Shown: piece by piece, positions 1-64,000 of the stretch
Numbering within the stretch: position 1 is the first letter of the stretch
Layout of the letters: each line of letters opens with the position of its first letter
Assembly: GCA_008802785.1 (NCBI GenBank)
Contig: VUYT01000028.1
Span: 62,001 to 126,000 of the forward strand
Direction of reading: 5' to 3'
Length of the DNA stretch: 64,000 nucleotides
From: Symmetrospora coprosmae
Taxonomy: Eukaryota > Basidiomycota > Cystobasidiomycetes > Symmetrosporaceae
Notes under the pieces: model-generated
What the model saw: the letters and a program-made list of their open reading frames with translations, nothing else
Database searches by the model: none
What the model was told of the DNA's origin: nothing
Made by a program: the position numbers and the translations under genes

Positions 1-1885
1 CAGCCCCGCTCGGATGTCAGCCCTTACGAATGGGTTCCATCGAGCACGCTCCTCTCCAATCCCGTCAAGGAGACCAGCAAGTCTTCCAGTGACGCGTTGT
101 CTACAACAGACACGGCCGCTACAGACAACCAAGAGCCAACGAAGTCGAGCTCTGGCTCGTCCAGCTTGGCGTCCAGCACGACGTCTGCTTCGCTTCCTTC
201 TGACTGGCCCAGCAAGATTGTGCCGCAGCAAGCAGCAGATCCTCCTGAGACTGACGACAAGGACGAAGAGGGCTTCGATGCGGGTGCGACTAGTGATGCA
301 GATGCTCCGCCCGCGGGAATGGTCCCTGGAGCAGAAGTCGAGCACCCGGCAGACTCGACGCTCATATCGATACTCCTCACGTCGGCACTCTCGTGGTCTT
401 GGCTACTGGCCCAGAGCGATGCCTCGGCTCAAGTCTTCGCATATATGCCTCAGCTCATTGCGGAGGCCCTCGATATCGACCGATCTCAGGTCACGACTGA
501 CAGTCTCGAAGCTTGGGAACCGCCTGGATGGCAAGGAGCAGGCGCTGACATGTCGGTGCCTGTCTTGTCGTCCGACTCTTTGCTTGCGCAAGCTGACATC
601 CTTCCTTGACAGCCGCTCGGTCTGGCTTGGCTATATACCCACGCTTCAGGTCGATCCTCTGGCAGCCCTGATTGTCAACCGGTCCAGCGTCTTCTACCAC
701 AGCAAGAGGGAACTGACAAAGCAGCTAGCAGGCAGTGTCGACCCAGTCCTTCCGATATTATCCTTCTACGGCCTCACAGCAGAGCAGGAGGACGCCACGG
801 GAGGCAATGGCGGAGCTGCGGCACAGGAGACTGCGACTTTGAGCAACAAGAAGACCGCCCTCATCGCTTCCGCCGCCGCGCTGGGCGCCATCATCTTGGG
901 TGTGGGCGGCTTCTTTGCCTCGCGATATGCCATGAGGAAGCGCAAGGAGTTCAAGCACAGTCAGCAAGGAGGCAGCCAGGGCTATGGCGGGGACGATGAC
1001 GGGGAGGATATGCAGGAGACCGCTCGAGGTATACAGCCGGGCTTCCAGCCGCTCGTCCTTCCGCCTAATCGCTACCTGAACCCGCCCAAGTCGCCAGAGG
1101 ACCCCGACCCGGAAGGACAGGAGGATGCACTGGATCGGGACTCGCTCTCGCGATATCCCGTAACAGAGCGGCACCAGACGGAGGATTTCTACAACAGTGC
1201 GCCTGCCGCCAGCTTTACGAACGAGAGCTCTATGCCGATGCCAGTCCCGATGTCTGTGCCGGTACCAGTGCCTATGCCAATCCCGGCGGATGCGCTCATG
1301 GCGACTCCGAGCCGAGGGGACGATGGTCGACAGTTATTCGATACTGGACCGCTGTCACCGCCGGTGCCAGATTCAGCCTATCCCTTCCCTCATCAGCGCC
1401 CAAGCCCGGGCCCGGCTCAGCACCCGCAGTCGAGCGCGTTTTACCCCATGTCTTCCACGCCAGGAGCCAACTCGCCGCCTGTGAACCAGTCCTACCTAGA
1501 CACCGTCCGCTCCGGCTCCGGCAGCTCGGTACAATCCGAGATGCTGCACACACGACGACGCGTCTCGAGCATGGATATCCCCATCCGCAATACGTGGTGG
1601 AAGCATCAATCGCAGTGGGAGAACCCGACGCAGGGTCAAGGGGCGAGTAGCGGCTCGCCGCCTCTGCCTGCGCTTCCGCCGCAGTCGCAGCCGCTACAAC
1701 CACTGCCGTCCTACCTCCGCGAGAGCCGACCGTACTCGGGCTCGTCGACCTACTCGACGCTGCGCAACTTTAACGGACCGCCTGGTTTCCCGAGCAGCCA
1801 GCCCGGCACGCTGAAAAGAGGGCATAGGAGGACATCAACCAAAATCTCGACGCCGTTTCTGCAGGACAATTCGCTGATGCTGTAG
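1..1885 (+). CDS. MSB2: Msb2-like signalling mucin, C-terminal part (5' end outside window)
   Basis: Open at the left edge in frame 1. Exons 1-551 and 613-1885, joined by a phase-2 intron of 61 bp ending TTGACAG. The 607 visible residues begin with a Ser/Thr/Asp-rich stretch. An HMH-like extracellular domain follows; its key pieces are the strings LIAEALDI, VWLGYIPTLQVDPLAALI and SVDPVLPI. One membrane helix follows (about codons 785-930 of the DNA, ending in SRYAMRKRK), then a cytoplasmic tail of about 320 residues rich in Pro, Ser and Gln. In the Msb2/Hkr1 family this layout belongs to plasma-membrane sensors upstream of Cdc42 and the filamentation/Hog MAPK pathways; in smuts Msb2 helps sense plant surfaces. 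The mucin repeat region is missing because of the window edge. The intron donor (GTCGGT) is unusual, so that junction is the least certain point. Confidence 0.65.
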   Translation, partial: SPARMSALTNGFHRARSSPIPSRRPASLPVTRCLQQTRPLQTTKSQRSRALARPAWRPARRLLRFLLTGPARLCRSKQQILLRLTTRTKRASMRVRLVMQMLRPREWSLEQKSSTRQTRRSYRYSSRRHSRGLGYWPRAMPRLKSSHICLSSLRRPSISTDLRSRLTVSKLGNRLDGKEQALTCRCLSCRPTLCLRKLTSFLDSRSVWLGYIPTLQVDPLAALIVNRSSVFYHSKRELTKQLAGSVDPVLPILSFYGLTAEQEDATGGNGGAAAQETATLSNKKTALIASAAALGAIILGVGGFFASRYAMRKRKEFKHSQQGGSQGYGGDDDGEDMQETARGIQPGFQPLVLPPNRYLNPPKSPEDPDPEGQEDALDRDSLSRYPVTERHQTEDFYNSAPAASFTNESSMPMPVPMSVPVPVPMPIPADALMATPSRGDDGRQLFDTGPLSPPVPDSAYPFPHQRPSPGPAQHPQSSAFYPMSSTPGANSPPVNQSYLDTVRSGSGSSVQSEMLHTRRRVSSMDIPIRNTWWKHQSQWENPTQGQGASSGSPPLPALPPQSQPLQPLPSYLRESRPYSGSSTYSTLRNFNGPPGFPSSQPGTLKRGHRRTSTKISTPFLQDNSLML

Positions 1886-2276
1886 GTTCTTCTGAAGTAA
1901 AGCGAGAGCCACCCAGGCCAAGCGACACCACGTAGCTCCCTCTGTCTCCATTTGCGACACTCCCGCGCGCGACTACTTTGCCTCTGCCAGAGGCGCATGT
2001 TCGCTACCATCTCCCCCGGATCGCATGTACAGGTAGAGCTAGGGAGTGACATCTTGTACAATGCGGTGCGAATGCACGTACTCGTTTTCTCCTTTGCCAA
2101 ACCTGCTCCTTGGATTTTGACGCGTCGGTCTCCCTCTGTCTCCGTTTGCCACCGCCTCGCGTGTTTACTGCGGTCATCGCACCTTCCCGTCTCTCTCCCT
2201 CCAGACGACATCGCAAAGAGGATAGCAGCAGCAGAAGCATAGCAGAAATCGGTGTACAATCGCCGCAGCAGGAGCC
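1886..2276. other. Intergenic, Msb2-like gene to RecQ gene
   Basis: About 390 bp holding the 3' flank of the Msb2-like gene and the upstream region of the helicase. It is C/T-rich with several CTCTGTCTCC-like runs. No gene, RNA or clear repeat was seen. Confidence 0.5.
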
Positions 2277-5200
2277 ATGGCCGCACCGCGGAACAACCTG
2301 AGCGAGCAGCTGGCAAAGATGAGAGCGGGCGGTGGTGCAGGCGCAGGCGCAAAGAAGGGCAAGGGCCCGGACATCCTCCAGACGGCAGGACTGAAGGCGA
2401 TGGATGGCGAGGCATCGAGGGTGAGGAGTAGCGCATGTTCTTGATCTGCGTGTCCATGCGCCTCTATTGATGTCGCTGATGCCGTCTTGCGAATCCAGCT
2501 TCCCTACATGACAGCGGCCGTCATTCCGCCCGCCAGGAAATACAATGCGACTGTCCCTGCGGCGGCGACGGCGATGGCATCGACCTCGGGCTCAGTCAAC
2601 AAGCGACAGAGGACATCTATGAGCACCAGCAGCGACGTCAAGCCGCGGCTGGATGCGTTCCAGCGGGAGAGGGACTCGGCCACGCCAGTCGCCTCCGCGA
2701 GCGCGTCGGCTTCGTCACGCGGCAACAACAAGGCAGGAGGGGCAGGCGGGATGCGCACTGTAGGACTCAGCGATTCAAAGCGCTTTATGGAGCTGCCAGA
2801 GGATGAGGAGGTCATTGTCAAGTCGGAGCACCAGTCGGGAGCCCCCGCTGCGACCGGGACGAGCAGCAGCAGCGGCCAGAGTCGTCGGGACAGCAGCAGG
2901 ATTGACGACAGCGGCTTTCTCGACATGTCTGCCGAGAAGACGGGAGACGCCATGCCGAAGGGAGCAAAGAGGCGGAGGATCCCATCGCCCACGCCTTCGT
3001 CAACAACGCAGCCTCCTCCCTCGCGGGCCCAGTCGACAAGTGCGACATCCGCCACGAGCGCAGCTTTCCCGGACGCGAATCGCGCAGGAGATTCGCCCGA
3101 GGTCCTGAATGAAAAGCTGCAAAAGCTCTACAACACCCAAGAGCAGTTCATGGCGTTCCGGAGGGAAGCATTGGCGCATCCGGAGCACCTGGCGTCGAAT
3201 GGCCTCCACCTGGACATCATCCGAGTGTCATGGTAAGCTGCTTCTGCCCTCTCGAGGCACGTCCCACTTCCTCCGTCGTTTGCTGAACACAATACCTCTC
3301 TCTGTGTCTCCTGCCCGATGGCGCTACCAGCGACGCGTTTGCCGCCCAGGTCAGCCAGCTGGAGGCGCAGATTGGCGCTGGGGAAGCCCCACAGGCCAAG
3401 GTCATCCAGCAATTTGCGCCGCCTGTGATGCCTGCACCTCGTCACCCACCTCCGCCCCCTGCGCACCAGCAGCAACAGTATCGCGCGCCACTCTCACCAC
3501 CGAAGCACTACCAGCAACCGCCGCAGAAGCCGCCGCAGCGGCAACATCAGCCCCAGGCACAGCATGTACCGAGCGATCCTGACGACTTTGCGCAGTACTT
3601 GGACGAGAATGACGTCTCGATGGAGGACATCGATATGGAGGAGCTCGAGAGGCAAGCGTGCGAGGACCATGCGCGACCCCAGCTGCAGCAGAAGAATCAG
3701 TATCAGCAGCCACCGTACGCCCAATATCAGCCGCATCAGCAGCAAAAGCAGCCGCAGCCGCAGCTACAGCAGCAGTACCAGCAGCCAGTCCACGGCCGAC
3801 CACCGGCACAGAACGCATATGCATCAGGTTCGACCTCCGGCCCTCCTCGCGCCATTCAGCCTGCCTCTTCGCCGGTCGTGCACGCTGGACCAGGGCAGAG
3901 AATCGGCAAGCCTGCAGCCGGCCATCCTGCAACCCAGGCTGGGCCCTCGGCGCGAGTACAGAGGGAGTACCCCTGGAGCAGAGATGTTAGAAAGGCGCTC
4001 AGGATGCGGTTCAAGCTGGAGGACTTCCGGCCGAATCAGCTCGAGGCCATCAATGCGACGCTCGATGGGCGAGACGTATTCGTGCTCATGCCGACAGGTG
4101 CGCGATACATCAGACTTCACAGCCCGAGCTGTGACGCACTCTACTGACAGCCTTCTGGTTGTCATATGCCGTTTGCAGGAGGAGGCAAATCGATCTGCTA
4201 CCAGCTGCCCGCAGTCATTTCCAGCGGCAAGACCCGAGGCGTCACAGTGGTCGTATCGCCTCTGCTCAGTCTCATTGTCGACCAGGTGACTGCGCTGGCC
4301 ATGAAGGACATCTCCGTGTGCACCCTGAACAGCACAACGCCAGCGGACGATCGTCGCTTCGCGGTGGCTCAGCTTAACGCGCAGCCGCCTACATGCAGTC
4401 TGGTATACGTGACGCCAGAGATGATCAACAATAGCGAGCAATTCAAGTCCATTCTGCGCAACCTGTACAACCGCGGCAGTCTGGCCCGCTTCGTCGTCGA
4501 TGAAGCACACTGCGTCAGCCAGTGGGGACACGACCTTCGCCCCGACTACAAGCAGCTCGGCAGCCTAAAGACGCTCTTCCCGAATGTGCCCATGATTGCT
4601 CTCACCGCGACCGCCAACGCGCGAGTCAAGGAGGACATCAAGAACAATCTGAACATCAAGGGGTGTCTGACCCTCTCGCAATCGTTCAACAGGAAGAACC
4701 TGTACTACGAGGTCAGAGTTAAGCCAAGCAAGATCCTCGAGGACATTGCTAGCTTCATCAAGAACGATCATCAGGGCGAGACTGGCATCATCTACTGCCT
4801 CAGCAAGAGGTCATGCGAAGAGACGGCAGACCGACTGCGGAAGCTCGGCATCAACGCCTACCACTATCATGCAGGGTGGGTCGCCCAAGCTAATCGCTTT
4901 CATGGGCCGAGCTTCTGCTAAGTCATTCCGCCATCCTTCGCTTTGCGCAGCATGGACAAGACCGATCGCACCGCAGTCCAGCAGAAATGGCAGAAGGGCC
5001 AGTACCACATCATCTGCGCCACTATCGCTTTCGGGATGGGCATCGACAAGCCGGACGTCCGATTCGTTATCCATTACACCCTTCCCTCCTCGCTCGAGGG
5101 ATACTACCAGGAGACGGGTCGCGCTGGACGAGACGGCAAGCCTTCGGTGTGCATCCTATACTACAACTTCAGCGACACGCGCTTCCTGCGTAAATTCATC

Positions 5201-7040
5201 CAAGAGGGCGAAGGGACCTGGCAGCAGAAAGAATGCCAGCACAACAACCTCAATCGCGTCATCCAATTCTGCGTAAACAAGTTCGACTGCCGACGCACTC
5301 AGGTCCTCCAATACTTTGGCGAGATCTTCAACAAGCAAGAATGCGAATTCAGCTGCGACAACTGTCTGCTTTCGAGGCAGATCCAGCACCAGGACAAGGA
5401 CGTCACACACCTTGTCAAGTCAATTGTCGAGCTCGTCGAGGCATTCCAGGGGCAGAAGGTGACCATGGTCCAGCTCATCGACATCTTCCGAGGGAGCAAG
5501 GCGAAGAAGGTGGGTTGCCAACGGATAGTCTCCGCCTACTACGTTGACTGACGCACCGCCTTTCCCGTACTGGAACACAGATTGTCGACGCCGGATGGCA
5601 TAACATGCCCGGAGCTGGGAAGGGAAGCGACATGGACAGGCTCGACATTGAGCGCCTCTTCCACACTGTCGTCTCCGAGTCCATTCTCAAGGAGAACCTC
5701 ATTGTCAACAAGGCCGGTTTCACCAGCGCCTATGTCCAACTCGGTCAGGCGGTCAGGGATCTCGACCGGGGACGGAAAATTGTGATGGGCATGGTTATCC
5801 CAGGCCAGCGGATGCCACCCACTTCAAGGACTGGAGCTGGAGCAGCTGGAGCAGCAGGCGCACCGGCCAAGAAGCGGCTCACGCTGCCGCTCAATGGCAG
5901 TGGGGTGAGCAACGCCAAGGCGCTTGTTCTCGGCAAACAGCGCTTCCTCGACGAAGAATCCGAGGAGGAGATTCAGATCACAAAGGTTGTCACCAAGAAG
6001 AAGCGGACGACGACGCGCTCGACACAATCTCGACGTGTGCAGGCGGAAAAGATGCAGCACCACCAGCAGGAGGAGTCTGACGATGGCGAGTACGTCGCCT
6101 CGGACGAAGACGTGTCAGATGATGCGGAGGACGAAGACGCGAACGATCCAACTTTGAACGGCTTTGTCGTGGACAGCGATGATGAAGAGGACGAAGAGGA
6201 GGAGATCGACAGTGACGTCGAGGTCGTGCCAAATGCGGTTTGGAAGAGCGTCGCAACGCAGAAACAGCCAAACGAGCACGGGCAGGACGCCGTCGAGCAG
6301 CTGTACTCGGAACTCCAGGATTGCGTCTCGCAGGTGAGTTTGCTTCGTGCTTCGAGGGGAGACGGGAGTACTGTAGTGACACTCAAGTTCGAACGATCGC
6401 TGTGATCAGGAAGCAGCGGACAATGACGTCGAGATCCCCGAGCATTTCAATGGCATCCTCCAGGAGATCGCAGCGATGTGCCCGACCACCACAAAAGCCT
6501 TCCAGCAGATCTTCGACAACGACGACGAGATGTACGATACATGGGCGCCCAAGTTCAAGAAGATCACGAACCGTTATGCGCAGAAGGTCCTCAAGGCTAC
6601 CTCGCAGGCTGGGCCGGCCACCGCGAAGCAGTCCAAGCTGTCGATGCTGCCCAAGGGGAAGGTACCAGCGGGCACTACCCGAAGTGCTGCGGCAACCTCT
6701 TCTTCGGCCGCAAGCACAAAGAAGAAGCCAAGCTCGATTGTCTCGCTGCACTCCACCAACTCGAGCTCGTCGACGAGCGGGACGCGCCAGGTGTCAAGGC
6801 AGAGCAGCACGTCAGCCAGCACAAGCAACAGCGGCAGAGCGAACAGGTACGCGACAGCATCTTTGCATCTTGTCTCGAATGCGCCTGCGCTGACCTTTTC
6901 CGATCGCGGTACGCAGCTCCGTCGCCCGCAATGCCACCACGAGCGCGACAGCAAGAGCAGCAGAGCTCCGTCAGTTCCAGTACAACGCAAAGGGTTCCGG
7001 TGCTGGACGGAAGAGCGGGATCCGAGCCATGCCGATGTAA
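2277..7040 (+). CDS. SGS1: RecQ-family DNA helicase (Sgs1/BLM type)
   Basis: Eight exons: 2277-2420, 2499-3232, 3331-4097, 4179-4875, 4951-5509, 5581-6333, 6410-6846, 6917-7040; 1404 residues. The N-terminal ~500 residues are disordered, with His/Pro/Gln-rich runs. The helicase core has Walker A (PTGGGKS, about residue 547, split by the third intron), DEAH ([12 protein letters not shown], about 655) and motif VI ([11 protein letters not shown], about 835). The zinc-binding cysteines of the RecQ-Ct region (ending CDNC) and a winged-helix RQC region follow. Next come a very acidic linker and an HRDC-like segment ([14 protein letters not shown], about 1225-1290). The C terminus is basic and ends SGIRAMPM. 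RecQ enzymes of this class unwind D-loops, G4 and Holliday structures with Top3-Rmi1. Length and order match Sgs1/Rqh1/BLM. The start is the first ATG with a short conserved-looking exon; splice phases all agree. Confidence 0.93.
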
Positions 7041-7256
7041 GGTGTGGAAGAAGCACCGATGCCGTGCCATATACTCGGCGCCACTCAGATCGCGCTACGA
7101 AATCAGATTCATTCATTCAGTAACAAGCGTTGTTGTTGCTACTGCTCTACACATGCCTTCGCCCTTCTATCTCTGCATCCTTAGGCAGGTCAAGTGAAAG
7201 TGCCAACATGCTATCCCTCTCAACGCGCATGGCCTGGATTCTTCTCCCTGCCAGCT

Positions 7257-8848
7257 TCAATCTGCTCTGGCCTTGTAGTGCACCTCGGAGCACCCCTTGA
7301 GCTTGCCAGCGGCCTGCTCGGCTGTCAGGTCCCGCTGCGGCTCGCCAAAGAGCTCGAATCCGACGAGGAACTTCTTGACGCTTGCGCTGCGGAGCAAGGG
7401 CGGGCTGAAGCTGAAGTGAAGCTGGGCAGACTCGGCGTACATGGTGTCGTTGAGCGTAGGGGCCTGGTAGATGCCCATCGAATAGGGGAAGGAGCATTGG
7501 AAGACTGACGTATGGGTACAGGCACGTTAGCGACTCGGCCTGCTGCTGCAACGGCGGAAGGCTAGCACTCACGGTTGTCGTATCTGCAGGTGGCTTTCCG
7601 GAACACATCCGCCAGGTCTGTCTTTTCCTCATCTCGCAGATCAAGGACGTGCGGTATCCGCCTCCGAGTGGGGACAATCATCATCTCGTACGGCCAGAGC
7701 GCCCAGTACGGTACCAATGCTGCCCAGTGCTCGCCCTGGACAACAATACGCGGGCTTGTGTTCTCTATTTCTGCGCGGGCATAGTCGAGCAGCAGGTTCG
7801 TCCCGTGCTCGGCGTGGTATGCTCGCAGGGAGGAGAGGATAGTCTGAGCCTCGAAGGGGATGTACGAGAGCGACCAGGCTTGTCCGTGTGGGTGCGGGTT
7901 GGAGCAGCCCATCATGGCGCCCTTGTTTTCGAAGCTGGAAGGCACAAGGACGGAACGTTTTTGGAGATTAAAGCTTCTTCGCTGGAGAATACGTACGAGT
8001 ACACTTACATCTGGATGTACTCGATCCAATCGAGACTCTCCGAGACTTCTCTGTACAGGCTTTGCCTAGATGTGCCGATGATGGAGAAGGCCGTCAGCCG
8101 GTAAGCGCTGCCTGCTCCTATCCAGTTCACCGGACGAGTTGCTCGACATACCATGCCGCAATGACGTGTAGCATTTCTTCCTGCTTGAGCTGCGCTATCG
8201 TAAGGTCGTGCCGTGGCGAGAAGCAGATGACGTAGCATTTGCCGCGCGCGGGCTCTGCCTTGTACAGGCTCGCCACGGGGCTGGCGCTGTCGACCTCTGT
8301 TGGTGCCAGCGTGTCCGGAAACGATACTTGCTGCTGGCGGACTGCCGCGAAGTCATTCTGTTGCTTGCGGACAGTCAGCTGTGCCTATGTCATTCGCACG
8401 AAGGGCGAGGCGAGCACACCTCAAATGCGAATGTCGTTTCGTATTTCGGGTTGTGATCCTCGCCCATCCGCTTGTTCCCAGGACAGAGGTAGCACTTGGC
8501 GTCGTATTCTGGTAGGACCGTGAAGTCGGGCGGTTCGGTCTGCCCTTGCCAGGGTCGCTTCGTCCTGTGGGCTGCGCGCATGCACGCGGAAGGAAGCGTC
8601 AGCTGGAGCATGAATGGCGGTTTGGACGAAGGAAGGCCTGCGCACGAGAGCAGAGCACCCATTCTTGCTTGAGCGGGTCTGAGCGAGAGCAAAGGGGAGA
8701 GGTAGGTAAGGTCGGGGTCAGCATGTCGTGCCATGAGCTCGGCATGAGAGGACGCACTCCATCGCCGATGCGAGTGGTCAGTTGGGTCAAAGGAGGGCAG
8801 CGACGCGGCTGCCGACGTCGACGGCGACATGGATGCAGTCGGGGCCAT
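7257..8848 (-). CDS. GAL7: Galactose-1-phosphate uridylyltransferase
   Basis: Seven exons on the minus strand: 8848-8758, 8678-8646 (33 bp), 8571-8420, 8378-8152, 8065-8009, 7934-7573, 7504-7257; 389 residues, the normal GalT size. Splicing restores family motifs across every junction: [12 protein letters not shown], then [19 protein letters not shown], then [18 protein letters not shown] with the active-site HPH (about residues 201-203), then [19 protein letters not shown]. The enzyme swaps UDP between glucose-1-P and galactose-1-P in the cytosolic Leloir pathway. It is divergently paired with GAL1, so the two likely share a galactose-responsive promoter. An in-frame ATG 60 bp upstream (8908) would add 20 residues; 8848 is preferred because the protein then begins close to the conserved FDPTDH block. 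Confidence 0.95.
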
Positions 8849-9066
8849 GATACTGTCCAACACTCTGCAGGATGCAGGGCGGGAAGGAGGAAGCTCCGCC
8901 GTACTCACTCAGACGGGAGGGGATCCCATAAAAAGAATGCTCCGCCGGAGTGAAAGGGGCAGTCGCAGTCGCAGTCGCAGCGTCACGCATGCATGCATGG
9001 AACAGCTTCGAACAGGATACAGACAGACCATCTACTCGAGTACGGCACACATAGCAGCGCTTTGTC
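8849..9066. promoter_or_regulatory. Divergent GAL7/GAL1 promoter region
   Basis: This 218-bp gap separates the two start codons. It contains a TATA-like CATAAAAAG (about 8927-8935), suitably placed for GAL1, a short CAGTCG direct repeat (about 8960-8980) and alternating ATGCATGC just upstream of GAL1. No CGG-N11-CCG Gal4-type site was found, as expected outside budding yeasts. The regulatory role is inferred from the head-to-head layout. Confidence 0.5.
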
Positions 9067-11055
9067 ATGCCCGACATCATGCAGTCGCCCATCACCGTCT
9101 TTGACAGCTCGAGCGCGGCGGCCATTCTCGAGCAGAAGACGCGCTGGACGGAGCTTTGCGCCAGCTTCGAAAAGCGCTATGGAAAGAAGCCAGACTATAT
9201 CGCACGAGCTCCCGGGCGTGTTAGCATCATCGGCGAGCATATCGACTATGCGGGTAGGTGTCTGGCTGTCTGCGCTCGCGCCGGTCTCCCTCTGTGGAAG
9301 AGGAGCTGCTGATCCGTGAGAGGTCGCTTCCTCGTTGTTCAACAGGCCTGTCTGTGCTTCCTGCAGCGATAGATCGAGATGTCCTCATGGCCTGCTCTGC
9401 GACCTCGTCCGCGGCGGACGCATCTCGCATCAGCGTAGCCAACGTGAACGCGAGGTTTGCCGCAGAGACCGTCGAGTACACCGCTGGAAGCCGGGATGGA
9501 CCTATCCTCGACCCAAAGGCGCACAGCTGGGTCAACTACTTCAAAGTACGTTCCTGTGCTTCGGCTCATGGTACCCGCGTCGCTCTCGCTCGGCAGCTTG
9601 GAAAGGCATGGCCTCACGATCCGATATCGCGTCTCCTTCCCGACTCTTCAGGCGGGTCTCAAGGGGGTTCTCGGACACCTGTCCGATGAGGCACTAAGCA
9701 ACGGCATCGAGCTGTCCATCATGGTCGATGGGAACGTTCCTCCTGGAGGCGGTCTCTCCTCAAGCGCAGCCATGGTCGTTTCGTCCGCCATTGCCGTCCT
9801 CCAAGCCTACGACTACATCTCGCAGACGACGCAGGGACAGCTGGCAGAGATTGCCATTACGAGCGGTATGTGCAAATACTGTGCGGACCTGCAAGAGCAC
9901 CACTGAGAAAACCTGCTGACAGCATGTTGTACCCGCAGAGCGCCTCGTCGGCGTCAACTCTGGCGGAATGGACCAGTCAGCTTCGATCTTTAGCCGGCAG
10001 TCATACCTCCTGAACGTCGGCTTCGTGCCCAAGCTCGTAGCGACGCTTGTCCCCTTCCCCACGAGCAAGCCGAGCCTTCGCTACGTGATCGCCAACACGC
10101 TCGTGACGTCCGAAAAGCAGAAGACGAGCAAGTACAACTACAATCTGCGCGTGGTCGAGCTGCGCGTGGCTGCGCGGCTGCTCATTGCGCATCTGCAGCT
10201 CGAAGAGTACTTTGACGACGATGCGGAGAACCTGCCCACGCTCAAGCACGTCATGGACGCCCACTTTGCCTCGTCGTCCACGCACACGAGCATCGACTTC
10301 CTCATGGAGCGCCAGCGGCGGTTGAGCATCATGCTGCATATCGTCGAAGAGGTCTTCGGTGCCAGTCCGGACATTGACAGCTGGGAAGACGTTCGCAGGA
10401 AGCTAGGCGGCATCTCGCAGGAGCAGTTCGCACAGCGCTTCCACCCGCATTTCGAGATCGAAGCACAGGGTCTGAAGCTCTACCAGCGATCAAAGCATGC
10501 TGTGAGTCGATGCACGCCAGCTTGCCATGCGGCTTCCTTCTCGTGAGCTGAACCCGCTTGAGCTTCGTTGCGGCCCCTGTTTGCAGTACTCAGAGGCGCG
10601 CCGCGTGTACCAGTATCGAGCCCTTCTCGAAAGCGCCAACGAGACGACACCCGGTCTCGGAGACAAGCTCGGTGATCTGATGAATGATAGTCAGAGCAGC
10701 TGTCGTGACCTCTTTGAGTGCTCGTGCCCGGAGATTGAGGACGTCTGCCTCATTGCTCGGAAAGCGGGGGCGCTTGGTAGCCGGCTAAGTGGAGCCGGCT
10801 GGGGAGGGTGCACCGTGAGTCAACAAAGCCATACTCTGACGCACACCATGTCAAACTGAGTCGATATGTACTCATCCGCTGGCATATGTTCCCTTGCAGG
10901 TCCACCTCGTTCCAGAGGAAATGCAAGAGAACCTGATAAGCGACCTCAAGAAAGAGTACTACAACAAGCACTTCCCGGATCTCACACAGGAGCAGCTAGA
11001 GGAGGCGGTTTTTGCGACCAAGCCAGAAGAAGGGGCGTGTCTATACAGTTTGTAG
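9067..11055 (+). CDS. GAL1: Galactokinase
   Basis: Six exons: 9067-9253, 9346-9545, 9652-9865, 9939-10501, 10587-10814, 10900-11055; 515 residues, typical of fungal galactokinases. It carries the galactokinase signature [18 protein letters not shown] (about 46-63), the GHMP ATP-binding loop [12 protein letters not shown] (about 159-170), the catalytic-region [10 protein letters not shown] (about 207-216) and the C-terminal [14 protein letters not shown] motif that closes the nucleotide pocket. It phosphorylates galactose to galactose-1-P, the substrate of the divergent neighbour GAL7. The third GHMP motif is split by the fifth intron. Exon phases agree throughout. No GAL10 gene is present in this window. 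Confidence 0.96.
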
Positions 11056-11135
11056 CTGCACGAAGCGCATGAAAAGGCCCACCGGAGCCGCCCAGCCTCG
11101 TTAGGTGTGATGAACTGCTGCATTGGATCATCCCC

Positions 11136-12914
11136 CTACGCTGCCTGCCTGGACACTGGCGCGCCCGTCACATTCTGGTCGTCCTGCCTTTCTCCTTCTG
11201 TTGACGTTGAAACATCCTCCCCTGGGCCAGCCTGCCACGAATCGTAGGCCTTGCCCGCCATCATCATAAGGAGGAGGACGGGCAAGTGGATTAGGCTGGC
11301 CGTAAACAGCGAGCGCGCTGGTCCATCTCTGGGATCTCTGTCCGACGCGCGGACATCCTTCCCTTGCAGGCCCATCGTTCTCGCCCGGTCGAGACTCGCC
11401 TTGCTTCCTGCTCTCCAGAACCTCCAGGCGTACAGGCCGAGCGCGCCACTCGGAAGCAAAGAAGCCATCCCGACTGTCCAGCTCGTCAGGCCAACAAGAG
11501 GCGCACCGATGGCGGCCGCCGCACCTGCGGCTACCGTCCACCTGAGCGAGACGCGTGCATTCATGCCCGGGTTGACTGCGCTGAGCATGCGGTACCCTCC
11601 GCGCGCATACTCTGAGCGAATGCTCCACGAGAGTGCGTTGAAGTGCGGGAACTGCCACGCAAAGAGAATGGTAGCGAGGATCCACGCGCCCGCCTGCCCC
11701 GCAAACGGATCGAGGCTGTTTGTGCACGCAGCCCAGCCCATGAGCGGGGGTATGCCGCCGACGAGGGCACCGACCCAGGTGTTTGCGACGCTGAGCCGCT
11801 TCAATGGCGTGTACACGCCCGCGTAGAGGACAATGTTGAGCACGCCGAGCGACGCGGTGAGCGGGTTCACGGCGCCGTATAGCAGCGCTGTGCCGGCGAG
11901 CCCGCTAGCCGAGGCGAAGCCGAACGCGTGCAGGGGCGTTATTAGGTGCGATGGCAGAGGCCGCTTGGCTGTGCGCGGCATTTGCGCATCGTAGGGTATC
12001 TCCATGAGCTGGTTGAAGGTATTGGCGCTCGCAGAGCATAGCGCGGTCCCCGTGGCCATTGCGAGGAGGGTGCTCGTGCGAAAGCTGTTGACGAGGGTCG
12101 ACGCGCTGGCACTCTCGCTCGCGGCAGCGGAGGATGCAGCCGTCGCAGCAGCGGCGTCGGAGAGAGGAACGAGGCCGGGCGTGGCCAGCGTTGAAGCTGA
12201 GGTCGCACCGAACGTGTCCTGCACGAGCGCCTCCATGGCTAATGCCGCGGCGCCCGGATCGGTTGGGCACATGGCATATCCGACCATGGCTGTCAGGACG
12301 ACAAAGGCCGACAAGCGGCCCTTTGCGAGCTGCTTGTAGATCTGAAGCTGAGCGTGAAGCGAGGCTGGGCGCGTCGCGAGTGGCCGCCAGGAGGATGTCG
12401 GGACTGCAATGGGAGGGATGGTGTGCGCCCGCGAGTCGGCGAGGTCAAAGTCAAAGGAGGGTGTCCGCGGCGCGACTGCGGCGCTTGCGGGTACAGACGC
12501 TGATGGCGACGAGACGGTGCTCCTTGATGATAGCGATAGAGCAGATTCATTGCTGTGCCGCAGCCTGTGCTGCCGCCCAGCGAGGAAGCTCTTTCGAAAG
12601 AAGCTCGTCAACGGCGGATCTGAGCTGCTCGATCCTGCTGCAGGAGAGGACGTGGATGACGAAGACGACGACGACGGTGGGAGAGTGGCTGATGCAGCCG
12701 CTGGTATTGCTGCTGCCGATGTGCTCTGATAGCGGCGTCTCGGGCGTTGTGGTGCATTGCGGTGGATGCGACTGGTCGACGTCGACGTCGACGCCTGGCA
12801 CGGGCAGCAGCAGGACGCCGACAGCGAGAGAGCAGCAGCAGCATGGCGGATGGAGCTCTGGGATGACGACGACGCCGCCACGGACATGGTCGACGTTATC
12901 AGAGAGTAGCTCAT
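11136..12914 (-). CDS. COX10: Protohaem IX farnesyltransferase, mitochondrial (haem A synthesis)
   Basis: A single exon of 592 residues. A long Ser/Ala/Arg-rich N terminus, typical of a mitochondrial presequence plus linker, precedes the UbiA-type prenyltransferase fold beginning near YKQLAKGRLSAFVVLTAM (about 193). The first Asp-rich motif lies in NTFNQLMEIPYDAQMPRT (about 298-315), followed by several membrane helices and the second motif region FAWQFPHFNALSWSIR. The enzyme farnesylates haem B to haem O in the inner membrane for cytochrome oxidase assembly. The same frame stays open upstream to 13766, but the upstream part lacks conserved sequence and overlaps the neighbouring gene. The ATG at 12914 is therefore taken as start. 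A low-complexity insert (about 215-275) sits between the first two helices. Confidence 0.93.
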   Translation of the reverse strand: MSYSLITSTMSVAASSSSQSSIRHAAAALSLSASCCCPCQASTSTSTSRIHRNAPQRPRRRYQSTSAAAIPAAASATLPPSSSSSSSTSSPAAGSSSSDPPLTSFFRKSFLAGRQHRLRHSNESALSLSSRSTVSSPSASVPASAAVAPRTPSFDFDLADSRAHTIPPIAVPTSSWRPLATRPASLHAQLQIYKQLAKGRLSAFVVLTAMVGYAMCPTDPGAAALAMEALVQDTFGATSASTLATPGLVPLSDAAAATAASSAAASESASASTLVNSFRTSTLLAMATGTALCSASANTFNQLMEIPYDAQMPRTAKRPLPSHLITPLHAFGFASASGLAGTALLYGAVNPLTASLGVLNIVLYAGVYTPLKRLSVANTWVGALVGGIPPLMGWAACTNSLDPFAGQAGAWILATILFAWQFPHFNALSWSIRSEYARGGYRMLSAVNPGMNARVSLRWTVAAGAAAAIGAPLVGLTSWTVGMASLLPSGALGLYAWRFWRAGSKASLDRARTMGLQGKDVRASDRDPRDGPARSLFTASLIHLPVLLLMMMAGKAYDSWQAGPGEDVSTSTEGERQDDQNVTGAPVSRQAA

Positions 12915-13129
12915 GACTGCGCCCGACTTGTATGCTGTGACGGCGGATAGGCGAGAGCAAGAGCGCCGTAGGTGAGCGACGCGGTGTGGTTCACCCTCCT
13001 CTCGCTCGATCCAACGCATTAATAAGCAGCTGGTGTAGCACGTCTCATAGGTGCACAGGACTATGCTACACAGCAGAGCATGTGTAGGCCCGACGAAGAA
13101 CTTCGTGCGTTGCTTCGTTCTGCAAGCCA

Positions 13130-15010
13130 TCACCCGCTCGTCAGGAACGTCCGCATGCGATCCAGCGCAGGCGCCACCTTGTCGCTCATGAACGTCGGCA
13201 CAAGCAGAAAGCCGTGCATCTCGTCCTCCTCTTTGTACTCTTCCACCTCTAGTCCCGCTACCCGCAGATTCCCAGCCAAAGCATCGCACTCCGCCGAGAA
13301 GACCTCCGCGCCGCCGCTGAAGATGATGATCCTGGCGGTAGACAGGCAGAGAAGGCAGGTAGAGGAGGCCGCAACCATCATCAGTGGCATATGACGGCAT
13401 GAACTCATCGGCGCCAGCCTGCGTGCCTGCGCGCGCACTCACCGAGGAGGATTCTGCTTCAAGGCCCTTGAAGCTCCGGCGATCCGCTGCAGTGAGGCCA
13501 TGGATGATTCTAGCGGTACGACAAGATAGACGCTCGTCAGCGTCAGCAGATCTGTCTCGAGGTGATGCTCCGTCAGGCCGAGTCCTGAAGCGGCCGTCCC
13601 AACTGACTGAGTGCTGGCGAAAAGTACGGATGACTGCGCCCAAGCCTGGCAATGCTCTCGCGCGGGGCACTGGTCGCTGCTGCACCATGATAGCGTTTGT
13701 TTGTGCCCGACGTGTACGCAGCCGCAGCCTGCGACAGCATTGTCGGATGGACTGTTGACGTTCCATCAGCTACGACTCGAGCCCTCAATGGCTTATCCCA
13801 TCATCACGATGGGTGCACGCACTGATGTCGAAGTGGACGGCTTCGCGATAGGGATGGCTGAACGTGAGATCGCCCCAGGGCGAGTACCAGCACACGCGAG
13901 TGGGCATCAGAAGCTTGTCTGGACGCTCCGACGTGGGCTTCTCCGATAGGCGCGCGAGATACTGCATGAGGGCGCAACCGAGCCCTGCGCCAGCCGAGTC
14001 GCCCGCGAGCGCTATCCTGGTGTAACCTGCCCGGACGAGGTATGCGTAGGCTGCTATGACATCTTGCAGGGGAGCGGGAAAGGCCGTGTCGGCCGAGACG
14101 GACTTGCGGTAGTTAACGCCGAGGACGGGAAGTGAAGTCAGGCGGGCGATGTCGAACACGCGCGATGCTTCCAGGGGGTGTCCTGCGTGAGTGAGTGTGT
14201 CACCGTCTGCGGGTGCGTCTCGAGCATAGCACGGCAGACCTACCTGTGATGTAGCCGCCCCCGACAGCATAAAGCACGACCTGCACGTCGCCGCTTGGAG
14301 GATTCGATGCAGCAAGGTCTTCCCGTGTCGTGTGCTTGCCGGCCTTCTCGCTCCTGATCCAGAAGCCAGCGATCTCTTTCTGCAGTGTAACCTTGCCCGT
14401 CGGATCAAGGGCTTCATCCTGTATCCACCTCTTGCTTTCATCCCGGCTGTCGAAAGCCAGATCGACTGGCAACATCGAAGTGCCCCTTCCGTACCACAGC
14501 TTGGCGAGGATGGGCACGCTCCGCGTCGTGACGGGTGAGGCAGCGGGTGGCAGCCCGAACGTGATGGCCCAGAGCAGGCGGGAGAGGACGGGGTATGTGA
14601 AGCATTGCCATGTTGTCCACCCTTTCCTACGCGGCCACAGGGCGTACCCGACGTAGCGCGAGGAGAAGCTGGGCGGCACGACGTAGAGGAAGAGAGAGAC
14701 CACGCCCAGCCAGGTGGGCAGCGTCAGGAAGACCCACGAGACGCGCAGGTAGCGGAAAAGCAGCGTCAGCGGGCCTTTTGGCGGGATGCGCCGCTCCAGG
14801 AAAGGCAGGCAGGGCCGCCATGGTGAGAATGGGATAGACGGATAGTTGTGCTCGAGCTCTGCGAGACGGAAGGCATATGAAGGTTAAGCGCGCCTGCACC
14901 ACCGATCCGCGGCACCTCGCGAGGTGGCGGCGGATTCGCGTAAGCGCACCGTCTCCGCTGGCGCGCTCAAACACGTTGCGCGGGTGCAGGAAGGCATAGC
15001 CGGATTCCAT
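13130..15010 (-). CDS. Membrane-anchored alpha/beta hydrolase (HSL/steryl-deacetylase-like)
   Basis: Six exons on the minus strand: 15010-14950, 14858-14244, 14182-13823, 13751-13608, 13509-13443, 13331-13130; 482 residues. An N-terminal hydrophobic segment (VSWVFLTLPTWLGVVSLFLY, about residues 50-70) suggests a membrane anchor. The catalytic domain contains the nucleophile elbow GDSAG (about 286-290), SPWGDLT, GGAEVFSAE and the catalytic His in DEMHGF (about 455). The oxyanion loop reads AVGGGYITG where this family usually has HGGG. The layout resembles ER-anchored esterases such as yeast Say1, but the substrate cannot be told. All splice phases agree (1,1,1,1,2). The gene diverges from the EBP gene with 272 bp between starts. 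Confidence 0.82.
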
Positions 15011-15282
15011 AGTCGGGGAAGTTGGGACGGGCGAGTATCGCTAGGGCTTGATCGCCTAAGGGCTGAGCGTACAGCCTGAGATTGTTTAGCTTGAGCTCGT
15101 GCAAGCGGAAAGGCGGAGATCGGAAGGCGATGGGAAGACCGACCGCACGGGAATGTCGAGGTACGTCTGCAGTTCGAAAGGCTTTCTCCCTCTATCCCGT
15201 CAGCTTTGCGAGCAATCGTGGACTGACTTAAGTGAGAAGCTGTACGACCTCGAGAGGCCCGCCGGATGCGCCTACGAGTACA

Positions 15283-16619
15283 ATGTCGAAGTCGGACCAC
15301 CTCCGGAGCTTCTCTTCTTCTTTCCGTTCCGCCTATCAGCATCTGTCTGAAAGCGCTGCCAGCATGGGACTGCAGGAGGAGCCACTTATTACGCCCATCA
15401 CATTCATCTCCCTCCTCGCCGTCGTCGCCCTCATCCTCATCGCGCACTTCTTGGGAAGTGCGGTCCTCCCCGCAAAGACGCGTCGATTCGACCGCCTTGT
15501 CTTTGACTGGCTGGTGCGTCGATGCTCGTGGCCTATTTGGCAGTGATGTTCGACAGTCTTACGGACTGATGTTCATCTCCACAGGTCTTTGACGGTCTGA
15601 TCCACGTGTGAGCGGCTGTCCCTGCGGACCTGCGAAGGCGACCCGAGGCAGGAACCGCCTGTTGACACACGCACGCTCGTGAAAACCCTCGCCGCTACGC
15701 TCGCAGCATCTTCGAGGGCTCCTTCCTGTACACGAGCACCTTTGGCCGAACCGCCTTCTCTGGAGATGGCTGGCCTGCCATCCTCTGTGCGTGTGGGCCT
15801 AGCGTCTCTGCCCGATGCTCACTGACAGATCTGCCGTACTCGCTCAGGGCGCGAGTATGCCAAGGTAATGATCTATTTCTACAGTGCTTATTTTCACGCA
15901 AGCGTGCAGCTGACCCGTCCCGCGATTCCTCCCACATTTAGGCAGACGTCCGCTGGGGTAACGCGGACGAGACCATCGTCTCTCTCGAAATCCTGACGGT
16001 GCTCGTTGGCGGCCCACTCGCATTCTACATTGCCTATCTGCTTGCCGCTGACAGTCCAGCACGGCACCCCTGGCTACTCATTCTGAGCACTGGGGAGTTG
16101 TATGGAGGGTGAGCTCGTACACGCCAGACCGCTTCCTGCCGCTCCCATGTTGACACATATCTACCCCCAGTTGGATGACTTTCTGTCCTGAGGTAAGCGC
16201 TTTCCAATCTCGGGCCATTCTGTCATTCCGTCACGCACTGAATCTTTGCGTTTCTGTGCAGTGGCTTACTGGTTCACCGAACTTGAGCACGGGGAATTTC
16301 CTTCACCTTTGGATCTACCTTTTCGTGCGTGCGAGCGTCGACATCCTTCAGTCTGCGTGTGCAAGAGGAAGTCTTGATATACTTACTCTCTCCTCGCCCC
16401 CTCCAGCTCATGAACAGTCAGCGAGCAGCAGTTCCGAGGACTTGGATTTTCCACCCTGCTGACAGGCTGTTTTCCTTCGCCATTTGCTGTTACGCCCATT
16501 GCACAGCCATTTGGGTCTTCATCCCGTTCGCCATCATGCTCGACTCGTACGCAGAGATCTCGAGGGCTTTCAAGGTCGCCGCGGGGTCATCGGTGTCCAA
16601 GAGCAAGAAGGTGAAGTAG
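15283..16619 (+). CDS. EBP-family sterol isomerase (EXPERA/emopamil-binding domain)
   Basis: Nine exons: 15283-15513, 15585-15607 (23 bp), 15707-15786, 15848-15864 (17 bp), 15942-16108, 16171-16192 (22 bp), 16262-16324, 16407-16416 (10 bp), 16507-16619; 241 residues, close to the ~230 of human EBP. Splicing rebuilds the family blocks GLIHVIFEG, ILWREYAKADVRWG, SLEILTVLVGGP, LILSTGELYGG and IYLFLMNTIWVFIPF. The residues equivalent to human EBP His76, Glu80 and Glu122 appear conserved (His84, Glu88, Glu133). Four to five membrane helices are expected. EBP enzymes shift the sterol Delta8 double bond to Delta7 in the ER; most fungi use the unrelated Erg2, so the role here may be parallel or different. 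An in-frame Met at about residue 29 (MGLQEEP) is an alternative start. Confidence 0.88.
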
Positions 16620-17451
16620 GGCCGAGAGAGAGTGGGTCGCGGCGTCTTAAAGGCGATGAGCGCAGAGAAGGGAGAGGCAGAGACGGCAGGACACGTAACA
16701 TCAAACTCGGAACGCGCGAACCTGCCGCAATGGACAGCTGGGGCAATGCAGCGAGAACGAGAAACAGGCTTTGCAGAGGACGCAGCCTGACTTGCCTGCG
16801 AAGCGCCAATCCTCGCCTTGATGGCTCCGTACCCTGGGGCCCTACTGCTCAAAGACTACGGTAGCTTGCTGATCTTAGGTGTCAAGACGCAGGAAGCTCC
16901 GTTGCGTCGCGGGTGGCGAAGTCGTACGGACGCCGCCCGTACGAGCACGGACCCTCTGAGCGGAGTTCCGCCATCTCCCCTTTGTGGAGGGGCCGCTCAT
17001 GCAGACTGAACTTCTACTCGGAGTGCGAGCATCAGAGGAGCCTGCCGCTCTCTCCCACATTGCTCTTTCCAGGCCCATTCCCTCTCCTCTTCCTCCGTCG
17101 CCTGCTTGATCCGGACCCGGTGTAGCGCATCGTACATCCATCTCGCCTCCGTTGCGCTCTGCCCGGAAGCGTCACTCCGCGTCTTCGCGTCTGGGAGCTT
17201 CTAGTCGTCAGAGCGCACCACCTCGGCGCTCGTCATATGATACTCTTACTCGCGCTCCTTTCGTCAATTCAACCAGAACCGTATACAGTCAATCTGTTAC
17301 CAGTCTGACGCAACAGGCGCATCTCTCAGCGACGACCAGCACAGCCTCAACCGTCGACTGTCGAGCAAAGTCGACGCACCCGCAGTCGGGCTCCGCTCTC
17401 CCGCTTTTGACACGAGCCGCCGTCCTGCGGGTTGACCTCTGACCTCGCTGC
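16620..17451. other. Intergenic, EBP gene to coiled-coil gene
   Basis: About 830 bp with no convincing gene. Frame 1 is open from 17152 to 17442 but has no ATG start. The stretch likely carries the EBP 3' flank and the upstream region of the next gene; an unseen 5' exon of that gene cannot be excluded. Confidence 0.4.
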
Positions 17452-20400
17452 ATGCTCAGTGCAGCACCGACCAAAGCAATAGAACAGACCACAGCGACTC
17501 ATAGGTCTCCTGCGGCTTCCTCTGCAGCAACGCCGTGCACCGACGAAAAAGACCCATCGCCGCTCTCCTCGACAGACTCCCGCCTTCAACAGCCCGTCCG
17601 TCGCGACAGCAGCAAAGCCAACACCGCTCAAGTAGAGCAGGGGAACTCGTACATTCACATGAACTCGACCCCATCCACCATCCAGGCGCACTCTTCACCC
17701 GCAACCCACTTCCAGCCAGTCGTAGACGCATCACCTCGCCCTAAAACAGGCACCAGTCTCGAGCACGCGGCGGACGAGGACCCCTACTCGACCATTGCAT
17801 CATCTGTACCTACGATGCAGCAGACCATTGGTGTTAAGAAGGGGGCAGCGCTCCTAGCGAACGCTGGGCGTGCTCGCGGCAACAGCAACGGCGGCGCAAA
17901 CGCCTCTCAGACGCGCCTGCCCAACATACAGGGTTACTTTGACGAAGGACCGCAGTATGCTGTAGGACACGGCGCTGCAGGGCCCGCGAGTGACGATGAC
18001 GCCGAAGATGATGCTGCCGGCTACCGGCAGTCAGGAGCAGCCCCACATCAAGAGGCGTGGGCGGACGACTCGCAGCTCGACGATTACACCACGCCCGCCG
18101 CACTGCCTGGCGCCTTGCACCACAGCTACAACCAGGGTCATCACGGAGACCCGAATTTCAGCATGACGAGTCAGGAGATTCTCCGAGACGACGGACAGTT
18201 TTATATGCTGCAGGGTCAGACTCCGGCCCAGAACCCGCCTCGCAAAGGCGCGGTGAAACGCACCGCGTTCGCTGCGGACTCGCCGTCGGAGGTCGGTACC
18301 GAGGACGACTCGGGCGTAGGCGAGAGGAACCGGCACGTCCTTTCGTCGGAAGCTCTGGCTGGTGAGTCCTGGCACTCTTGCCATTCGAGCTGGTCGATGT
18401 CCGCAAGCTCGGATAATGACTTTGCACCAGCGCTGACAGGTCGCATGCTCGCTGGCCTACACTCCATCGAATCCAATTCTGCCGAACGCAACGCAAACTC
18501 GCATCCGCATCCGTACCCGCGCCATGATCCTTCTCGCGACGCCGCTGGCGCTTACATCGACTACGGCTATGCCAACGGTCCGTCTCCCACCACAGTGCAC
18601 AATGCACAGCTCAAAGCCGCCTCTGCTGCACCAGCCGTCAACGTCACGGCGCCCACGCAGAGCGACGGGTACGCCGGAGCAGGCGCCGGCGCAGGGCAAC
18701 TCGGCCAGAAGGTCCGCCCTGGTGCACCACTCGGCTCGCCTTTCGTCCACGATCAGCAGGGACAGCAGACGATCACGGTGCAGAAGCAGAGCCTCGCCCT
18801 GCAAGGCGCGCCCATGGCCGGGTCTGTTCAACCTCGAGCAAAAGCCCCCGGTACCGTAGCTCCAGCTCCCAATAGGACGGTTTCGGGCGCTGGGACTAGC
18901 GCTAGAGTTGCTGTTCCTCGTGGGGCCCCGCCCATCTCGGGCTCTACGGGTGCGACGGGAGGGCCGGGTGGACGACCTCGCAAATCCTCTGACGCGAGTG
19001 ACAAGAGCGTCAAGAAGGATGAGTTGCTCGAGCGCCTAGCTGGTGCGCTCAGGTAAGTCTTGTATACACGATCTACCAGCTTGCCGTTCTACCACATTCA
19101 GCTGAGCATACGCACTATCACCCCACCCCTGCTTACAGACACGAGAGGAAGCTAGTCGTCATGTACAAGACTGCGCTTACAGAAGCGGAGCGGGACATTG
19201 AGAAGGTCAGCATCCGAGCGGACCCGTGTCAAACAAGGTCGCGCAGCATGGCCTAAGCTGAGCATCCACATTCTTTCATGTCCCAGTTCACCGAAGCTGA
19301 AAAAGTGCGAGACGAAGAGTTCCGCCGCCTGAAGACCCGGCACATTAAGGACAAGCACACGATTGGGGCGCTGCGCATGAAGGTCGAGGCACAGGCGCTC
19401 GAGCTGCAGCGAGCGCTAGACGTCCCCGAGCTGCAGGCCGAGGCGTACCTGGACCTGCTTGAGCGTGCGCCCGATGACGCTGCTGGCGGGAAGGAGCGGG
19501 GCGTCGCTTTCGAGGACGGTGCCGCCACAACTGATGCGGACGGCACTGCCCGCCGCTCGAGAAACGACGAGGGTTATCGCACGTACGACCCCGCCGGTGT
19601 CGATGCGGATGATGGGTCCGGCGATGACGACGATGAGGACAGGAGCATGCGCTACCTCGTCCAGAAGCAGGATGCACGGGCCGCCGCAGCGGGTGAAGCC
19701 GAAGCGGATCCGCAGAAGATACTGGCGCCCGAGTGGATCCAGGAGATGGCTCTGCACTCTGAGCGACGAAAGAAGCAGTTCCAGAGGGAGCGCAAGGAGC
19801 AGTTCGTGCTTAGGCTTCTCTTCTCATGCTTTCCCAGCTGACATAGTTCTGCATCTGCTCAGCGCCCACGGCTATGCGGCAGCCGTCTCCGGCGCTCCTG
19901 CTCGGCAGGAATCGTATGCCTCTCTGGCCTCTTCCGTCCCGCCCGGAGCAGCCGAGGCGCAGAGCGCCGCTTTCTACGCTGCAGGTCTAGCCTCGCCCGG
20001 CTCAACGCAGCCGTTCGACTCGTCCTACACCCAGGGTCCCGCGCGGACCAAAAAAATCTCATTCAAGGACACGCTTCGACGAACATTCGGCGCAGGAAGG
20101 CGGAACTCGACGAGCGACAGCAACGACTTTGTCGCTACAAAGTATGCCTCCAACACCAACAGCAGTGCCGGGACTGCTGGTGCGGCGCCGGACGTGTCAT
20201 GGGGCTCGGGTGTTATGTCTGCTCTGCGGGGGCCGACCAGCCCCGGTGTGCGCACCAACGTCAATGCCAGTGCCAATGCCAACCCCGGCGGCTATGCAGC
20301 CGGCGATGCGGGCGCACTCCCTCCAGTGCCCATCGACCCCAAGCTGAACAGCAAAGATCGAAAGGCACAGGACAAGCGGCTCGCTACGCTTGCCGTCCCC

Positions 20401-20961
20401 GGCGCCGGCTCTGGCGACGCAGGCACCTACGGGCGCAGCGCGAGCATGGACGCACCCCGTCCAGCGGCTCCAGGGCATGCGGACTCGATGAGCAGCCCGA
20501 ATGTCGGTGCAAACTCCGGACAGCAGAATGCAGGAGGGTATGCCGCCTCGGACGCTGACGCTGGGCTCGCTGCGAGCGCGCCGGCCAAAGGCAGTCGCTT
20601 TGGATTCGGCCTTGGCCGTGGGCTGTCGTCTGACAGTCAAACTCAGGGTCAGGAAGCTGGCGGCTTTGCACCTGGTGGACGGCGCGCACCGCCCGTGACG
20701 GGCGCACGAAGATACGGCGCCGCTACGGGCTCTGCTGCGACAGGGGGATCCGGTACAGGCAGCGTCCCGGGCACACCTACGACCGCGCGCAAGTTCAGCT
20801 TTGGCCGGAGCAGATCCAACTCTGGTGACGCGGGCAGCATTGGGACTCAAGGCGACAGGGGCAGCCAGTCTGCACGAGGAGCCAACCTGCTCCGCAAAGG
20901 CAGCGGATCGAGCCAGAAGGGTTCCGGCGGTGGAGGGGGCTTCTTTCAGCATCGCGAGTGA
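17452..20961 (+). CDS. Uncharacterised low-complexity protein with central coiled coil
   Basis: Four exons: 17452-19052, 19139-19205, 19287-19805, 19909-20961; 1079 residues. No known domain was recognised. The first ~530 residues are Ser/Thr/Gln/Gly-rich and likely disordered. A conserved-looking coiled coil spans the exon junctions, from DELLERLAGALRHERK through TRHIKDKHTIGALRMKVEAQ to about residue 610. An acidic patch and a charged helix (HSERRKKQFQRERKEQF) follow. The C-terminal third is Gly/Ser/Ala-rich with a basic KKISFKDTLRRTFGAGRR motif. The architecture suggests a cytoskeletal or cortical scaffold, but that is a guess. The last intron's acceptor at 19908 was chosen because it alone restores the long downstream frame. 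Confidence 0.65.
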
Positions 20962-21522
20962 GATCTCTTTCATCCGTTCTCTCCCTTTCGGATGATATTA
21001 GCGGCGACTCGCATGGAATCCAGTACTGACTTGCTTTGTCGAATGGCAGTGTTCCCGTCTCTAGATAGGAAGGCGAGTGAGACGGGCGCGGTGAGGGTCG
21101 CGGCCAGGCCCATCTCTGTGGCAGTCCCGCTACCGACGAGTTCTTGGAGCGACGACACGGAGGATGCCACTGTCGGTGCGAGCAGAGTGCCGCCGGATCA
21201 GAGGGAGGAAAAGACGTGGTCGATGAGTCTGCCTGCCGAGACAAGGCGGCTGAAGGGACACCATGTACGGTTTGGAGGCTGGTCCGATCCGGATCCGGAT
21301 GTGCGGCTGCGAGTGTTTGTGTCTGTAATGCTAGATGGAATGCTCGATGGTCTGTTCCTGCGAAATGATACATGTCTGCAGGTGTGCTGCAGGGCCAAAG
21401 ACCGGAGGATTGCCCGTCTCCGAGTCCGAGTTCGCCTGGAGCGGTCAGTCGCCAGTCCACGCCCTCCTTCGCCCAACTGCGACAACGCTCTCAGGCATAG
21501 CAGGACCAGGGACAGGACCAGG
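20962..21522. other. Intergenic, upstream of U1-70K gene
   Basis: About 560 bp. The U1-70K frame is open upstream of its conserved Met as far as 20992, but that segment has no similarity to the family N terminus and is treated as 5' flank. No repeats or RNA genes were seen. Confidence 0.4.
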
Positions 21523-23379
21523 ATGACGCATCTGCTGCCTCCGAACCTGCTGCGGCTGTTTGAGCCGCGCCCTCCCATCCCGTACATCAAGCCGTACGGC
21601 AGGGACCTTACCGTGGCCAAGCTGCGCACCCTCGACGGCGTCGCGGGCATCCTCGAGGAGCTCAGGGAGCAGAATGCACTCTCGCAGGCGGAAAAGTATG
21701 CAGACGAGGATGGCACGGACGGCAAGGATGGCGTGAAGAAGGAGGAGGAGGATGCGGCACAGCAGCAGGCAGCACCCGTCAAGGCGGAGCGGGCAGCCAG
21801 CGCCATAGACGACGGCGACGAGAAGAAGCCAGACGCTGCTACGGCCACGGCCACCGCAAAGGGAGCAGATGCGGACGGCAAGGCCAATGGCAATGGCAAT
21901 GGCAATGGCAATGGCAAGGCGGATGACGATGATACCGAGATGGGCGAGGTCGTCGAGCCAGAACTGCCAGCGTCATCCACTTCGACGTCAAAAGCAGGCG
22001 CAAAGAAGGCGGCCGCTTCTGGCGAGGGCGCTGGCAAGGGTGCTGCCAACGACGACAACGACGACGTGTCATTCGCCTACCTCGACAAGGTCCAGATAGA
22101 CGATGACGGCAACGAGTTTACCTACACCGAGGCAGAGAAGCTGCGGCTGCGCACCATTGAGCGCAAGAGGAGACGCGAGGAGAATCTAAAGAGGGCCAAG
22201 GAGACCTGTGAGTTACGGGCAGCATTCACGCCGCTCACTCTGGCGCTCCGTGTATGCTCCTGCTGCATGAGTCCGTGCCTCCTTCCCTGCTCGTTCCGCT
22301 GACACTCTTTCGACACGCTTCAGTCAACCCGCAAAACGATCCCGAAGCCGTCGGCGACCCGTACAAGACCCTCTTCATCAGCCGCCTCAACTACGAAGCG
22401 ACGGAAGAGGATCTCCGCCGCGAGTTCAACATGTACGGGCCCATCGAGCGCATCCGCCTCGTCCGCGAGGAGAGCGGAAAGAACAAGGGCAAATCGCGCG
22501 GGTACGCGTTCATCCTGTATGAGCGCGAGAAGGACATGAAGGGTGGGTTCATCTTGCACATCCTACATTTTCCACCACACAAGCCAATGTATCGTGGAGA
22601 CTGATGTAAGAGGGTTCACCATCGCAGCCGCCTACAAGGACGCCGAGGGCATCAAGATTCTCGGGCGCCGCATTCTCGTCGACGTCGAGCGCGGACGGAC
22701 AGTCAAGGACTGGAAGCCTCGGCGCTTGGGTGCCGGGCTCGGCGGGCGCAAGAAGCCCGAGCCCGCGCCTACGTTCGCACCTGCGTTTGGCGGGGGCATG
22801 CGAGGCGGCTTCCGGGGCGGACGAGGCGGTGGTTTCGGCGGTGGCTTTGGAGGAGGGAGAGGCGGCTTCTCGGACCGCGGCGGCGGTGGTGGCTTCGGCG
22901 GAGGAGGACGAGGAGGGTTTGGTGGGCCACCCAGAGGCGGAGGCGTCGGATTCCGAGGCGGCTTTGGCGGCGACAGGGATGGAGGTGGAGGTGGTGGCGG
23001 AGGGGGCTTCCAGCGCCGCGATGACCGCGGTCCGCCAGGGGGCGGCTTCAATCAGAAGGACCTCATGGGACAGTCTGGCTCGGGATGGGGCAGTCGCGGC
23101 CCGGCACCGCAGCAGGACTCGTACGGTGGAGGCGGTGGAGGCGGTGGCTTCCGAGATGGCCCTAGTGGGGGCGGATACCCTCCACGCGGTGGGCCGAGCT
23201 CAAGAGATGACAGAGGGAGTGGAGGATATAGCGAGTTCGAGGTACCCCGAGGCGGAGGTGGTGGACCACCGCCGTCAGGAGGCGGCGGCGGCTACGGCGA
23301 CCGGTCGTCAGGCCCCCGAAGCTACGACGACAGGGATCGCGGGTACGGCGCACCACCAGACAAGCGGCCGCGGTACTAA
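21523..23379 (+). CDS. SNP1: U1 small nuclear ribonucleoprotein 70 kDa
   Basis: Three exons: 21523-22207, 22324-22542, 22628-23379; 551 residues. The N terminus [20 protein letters not shown] matches the U1-70K N-terminal motif and fixes the start. An unusual acidic insert (about residues 60-200, with an Asn-Gly repeat coded by AATGGC units) separates it from the RRM. The RRM has RNP2 LFISRL and RNP1 SRGYAFILY and ends in [17 protein letters not shown] followed by [10 protein letters not shown], all hallmarks of U1-70K. The C-terminal ~200 residues form a Gly/Arg RGG-type tail instead of the metazoan RS tail. It binds U1 snRNA stem-loop I in the nucleus during 5' splice-site recognition. Confidence 0.93.
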
Positions 23380-23467
23380 GGGTCTCGTTGTACCGTTTCA
23401 GCATGCAGCAAAATCACGTCTGCTCGAGTTTCCCTTGCATGACTTGATTGCACACGCCGGTCCGGGT

Positions 23468-25043
23468 CTACCATGCGCCCGAACGCATCCCAGATGCACC
23501 CGATGCACGATACTTCATGGCGCCTCTGCCCTTGTACACGACCTCGCTGCCACTGCCACTGCCACCGCCGTTCCCGTCCTCCGAGGCGCCTCTCCGCCTA
23601 CTGCGCGCCTCCTCGTCCTCCCTCTTGAGCCTCTCAAGCTCGCGCCGCTTCGCCTCGAGGTGCTCCTCTCTCGCCTGCTCTTCTCGCATCTTATCCGCTT
23701 CCTGCCTTCTCCGCACTTCCTCTTGTTCCTCGACGCGTCGCAGCCGCGTGGCGGGCGACGCAGACCTAGAGCGAGATCGCGCCCGCTTGCCGTCCTCTCC
23801 GTCGCCTTTCGACTTGCCCTTTTTGGCTGCTTTGCGCGCCTTCTTCGCGGCCCGCTTGGCATCCTTTTTCTCCCTCTTTGCGAGCTTGCGGCGCTTCTTG
23901 CGCGCGCGCTCGTCGGCAGATGAGGAGGCCTCCGAATCCGAGCCTGAGCCTGAGCCTGAGCCGGAGCGGGACTCCGAGCCCGATGCAGAGGAGGACCTGC
24001 TTCTGCTTCTGCTGGAGCCAGCGCTAGCCGAGCGCTTCCTCATTGACGCTGCAGCCGGCGCGGGCTTTTTGCGCAGCTCGAGTTCGCCGCAGTGCGAGAT
24101 CTCGACAGGCGTCAGGGGGCGGTCCCGCCCGTCTACTGCGCATTTTGCAAGGCGCTCTACGACGGGCATAGAGGATGGTCCGACCACGCGCCCGAACAGG
24201 ACGTGCTTGCCATTCAAGTGCGGGCAGGGCGCGAGAGTGATGAAGAACTGGGAGCTGTGGGGTTGGGTTGGGCTGCTGTCAGTGTGGGATCAAGCGGCCG
24301 TAACGGCGCAGATGCTCACCCGTTCGTATTCGGGCCTGTGAAGATGCATGTGAAGATGCAAGCGTGTGTCAGCGGGGAAACCGATAAGAGTCGTTGAGCC
24401 ATCGCGCACCCTTGTTGGCCATGACGAGCATCCCCGGCTGGTCAATCGCGCCCGACAGGTCCTCATCTGCGAATGGCAGCCCGTCATAGACGGACTCGCC
24501 GCCTGTCCCGTTCTTCTTTGTGAAGTCGCCTCCTTGACACATGAAGCCGTCAATGACGCGGTGCTGTAGGGGTGTCGTATGCTGTCAGAGGGGAGCTGTC
24601 GCGCTGACCGGCTTCCGAGACGACGCACCATGACGGAGCCTGTGGGAAGCTCGGGCGTCAGCCTTAAGCGATCAGGAAGCAGAGCAGGAGATTGGGCACA
24701 CCCTTGTAGTGCAATGGAACGCCAGAGCGCGCCGAGACGCCCTTCTCGCCGGTGCATAGCGCACGGAAGCTGTCGAACGGGATACATGTCGAAATCAGCC
24801 CAGAGCTCCCGGGAGAGCGCGACGGCAGCTTGCAAGAGCGAGAGAAGACGGACTTCTCTGCTGTCTTTGGGACCTTGTCGGCGTACAGCTCGAATACGAC
24901 GCTGCCATTGATGGGTTACTGCTGTCAGCTTTGTGGTCGCGCGCGCGGCATCAAGCTGGCTCTTTCTTCTGCAGCGACTCGACTGACCGGCCGAGGGCTT
25001 CACCAGCACTGCTGAAATCCAGGAAGCAGCGTGGATTGACCAT
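23468..25043 (-). CDS. Cyclophilin peptidyl-prolyl isomerase with RS/Lys-rich tail
   Basis: Seven exons on the minus strand: 25043-24988, 24901-24854, 24769-24702, 24639-24629 (11 bp), 24563-24410, 24335-24320 (16 bp), 24254-23468; 379 residues. Splicing yields a clean cyclophilin domain (about 1-175): [41 protein letters not shown] with the catalytic Arg, Phe and Gln, and [20 protein letters not shown]. Human CypA Trp121 corresponds to His here, which usually lowers cyclosporin affinity. The tail is Ser/Arg/Glu/Lys-rich with alternating SRSRSRS runs and a long charged helix, as in splicing-associated cyclophilins (CypRS, PPIG). The nearby U1-70K gene is another splicing factor, though clustering is probably chance. 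Confidence 0.93.
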
Positions 25044-25328
25044 CGTCTCGACGCAGAGGAGCAGGGGGAAGCAGCAGAAGATACTGCGCCAGTTGAATTG
25101 CCTTTAGTCGGAGCGGAGTGGAGTCGTGCGCACCCTGCGGCCCGCTGCGAACGCGCCCTGCTCGCGGCGCAGCGCCATCAGTAAGAACCGCAAGAAGATC
25201 ATCGAGCATTATTGTTGCGCGCCCTCTTCCTCTATCTCTGTCCATCGCGTGGAATCCCTCGATATATACCGGAGCCACCTCGGAAGCCACGGACGTCGCG
25301 ACAGGGCGTCGATGTGCCATCGCTTGAC
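25044..25328. promoter_or_regulatory. Divergent upstream region, cyclophilin / zinc-finger gene A
   Basis: 285 bp between the start codons of the cyclophilin gene (minus) and zinc-finger gene A (plus). It contains a TATA-like GATATATACC near 25259-25268 on the plus strand, about 60 bp upstream of the gene A start, consistent with a core promoter for gene A. Confidence 0.4.
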
Positions 25329-28300
25329 ATGTCCAGCTCCTCGAACAGCGGAAGTGAGAGCGACTTGCCGGAATGGCCGCCCACCCCAGCCGCGAGCCAG
25401 CGCAAGCCAAACGGAGCGACAGACCTGTGACAGCGGACTAGAGGCCTGAAGAGGGCCCGAAGTGCGTCCCCACCTCCCGCACGAGCTCAGCCAGCGCATG
25501 CTCCCGCTGCATCGTCCAGCCAGACGACCTCAAAGCCTAGATATCTTCGAAGATTGATGACTAAACGCGCTCCAAGGAAATCGAGCGGCAAGCGATACGA
25601 CGCAGTTCCACCCACTGACTCGTCCTCGGAGGAATCGACCACTCATGCGGAGGATCTCGAGCCAGAGCCGCTCCAGACATCCCTGTCGTATTTAATCAGA
25701 GAGCTACAGTGGAGATCCAAGGAAAAACAAGCTCCTCGCCATAGAGGCCTCAAAGGCCGGAGCTGGGCGCATTGGCTTATCGTGGTCGTTCGGGAGCGCG
25801 GCAAAGCTCACTCGGCCCAAAATTGCAGGTGATTGGCAGCATCGACCGTGCTCTATACGGGCCTGCATCGGAAGCTCAATCTGTTTCGTCGTATGCAGCA
25901 ACAACGTTTGCGATGGCGAGCCGCATAAAGCGGCCTGCCTGTGCCGGATTTGCGGAGCTACCGTCTCGCAGACGCGGAACCCCCGCGCCATGACCATGTG
26001 GAAGCATCTCTTCCTCGAGTGTCGATGCACAAATCACGAAAGTGGTACCGATCCCAAAGCAAGGCTCTTTTTGCGCGCGCTATCTACCGCGGAGCTTCGC
26101 TCGGATCTGCTCAAGAACCACGACGGTGTCTTCAGGACATACCTGGACGGCCAGGGCGTCAGAGCCCTGACACAAGCGGGCGCTGCCAAACAGCGGCCTG
26201 CAGGCCGTGACGTTACGATGTCAGATGTGTGGAGTCCAGGACCGACCTACAGGCTGGGGGCCAGGGGAAGGTGCGAATTCACGCCGGCGCCGTACAAGGG
26301 CATCCTACAGCGCTCGACGAGGAAAGGCGGAGACGATACCTCCACGGATGAAGACATGCCAGCCCAAAATAAGTCACTCTCGCCAGTGAAGCCCTCGACG
26401 ACGCGAAGCGACTTGGGGCATCCTGCCCTGAAAGGGAGCACGACAAAGCCCCATGCTCCGAGCACTAGTCGATCAGCACCCGCTCCCCATTCGTCTCGGC
26501 CCTCAGCCCCTGTTCCTGGACCTTCTGCGGTGCAGCCCGACCGGCGGGGCTCGCAGATCAAGCCGCCGACGGCGCCCATGCCGTCTTTGAGTGATTCGCT
26601 GGTGTCGGATGAGTCAAAGAAGACTGCATCAGGCGCCTCTGCTGTCAGCAACCCCCGACTAGCTCCCGGTCTCTCTGGTCCCACCACCACCGCGCAAAAC
26701 TGCGACAAGCAGGCCTCGCAGATCAGGTCGGTGTTCGAGCGGGCGGCAGCAAAGGCGGCACAGTCCTGCGGTATAGGCATCGACACGGAGACTCGCATCA
26801 GTAGTCTGAAGGCAGATCTGCACGGGCTCACAGCAGCCCAGCCGTGTTGCGTCATTGCAGCACGTCCCGATCCGATGCTTGGCCGGTCTGATGATGCAGC
26901 TTATCCTGCGACAACAACAACGACGTGGACCGAGGAGCCCACAGAGCGGCCCACATCAAACGGCGCTGTAACGCCTCCGGCTGCACCAGGTCCCGCTCAG
27001 GCTATGTGCGCCCTAGCCGCAGACACGTCTAGAGACTCCCGACCCAGCGCTTGCTCGGCTGCTTTAGAGTCGGGACCAGCGGGCAAGCCAGACGCTAGGG
27101 TGAACGAGACAGATCGAGACGCTGATGCGTCATGCCGTGCAATCATCGCAACTGTGCGGCCAGCTCTACGCTTGGCTGATGCCGCCATACGCTCTGTCGA
27201 AACGACAACCTCACAGCCGGCCGCGCCGATTGCCGACTCGCTGTCGATCGTCAGAGACGCCTCAACGCCCCTTGCTCCTGCAGCAGATTCTAAGCGGATT
27301 GCGACCGGGGAAAGCCAGCCCGCTTTGCAAAGCTCAGAATCACTAGCCGACGGATTGAATTCGCTGCCTGCTATTCACGTCGGCTCAGTGCAGACGGCCG
27401 AGCCAGCCGAGGGTGTCAGTACAGGCGCCACGGCAGCCGCAAAGCAACCCGGGCCAGTCGAATCGGCTTCCAATGGCGAGTGCATCACAGAAGCTGGCGC
27501 ATATTCTGCAGCGTCCTCGTCGCAGAAGCCTGCGGAGCAATCGCTGTCGCAGACGCCCGCTAGCGGTGCCGCAAAGAAGCGGTCGGGGTCAGCACCGCCT
27601 GTAGCCCGCAGCCAGCCATCACTTTCGGTAGATGCCAGCCAGAGATCCATTGCTCCGCCGACCTTCACCAAGCCAGCAGGTGCAGCCAGAACGACCGGCG
27701 TGCAGAATGAGAGAGCAAGCAAAGCACAGATACCTGCTGGCACTGCCGCACATCTTCATCAATCTGACCCTGGGCCCGCCACCGGCTTTCACAAGACACT
27801 TCAGCCGTATGCACGGGTTCTGCAGGCTGTCGGCATTCTAGATCAAGCTGCTCTCCAAGCGCATATTTACGAGGAACACGTTGATCTCTGGGTGAAATTC
27901 ATGGCAAGCGTGGGTGCCAATCTTGATATGCCGGATGTAGTACTGGAGTGCAGGACTGACGCTCTCTGAGCTGGCTCTGGGACACGCCAGTCTCTGAGGT
28001 CAGTAAAAGGACTCAAGAGATTCCACGAGCTTCTCGACACTTTCGACAAGGAATTTGAGCTCGCCGAGCTGCTCAGGGAGTGCGAGCTCGAGACTGCTCC
28101 GCTGGAGAGCTCGGAGACTGCGCTCCAGCCGTACACTGCCTGTCTCGCTGCCAACGGCAAGACTGCAGAGGATTTTAAATCGATGAAGCCGAAGTCGATC
28201 GAAAACTGGGTACGATCCGTAGCGATGGTGAGGGCCTTCTTCGATTCATTGCTTCCTCGGTACGCTGATGCTGTCGACTCACCTTCACGGGCGACACAGA

Positions 28301-28395
28301 GAGACAATACGATCAACGGCTTCCCAACATTGCTCAACAGCACTGTCAAGCAGTTCAAGCTCTTTGTGGCCATCAAGGAGTATCTGGAGGAGTAA
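25329..28395 (+). CDS. Zinc-finger/helical-module protein A (tandem paralogue 1)
   Basis: Modelled exons: 25329-25426, 25520-25828, 25899-27909, 27991-28227, 28300-28395; 916 residues. No known family was recognised. A BED-like zinc finger lies at about 140-175, with spacing C-x4-H-x5-C-x2-C (CDGEPHKAACLCRICG) followed by WKHLFLEC. A ~600-residue Ala/Ser/Pro-rich disordered region follows. Two copies of a helical module begin LQPYARVLQAVGILDQ (770) and LQPYTACLAANGKTAED (851). The next gene downstream shares the finger, one module copy and the same intron positions, so the two are tandem duplicates. The first intron is the weakest point: without it an in-frame TGA at 25428 would force a start at 25557. 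The finger suggests DNA binding; this is inference only. Confidence 0.62.
27799..27909 (+). repeat. Helical module copy A1 (protein-level repeat)
   Basis: Codes residues 770-806 of gene A: L-Q-P-Y, then GILD, then HVDLWVKFMAS. It ends exactly at a phase-0 intron (27910-27990). It shares the pattern L-Q-x-Y-x3-L ... (V/I)-(D/E)-x-W-V with copies A2 and B. Confidence 0.6.
28123..28227 (+). repeat. Helical module copy A2 (protein-level repeat)
   Basis: Codes residues 851-885 of gene A: L-Q-P-Y-T-A-C-L ... SIENWVRSVAM, again ending at a phase-0 intron (28228-28299). The exon after the intron ends in VKQFKLFVAIKEYLEE, which matches the end of gene B. Confidence 0.6.
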
Positions 28396-28905
28396 CGGTT
28401 GAAGGGGGAGGAAAGGGCGGAGGGAGGGCGGGAAAGGGGCATTTACGCTGCAGTCAGAGGGATCCTACGGGTAGTGACGACAAGTACAGCCCGCATGTAT
28501 GATCAGATAGTCTCGATCAGGCTGCCTACTCTGACAGGCATATCATCGAGGCCGACGCGGTGACGCACCGACCCTCCGCACGACCTCCGCGCGGAGAACC
28601 CTGACCTGCTCCGCTTCTCAGCTGACCTCCGCTTCCTTTCTTCCTCGTCCTCCCTCCTCTTTCCTCGTGATTTCGGTTCTCTTCTCTCTTCTCTCTCCTC
28701 CCTTCTCCCTTCTCCCTGCTCCCTTCTCCCTTCTCCCTTCTCCCTTCTCCCTTCTCTCTAATCACTCCCTTCTGCAACCTACCCGGAATCGGTAACAAGT
28801 TTGGTCTGCTGCAATACCCTCAGCCGCAACAGGCAGTGGAATCGACGGTCCAGCTTCGGAGTGCTGCACCACTACTATCCACGACCCTGACGGCGGAGCG
28901 GCAAG
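28396..28905. other. Intergenic with strong polypyrimidine tract, upstream of gene B
   Basis: 510 bp between the paralogues. Its second half (about 28615-28765) is a nearly pure C/T tract with tandem CCCTTCT units. No ORF of note on either strand fits a gene. It probably serves as the gene B promoter; the purine/pyrimidine asymmetry could form unusual DNA structure. Confidence 0.5.
28675..28760. repeat. Tandem (CCCTTCT)n-like pyrimidine repeat
   Basis: Repeated TCCCTTC/CCCTTCT heptamers, with at least six consecutive near-perfect units toward the 3' end, inside a longer C/T-only tract. It is a simple-sequence repeat, not an array with unique spacers. Confidence 0.7.
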
Positions 28906-31275
28906 ATGAAGCGTAAGGCGGATGCTGCCTCGGACGAACAGCCGGACGGAGCGAATGACGAGAAGAGGCTGAGAGGCAAGCCGGCGAGTGCAGAACTTGT
29001 GGAAGCTGCAGGTGACCAGCATGCGGGGCAATCTGGCGAGAACGGAGGAAAGAGAGGCACTGGGTGCGCCGGTACACACGACTCCATCGGCACGGGCGAA
29101 GGACTCGCAACTCCCGAGCCCGATTCAGATCATTCAGAGTACGATCCTTTCGATGACGACGATGCGGACGGCGGTCCGCGTGACCCAACCTTCCGCAAAT
29201 TGCAGTTACACAAGAGGGCTGCCCAGCTCGACGACGCTTTGTCAAGAGACGAGAAAGCGCCACGGATGCCGAAGACTTCGGGACATACATGGGCACATAC
29301 GTACACAGCCTTTGTGCTAGCCCAAGCCCAGACGGAAGAACACCATCCCAACAGTTGCAGGTGTGTGCAGCACCTGAGCTCTTCTCTATACATGCGTGTG
29401 CTGATAGCTTGCTAATACACACTCAGGCCAAGCGGCTGGGGCGGCAACGTGGCATGCGATGGCCAGTCTCATGACAGGGGCTTCATGTGTCTCTTCTGCG
29501 GCCATTTAGTCGTCCAAGCAGTCTCTTCCGAACGGGACCCTGGCGCAAGCACGCTCACCAACCACCGCACAGGGTCACACAGAGGGCGCGGAGCCAGAAC
29601 GTTTCTACGAGCTTTGGCCAGAGCTGAACCGGACAACATGAACACACTGAAGTCATATGCCGATTCTCAATTCTTCACACGTTTCTTCATGCAGTTCCTG
29701 GCTGAAGGCGAGATTGCGGATCAGGCCGTCAAGGACATGGTAGACAGGTAAAATGTGGATGGTGATCAGCAAAAGAACAACCTTATTCCGGTACCCTACA
29801 CCCGCGCGCGCGCGGCGCCCGATTGGGTCCAGCAATACCCATCTCAAAGAACTGCAATTGAGCGGAGCACTATGCGCGAATACACAGCCGAGGAGCTCCG
29901 CGCGCTGCCGCCTCTGGCCCAGAGAGGTCCTGCACACGCCAAGCGCAGGCCCCGTCCGGTTCGCGCAAAGCTGCCGGATGTCACGCGAACGCAAGAAAGC
30001 GGCGTCAAACGAACCGCACTTCGACCAATGCCTAGGCCACCGCTCCCTGCTGTCGGCCCTTCGGTCACCGCTGCTGGTGCCGGCAACACAATCTCTGGGT
30101 GTAGTCAACCCACACAGCACCGCCCAGCTACCCCAGATGACGGAGTTGGGCCTGCAGAGACTAGCGCAATAGACAAAGACGCGGCGCGAACAAGCAATAT
30201 ACGGCACAATGCTACCCAGCGCTTCACAGGGCAAATGAAGGGCAAAGGACGAGAGACTTATGACGAGCGATCTGACGGCGCTTTACTGGAGGAGAGGCAC
30301 AGGAGGGCAAAAGAGGGGTGGCGTGCTCGCATGCTCTGGATAAAGGGCCAGGCGGAATCGAATGTCTTGCCCCTGCCATTATCTCAAGCAGCCGTTCCCC
30401 CTGCTGTCCGTATCGGCGAAAGAACCGCCTTATCGCAGACCTCCGAGGTCGAATCGGGCACCTTCGAGCGAGACCGCCATCACGATGACGAGTCTTCAGA
30501 CACAGCTTTGAGACGATCTGGCTCGACCTCGACCGATGGGCCCGACCTTGCCCCTGCCGGTTCTAACAGCAGAGCACGGTCCCCGATTGACCAGCTCGAG
30601 CATACGGATCTGTCCACCGCGTCCGCACCCATTGGCTCAGATCAGCCAACTGGAGACGCTCATTCGCCTGTCCCCGGCACAGCCACATCGCTCAGAGGCA
30701 AAGAAGAGAAGTCAGTCGCCCCGGCGTCGGACTCTGCCGAGTCGATGACGATTCGTCAGCACGAGCATGGTCCAAGATCGCTTCCGGATGCGCAGAAGGC
30801 AGCAGCGTGCACACCGACTGTCCTGGACTCGTCAGATGGGTCCGATGCAAAGCAGAAAGAGGCGGCAAAGTCAGTCCTGACAGCCGATCGGCCCAGCAAG
30901 AGTGAAGCTGGCAGCCGCTCCTTCAAGACAAATAGCGTGAGCGGCAGGAGCAGGGTCAACGCTATCGAGATCAAGGATGAAGACGAGGACTTCCCGCCCG
31001 GGCTCCAAGCATACAAGGCTCTGCTGGAGAAAGCGCGCATAAGGGATCTCAGCGCTCTCAAGACCATTCCACTGGACAAGATCGACAAATGGGTGTCCTG
31101 GCTGGCGGACGTAAGGATGCATCCCGTCTTCCGGCAGTCGAGACGTAGGCTGAGACATTCCTCGCGTATGCCGCTTGTATAGCAAGATGAGTTCAAGGGA
31201 GACGAGGCATTCAAAGACATGGCATGCCAGTTCATGTTTGTGATGGCGCTGAAGGAGAGCATGCAGGAGCGCTGA
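28906..31275 (+). CDS. Zinc-finger/helical-module protein B (tandem paralogue 2)
   Basis: Exons: 28906-29360, 29427-29747, 29850-31110, 31183-31275; 709 residues. It is paralogous to gene A: TSGHTWAHTYTAFVLAQA matches GRSWAHWLIVVV in A. A phase-2 intron lies just before the finger in both. The finger CDGQSHDRGFMCLFCG (162-177) keeps the C-x4-H-x5-C-x2-C spacing, followed by a candidate His pair (NHRTGSH). A helix-rich segment (FLRALARAEPDNM ... FMQFLAEGEIADQ) parallels LFLRALSTAELRSDLL in A. One helical module begins LQAYKALLEKARIRDLSALK (644), and the C terminus is CQFMFVMALKESMQER. The middle is disordered and acidic/Ser-rich. The third exon's acceptor (29849) is the only one in phase but is not certain. 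Function unknown; DNA binding is inferred from the finger. Confidence 0.65.
31003..31110 (+). repeat. Helical module copy B (protein-level repeat)
   Basis: Codes residues 644-679 of gene B: L-Q-A-Y-K-A-L-L ... KIDKWVSWLAD. It ends at a phase-0 intron of 72 bp, the same place and length as the intron after copy A2. Confidence 0.6.
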
Positions 31276-31462
31276 TACGGCCGGGCATCAGAGCCAAGGC
31301 GAGGCAGGGACGATGCCGTGGGCTGGAATGAGATGAGCAACAGGAAAGGTAGTGGGCGAGGATGAAGGATGTGCGGCCATGAGAGTTACTGAACGGAAGA
31401 GATGCATTGTTCGCAATTCGTCATTGTACAACGACATGATGGAGGTCTCCCGCAAGCTTCTA

Positions 31463-33338
31463 TCACGGGTCTATCTCTAGCACTGGCATTCTATCTCTGA
31501 GCTCACTCCATGCCCCGTCTGGTCTGACCCTCCAGCATTCGAAATGATGATTCGTCCCCTTCTGCTCATGGAGCGAATACTCGGTCCCGCACCCGCCAGC
31601 GCCGGGGCTCTCGCGCACATACACCAGGCATGCAATCCTGCTGTGGAGCAGGGCCATGCTGCAGAGGAGGCACGGCTCGTGCGACATGAACACTGTGAGG
31701 TTGGTGAGGAGGTAGTCGGACGCGGGCATGTGCGGGCGTGCGCCGGTGCGGTCGAGGTGGGCGACGCGCTCGAGGAGATTGAGGACGGCATGCTGGAGCG
31801 GGTTTGTGCTCGATTGCCGCGTGTCGTGGGATGTGGCCAGGACGACGGGCAGGCAGGCAGCCCCTGCTTCCGGGTTGTAGCCACGGCGATGCCGCGCCGG
31901 ATCAAAGGACTCGGTCACGGTGCACACGACAGGATGGTCCGCCGCTCCATCGCGTTCAATGGCCTCTGCGCGCACCACGGCGCTCTCGCACATGTCGCGC
32001 ATCCATGCAATTTTTCCTGCGGTCCAGGACTGCAGCCTCTCCTTTGCGAGGACGTCCTCCTTCACGGGGACGAGCGAGACGGGCCAGCAGTCTCTCGACC
32101 ACTCTTTGACTTGTTTGAGCGTGCGCGCTGGGCTGTGCGGGACGTCGAGAACCTCTGGCTGCTGTAGTGCAGAGCGCGGGAGCGTGCCCAGGTGCGACGA
32201 GGCGAGGAGCAGCTCGACGAGCGATGGGAGCGACATGAGCTCGGTCGGGAAGAGGAGGATGAGCGCCTGCTCGTAACCGTCAGAGGTGGGGGCTGCCGCC
32301 GCGAGATGCTCGATGCCGGCGGGACTCTCTGCAGCGGCTGTCGACGAGAGCGGCTCGATCCGCTTAATGCGCCGGCAGTGTCGCATCGCCGGCTGCATGT
32401 CGAGGCTGGCGTGGCGCAGAAAGGCGAGCACGGATCCCGAGCTGCGCGGGTTGATACGCAGTGCGTATACTTGCACTGTAGCACGCACGCCATACCGGTA
32501 CGTCTCAGCGAGGGTGTCGCGCACGATGGACGCCAATTGTGTCGAGCGGGTCAGGCGGCGACGCACTCGTTTCTAGGGCCATGTCTTCTGGTGACAGGAT
32601 GCTGGTGACTTGATGTACAGGCAGAGAGGCGATGGGCAGGACTTCTGCTTCGTTCCGGGTATCTGCCTGTGCTGGCATTCGCAATTTCTGTGCTGGCTGC
32701 ATGTCCAGCGAGGTCGGCGGCCCTTCTTCAGGAGCCAAGGCCGGCACTGTGCGGACGGACTCGCCGGCTTGCACGCCTTCCTCCTCGTCGCTGTCACCTC
32801 TGCCATTGGCCATGAGCATGAAAGCGTCCTCCTGATTCTCTGGCGTAGGTGGACGTCCTCTCTGCACGACGAGCTGGCCCTTCTCGCCAAAGGCGACGCC
32901 GTGCCCGTAGAATATGCAGAGCTCCTCGCCCTGCGGCACATCCCTTGTTGTAGTGTACCGAATGGACACGTTGCGCTTGTCGAGGGTGTACGAGACGTTT
33001 GGCAGCGAGTCGGAGTGGTTGAACAGGCTGCCAATGCCCAGGGCGAGGGCGAGGTCGCCCGAGGGCTTTGACCATGTGAAGAGGTACGACTCGAAGATGG
33101 TCCCGCTGAGCGAGTGCGCAGCGTACTCGGATGCAGGGACGACGAGGGCAGGCGATACCTCGACGAGCGTGTTGCTCGGGATGGCTGTGCGCGCATACAC
33201 GCCTCTGCCCTTGAGCGGGTCGACGCGGATCTTGAGCAGCTCGCTCCGGCGGGTCAGGCGGATCTCGCTGGTGTCGCCGTGGTCGTCCTCGTCCTCATCC
33301 TCTGCGAGCTGGTGCTGATGCTGGCTGTCCATGGCCAT
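31463..33338 (-). CDS. TAD3: SET-domain / tRNA adenosine deaminase subunit TAD3 fusion
   Basis: Two exons on the minus strand: 33338-32567 and 32475-31463; 594 residues. Exon 1 codes a compact SET domain: GRGVYA (44-49), GSLFNHSDSLPNVSY (about 103-117) and GEELCIFYG (137-145). Exon 2 codes a full TAD3/ADAT3: VYALRINPRSSGSV and RRIKRIEP at its N terminus, HAVL (486) where catalytic deaminases have HAE, and the zinc ligands PCLLC (526, 529). TAD3 is the non-catalytic partner of Tad2 in A34-to-inosine editing of tRNA. The 91-bp intron (GTGCGT ... CTACAG, phase 1) joins the frames. If it is retained, the SET frame stops at 32505, giving a 277-residue SET protein. The TAD3 frame has no ATG of its own before its conserved start. 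Confidence 0.8.
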
Positions 33339-33540
33339 GGTCTCTGATATGCTATGCTATGGCTGCATAGCGAGGCCAAGAGATGGTGGAGGTTGGAAGG
33401 AAGGAGAGCTAGGTAGGCAGGGTAGGGAGGTAGGTAGGTAGGAGACCGCCCCTCTCGTCCTCCGCACAACCACAACATCCCGCTCTCGCACACGGTATAT
33501 ACGTGCACGCTGCACGCGACACTATCGCAAACATATCGCC
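33339..33540. promoter_or_regulatory. Divergent promoter, SET-TAD3 / GRASP
   Basis: 202 bp between divergent start codons, holding a GGTAGGTAGGTAGG run (about 33428-33441) and a TATA-like GTATATACG at about 33493-33501, some 45 bp upstream of the GRASP start. Confidence 0.4.
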
Positions 33541-35166
33541 ATGGGAGCAGCAGAGTCGCGCTCGCTCACGTCGACGACGGCCGACTCGTCGATTCGGGGG
33601 AGGATTGGGTTCCATGGTGGGTAAAGCGAGCAGCGCAGCGCAGTGCAGCGCAGCGAGCAACAACAGAACAGTGAGCTGATGGTGATGACTGTGCTGTGCA
33701 TTATATTCCTCTGCACTTTGCGCCCCGCCTCTGGGTTCCATGCGATGCGACGCGCCCTTCGACGCGACGGCGACAACGACGACAACGATGGCGACGCCTG
33801 TGATGGTCTGGGCCGTGCTCTCGCCCCCGCCCGTCCGCCCGCGCAGTCCTCCGAGTCGCCGACAACAGCCCAGCAGCAGCAGCAGGCATTGAGCCGTTCT
33901 TCGACTACCTCGTCGGCGTCAATGGAGAGGCGCTCAGCTCGGCGAGCATGCAGGGGAGCGCAACGGGGTCCGTGGAGGAGATGCTCGCAGGGGTCGTCGA
34001 CGCCCACGAGGACCGCGAGCTCAACTTGCAGATCTGGTCGAGCAAGCGCGCCGAGCTGAGGGGTGTGTGCACGGGACCCCAATCTCTGCAGCTGTAAAGT
34101 CACGGAGCTGCACTGACCCGACAAGCGTCCGTACCTCCCTGCATTTTCCTCAGACGTGACCGTCATCCCGTCGACTGTCTGGACAGGGAACGACGACGCT
34201 CCATCATCCTCCCAGTACGGACAAGGGGCTACCGACTCGCAGCCCTCACTCCTCGGCCTCAGCCTCCGTCTCTGCAACCCGGACGGGGCCCTCGAAAAAG
34301 TATGGCACGTCCTGGAGATCTTGGAAGACTCTCCCGCAGAGAGTGCAGGCTTGGTCCCCTTTGGCGACTACATCCTGGGCTATGCCGGCGGGGTCCTGCA
34401 CAAGGAGGCCGACTTCTACCGCCTGGTCGAGGACCACGTCGACAAGCCGCTCCGCCTCTTTGTGTACAATGCCGATTTCGACGTCACGCGCGAGGTCGTC
34501 ATTGTGCCCAACCGCGCGTGGAGCGCTTCGGGCGAGGAGAAGGGGCTGCTCGGGTGCGGAGTGGGCTTTGGCGTGCTGCACCGCATCCCAAAGCCAAAGC
34601 CGCAGGAGGTGGAGGCGGGGTCACGCGGGGTTGTCGGTCAAGGCACAGGCAGGAATGGCGCAGGACGTGAAGCGTCGTACGAAGACGATCAGGGATACCG
34701 CGGGCTGGGAGGGACGACGGTTCAGCCATCGCCCTATGCCAAGCAGCCATCACAAGCTTTATCAAAAGCGCAGAAGCAGCCTGCGCCACCGCGCATGCAG
34801 GCTTCCCTAGCACAGCCAGCCACGCCGCCGTCACTTCAACAACAACAACAACAACAGCAGCAGCAGCAGCAGCGCTCAATCTCCCCATCCGGCTACAGTG
34901 CTCGGCAAAAGGCAGCACCACCCTCTTCTGCCTCGCCGTCGTACTCGCCAGCCGGCTCTTCTCGGGCACCGCGCTTTGGGACGCAGGGTTTCAGCAGCAA
35001 TGGCTCCTCCACGCCGTCGTCAAGTCCCGGCTCGAGAGCCTTCATGTCTGTGCCGCAGGGAGGCCAGTACGCGTCGTCGTCGCTGCAGCAGCCGAGGGGC
35101 CCGAGCGGGGGAATGATCAGTCCGAGGAGCAGTGTGGCAGAGGTGATTGCGGAGGAGGACGAGTAG
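33541..35166 (+). CDS. GRH1: Golgi reassembly-stacking protein (GRASP/Grh1)
   Basis: Three exons: 33541-33616, 33847-34062, 34154-35166; 434 residues. The protein starts MGAAESRS, with Gly2 and Ser6 fitting an N-myristoylation site. The first GRASP PDZ domain is rebuilt by the first splice (GFHVLRVADNSPAAAAGIEP), and the second follows (KVWHVLEILEDSPAESAGL, then FGDYILGYAGG). The block GLLGCGVGFGVLHRIP marks the end of the paired PDZ module (about residue 205). The tail is Pro/Ser/Gln-rich with a polyglutamine run coded by CAA/CAG near 34838-34872. GRASPs tether Golgi or ER-exit membranes and act in unconventional secretion. The 230-bp first intron is long for this window. Confidence 0.93.
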
Positions 35167-35546
35167 CGGCGGGGCAGTGCGTGCTGAGTGTTGTGCTATA
35201 CGAGTAGCTGTATGATAGTGACTTGGCCTGAAAGGTCACCCATCGCCGACATCACGTGCCACGAGCCTTTGACTTCTTGAGCGTCGTCCCTGCACTTCTC
35301 CTCTCCCCTCCTCTGCCCCTTTGCATACCTAGCCCATCCAGCACTGGGCCCCCTCATCTCGTCTGTCTGTCTCATCTGGTCCTGGAGCCCCCGGTCTCCT
35401 GTCGCCGCTTAGCCTCGAAGCGCCCTCGTTGGATCTCCCGCACCCGACAGACATCGAAAAAAACCCTAGCTGCGGCTGAATCGCAACCTCAAGCAACAGC
35501 CAGTCCTTCGGACGAAGCAAGTCTACACGTACGCGGGAGCACGACC
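35167..35546. other. Intergenic, GRASP gene to TMA23
   Basis: 380 bp, C/T-rich. The TMA23 frame is open upstream of its Met from 35256, but the protein family starts at the conserved YLTSQGW segment, so this is taken as 5' flank. Confidence 0.4.
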
Positions 35547-36412
35547 ATGATGAGCTTCTCTCCAACGACGTACCTCACCTCGCAAGGCTGGGACGGCCCG
35601 GGGACCGCGCTGAAAAAGGGCGGCCTCAAGAAGCCCATCACGGTCGCGCACAAGACGAACCTGAAGGGCATCGGCAAGGAGCGCGACACGGGCTACGCGT
35701 GGTGGGACGACGTCTTCTCGATGGTTGCGAACAAGGGCAAAGATAAAGGCAAGGCGGGCGGCACACCGGTTGAGGTGGGTGTGCCATCCTAGCTGGGCGC
35801 AATGGGCTGGATGGACGCTGGGCTGGGCTGATTTCGAACACGGGCATGCAGGACATGAGGCGCACAAGTACAGGCATCTACTCGTCGCGCGCATCATCGG
35901 CGCAGACGTCTGGCGCGTCTACGCCAGTACCTGTGCCACACCTCTCCGGCAGCATCAGCAGCAGCAGCACCTTCAACACGGACATCATCGGGCAGGCCAG
36001 GCTCGAAGCTGCGCGGCGCGAGTTTTACTCCAAGTTCCTCAGGGGCAAGCCTCTAGCGGGGACCGCGGGGGATGAAGATAGCAAACCGCCAGCATCAGCA
36101 TCAGCGTCATTGTCGCCGTTGTCGTCGTCCTCGATGGCGCCGCCAGTACCGGCCGCTGGCCCGCTCAAGCAGCAGGAGGAGCAGGAACGAGCTCAGGACA
36201 AGGCGAGCAGGAAAGCGGCCAGGGAAGAGCGGCGGCGGCTGCGGAGGGAGAAGAGGGCCAGGAAGGAGGAGAAGCTCAGGATGAAGAGCGAAAAGCTGGC
36301 CGCTGCTGTGCCTCAAGAAGAAGCGGGGACAGTGGCGACAGCGACCAAGCCAACGAAGGACAAGAAGCGCAAGAGGGAGGGAAGAGCACTCGAGGGTGAT
36401 CCTCCACCTCCA

Positions 36413-36448
<36 letters not shown>

Positions 36449-36565
36449 CTGCCGACACCGCCGCCGAGCGGGGCCGAAGAGGAGGAGGAGCTGCTGGCAG
36501 CGAAGAAGCTGGCCAAGCGAGCGCGCAAGGCAGAGAGACGTGCTGCTGCGGCGGCGCAGGCATGA
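35547..36565 (+). CDS. TMA23: G-patch nucleolar protein Tma23-like (ribosome biogenesis)
   Basis: Two exons: 35547-35774 and 35852-36565; 313 residues. The N terminus YLTSQGWDGPGTALKKGGLK, then KPITVAHK, KGIG and AWWDDVF, matches the G-patch-like block of yeast Tma23 and human GPATCH4 residue for residue in the key Gly and Trp positions. The second exon has a short conserved helix (ARLEAARREFYSKFLRGKPL) and a long Lys/Arg/Glu coiled tail with a polyalanine run coded by GCT repeats (about 36411-36446). Family members sit in the nucleolus and assist small-subunit assembly. A second Met directly follows the first. Confidence 0.88.
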
Positions 36566-36827
36566 CTGCGATGCGGTGCGAGCGTGCAATGTTTGACTGT
36601 CAATTTCCAGTGTTGTTGTTGTGACCTAGGGCTCATCCTACCTTGCCATGCAAATGAGTCAGCCATGGCCAGTGCCGTCTCCAGCACCTTCCTCTGTGCC
36701 TGGCCTGGCGCACGTCAGCCCTGCCTGCCTGCCTGCTTGCTTGCTGAAGCCTCTTCTTCCCTCTCCTCTTCCCCCAGGATACACCACCTGACTGCCCCAG
36801 TATCGCCGTTTGTGCACATCGTCCACG

Positions 36828-39800
36828 ATGAATCACTTCTTCACTGGGCAGACCCGCTCACGCCCTGCCATCAACCTCAGCGGCGGTGGTGGAGCAGGGG
36901 AGCAGTCGTCGTCATCGTCATCCTCCTCAGTGGCGACGACGACGACGCGCACGCACGGCAACCTCGCAGCATCGAGCAGGAACGACAACGAAAGCAGCAG
37001 CATCGCCCTCCGCGCACGGCAGGAGCGACAAGCGCGCGAGTCGCGCCGCAAGCTCGACCGCGCTGCACGGCGCATACAGGCATTCTACCGCTCGCGCACA
37101 GCAGCCGGGGCAGCGAGAGATAGTGTGCGCGCCGAGGTGGACGCCATCCTCAGCACCGCCGGTACCTCAGGCGACACCATCGCTGCTGCACAGCTCCTCG
37201 AGGCCACTGCACGCTTGGCGTTCGCCTACCGCACGGGGAATAAAGGCGATGCGGCGCGCTTGGGCAAGTGGGCCAGGCTGGTGGCGACGGGACGGCCGCG
37301 CGTCAGGCTCTTTCAGACGTTTGAGGAGCTGTGCAGTACCAACAGTGATGTGACGCAGGATGCCGCGCCACAAGAGAGGCAGCGTTTATCCCGCTGGAAG
37401 TACGCCCTGGGCGTCCTGAGCCAAAAGATGTGCCGCATGGCGGCTGACAGCCCGAGGTGAGCACGGAGTGATGGCCTCGCCGATTGTTGTGACATGGGGA
37501 AACATGCGGGCAGGATATCAGCTGAAGTACTACCCTACCGACTGCGACCTTTGTCAAACCGCAGCTCCCCCTCCGTGCCGCTCTTTCTCGAGCTCGTGAA
37601 GCAGCTCCTCGACCCGGCGAAGTACAGAGGGTTGCCGTCCACGGCGCAAAGCTATCCAGCACAGCTCGCAGCCTCTCTGGTCCGACACGGCGTGTTCAGC
37701 GACCTGCGCACGCACATCCTAGCCTTCGTGAGCCACCCCGCTCCATTCGCGCCTCTTTACAGACCAGGCTGACATTCTCCCTTCCCCCTCCGTCTGCTCG
37801 TCAGCGACCCCACGCAAAGCCTGCTCCCATCTCGCTGCCTGCTGCCATCCAGGTGGCCCTCTCTGTCCTTGTTCGCCAGTCCACGTCCGCCAGCGACGCC
37901 GCAGCAGCGCCAATACCTGACACCACCCTGGCGCGCTTCACGACATCGATCCTCACTATCCCGCTTCTCGCGACATCGGCCCGGCTTCCGGCATCGGCGC
38001 TGGCTGCGCTCAGCGGGGACAAGTCAGAAATTCCGTATGCGCAGCTGCTGGCTTGCATTGCTCGGCAGAGCGAAGATGGCGAGCCTATCGACAAGGGGCA
38101 AGGCAGCGAAAGCCATGCTCTCATGCAGGCGATGGACGGAGCGCAAGCTGCGCATTTCCTCGCTAATCTTCTCAGCATTGGCGCGCAGGGAGGCGCGCGC
38201 TGGCAGAGGGCGCAGAATGGGAAGGAGCTCGTTGCCCTGCTCACGGCTTACAAGTATCTGCTGGGTCGGATACCGGTTGCGCTGCTTACGCGAGATGGCG
38301 CTGCAAGTAGCCCCGCAACTGTCATGGTAGAAGGAAAGGGAAAGAGCCGAGCTACGGCTATCGACCTCAGCATCGACACGGACGAGGATGGCGATATTGC
38401 CATGACTGGCCCGATCCCTGGTGTCGCGTCTTCGCAACGAGAGCACAAAGGCAAATCTACGGAAGGATTTGTGGTGGATGCGACTACGTACGTTACTCTG
38501 CTGAGCATGACTCGCGAGCCGTTCCTCAGCACGATCGTCCAGCTCTCGACGCGCTTCTCGGCGACATCCCGGCCCGCCCTGTCGTCCTTCCTCGTCTCGC
38601 TCCTGTACGCCTTCCCCGCGAGCGTCAAAGAGGGCATTGTCAACTCGCTCGTGTACTCGGCGCAAGCAACAAGCAGCAGCGGTCTCCTGCGCGAGATCTG
38701 GCGCGGCTGGGTGCGATCCTCGGCGCTCGCTCGCGCGATTGCGTCGGGGACGAGCAGCACATCCGGGACGGTTGCGAGTGCCGTCTTTGGCGCGCTGGCA
38801 GATCCAAAGCTTCAACAAGATTGGCCGCACTTCGTCCTGCTTGCCGAGATGTACGCACGCTCGCTGCTCACCCTAGGCGACGACGAGTTCTTTGGACAGA
38901 GCAGCGGCGAGACTCAAGCGCACTCGAGGAACCCGCTCGGTATCGACGAGGTCGTCGGGTTCTCTGCGCTGCTGAGAAATGTCGCCTTCGGCCTCTACTG
39001 GCAGCCGGAGGTTCTTGTCGATCCGAAGAAAGGCGGCCCGCGCTTTGTGGGGGAAACCAACGTGTCAGCCGAGGCACTCAGAAAGCTCGCTACTGGTCTC
39101 CTGCAAAGCTTGCATGCGCGAGAGTAAGTGCTGACAAGTAGCTGTCTGAGGGGCGCCGACACAAATGCTGACTCACCGAACTCTTGGCGCGTCACAGCTC
39201 GCGACGGCAGTTCACGCCGGCAGGTCACTGGATCATGACGTCGGAGATGGATCTGCATTCGTTCGTCGAATCTGCGATCGTAGAAGATCAGAAGCTGGAC
39301 GAGGAAGAGCAAGAAGCAGAGGAGGAGAGCAGCGCACCTACGGTCCCCGTACGGCGGGGACGCGCGGCATACGAGAATGACGATATGGAGGAGGATGAGG
39401 ACGAGCGGCCCGTGCGGAGAATGGCGCCTGCTCGTCGGACTTTGCCGACGAGACGTCAGATGGCTTTTGTCAGTCCGCGTTTGGGCGTGCTCAACAACAG
39501 TGAGTCGAGTTGCACTGCTTTGCGGTGGTCGCTCGAGCCAGCGGGGCTGCCAGCTGATCGAGTCGTGCACACTGCCGCTTCCTTCTGCATCCATCTGCAG
39601 TCCCCTTTGTCATCCCCTTTGAGATCCGCGTCTCGATCTTCCAGCAGTTTGTCGCCAACGACCGCGTCCGGCTTAGCCAAGGGCACCGGGGCGCGGCTTC
39701 TGTGCGCTCGCGCTTCACCGTCGGCACAGATGGGCGGCCCATTGCTGGACAGGCGACGATCCGGCGCGGACACGTGGCCGATGACGGCTTTGCGGCGCTG

Positions 39801-41134
39801 AGTGGGCTCGGCAGCCAGCTCAAGCAGAGACTTGCCATCCGGTTCCTGGATCAGTACGGGCAAGAGGAGGCTGGCATCGATGGAGGTGGGCTCTTCAAGG
39901 AGTTCTTGACGGAGTGAGTGGCCCCGCCGCCCGTGTCTGGTTGATGAATGCTTCTGGATGGGGATGGAAGGGAAACAAGAGGAAGCTGATACTGGCTCTA
40001 CGTGTGTGTGTGTGTGCGCGCGTAAACCGCAGACTTTCCAAAGAGGCATTCGATGTTGACCGCGGCCTCTGGCTCGAGACGAGCAGCCACGAGTTGTACC
40101 CTGCATCGACCTCGTACTCGCGCGAAGGGTTCTCGCTGCAGTGGTACGCTTTCCTCGGGCGCATCCTGGGCAAGGCCCTGTACGAGGGGATCCTCGTCGA
40201 CGTCCCGTTCGCGCCCTTCTTCCTGAGCAAGTGGCTTGGGCGGGCGAGCGGGTTCGATGACCTTGCGTCGTTCGAGCCGGACCTTTATCATGGGCTTGTG
40301 CAGCTCAAGAACTATCCCGGGGACGTGGAGAAGGACCTCTCGCTCAACTTCACAGTGACGGACGATGGTGCGTGGCGCGAAGTCGACCCCTTAGCTTGGG
40401 CTGTTTCACGGTAGCTGACATGCGTTGCATGCCACCTTGGTCGCAGACTTTGGTGTGAGCAGGACAATCGATCTGATCCCGGACGGCAGCAACATTCCCG
40501 TGACGAACCAGAACCGGATCTCGTACATCTACCGGGTATCGGACTACCGGCTAAACAAGCAGATATCTGCGCAGTGCTCTGCCTTCTTCTCGGGGCTGTC
40601 GGACCTGGTGAACCCAAAGTGGCTGCGGATGTTCAACACAGTCGAGCTGGGCCTGCTCGTGGGCGGGGCCGAGACGAGCATCGACATTGACGACCTGCGG
40701 CACAACACGGTCTACTCTCGCGGGTACGACGAGTCGCACGAGACGATTCAGACATTCTGGCGGGTGGTGCAAGGGTTCGGGCAGGCGGACCGCAAGGCGC
40801 TCGTCAAGTTCTGCACGTCGTGCCCGCGGCCCCCACTGCTCGGTTTCGGGCAGCTCAACCCCAAGTTTGCGATTGGCAATGGGGGAGCAGACGAGGAGCG
40901 CATGCCGAGCACGTCGACCTGTGTCAAGTGGGTGTTATGCTGTACTGACTGGCAGCTTTGCCTCGGCGCAGAGCCGTGCCGACAGAATACGGTGCTGACG
41001 GTTTCGAGAATCCTCCACTTCCCCCTTACCCTTCGGGCAGCCTGCTCAAGCTGCCTACGTATTCGACGGCAGAGAAACTGCGCGAGAAGCTGCTGGCGAG
41101 CATCAATTCCGGCGCGGGCTTTGATCTGTCGTAG
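36828..41134 (+). CDS. HUL5: HECT-type E3 ubiquitin ligase (Hul5/UBE3C family)
   Basis: Eight exons: 36828-37456, 37565-37727, 37853-39123, 39198-39499, 39601-39913, 40033-40367, 40447-40927, 41041-41134; 1195 residues, slightly longer than yeast Hul5. The N terminus has an IQ-like helix (RAARRIQAFYRSRTAA, about 80-95) as in UBE3C. The C-terminal ~380 residues are a complete HECT domain: IPFEIRVSIFQQFVANDR, EAGIDGGGLFKEFLTEL, GRILGKALYEGILVDVPFAP, GFGQADRKALVKFCTSCPRP and the catalytic Cys1163 in MPSTSTCVNLLKLP. All splice phases agree and each junction falls inside conserved blocks. Hul5 extends ubiquitin chains on proteasome-bound substrates. Confidence 0.95.
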
Positions 41135-41934
41135 TGCGCGGTTGTCTTTAACGGTCCAGGGGGGCGTCGTTGTACATCGAGATTCACGATATGTAGCACA
41201 TCTATGAGACTGCTGATCGTTGCACGTACGAGTAGCTGCTCGAGTATCGTATTGTACTGGGCATTGCCAGAAATTTTCACGGGGACGTCACTGTCGCGCA
41301 TGTGTCCTCATTACGAACGGTTCGTGAGTGGCAAATGGCGGTGCGACGGGCAAAAGGACGGCGGCAGGAGGGCTCCAGGCCGGCTCAGCATGTGTACTGT
41401 ACTATGTGTCTGACGGTGTGCCGCAGTGTTCATGTTGCATTTGTGCATAGCAATAGCGTGTCGCCCCTGTCTGCAGCCTGTGCTATCTGAGGCATGCATG
41501 CATGTGTGCCCTCGAGCGCTCAACCTGAACCCGGACGCTCAGGCTGTTTGTTGTCGTGCGCGCCAGCTGCAGCTCGGGCGTCATCGTGCGGCGCACCGTG
41601 CACGGGAGAGAAGCTCCATCCCATCAATCATCAGACTATCTTGTACAAGCTTCCTTTCTTCCTTCCTCCCTTCCCTCGCGTCCTCGCTGTGCTGTCTCCC
41701 TCTCTCTCTCTCTCTGGTGTCTATCTTTGTGCGATGTCACTCTTGCGATTTGAGCAATCCCGCTCCCCTCCCTCCCCGGCGGCGGTGGAGGAGGAGGGTG
41801 ACCTGCACCTGGCACCTGGCTGCTTCATCCCAACCCGCACCCCCATCGACTTTTTCCCCCCTCAGCTGTAGTGCTCAGCATAACATCGACCACACATACA
41901 CACTCACTACTGATATAGGAAAGACACGGAAAAG
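41135..41934. other. Intergenic, HUL5 to Ser-rich membrane protein gene
   Basis: 800 bp without a recognisable gene. It includes a CT dinucleotide-rich run (about 41695-41720) and C-rich tracts, probably the 5' leader of the downstream gene. Open frames here are short and have no conserved features. Confidence 0.4.
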
Positions 41935-44900
41935 ATGTCGTCCACTCTGACCCTGGGCGACGGCGACGGGTGAGTACAGTAGACCTTCGAGAGAACTGCC
42001 AGATACGGGCAAGAGGGCTGACTGTACCGTGACCCATCAAACAGACCCTCGACCGCCGCACCGTCGCAGTCCTCCGAGATTGAGTCGTCTGCGTCGAGTG
42101 CAGCATCCAGCGCCGTCTCATCCCGAGCCTCGTCGTCAGCCGCTCAATCGAGCAGCAGCGCCGCCGCGACCTCGCCCTCGTCGAGCTCTGCCGCCTCCTC
42201 CTCGAATGGGCCGAGCTCGAGCAGCAGCGTGGCGACCTCTGCATCGACAGGAGGGGGAGGAGGAGGAGGAGCAAGCAGCAGCACAGCAGCAACGAGAACA
42301 ACAACAGGTAAATGAGATACTCCTCTCTCTGGTTCGGGTTCCCTCGCTCTCCCTCTCTCCCTCTCTCCCTCTCTCCCTCTCTCCCTCTCTCTCTCTCTAA
42401 ACCCACCTTCCGCTCTTGGGGGAACCCGCACATGACCTCACTCCACTCACGTCGGGCTGGGCACTGGCAACCTGGCAACCTGGCAACCTGGCGATACTCG
42501 ACCATCACCACACTACGCTCTGCGCCGACGACAAGAGCCAGTCGACATGCTCGCCACATCCGGCCACATTCTCCACGCCCATCTCGCTGATGAATCCCAC
42601 TCCTATCTGAGAGCGAGGCCCCTGCCGTACCGCGTGCGCACGTCGAAGAGTGGAGAACATAATCCTGAATCAGGGATCTCGACTCCCGCTGCATGCTTTT
42701 TGCCATTCTCATCCCGCCTTGTCTGTGCTCGCCTGCTGTGGTCCGCGTGCCCCGGCGTTTGACCGGGTGCAGCGAGCAGCAGTAGTACACCACCCAGCAG
42801 TGCTTCCACGGCCCCAGAAACGACCAGCAGTACCACTGCCAGCACCAGTGCCCCAAGTAGCAGTAGTGCGGCTGTGTCGTCCTCCTCGTCCACGTCTCCG
42901 CCATCACCGTCTGCCCCTACACCCACACCAGAGCCGTCCGCGAGCACAAGTACGTCGACTGAGAGCAGCTCAGCCGTCGATGCAGGCACGAGCACAAGTG
43001 CGGTTCCAGATCCGAGTGGGAGCGCTACTGCTTCGTCTCCATCCTCATCTCTGCCCACCACGGCACCCCCGACGCCTGCCACGTCAGGCGCAGGCTCGAC
43101 GTCTGGCAGCCCAGGCGTGACGACAACAGGAGAAACAGGACAGGCCACGACCAACGGCGAGAGCGAGAGCGATAGCACGGCAGGAGTGACCACAGCGAGT
43201 GAGCAGCTTGTCATCTGCATCTTGCCCTCTACCAAGCACCTTTTCCGGATTCGTGCCTCTCCGAAATCCTCCCACATCTTTTGATGGGTCGACAAAGAAA
43301 GATGACGACGGAAGGAGCGGGCGTGTTCAGTGGTCACCTGAGGGAGGTGTTCGGTAGCCTGAAGTGGGCGGCAGCCATCCGTAGTGGGGAAAGGGCTCAG
43401 AACATGGTCTGTCGGCCCATTTCATGTGCCAGTGCCGGGATGGACCTCGATACTTCTGCACTCTCCCACCAAAATCACTCCCCCTCCTCACCAGCATCTT
43501 GTCCCTCCCTTGGCTTGACCGGCTCGCTGACATCTTCCCGCGCTCTGTGTGCTGCCTGTCTCGTCCTCTCCCTCCCTGTCCGCCGCATCTGCAGTTCCAA
43601 CAACGAGCTCTTCAATAGTAGTGACGACAGCGCCAGACGGCTCATCAACGACAAGTACAGCATTAGTAACAACTGACGTCACGTCCACGACTTCAAGTAT
43701 GTGCCTCCTCTCTCGCGTCTTCTCCTTCCTCCGCCACGTTTCGTGCTTTCTCTCTCTTCCCATTCGTCTCACTTCCTGCGAGGCAGCAGACGGCCTTCAC
43801 GCTGCTTGAGCGTCCAGTTCTTGCCGACCGCCCCTTTCTGATGCATGGGGTTGCCTGTGTCAGTATCATCATTGTCGTCGGTCGCCGATGGTTCCACTTC
43901 GTCTCTCGCGTCAACGTCCTCAGATGCATCAACGACGGACAGTACCTCACCTGACTCTAGCACATCCGGTGGGCATGCACAGAACCCTGATAGGACCTGT
44001 CTGGCTCGGCCGGCTCGAGTCTAGCCGCTTCACGGCCGACCAGCGGCCGTCCTTCCACTCGGCACCGTCGTCCATTCTAGCTCTCTTCACATTCCCCTCC
44101 ACACGCCTGTCCCCTTACACCGCAGCCGCGCCGAGTCAGAATTTCGAAACAGTTGGGCGTTGACGCTGACTTACTGCCTCTTTGCACCCCAACTTGGCAC
44201 GGAGCAGTCGACGCATCATCGAGTTCCACCACTACCTTGGTCGCCGAGACGACTGTAGTCTACACCAACGTGAGTGGATGGGCACACGGCCGCTCGCGCG
44301 ATCACCCTTTCCTGCCAATGGCAGACCGCACAGAAAGCTAACGTTTTCTCGCTTGCACAGTCCGGCGTGACCATCACGTCAGTCCAGCCAGTGACAATCA
44401 CTCAGGCAGTCCCTGCCGGCGAGGGGCAATCCGGCGGCACGGGCTCTACGGGTCTCTCTACTGGGGCCAAAGCGGGCATCGGCGGTGGTGTTGGCGGAGG
44501 CGTGGCCGCGCTGCTCTTGCTGGCCGCCGGGTTCTGGTACTGGCGCCGGCGGAAGAACCGCGTCGACGACAACTTCAAGTGGCCCGAGCTGGGCGACGGC
44601 ACGGGCTCTGGCGGGACGGCCGCGGGCCTCTTTCCAAACGCGACGCACCCGACGGGGGACAACCGCTTCGACATGGACGACGAAGAGCTGTACAACGACG
44701 GCACGACGACGCAGAACGGGCACAGCCAAATGATGTCGGAGCGCGACCCGAGCTTCCTCTCGTCGGCGGGCTACAGCGCGGGCATGGCGGGCATGGGCGC
44801 CGGCGCTGGTGCAGCGGCCGCAGGAGCGGGCGCCGCTGCTGCCGGGCGATCGGCCTATGGCGGCTCGGACCGCGGCGACTACTACAGCCAGGATGGACAC

Positions 44901-45281
44901 AACTCGCCCCCTCAGTCGAGCTATGGAGGGCACAACAACGCAGGGTACGGCGGGGGTGGCGGGTACGGGGACCAGCAGCCGTACGGCAACTACTACAACG
45001 GCGGCGGCGGCGGCGGCAACAGCATGCCCATGCAGCAGTCGTACGGCGGGCTGCCGAGCGGAGCGGCTCCGGCTGCTGCTGGTGCGGGTGCTGGCGCAGC
45101 GGCAGGATACGGCCTCGGCCGCTCGGGCTCGATCGCCTCTACGGCAGCCAACAACTACCAGGTCGGCCCTATGGGCGACTACGATGACGAGGACGGCCGG
45201 AACGTCAATGATGCGGGAAGGCAAAGGAACCCGAGGAACCGGCTGAGCGTCGTCAACAATCTCGACGATGTCGAGGAGTAG
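41935..45281 (+). CDS. Ser/Thr-rich single-pass membrane protein (Mid2/Wsc-sensor-like)
   Basis: Seven exons: 41935-41969, 42045-42307, 42773-43198, 43595-43696, 43864-43968, 44208-44269, 44361-45281; 637 residues. The first ~350 residues are almost only Ser, Thr, Ala, Pro and Val, as in O-mannosylated wall-anchored ectodomains. One membrane helix (GVAALLLLAAGFWYWRRRK, about 375-393) is followed by a ~245-residue tail with acidic, Gly/Tyr-rich and Ala-rich segments, ending RLSVVNNLDDVEE. This is the layout of Mid2-like cell-wall stress sensors, but no Wsc or Cys-rich domain is present. Two oddities stand out: the predicted N terminus (MSSTLTLGDGDG) is not a signal peptide, and intron 2 is 465 bp. 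A missed 5' exon is possible. All phases agree (2,1,1,1,1,0). Confidence 0.7.
42340..42400. repeat. (CCCTCTCT)n simple repeat in intron
   Basis: A pyrimidine microsatellite of CCCTCTCT units ending in a CT run, inside the 465-bp second intron of the Ser-rich membrane protein gene. Confidence 0.7.
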
Positions 45282-45953
45282 GCGTACTTACTGCAAGCGA
45301 GCCAGAGGTCACAGTAGGTCTGCCCGGCTGCCGGGGATAAAAACTAGATGTGGAGGGGGAACAGTCAGCTGATTGATTCTTCATAATGTGATCTTGCTCG
45401 CTGCAGCAGCAGACTGGAGGATGGACTGACTTAGCTGCAAGTTCCCGCCGAAGGCTCCACAGTCCGTCCACACGTCGGCCGGCAAGAGGACCATCGCCCG
45501 CCTGCTCTCCGCATGGCGCCTGGCGCCTTCGCACCACACCCATACCGTCAGCATATGTCCACACATTCCCTAAGATCGCTTCCGCTTTCGCTTTCCTCTC
45601 TGCTGTCGACAGATAGTTGATGGTCCGTTGCTCTTCGGGAGACACGTCCCTGTAGCCTTAAAAAGCGCTCTCTTTCTCCCTTCTTGTGAATAACATTGAG
45701 AGAAGAAGGGATTTGTGCGCATGTACGCACGCATGCACGTCAGCAGTCGTCTTGCTCCTTTGCACTGTGCCTCGGTCCCGTCTCGTCCCGTCTTTGCCAT
45801 CTGCGCCTTGCACTTGGCGGCGACAGATCCTCAATGCGTGCCATTCCCTTAGCTTCCCTTCGACCAGTACCGCGATACAGCGTAGCGCACATCGCAACGC
45901 AACGCAACGCATCGCATCGCATCGCATCGCATCGCATAGCATAGCCAGCCAGG
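45282..45953. other. Intergenic, Ser-rich protein gene to TAF8
   Basis: 672 bp. It contains a GCATC-type microsatellite immediately before TAF8 and a minus-strand open frame (45253-45645) with a slightly protein-like start (SPEEQRTINYLSTAERK). That frame lacks an ATG and a clear gene structure, so no gene is called. Confidence 0.4.
45893..45945 (+). repeat. (GCATC)n / (GCAAC)n microsatellite
   Basis: Three GCAAC-like units followed by about six GCATC units and two GCATA units. It ends 8 bp before the TAF8 start codon, so it lies in the 5' leader. Confidence 0.75.
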
Positions 45954-47270
45954 ATGGACGAGCCATTGGCGCAGGAATGCGTGCGACGTCTCATCTGCAC
46001 CGTTCTCGAGCGCACCGGATTCGATGCAGCATCCCCGGACGCTATTGTCGAGCTCGAGGACAAGGTCTATCTGCGTGGGTGTGCAAGGCAGGGATGGACG
46101 GGCGCATGACCATGGCTGTGGATTGATTGGATGGCTGACATGAAAGGCATCTGCTGCTGCTGCTGCTGCCTCCTGGCCGTCCACAGTCCTAGCAGGTCTC
46201 CTCGAGCTCGCCCATCAGTACGCTGAACTCGCGCGACGCACCCGCCCGGGCGTGAGGGACCTCCTGGCGGCATGCACCAACCAGGGCATCACGCTCGAAG
46301 GGGTTGATGGGATTATCCAGCAGAACAGCGCTCTCCGAGGTGCGTAGTCTGCCCGTAGCGGGCTGCGGCAACAGAAACGACTCGCTGTGACAGCTGAGCA
46401 GAAGCAGAGCTGACGCAAGCCATATCCGCCTTGGTCTGCATCCGCACACGAATGCGTGTCACAGACCAGCTGCCACGGCTCCGAACACCCGCATCCAACG
46501 CCAAGGGCATCCGAGATCCGGCCCAGTTCTTCCTTCCGGACGGCGAAGACGAGGTCGCGCGGACTTCGCCATACGCACCCACGCATCTGCCCAAGCTCCC
46601 TCCAGCGCATTCGTACAAGCGCACGGCTGTCTTTCCGCCCATCGCGGACCGGGAGCAAGCTGCCACCGCAGGCATGCCGCTTGCGAGCGCGTTTGCTCCG
46701 GGCGTTGTAGGCGGGCCGGCCGCGGCCGCTGGCACAGGCGCAGGCGCAGGTATCGGCATAGCAGGGGCAGCGCAATCGGCGGCGCAGTTGGCACTCGACT
46801 CCGAGTCAATGACGACGGCCGACGCGCGCATCACGCACCTCGACTCGCGCATCCGCACCACCCGTCTCGTCGAGGCGAGCCTGCAGAGCCTCATCAGTGC
46901 GACGAGCAAGAGCAAAGCTGCGCGCAAGCTCACAAAGCTCGAGGCCGAGGGCGGAGACGAGGAAAACGAGGCGGAGCGCTTGGCTTCATCGGCCAACAAT
47001 GCCAATGCCGACGAAGCGGGGCTAGCCGCCGCCACCGGCGGCGCCACGCGCAGGCAGACGTCAAAGGAGGACGCCGTCATCCTCCTCGAGCGCTACGAGA
47101 AGGACATGGCTGTATGCAACTTCGAGAGGGATTGGTACGGCGCGGCCAGTACGGGACTGTCATCATCGCAGGCGCAGACGCAAGCGCAGGGCCAGGCGGG
47201 GACGAATGCAGGGGCAGGACAGGCTGGGGCAGGCGCCGGTCAGAGGAAGCGCGGACGGTGGAAGGTCTAA
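45954..47270 (+). CDS. TAF8: TFIID subunit TAF8
   Basis: Three exons: 45954-46074, 46187-46339, 46402-47270; 380 residues. The N terminus is a histone-fold (bromodomain-associated) domain: CVRRLICTVLERTGFD, then DAIVELEDKVYLLLAGLLEL, then HQYAELARRTRPGVRDLLAA. The family's second mark, LPKLPPAHSYKRTAVFPP, lies in exon 3 at about 180. The rest has an Ala/Gly-rich linker, a conserved-looking helix (ITHLDSRIRTTRLVEASLQS), and a basic end. TAF8 pairs with TAF10 in the TFIID general transcription factor. The second exon could also begin at 46196, nine bases shorter and still in frame. Confidence 0.85.
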
Positions 47271-47532
47271 AGCTGGTGGTAGGCTATTGCCAGCTCAAGG
47301 CATCCCTAGCGACAGCACTGTCATCCGGGTCTCGCAACGATTCGGGTATCGCAAGGACGACGCAATGAAACGAGTCCTTACAGTATCATGCCCTCTCTAC
47401 ACTATTGTCGATGTCGCGCTCAAGCTGAGCGGAAAAGCATGCGCGGCGGAACTCAAGAATCCGCTGCCCTGTTCTACAGTACCGTCCCGACTGCTGCACT
47501 TACTCTTTCCACAGAGTAGACTTCCGTACTTC

Positions 47533-50500
47533 TCACGCCAACTCCTCCAGATCGTGGCTTGGCCTGCCCCCACTCACTCCATTCGTCCCCTTGCTGACGT
47601 TTCTGCTCCTCTTTGTCGAGAAAAAGCTCGCCTTGCGCTCCCGCCCTCCCGCGTCTGCGGGATGACCAACCGACTCGCTCCGCGAAGCCGAGCTATTCTT
47701 TCTGTCGCGCCGCGATTCTGTCGATGAGAAGGCATGATTGCGGTAGATGCGGATGACGCCGCTCTGGTCGTCGGCAATGATGATGATGCTGCCCTCGGTG
47801 GCTGATGGAGCGGACGCAGCCGAACCCGAAGCCACGCTGCCCTCCTCGTCGCCCGAGCGCCCGAACACGCTCCTTGGCGTTGCGAGGGAGGACGTTGACG
47901 AGCCATATGAACCGAGTCGGCGAAGACTGTAGATGCCGTTGCCGCCAGCACCGGTTCCCGTTTCGCCTGGCGAGCCAGCCCTCCCTTCGCCGTCCTCGCC
48001 GAGCAAGGGGTCGCCGCTCCGAGCTAGAGTCAGGCGCGTCTCGAGCGGAGCGAATACGGCAGATGTGACAATGCCTATTCCAGATCCGCCATGACCGCTC
48101 TTGTCGGTCGCAGCTGCACCCGCGGCGCCAACGGGGCACCTGCACGAGGCAGGACCGTCTCCTGAAGAAGAGGCAACTGGAGTGAACGACTCGCAAGCGG
48201 GAGACTTGTCCGCGCCTTTCTTGCTCGTCTGCACGAAGGGTGCAGGAAAATCATCTATCCCAGACTGCCAGAGGTAGACCTGGCGGTCTTCGCTCCCGCT
48301 GATGACGTGGCGGCCGTCCGGGCTGAACCACGCCTTGATCTGCGACGAGGCATTCTCGTGCCCCTTGTACTTGGCCTGGAGGTACTTTTCACTGATGGTC
48401 TTGGGCACGGTTGCCGTGGCCGTCGCGGCCGTCGCGGTGCCTGCGAGCTCGCGGGGCGCGACAATGTGCCCGATGTTCCAGAGGCGGACGCGCGAGTCGT
48501 TGCTCGTGACGAGGATGCGCTCCGGCTCGCTCGGATCTACACGTGGCAGCGGCGCGATGTTGGTGATCTTCCGGCCTTTGGCATTCTTGCCTCTCGCGCT
48601 TTTCGAGTGTAGCCGGCTCACGAAACGCAAGTCGGCCGTGTGGAAGAAGAGGCAGAGGCCCACGAAAGTTCCGGCGATCGCGAGCGCACCGTCGCTCGTG
48701 AAGCTCACGCAGGTGATGAGCTCTGGAAGTTGCGTCCAGCAGTGCACGCGCTTGTCTGGAATGCTCCACAGGCGCAAGCGGGCGTCGAGGCTTCCAGAGA
48801 GGAAGTATCGATCGTCCTGTTGGGTCAGCACGAATGCGCAGAGATCATGGGGAGGGAAGTAATCAGGAGGGATGAGGCGTCAGCGCGAGCCAGTGACCTC
48901 CCTCGAGACCTGTACCGGACCTACCTTTGGGTGAAAGGCAATCGCAGTGACGAAGTCGAGATGAGCAAAGGCACACAGGCACTCTCTACGAGAGACGTGC
49001 CAGAGACGGACTGTCTTGTCCATCGAAGAAGAGAGAAGGAAATTGTTCTGTAGTGGCTGAGTCGTCAGCCTCTCGTAGCTTCGAGGCGATTCATCCGCTC
49101 TCGAGACTCACCTTGCTCCAGCTCAGATCAAGCACATCGCTTGTATGCCCCGTCCATTCGTGCAGTGGCTTATGGGCGAAGACAGGAGCCATAAAGGTCT
49201 GTCGCGACTGCTGCGCGTCGGTCGCTTTTCCCTTCTCACTCGCAGCGTACGCTCCGGATGTCGATGTCGAGCTGAATGACACGCGACTTGCTCTCTGCTC
49301 TCGCTTGCTCATCTTGCCCCGCGATTGATGCTGACTGCCCGCAGCGTCATCGCAGGTACTGCAGGTAGCGGACGCTGCAGCAGTACGCTGCTCGCTGCTC
49401 GCAATCACCTCCCAAACACGCACGACACCGTCTTGTCCCGCACTAGCCATGTAATTGCCGTCGGGAGAAAACTTGAGCGCCCAGATTGCGTTACCTTTAG
49501 GGATGGGTGCTGTTCTCTTTGGTTGTCGAGGGGCGTTTGCACTCGGGGTAGCTAGGGCCTTCATCGGCGAAGAGGAGGTCTGAAGGAAGTCTGGCGCATT
49601 GCTAGGGGCCGATCCGGCAGGGGTGCGCGTAGACGCAGGCGGCGTAGGCGGAAGAGGCGGTGAGGTCACGGCTTTCGGTACTGGCCGCACGATAAGCTCC
49701 TGAGCGAGGAACAAGTTCGAGAACTCCCTCGTGCTCTTGTTCTTCAGCTTGGTTTTGATATGCCTGTTCCGCTCAGACTGTCCAGCTGAGCACGGATGCT
49801 GCACGTGTGACGCGGGAGCTACAGCGCTTGTCGTACTGGCGCGAGACTCGGTTGGCGTGATATCGGCAGACGCGGCTGCTTCGCTTCCCTCCTGGGCACC
49901 AGAAGAGGCAGGCGCAATGAAGCCTGGCCGCTGGAAACCTGTCGGTGTGGCTGATGCGACTGCGCTGAAGGAGCTCAGCGAGGAGACCGAGGCTGACTGG
50001 GGCAGGTGCACTTGGGCCACGACCAGTACAGGGGGCATGGGCGGTACACGGCCAGGACTGGCGGAGTCGACAGCCGATGCCTTCTTGCTCGAGGGAGAAA
50101 AGCCTAGACGGCTGAAGATGGACCGCCTTCGCCTAAGAGGAGGTCCATCGAGACGGTGTCAGCACCGCTTCCAATGAATAGAGGCAGACTTGTGCAAATC
50201 AGCTCACGCTTTGCCGGCATCTGGGCTGGACATCTCCGAGGTCATTTCATAAACTGCTCCTCCTCCTGGACGCACGGGCGAGCTCGGATGCCCAATACCA
50301 GTCCCTTTCTCAACCGGCGCCGAGGAGCCTCTCGCGAACGAGGACATGCTGAACGGTGCGAGGACCGCATTCGTCGGTTCTGGGATCCTCTGGCTCGAGA
50401 TATGAGTCTGCTCTTGCAGGCGATCCTGCAGATCGAGCTGCCGGTCCCGCTGTGCGCGCTGGTCGGCCGCGCGGATCGCGTCGGCCTCGGAGCTGTCGCG

Positions 50501-51817
50501 CGAGATGGCTTGGAAAGTGAGCGGGTCAAGCGTGCTGTTTCGACGGTGGTGCTTGACTATCGACGTCCGGGAATGGCGAGCGGCGGGTCTTGAAATCGAA
50601 GGAGCGGGAGACTGCGACGATGACCCCACGTCACCGGGGCTTCGAAGTGGCGTTTCGCTGTTTCGTAGACGCGAGCCATGGCTTGCCTCTTCGTCCTCAT
50701 CGTCGGAAGAGCCAGAGTCAGAGGCAGGCGTCTCGCGGGCTGACCGGAACAAAGGCGAGCTGAGAGGCGACTCGTGCCTATTCTCTCTTTGCAAAAAGGA
50801 CGGCTCTGCCCCACACACCCCTTCACCCGCCGTGGCCTGCTCGATGCGCAGGTCCTCCTCGCGCAGCGCATCCTCCTCGCGCGCAGAGATCTCGGCGCCC
50901 CGCGGAAAGGCGTCCTTGTCTGCTCCGCCACCGCCGAAACCGAGCGCCGGAAGCGAGACTGACGGTAGCCGGTCTATGGAGGCCAGGTTCGAGAGGAAGC
51001 TCAGGGATGATGTGAGCAGACCGCCGGCACCTGTGACCGATGTGGCATTTGCATTTGCATTCGCATTCGTGTTGGCTTGCGTCGGCGTCTGCTGGCCAGC
51101 GTGGCTCGCTTCCGTCGGGAAAGCAACAGGATGTCCGGAGGTGGCGAGCTTGAGTAAAGGCGTGGGCTCTCTTGCCAGGTCGCGTCCAGAGCCCGGCGTA
51201 GAGACGGCGTCGTCACTAGTTAACGCACCCGACAGCTTGCGCAGTCGCCTTGTTACGCTCGATTGGGAAGCGGTACGCCTGGGTCGGCTGCCTCCTTGCG
51301 GTGCGCCAGGCCCTGTAGACGGACCAGTCGGGGTCGATGGCGAGTCCTGGCTGATCGCACGGGCGGACGAAGAGAGCGAGAGCTCTTTGTAGGACGAAGT
51401 GAGCTTGTCGGCGTCCACAGTCCGCTCGGCTGAACTGCCTGGGTGGTTAACGGCTGTTCTGTTCTGCGGAGGCGTCCCACGTGGGAACGGCAGACCTTGC
51501 GAAGTCGCTGTCGGGGTGTCTGATGCGAAGCGCGAGCTCCAGGGCGACGGCTCGTACTGCGCGTCCGTCATGCTCGCATACAGCGGCATCCCGCCAGGAA
51601 GCGTAGACATGTCCGGTGACGCGGGATGCGGATCCGGAGACAGTGCCTGCGAGTTCGGAGAGGTCGAGCAGCTGCCGAAGGGAATATCGACCCGGAGAGC
51701 TGGCGATGGAGCTGGGCTGAGAGAAGGCGCATTGCCTGGTCGCCTGCAGCCGCCAATGCTCTGCTCCGGGTGCGAAACTCCTTCCGCCATTCTCTCGCTC
51801 CGAACTCGTTCGGCCAT
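47533..51817 (-). CDS. WD40 protein, WDR44/Dgr2-like
   Basis: Four exons on the minus strand: 51817-50208, 50132-49112, 49047-48925, 48825-47533; 1348 residues. About 700 disordered N-terminal residues (Ser/Pro-rich, with an Asn-Ala repeat near 51035-51065) precede a WD40 domain: [20 protein letters not shown], the block [51 protein letters not shown] and [20 protein letters not shown]. These blocks, including DLSWSK and SIPDKRV, are diagnostic for the WDR44 family (Rab11-binding in animals; Dgr2/YMR102C in yeast). The first intron joins the long N-terminal frame to the WD part; GTGAGC/CTCTTAG are in phase 2 and the donor sits just before the upstream frame's stop. The C-terminal tail is Ser/Arg-rich. 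Confidence 0.88.
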
Positions 51818-52154
51818 GGTCCGGGTGCGCCGGGATGCTCGTGATGTCGGTTTTCAAGCAGAGGCAAGGCAGTTGTCGTGAGCGAGCGACTTTGAACCCT
51901 CGGGCATAACGATGCTGTGCCTGTCTTCCATGTGGGATGCTGTGTACTGCGAATGGATGTGTCACAGCAGCCATGCCGGCACTGAGGCGCTGAGGCACCA
52001 GATGCCCGTCAGCCTGGGCGAGTCACGTGTCTGCTCGAAAATAGGGGGTAGCAGTCGCGCAGAGGGCGGATGAGGAGAGCTCTTCGGCTTTGGCCAGCTT
52101 GAACCGAGACATACAGAGACAGTGCCATCCATAATACACCACCCTAGCGCAGCC
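51818..52154. promoter_or_regulatory. Divergent region, WDR44-like gene / ENP1
   Basis: 337 bp between divergent start codons. No repeats or extra ORFs with features. It presumably holds both promoters; a CATAATACACC element lies about 25 bp upstream of ENP1. Confidence 0.4.
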
Positions 52155-54011
52155 ATGGGGAGAGAGAGATCAGCAGGAGCAGGAGGGGATGCCGCCTCGT
52201 CGCAGAGGCACGACCCGCTCGGGATCCAGCTGCGGACAGACACCTCTGGCCTGCTGTCAGCACCGGGAAGGAGGGTGAAGGACAAGCACAGGAAGGCTGC
52301 AAAGGAGCTGCCAGAGGTGAGGGGTGTGCCAGCCTTGCTTTCATGCTGCGTACATCAACCGGGGTCGGAGAACTCCAGCTGAAGAGCCGTTGTCGTAATG
52401 ACACCCACAGGGCCAGCTCGACGCGAAATCTTCAAGACAGATCCTCCGCCTGGCAAAGGAGCAGCAGGACGAGGTCGAGCAGGAGGAGCACGAGCAGCGT
52501 ACGGGGCAGAAAGGTGCAGCCGGTGCACAACAGCCTGCCGCGGCGGTCCCTCCAGCGGCCGGTACAAGCAGGCGAGGGCGAGCAGAATCTGACGGCGAAC
52601 AGCAGGATGACGAGGAGGAGGACGAGGACGAGGAGTACTCGGACGATGAGGAGTTCATGGGAGGAGAAGATGGTGCAGATTTTGAGGAGCTGGTGCGTTC
52701 TATGCCCCTGTGTCGCGAATACGTTCGTCGACGCTGACTCTAGCCTGCCGACTCGTTCGCCACCGAACACGACCCCTCACTGGACCAGGGCATTGACGAG
52801 AACGACCAGGCTATCCTAGACTCCTTCATGCCTGCTGGGTCCGGTGCACCACCTGGCTCGGCGAGCGGGCCCTTTGGCTTTGGCGGGACACGGAACCTGG
52901 CAGACATCATCATGCAAAAGATTCAGGAGCGAGAAGCGGGTGGAGGAGCTGCCGACACGGATGGTGAGCGTACACTTCCTGCTTGGCTCTCCATCTCACT
53001 GCTGACCAGGCGGCCCTTCCCTTGCAGTACCGGAAATATCACGGAGCACAGGGCTGGACCCAAAGGTAGTCGAGGTCTACACACGGTGAGGCGCCCCTGC
53101 TCCGGTCTCTAGCAGCTAGTTCTCTGCTTATTGCTCACCCGCCACTATGTAGCGTCGGACAGCTTCTATCCCGGTACAAGTCCGGTCCTCTTCCCAAAGC
53201 CTTCAAGATCCTGCCGACCGTCTCAGCCTGGCCGACTCTGCTCTCCATCACCTCCCCGCACAATTGGACACCGCACGCCCTGCTCGCTGCGACGCGCATC
53301 TTCGCATCTAATCTCGACCCGAAGCAATCGCAGAAATTCTACCGCGACATCCTCGCCGAGCGCATCCGCGAGGAGATTGCCATTGAGAAGAAGCTCAGCG
53401 TGCAGAGCTACATGGCGCTTAAGAAGGCGCTGTACAAGCCTGCGGCGTTCTTCAAGGGTCTGCTGTTCCCTCTGTGCGAGGTGCGTCGTCTCATCAAATT
53501 GACGCACAGAGCCGGAGATTTCGACAACTTAGCTGAACTGGCCTCCTTTAAACCCCTATCTCAACAGAGCGGCTCGTGCACCCTTCGCGAGGCAGTCATC
53601 ATCGGCTCGATCCTGAGCAAGGTCTCGATTCCAGTTCTGCACTCCGGTGCGGCGCTGCTCAAGCTGGCCGACATGGACTACAGCGGGCCCAACTCGCTGT
53701 TCATCCGGGTGCTGCTCGACAAGAAATACGCGCTGCCGTACAAAGTTGTCGACGCGCTCGTGTTCCACTTCCTGCGCTTCAAGCGGGACCGCCGGGAGCT
53801 TCCCGTGCTCTGGCACCAGGCTTTCCTCACCTTTGTTCAGCGATACAAGCAGGATCTCACACCCGAGCAGAAGGAGGCGCTCCTCGAGGTGCTGCGCGCC
53901 AAAGTTCATACGCAGATCACGCCAGAGATCAGGAGGGAGCTCGTCAACTCGACAGCGAGGGGGGAACAGCTAGAGGAGCCCACTGCGGACCTCGAGATGG
54001 AGTTGCTGTAG
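52155..54011 (+). CDS. ENP1: Bystin, 40S ribosome biogenesis factor Enp1
   Basis: Six exons: 52155-52316, 52411-52692, 52744-52963, 53028-53085, 53153-53480, 53568-54011; 497 residues. An acidic, Lys-rich N terminus leads to the bystin domain: [80 protein letters not shown], and [13 protein letters not shown]. It ends in a helical segment ([20 protein letters not shown]). Enp1 joins pre-40S particles in nucleolus and nucleus and helps position Rio2 and Ltv1. Exon 2 has no ATG of its own but follows in phase from exon 1. Confidence 0.95.
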
Positions 54012-54779
54012 ACGCGAAGAAGGGGTACTCCTCTAGATTGCACCCTGGTTGTTGTGCTATTGCGACAACAGGTACAGATTAACTTGTTCGCTGTATATTC
54101 GCCATCGACATGAGCCCCAGATGATCAACGCGTTAGACAAGCCGCATGCATAGATGGCTAGTGACACGCCTTGGAGCGCCGGCTTGTTACGTTCGAGTTG
54201 TTGCTTGGCCTAGACGTGTGCGCGCATTGGATTTTGGACGCGGGACGGTCGCCCAACCCTTGTACAGTCAGCGAGCCTGCTGCAAGTCTCTAGCGAACGC
54301 GGACAAGCTCGCAGACGATGCACCCGGATGTCAAACGGCGCGTGTGGCCTGCTCAGGAGTGTAGTAGCGTACCGGTACCTCGTCCCGGTCCCGGTGAGAG
54401 CGAAGAGGTGCTGAATGAATAACGATGTGTACGCAGCTCCATGCTTTCCAGATCATGGCCTGGAACAGTATGAGCTTGGACAATCCCTGACTCGAGAGAT
54501 CCCTTGGCTTCCAGCTTAAGTGCTGGCCTTATCGGCCGACGTCAGCAGCATGCAAAGTGTCCATGCCAGCGCGGCGTAGAGAAGCGCGATGTATGGGTCA
54601 CCGGTCAGCGCGAAGAAGACAGACTTCAGAAAGGAAGTGTGATTGCATGGATGCTCATATGCGGTCTACAACCGGGCGTGATAACAGGCTGTGGGCGGGC
54701 TGAGATGAATAGTGGTGACGGGAGGTGCGCTCGAAAAGGAGCGATGGCCAGCAGCGATGCGGCTCTTAGCCATGAGGCG
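54012..54779. other. Intergenic, between convergent ENP1 and 265-residue gene
   Basis: 768 bp, noticeably less coding-like than its surroundings. Short open frames on both strands show no conserved features, repeats or RNA genes. Confidence 0.45.
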
Positions 54780-55765
54780 TTACTGTGACTCGCCACTGTC
54801 CATGTCCTCGTCATCCGCGCTGCGAGCGGACTCGGGAGTCACGCTGGATCTCATGGGCTGAGAGCCGAGCCTGGCCGCACGGGTTGGCAGCGGTAGATCC
54901 TCCTCGTCGTCTGTGTACTTGGCCTTAGCTGCCCCCGAAGCATATGCCTGGAGCCTGTCATCATCCTCCTGCTGACCCGGAGACATCGCCTCAAGCTCGC
55001 CACCCGTGTCGGGGAGTGGCTCATCGCCACCTGCGCACGGGGACTCGGACGATTCCGAGCCCAGAGCTGGCGAAAGAGCGTCGAGCGGGCTTATCTCTAC
55101 GGCTGCGGTACCAGTTGGTAGAGGGGTCAGCTATGTCAGAGAGCGTGCTGAGCAGATAGGCGACGCCGAAAGAGCTCACCGGAGCCGTTGTCGACGGCAG
55201 CTCGGAAGCGGGCGGGCAGCAGCGCGGACGCCTTGGCGAGTTTGGTGTCCTTGTCTAGGCTCTTGTCGGTAAGAATGGTCACCATCATCTGGATATCGGA
55301 GTAGCTGTACGGCAGGGGAGCCTTGGGCGAGACGCGCATGTCGTCCCAATACTCCAGGGCGTCTCGGAGCTGCAAGAGCGGTCCCACCATGTCTCAGCAG
55401 GCATACATACGTGGCAGCAACTTCGGTGATACCAGAACTCACTGCCGAGCCCGCAAAGAGCGAAGAGCCAGTCAGAAGCTCCGCAAAGCCCGTCAGGATG
55501 AAGGCTTCGCATATCTGGATGTCGTCGGCGTCCTCGACGCACGCGGCTTCGTCGAGAGCAGCGTCCGCGTCACCTTCCTCGAGACGTCTGATTGCGCGCT
55601 TGAGGCATGGAAGAGGGCTGTAGAACTGCATCAGAGATGCGCGCAGTCTGTCCCAAGATGCCAGTAGAAACCAGGCCGCCTCAGCCTCCATGCGCCTCCA
55701 TGGCTAACAGCGGCGCCGCCAGCGCAGCGCAAGACTGACACCTCATTGACGACCTTGTCACTCAT
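54780..55765 (-). CDS. Uncharacterised 265-residue protein
   Basis: Four exons on the minus strand: 55765-55742 (24 bp), 55703-55443, 55369-55180, 55102-54780; phases 0,0,1. No family was recognised. The first half looks folded and mainly helical (EAEAAWFLLASWDRLRASLM, then CLKRAIRRLEEGDADAAL, then ICEAFILTGFAELLTGSSL, then DALEYWDDMRVSPKAP). The alternating hydrophobic pattern resembles TPR- or HEAT-like repeats, but this is not diagnostic. The second half is acidic and Ser-rich, likely disordered, ending DEDMDSGESQ. It diverges from the 1240-residue gene with 158 bp between starts, so the two may share a promoter. Confidence 0.6.
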
Positions 55766-55923
55766 CTTGGCTGTGTCTCTCCTCTCTTAAAAGCTTCCGC
55801 GCACAGCCCCGTTGTCAGATGCAGCACGCAGAACGAAGCAGAGAAGGCCCGCAAAAGCGGAGTTTTGAGAGGGTCGTTGCGCCGCCCGCTCTTCGAGCCT
55901 TCCCTCACAACCACCACCGCACG

Positions 55924-58900
55924 ATGGCGTCCGAGATGGGCACTACCAGCCAGACTGGCAATGTCAGCACGGGCGCTGAAGACAGCTCGAGCACTGCAGA
56001 ATCGGCCATTCGTTACGAGGCCCTCCACCTCCCCGACCAGCTGCCATCGCTCTACGCCAGTCTCAAGCTCGGGACCAACCTGGCGACCGGAGTGCCGGAG
56101 CTCAGTGCAGACTGGGTTCACAAGGCCAGCCAGGTTGCAGAGATGCTCGTCGAAGATGTGTATCCACAGGTTGAGGCTGGGGATCTCCAGGAAAGCACTA
56201 GAACTCGCTACGGCTCTGCTCGGTCGGAGGTCCTTCGCTTTCACCTTTGGAGTAAAACGCAGCGAGCACTCGATCCCAACAAGCAAGCCAGCGAACGTGG
56301 AGTGCTGGAACGACTCGTGGCGGACGCTACGGCGACTGCAAATGATCCCGCTGCGCTTCCCGAGCTTGCGGTTGCACCGGTTGCGACTCTGACCGTCCTC
56401 GAGAAGCACCTCACGCTCGTCGAGTATGACGCCAAGAAGATGCAAATCAACTTCTCTTTGAAGGAGCAAGGTCGAAGAGTTGGCGGCACGAAGACAACCG
56501 ATCGAGTCATGCGTACTCTCGATTCGTTGCGCATCCTCGAGCCAAGTATGGGAGATAAGGACGTCTCCCTCACCGCTGCTGAGGCTCAGGCACACCTCGC
56601 CCTCGGTCCGTTCGTCAACGCATACGTCGCTACCAAGGAACAGCATGGTGGCTCCATGAAGCAAGCGCTCTCACGAGCTGCCAAGTTGCGCACGGATGCT
56701 GGCCTGTACCCCACCGCCAAGCTCAAATATGACCAGAAGACAAAGAAGTTCTCCATTACCGTGGTCGGCCGGAACCATAATATGGTTCCCCTCATCAGGG
56801 AAAGGGCACGCAGTGAGTCTCTGCGCCCTGTGCTCATGGTCCCTCTGTATCCTGCGGCTTACGATCCCTATGTCCCCCATGATGCCAGCCGAGACGCTCG
56901 GAGACCTCGCCAGCCGACTTCTGCCCACGGATCGGCAGCTCGCACGGCTCGACATTCCAGCTTCGGTCAAGCTTACAGACATTGAGAAGGCGTTCATCAC
57001 TCGCTGGGCTATCGACACCCACGCCGTCGCCTTCGTTATCGCGCAGCGTGGCCTGACTGGCTGTAAGCTCCTTGATGACCCTCTAGAAGAGCTCGCAAGC
57101 TGACATTGAGCTGCACACAGACACCATCGGTAACGTCATAGCCGAGCACACCGGGACGGACGAGGAAATGCATGGGAGTAAGTGACGCATCGCGCTCAGG
57201 GCATCGCTCGTCTTGCGAATATTCCTGACCGTCTTGCGCCATGCCGCGCTGTGCCGTCTGCCTCGCCTGCATGTGTGTCCCTCTTTCGCAGCCCTGCGTA
57301 CGGGCAATATCAACATCACCTGGTCCGTCAGCAAGGCGACAGGCTTTCGCCACGTGGACATACCGTACTCGAAGACAAATCGCTTCATGCACTTCCCGCC
57401 CACCCGAATGAGCGTGAACAGCTGTCGTCAGCTTTGGTCGAATCTCAAAGACTACACGAGGAACTTCTGGGAGCTTGGCCTCATCATGGCTCTTGTCTCC
57501 GATCTCTGCCGACCTGGTCTTCTTCAGCCTGTCGCCCTAATCCAGCAGCTCTTCTTTGGCGGTCCGGAAACGGTAAAGGAAGCTCGCTCCAGCCCTGATG
57601 GCGTTTGTCCTGTGCACCTCATTCTCGAAGACAAGGTAAGGTTGGTTGCTACAGTGCAATGCACACTGAAGACTGACTGACTTATCTGCTCCCAGCGCGA
57701 ATGCGGCAAGCAGCACGCATGCGTCGCTTGCGGCGACGTCTTCACGTGCCAATCGGTGGCACAGCAAGTCGATGGCAACCTTCTCTGCCCGGCGGACATC
57801 GTGCGTAACCTGTGTTGTCTGACCTGCGCTACTTTACTCTGACCAGGCGTGCGCTCCCAGCTCCTTTGGGCAGGCACCAGACCCGACAAGTCCCGCCTGC
57901 ACCAGAGCATCGACAATCAGATGGATGGACTCTCCACGTCCATGAAGAACCGGTATGCCGCCGCAAAGGACTTCCTCGACAATCAGCTGGCAGACGCACG
58001 CGTCACCGGCAAGAATCTCTACGCTGTCAAGGTACCGTTCACCAAGAAGAAGAAAGCGAGCGCAGTGGCTATCATGGATCAGATCTCGAGTGGTGACGGT
58101 ATATCAACTGCCGGACCTGGCTTCTCGACTCGCCTGTTCAAGGAGGGCGGCGCGTTCTGCCTCGTGAAGATCATGAAGTTCGCTACCGATCCACCAATCA
58201 TACCCGGCGCTACCACATCCGAGGTACCCGTGTACAAGAACGCGTTCCTCCCAGTCGAGTCATACGGTGAGCTCCTTCATGCTGCAAGATGAAGAATGAC
58301 GCTGACCAACCCTTGCTTTGAAAATGCAGACCATCCCGCGGCGCCGAGAGGCCTGCACGCAAGCCTGGACCAGCACCGCCGACTCTACTTCAAGGGCGAC
58401 AAGCTTCAGAGTGGTCACACGCTGGGCAATGTCACAGTCTTGCCCCTGGCATTCAATCTGTCGAAGCATACCGGTGCCCCCGAAGGCAATGCCATCTTTA
58501 CTGCGGCCCGCTACATCTCACTGGTACTCGCGCCATTGGGAGTCGACATGGTCGAGGGCGACAGGAAGGCTATCGGAAAGATCTGGCACAGGCTCGAAGA
58601 CCTGACTCGTGTCAACAAGCATGTGAGACGGCTCGGACGGGCGCAAGCTTGCTGGCAGTATTACCGGGACAAACCGGGCTCACGTCAACGTCCCTCCTCA
58701 GGTCGACGCGCTTATCCCTCACAGCAATTCCAAGCTTGTACAGATCGCTGAGCAACATGATCCCGATCTCATCGCTCGGCTCAAGCGAGGTTACGGTCCC
58801 CTCGTGGCTTTTGGCAAAGACCTCGGCCTGTCCGACGACTTTTACCTCGAGTTCGGCGACACGCTCACAAAGGACGCAGCGTTGCTGGACGTTCCTGATG

Positions 58901-60402
58901 GCGAGGACCGAGTTGCTGGCGTGCTCCGCGACGACGGTGGCGAAGACGGTCCGACAACCGAGAGCGAGGTCGGCCCAGCCGAAGAGCCGCTGACCGCAGC
59001 CGCTTTGCTGGACCTTGACAACGAAGAGATGCGCGAGCGCATCTGGGGTGTGAACAAGCCCGAGGCGCAGCGCATCCTTGACGACGACTTCGACGACGAG
59101 ATCGCGAGTCTGGAAACCGGTGAGCGACATTCGCAGGCCGCGCGAAAATAGTAGCGGCAGCATTGTCGCTGACCCACTCTTGGCCATACAGAGTTGCTGG
59201 CGAGTATGGGGATTCCTGAATTCACCTTTCAGCGGAACGTCCGTGGTCTCGTTGAGGTCAGTATCGTGTATCGAGAGGGATCCGGTCGGCATGATGTTGA
59301 CAACGGCGGAGTTGCGTACTTCGCAGATCCATTCGGTAGACTTCGTTGCCCATGTTGCCTATCATTGGAGGACCCTCAGGGAGTGGTGCGACGAGTAAGT
59401 GCAGACAAATCATACTTTGTATGGGGGAGTAGGCTGATTCTGTCCTCACGGCCTTTGCACGGCGGCGGCGCAAGGTGGGGCCTCCTTGACATTCCGATGC
59501 AGTTCAAGACTTTTTGGATCGTCACCCTCAAGAACTTGCAGGAGAGCAACGGGGTCTGTCCCTTCACCGGTCTCCGCATGAGCATCCTTGGACGCGATCT
59601 GCAAGCATATGCGAATGGACACCACGTCCACGGCCTGTCCAGCTTCTTCGGATCTCAGACAGTCGACGATGTCACCCTGCTCGAGCACATCAACTTCGGT
59701 ATCACCAACCTCACTTGCGAGAGCAGATGGACCAACTATTTCCGTCTCAATTTCGTCTGGTCAGACATTGTTGCTCAGCATCGTGTGCTTCTCGATCTCG
59801 GCCGCGATCTCCTTCGCTTGCTCGACTCCGATCTTATGCACAGAATGGAGGCATTGCCTGGCTACCAGGCTTCGCTGAAGCGTGGACAGGAGGAGCCACA
59901 CCTCCAAGGATTCGCAAAGTTCGGCCGCTTCAACTCGCACAGAGATCTCCCGGAAGTGAGTGCACAATGCAGAATCTTATAAGCGTGAGTCAGCACCAGA
60001 ACTGACACCATGAGCTCGCAGGATCACATCCTGCACCCTTCACAAGGCAATGCGCACTTCCATCTCGCTGGACTCCGATTCCGAGAGAAGGTGAGTGTGT
60101 CCGTAAGCGACGACAGCGGCGTCGAGCAGCAGGGCGGCGACGGAGGCCATGTCGCAAGTGGCATGTCAGTTGGAGGCGATGAACAGCAGAGCGTCGACGG
60201 GCGCGATGTCGCAAGTTGCATGTCAATTGCCGGCAATGAGCAAGAGAGCAAGAGGAGCGAGAGGAGCGAGGAAGAGAGTAAGCAAAACGAGGGGAGCGAG
60301 GGCGAAGGCTACGCCTGGAGCGCCATGCACGAAGGCGGCGTCGAGCAGGAGAGCGAGGATGGAGGCGATGTTGGGAGTGGCATGTCACTTGGCGGCGACT
60401 AG
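55924..60402 (+). CDS. Uncharacterised 1240-residue protein with Cys clusters and HNH-like motif
   Basis: Eleven exons: 55924-56812, 56889-57062, 57121-57177, 57292-57635, 57696-57800, 57861-58266, 58330-58622, 58702-59119, 59192-59394, 59503-59955, 60022-60402. No known family was recognised. The first Cys cluster, CGKQHACVACGDVFTC (491-506), is followed by C519 and could bind zinc. A second, RLRCPCCLS (about 948-951), precedes CPFTGLRMS (982) and ANGHHVHGL (1003-1006). The CxxTG...HH spacing recalls fungal HNH nucleases but is not proof. The C terminus has three imperfect copies of DGG-x-V-x-SGMS-x-GGD. The N-terminal 300 residues are helical. An in-frame ATG at 55819 would add 35 residues; 55924 has the better start context. 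The final GTGAGT at 60091 could be another donor. Confidence 0.6.
60121..60402 (+). repeat. Imperfect C-terminal protein repeats
   Basis: Three diverged copies of about 15-20 codons centred on GHVASGMSVGGDEQ, RDVASCMSIAGNEQ and GDVGSGMSLGGD, separated by Glu/Ser/Gln-rich spacers at the end of the 1240-residue protein. Confidence 0.55.
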
Positions 60403-60739
60403 GCGGATTGGTCCCGGACGAGCGACACTGCAGGCGCACGACGCGATGAGGCGCATGACGTGGAGGATTGGACGCAGAAGCAAGCAGTGTAGGCGCACTT
60501 GGCCGTCTTTAGTTACAGGGGGCCGCACGATCCTTTCATAGAAAGCGGACTGCACCGGCCTGGGTTGAAAGGTACGCTCGTGTCCCGCCCGGTCGACTGC
60601 GGTCTCATGCACTAGAGGGCTTGTTCCGCCCGCTCCGCTCTCCAATCCGAGAAGTAGGTCCAGCCAAGTCTGCATTGCCATCATCCGGCTTTGCAGCTAT
60701 GCTTGAACATCTGTCTTCCGTGTGCTCGTTCAGTGGCGG
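60403..60739. other. Intergenic, 1240-residue gene to LRR-like gene
   Basis: 337 bp. No feature recognised. Confidence 0.4.
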
Positions 60740-61945
60740 ATGATGGCCGTCAGTCGCGAACGGCGCTCCTCCCGGTTGGTCTCGCAACATATCACCCAGA
60801 CATGCTTCATCGGCATGGATAGCAGCAAAGGCGTCGTAGCGCAGCTCGAAGCTGCCCGGCTCCGGCATCGTCAGGCACAGGCGCGCAAGAACAGGTCAAC
60901 CGAGACGTCATCGCAGGATGTCCGGCGCCTCGCCTTTGCGAACGATGGCGTCCACGCAGGATTGCTATACGAGTACTCGGAGCAGCTTCAGCGCGACTCG
61001 TTGCGTAACAAACGTACGGCAGGACCGTCCGCGCCGCCCTCGTGGAGCGCCTCTGCATCCAAGCTTCCTACTCCGACCGCAGTGGCAACGAGCCAGCGAC
61101 GGCGAACTGCACCTCAGCAGAAAACGCCCAGCTTGCTCTATCGACCGATCAACCTCCGCGAGGAGTGTCTAAGCTTCTTCCTGCGCGATCTCGCTACCGA
61201 CTGTGTGCTCGCGGGCGAGATCCCATGTCTTCCTTCGCACCTTCGGAAAGCCCTCCTTCAGCTTGCGCCAAAGATCACACAGCTGGACGACATCAGTATC
61301 GAGGTGCTATTACTTGAAGGGCTGGAGGAGGCCGAACAGCCTTCAGGTATTCCTGGCCCGAATGTAGCCGAGCCGTCGGACCCAAGTGACTGGGAAGCAG
61401 AGGCGAGCCGGGGTCACGATACTCCTCCGGAATGGTTCATGCAGCGGCTTGATCTGTCACACGCCTCCGTCTCAGCCAGGATGCTACAGCGGATCTGTAC
61501 ACTCCAGCGAGTGACACCGACCGGCAGACGACTGCCTCGCTTGGTCCGCCTTCGCTCTCTGGACCTCTCGCATCAATCAACGATCCCGCTAGCCCCGTCT
61601 CTCATATCCATACTGTCCTCCCTCACTCTTACATCTCTATCGCTGTCCGGCATACACTGCTCCCTCTTTCAACCGCTCGAGGCTCTGGCGAGTGCGCTCC
61701 CTTCGCTCAAATCGCTCGACGTCTCGCACAACTCTTGGATTGAGTGGGACCATCTATCGCATCCGGACTGGGCTACACAATGGACGGAGCTCCTCGCGAT
61801 CAACGTTACAGAGTGCGAGAACCTAGCCCCGACTCCGAGCTTCCTCGATCCTGAGGGAAAAGCTGGCGGACCAGCTGTGGTGATCCAGGCACTCAGCTTG
61901 ATCAACGCACGGGGCAGGAAACGATGGCTAGATGTTCTTGCATAA
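60740..61945 (+). CDS. Leucine-rich-repeat-like protein, uncharacterised
   Basis: Single exon, 401 residues from the first ATG (60740); an in-frame ATG at 60815 (MDSSKGVVAQLEAARLRH) is an equally good start and gives 376 residues. The N terminus is a basic helix. A conserved-looking segment RPINLREECLSFFLRDLATD leads into LRR-type units: WFMQRLDLSHASVSARML, RLVRLRSLDLSHQSTI, LTSLSLSGIHCSLF, LPSLKSLDVSHNSW, and WTELLAINVTECENL. These have the L-x-x-L-x-L-(S/D)-x pattern with irregular lengths, like F-box-associated or RNI-type LRRs. No F-box was found. Role unknown; probably protein-protein binding. Confidence 0.65.
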   Translation: MMAVSRERRSSRLVSQHITQTCFIGMDSSKGVVAQLEAARLRHRQAQARKNRSTETSSQDVRRLAFANDGVHAGLLYEYSEQLQRDSLRNKRTAGPSAPPSWSASASKLPTPTAVATSQRRRTAPQQKTPSLLYRPINLREECLSFFLRDLATDCVLAGEIPCLPSHLRKALLQLAPKITQLDDISIEVLLLEGLEEAEQPSGIPGPNVAEPSDPSDWEAEASRGHDTPPEWFMQRLDLSHASVSARMLQRICTLQRVTPTGRRLPRLVRLRSLDLSHQSTIPLAPSLISILSSLTLTSLSLSGIHCSLFQPLEALASALPSLKSLDVSHNSWIEWDHLSHPDWATQWTELLAINVTECENLAPTPSFLDPEGKAGGPAVVIQALSLINARGRKRWLDVLA

Positions 61946-62301
61946 GCTCCTCCTATATGGCGGCAGTCTGCAAGGTAAGTAGAGGTCAGAGCGCTTGGAA
62001 TGGCCTCCAGATGCCGGCTGACGCAAGTATCGCTCTCTCTGTAGCAATCACCTCACACAGGCGCAATCCTAGCTAGTCTAAAACGTCCAGCGGCAGATCA
62101 CCGTACACATTCCTGCACTGCATACTAGTGCTTGACGTCAAGTGCGGCTTCCAACCGATAGCGCCGGAGCTGAAAGGAAGTGTGGGAATAGCGAACCATC
62201 GCTCGCTATATATGGAGCAGGTCACAACCTCGGACGGCTTGCCTTCGCTTAACACCATCAGTATCGTACCTCGTCGCACAACCGAACCGAAGACTCCCAT
62301 C
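61946..62301. other. Intergenic, upstream of secreted-protein gene
   Basis: 356 bp. The small-protein frame is open upstream from 62128 but the signal peptide fixes the start at 62302. A CTATATATGG element (about 62207-62216) is a plausible TATA box. Confidence 0.45.
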
Positions 62302-63042
62302 ATGCCATTCAGCACCAATACCTGCCTTATTCTTCTCGCCGCTACCAGCACTCTGGTCGCAGGCGGCGCGAACAAGGGTATCGAGACAGTCACCATCCCC
62401 GGTCTCCCTGCATTCGACAAGTTCGAGGGCGCCGAGCTTCCCAATCTCCTCTTCCCGGCCGTCTTCGACATTCAGTACGCCAATGCTCCCGGAATGTCTG
62501 CTTCATGGACCGAGCAGCGTTACCAGAACCCCGTCAAGAGGACCTTCACTAAGGCCATTGCTTCGGAGGAGCCCCAGGAAGGAACAATCACGCGTAAGGG
62601 CTGCTGACTCGCCCTTCCGCCTGGTCAGTCCGCTGATCTTCAGCCTCGAACAGACGTCATCACCACAACGGATGAGGCCCATATCGAGGCGTCCTACCAG
62701 TTCCTCACCGGAGACCCGAGCGGCAATGCTGAAATCGGTGAGCGCGGGAGCGATATATGCTACATCAGTGCAAATGCTGAGCACGTCTTGCATGGATGTA
62801 GGGTATGCGGTCATCCAGTGTGACCTCAGCGGGGGTCAGACTTCGGCGGCTTGCACGCTGGTGAGTTGGCTCGGCGTACGATACAATAGAGCAGCGGACT
62901 AATGTCTTGATCGCTCTGTGCGACTTTGCAGACCGTTGCTGAGAATAAAGAGGAGTTCAAGGCGAACCCTTCTTCCCGAAAGGAGTACAAGAATGGAGGT
63001 GTCGAGCTGGAGAGTGTCAAACTTGAGGCAGTCATTGTGTAG
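62302..63042 (+). CDS. Small secreted protein 1, candidate effector
   Basis: Four exons: 62302-62593, 62654-62737, 62802-62860, 62932-63042; 181 residues. It begins with a signal peptide (MPFSTNTCLILLAATSTLVA, likely cut soon after). The mature part has GIETVTIPGLPAFDKFEGAE, a central LFPAVFDIQYANAPGMSASW, and a single Cys pair C-x10-C in VIQCDLSGGQTSAACTL. It has no known domain. The gene converging from the right edge is a diverged paralogue with the same intron phases (1,1,0), the same 59-bp third exon and the same Cys spacing. Secreted, small and locally duplicated genes are common among fungal effectors and wall proteins; the role is inferred only. Confidence 0.72.
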
Positions 63043-63248
63043 TTCATGAGGTACAGATGCGACCTTCTGCCATCTGCAGTTACAGCTGTGAGGGCAGATC
63101 GTATCCCTTCTCTACGCTTGTGCGTTGCGAATCTTTATGCGCAGTTCTCGCGAGAAGGGCCTGAGTGCATTGCAATGGGTACCTCGAGTAGCTGGCAGCA
63201 GCGGGCTTTGAATGGCATACAGTCTCCAAGCGTCTCTACCCTTGATGA

Positions 63249-64000
63249 CTAGGCAAGACGTGCGCGCTGGCGTCTAGCCCGTGTCGACGGCTGAGCGACA
63301 GTTGCTTCGAATGTCACCTCCTTGAGATCAGCGCCGGCCAGCTTGTACTCTCTGCGCTTGTCTGCAGTCATGTAGTCCCACATGTTGTCTGCGAGTGTCT
63401 ACTCGGGTGAGAGTCACTCAAAGTCAGCTCCTTGCGCCCTCTTGTCCTTGTACGACTGCCTCACCAAAGTACAGTCTGTGGCAGAACTCTCCCCGCCTGA
63501 CTTGCAGTCAATGACGGCAAATCCTGAGCGGGTGAAGGGACGCGACTTGAGCAACTAGGAACGGACGGAAGCGCGGCTCGGGAGGTACGGTGCACTTACC
63601 TTGCTTAGAGCCGTCATTGCTCATATCGCTAGGATCGGTGGGGACGAACTTGTAGGTGGCCCCAATCTCGGTCTCGCTCCTGATGCGTATCTCATCTGCA
63701 GCGGTCAGGGAGGATAGCGTGAGGATTTGTGAGAAAGTGCCATGCGCGCTTTGCATGAGGGTCACTCACGCGTGACGTAGCCACCCTTCTCAGAAACGTC
63801 GTACTTTCTCCTTAGCATGGTGTAGGCTGGCTGCCCTACTTGGCTCGATACCCAGTCTTTGCTACCGCCGCTGGGATGGTAATCGATCTTGAAGACGTCT
63901 TCGAACAGAGTCGCGGGTAGTACAAGTCCTTGATTCTGGCTTTTGAAGTCCGCAAAAGTCGGCAAGCCGAGAAAGTTGTACTCTTTCACCTCCTGGGCGG
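63249..64000 (-). CDS. Small protein 2, paralogue of secreted protein 1 (5' end outside window)
   Basis: Visible exons on the minus strand: 64000-63770 (partial), 63695-63600, 63523-63465, 63398-63249. It aligns along its length with the neighbouring secreted protein: YNFLGLPTFADFKSQNQGLV with VTIPGLPAFDKFEGAELPNL; EIGATYKFVPTDPSD with HIEASYQFLTGDPSG; VIDCKSGGESSATDCTL with VIQCDLSGGQTSAACTL; and KRREYKLAGADLKEVTFEA with SRKEYKNGGVELESVKLEA. The C-x10-C loop and the intron phases are identical. It has an extra basic C-terminal end (RARRQRARLA). The signal peptide, if any, is beyond the edge. Confidence 0.7.

What the first reader, a model, noticed from the sequence alone, without database searches (positions are those of the whole stretch)
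31463..33338. SET-domain and TAD3 fused through a single intron that can also switch between two products
The TAD3 frame contains the family's conserved N terminus but has no ATG before it; a stop (TAG) lies just upstream. A phase-1 GTGCGT...CTACAG intron (32476-32566) joins the SET frame to TAD3 and creates a Met codon at the junction (A + TG). With the intron spliced, one 594-residue fusion is made; with it retained, the SET protein ends after 277 residues. One transcript could thus yield a stand-alone methyltransferase-like protein or a fusion to the tRNA-editing subunit, tying protein/ribosome methylation to A34 editing.
Basis: partly seen in the sequence, partly recalled or inferred. Interest (0 to 1): 0.75.

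Follow-up and report, generated by a model that had tools for sequence, protein, structure and literature searches.

The report
Histone methyltransferase fused to tRNA-editing subunit
In this fungus, as in many relatives of mushrooms, rusts and smuts, a histone-type methyltransferase and a subunit of the enzyme that edits tRNA appear to be made as one protein joined by ordinary splicing, and there is no sign that the joining intron works as a switch.

Summary
On the minus strand, exon 1 (33338-32567) and exon 2 (32475-31463) join through a 91-nt phase-1 intron (32566-32476, GTGCGT...CTACAG) into one 594-residue SET-TAD3 protein. The fusion is not private to this genome: 126 of 148 retrieved proteins matching a TAD3 profile also match the SET profile, from all three main basidiomycete subphyla. 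The SET part is closest to fission-yeast Set7 (PDB 5h6z). The TAD3 part keeps zinc ligands but no catalytic Glu; a TAD2-like gene lies elsewhere in the genome.

The intron position looks conserved: four relatives' SET frames leave homology at the same codon, and two mushroom-type frames carry unlike 16-residue inserts there. A model of a homologue starts the TAD3 fold about 27 residues upstream of the junction, so the intron probably cuts TAD3 itself.

The switch is not supported: retained-intron tails differ, two mushroom-type inserts keep the fusion in frame, the junction Met is rare (16 of 128), and shuffled introns hold a stop 49% of the time. Best reading: a constitutive Set7-TAD3 fusion, recorded in databases but not found described in my paper searches. 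No RNA data were available.

The parts
32567..33338 (-). Exon 1: residues 1-257 plus the first base of codon 258; SET domain, acidic linker and probably the first ~28 residues of the TAD3 module
32904..33209 (-). SET domain (residues 44-145), Set7-like; GRG, NHS..PN and YG motifs present
   Evidence: Pfam PF00856 E 1.7e-12; PDB 5h6z E 3.3e-23, profile 1.5e-44; columns
32568..32651 (-). Residues 230-257, the probable exon-1 part of the TAD3 module (EAEVLPIASLPVHQVTSILSPEDMALET)
   Evidence: homologous segment of P0014 (239-266) lies inside the range aligned to yeast Tad3 (model 240..568 to chain 7..319); occupancy 0.98 in 60 rows
32476..32566 (-). 91-nt phase-1 intron, GTGCGT...CTACAG; the in-frame TGA of the SET frame ends at 32505
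   Evidence: same position inferred in P0018, P0157, P0161, P0207
31463..32475 (-). Exon 2: last two bases of codon 258 to the stop; TAD3 N-domain and deaminase-fold domain (H486-A-V488, P525-C526, C529)
33339..33540 (.). 202-bp interval between the divergent start codons of the fusion and the GRASP gene, presumably holding both promoters
   Evidence: start codons; promoter role inferred

Best explanation
The locus encodes one routinely spliced protein: a Set7-type lysine methyltransferase domain, an acidic flexible linker, and a complete TAD3, the non-catalytic subunit that pairs with TAD2 to turn A34 of tRNAs into inosine. SHOWN: the fusion frame, the same two-domain proteins in other basidiomycetes, one detected copy of each half in this genome, SET motifs in place, the pseudo-catalytic TAD3 site, and a TAD2-like gene elsewhere. 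INFERRED: the fusion is the cell's only TAD3, its C-terminal part works with TAD2 as in yeast and mouse, the SET part is an active methyltransferase carried on the editing enzyme, and the intron is an old intron inside TAD3 that is spliced routinely. The SET substrate is unknown; histone H3K37 is the first candidate.
Against: No RNA or protein data for this organism. 22 of 148 TAD3-matching proteins lack SET: 7 unnamed-source frames and 15 NCBI-named models. 14 of these 15 hold the linker's LPF motif, so they may be cut-off models, but true splits are not excluded. Two genomes seem to carry the halves as separate models on one contig (P0140/P0151, P0104/P0172; equal contig lengths). Set7-like proteins that appear to end by themselves occur in some basidiomycetes (Meira; Serendipita, Cantharellus, Exidia), and the SET tree does not make fused rows one clade.
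Confidence: 0.85

Rival explanations
1. Regulated intron retention: one transcript gives either the fusion or a stand-alone SET protein of 277 residues.
For: Retention does put a stop 20 codons downstream in the SET frame, and the SET frames of four relatives also run into stops after the junction.
Against: Tails are unrelated in sequence and length (2 to 78 residues). In P0103 and P0135 the insert has no stop. Shuffled introns have a stop 49% of the time. The retained form would also leave the cell short of TAD3, a subunit of an enzyme that is essential in yeast (recalled).
Confidence: 0.05
2. Two separate genes in this species, with an unseen first exon or promoter for TAD3.
For: Some basidiomycete models are split, and the solved Set7 and TAD3 chains from other organisms are separate proteins.
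Against: No ATG precedes the conserved TAD3 N terminus in its frame. TAD3's first ~28 residues appear to lie on the SET exon. Relatives fuse the halves at the homologous place and the nearest ones leave the SET frame at the same codon.
Confidence: 0.06
3. The fusion is real but the SET part is only a structural or docking module without methyltransferase activity.
For: No activity data; the linker is of low confidence and the mutual orientation of the domains is not fixed in the model (pTM 0.54).
Against: The columns kept in SET-only Set7-like proteins (GRG, NH..PN, EL.I.Y) are kept to a similar degree in fused ones.
Confidence: 0.15

Closest known systems
TAD3/ADAT3, non-catalytic subunit of tRNA A34 deaminase (yeast 7bv5, mouse 7nz7, T. 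brucei 8aw3)
   Same: TAD3 N-domain and deaminase domain matched, zinc ligands kept, catalytic Glu absent, TAD2-like partner in the genome
   Different: N-terminal Set7-like methyltransferase and linker added; the solved TAD3 chains matched are only 317-369 residues long
Schizosaccharomyces pombe Set7 (5h6z, 5ww0)
   Same: Best sequence match of the SET part and best SET fold match of the homologue's model
   Different: S. pombe Set7 is a small stand-alone protein (solved chain 169 residues); here it is the N-terminal part of a TAD3 fusion, and the substrate is untested
Database entries such as 'SET domain-containing cytidine deaminase-like protein' (Phanerochaete sordida), 'tRNA-specific adenosine deaminase subunit tad3' (Rhodotorula toruloides, Thecaphora frezii), 'histone lysine methyltransferase set7' (Moniliophthora roreri)
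   Same: Same two domains in one protein
   Different: Source-given names only; rows covering 90% or more of the query are 28-36% identical to it
Fusarium FgTad2-FgTad3-Ame1 mRNA-editing complex (PMC11087585, abstract and passages seen)
   Same: An extra protein part acts at the N-terminal, tRNA-binding domain of Tad3 (for the fusion: by position only)
   Different: Ame1 is a separate DUF726 protein, not a SET domain, and the interaction is reported to originate in Sordariomycetes

Membership tests
TAD3/ADAT3 | Sequence and fold similarity over N-domain plus deaminase domain | tested here: met
TAD3/ADAT3 | Zinc ligands (H, PCxxC) with the catalytic Glu lost | tested here: met
   H486-A-V488, P525, C526, C529; 148 of 148 filled rows lack Glu
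TAD3/ADAT3 | A separate TAD2 with active-site Glu in the same genome | tested here: met
   L003 frames with HAE and PCLMC; PF14437 and PF00383 hits; assignment as TAD2 rests on motifs and context
TAD3/ADAT3 | Dimerises with TAD2 and supports A34 editing | not testable with these tools
   needs biochemistry or complementation
Set7-like SET methyltransferase | Best match to S. pombe Set7 over the SET domain | tested here: met
   sequence; homologue's model
Set7-like SET methyltransferase | SAM-binding and catalytic motifs intact | tested here: met
   G44-R45-G46, N107-H108, P113-N114, Y144; motif roles recalled
Set7-like SET methyltransferase | Methylates H3K37 | not testable with these tools
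   no substrate data
Set7-like SET methyltransferase | Stand-alone small protein | tested here: not met
   here it is fused; so it is a Set7-like domain, not filed as Set7 itself
Regulated intron-retention switch | Conserved alternative C terminus or conserved truncation | tested here: not met
   tails unrelated, 2-78 residues; two inserts without stop
Regulated intron-retention switch | Both isoforms in RNA and protein | not testable with these tools
   no RNA-seq or proteomics available

The most novel reading that the evidence does not exclude
In Basidiomycota the wobble-editing enzyme carries its own Set7 lysine methyltransferase on the N-terminal tRNA-binding arm of TAD3, the arm that Ame1 uses in Fusarium to redirect the enzyme to mRNA. 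The SET part could then act as a built-in cofactor: it could hold TAD2-TAD3 at chromatin through H3, methylate a partner of the deaminase, or change substrate choice in sexual stages. That would couple a histone mark to A-to-I editing in one polypeptide.
Probability: 0.2. Interest if true: 0.8.

Novelty: new variant of a known kind. Interest (0 to 1): 0.5.

Why it matters
A fusion found in three basidiomycete subphyla suggests that the two activities are useful in the same place, yet my paper searches met no work that asks why a Set7-type histone methyltransferase should travel with the tRNA wobble deaminase. It makes a clear test possible: cut the SET part off, or kill its active Tyr, and look at inosine in tRNA and mRNA, at H3 methylation and at sporulation. 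It also explains confusing database names, where one gene is called set7 in one mushroom and tad3 in another fungus.

Tried and rejected
Switch by intron retention: rejected for lack of conservation, not by RNA data.

Alternative 49-nt intron 32524-32476: disfavoured, because relatives diverge at the 91-nt donor.

Junction Met as a TAD3 start codon: disfavoured (M in 16 of 128 rows with a residue, 21 rows gapped), and TAD3's fold seems to begin about 27 residues earlier (a first-and-last range only, rmsd 10 A, so moderate evidence).

Sequence proof that the pre-junction segment matches the yeast Tad3 N terminus: not obtained; HMM alignments begin at profile position 26-27 for mouse and yeast and 53 for T. 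brucei.

Single origin of the fusion from a SET tree: not resolved. The label needs 10 changes, 5 forced by well-supported branches, but several 'alone' rows are frames that may be first exons of fused genes. The tree used 60 rows chosen by me from 270; a 61st, P0047, was dropped as too short. The shared intron position argues for one origin.

Getting genomic DNA of relatives: one scan of viral contigs with P0001 found no relative. Genome contigs was not scanned; the metagenome cap was 0.

Papers: ten searches (listings only, 34 and 55 cut at 15 of 29 and 12 of 26) and passages of PMC11087585, PMC12884345, PMC10361152, PMC9145779, PMC9692433 and PMC9676040 showed no description of the fusion. 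A 2011 paper on the deaminase fold (NAR gkr691) is not held; from memory it treats deaminase domain fusions, so it could contain it.

Full report
WHAT IS THERE. The window lies in a 20-Mb genome of 77 contigs. On the minus strand a SET frame (33338-32505, 277 aa) overlaps a TAD3 frame (32566-31463) that begins with GTG six bases after a TAG and has no ATG before the conserved TAD3 N terminus. Removing 32566-32476 (91 nt, GTGCGT...CTACAG, phase 1) gives one 594-residue protein with a Met codon formed at the junction. My script, which tried a limited set of donor and acceptor patterns, found one other in-frame choice, 32524-32476.

WHAT THE HALVES ARE. Pfam finds SET (E 1.7e-12) and, just under its cut-off, the cytidine/deoxycytidylate deaminase fold. 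By sequence the SET half is nearest to S. pombe Set7 (5h6z, E 3.3e-23) and the rest to TAD3/ADAT3 of T. brucei, mouse and yeast; profiles sharpen both. H486-A-V488 and PCxxC are the pseudo-catalytic TAD3 site: 148 of 148 filled rows besides the own one lack the Glu, as reported for FgTad3, where it is Val (passage of PMC11087585). The own genome has one TAD3 hit; the second place is a TAD2-like gene with HAE and PCLMC (E 0.004). It has one strong Set7-like hit; the next is an unlike SET frame (E 0.007). These searches score only the best candidates, six-frame.

IT IS A FUSION FOUND ACROSS A PHYLUM. A search with the fusion returned 52 proteins, 49 with both halves; the exceptions are P0001 and P0002 (TAD3 only) and P0018 (SET only). 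Organism names cover Microbotryomycetes, Agaricomycetes and Ustilaginomycotina (Thecaphora, Exobasidium, Melanopsichium, Jaminaea); the placing of genera in these groups is recalled. A TAD3 profile gave 582 hits, the best 120 listed; a SET profile gave 1512, the best 120 listed. Scanning all 269 retrieved proteins with my two HMMs gave 126 with both, 22 TAD3 only and 121 SET only; the own fusion is a 127th with both. In 23 of the 126 the SET match covers fewer than 100 of 124 positions, often because the gene model starts inside SET. Because the TAD3 profile was built from fused proteins and only the best 120 were listed, these counts describe the neighbourhood of this family, not all fungi. 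Of the 22, seven are unnamed-source frames and 15 are NCBI-named models, 14 of which still hold the linker's LPF motif, so model truncation is likely for many. A SET-domain tree of 60 chosen rows places the window's protein in a clade of unnamed-source frames (100/98), joined with Microbotryomycetes (99/92), so a pucciniomycete host is likely.

THE INTRON. Four frames of relatives (P0018, P0157, P0161, P0207) follow the fusion through the linker motif PEDxxxE(T/L) and leave homology at exactly the window's donor, with Ser or Cys as the next residue. AGT or TGT there would give N|GT in phase 1. P0001 (95% identical) and P0002 (84%) are TAD3 frames that start inside the region of the intron. Two mushroom-type frames, P0103 and P0135, carry unlike 16-residue inserts at the homologous codon between closely similar flanks, as a retained in-frame 48-nt intron would. 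The gene model of Microbotryum intermedium (P0005) has ten extra residues there compared with its sister P0004. These are inferences from protein sequences, since no DNA of relatives was reached, but together they point to an old intron at this position. The adjacent GRASP gene uses donors of the same GTGNGT type.

THE SWITCH. Nothing found here supports it. The retained tails have 20 (own), 78, 2, 13 and 4 residues and no visible likeness. In P0103 and P0135 the insert keeps the fusion in frame. A shuffled own intron has an in-frame stop in 49% of 20,000 shuffles. The junction residue is M in 16 of 128 rows that have a residue there; V (52) and I (25) are commoner. RNA data would be needed to close the matter.

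HOW IT LIKELY WORKS. The TAD3 part most likely pairs with TAD2 to edit tRNA A34, as in yeast and mouse. The SET part keeps the residues that SET-only Set7-like proteins keep (for example Tyr 144: 125/127 and 121/121), so it is probably an active lysine methyltransferase. S. pombe Set7 has been reported as an H3K37 methyltransferase needed for gametogenesis (title in a reference list; paper not read). In Fusarium, Ame1 binds the Tad3 N-terminal domain and enables mRNA editing in sexual stages (abstract and passages). A methyltransferase fixed to the same arm in basidiomycetes could tether or tune the deaminase; that is my speculation.

KNOWN OR NEW. Public databases hold this architecture under source-given names. 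Ten paper searches and the passages read showed no description; a survey of fungal SET proteins (PMC9692433) has no 'deaminase' in its main text. The held library is limited to open licences, and one likely paper is not held. I rate it a new variant of a known kind, of moderate interest, with the switch set aside.

Noticed in passing
33541-35166 (+): Divergent neighbour is a GRASP55/65 gene (PF04495 E 7.2e-42) with an N-terminal MGAAESRS that looks myristoylatable; introns 33617-33846 (GTGGGT) and 34063-34153 (GTGTGT). Only 202 bp separate the two start codons.
   Followed up: yes
L003:1498-1985 (-), i.e. G000:C11 about 481.0-481.5 kb: TAD2-like gene in pieces: frames with HAE and PCLMC motifs, probably split by an intron; the expected active partner of the fusion.
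   Followed up: partly
P0153, P0155, P0156 (proteins of relatives): Three close SET frames all end after a similar LLG-L(E/D) motif in the linker, which may mark a further intron in those relatives.
   Followed up: no
P0160, P0162, P0163 (Meira and unnamed relatives): Set7-like proteins ending in the same FA(T/S)ISS tail, next to fused Exobasidium P0042 in the tree; may be a true fission of the fusion.
   Followed up: partly
[quoted passage not shown]
   Followed up: no
11136-13766 (-): 876-residue frame with a UbiA prenyltransferase domain (PF01040 E 8.1e-53) at residues 557-790 only.
   Followed up: no
29755-31182 (+): 475-residue frame with no Pfam match at E 0.01 beyond the 3' end of the fusion gene.
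   Followed up: no
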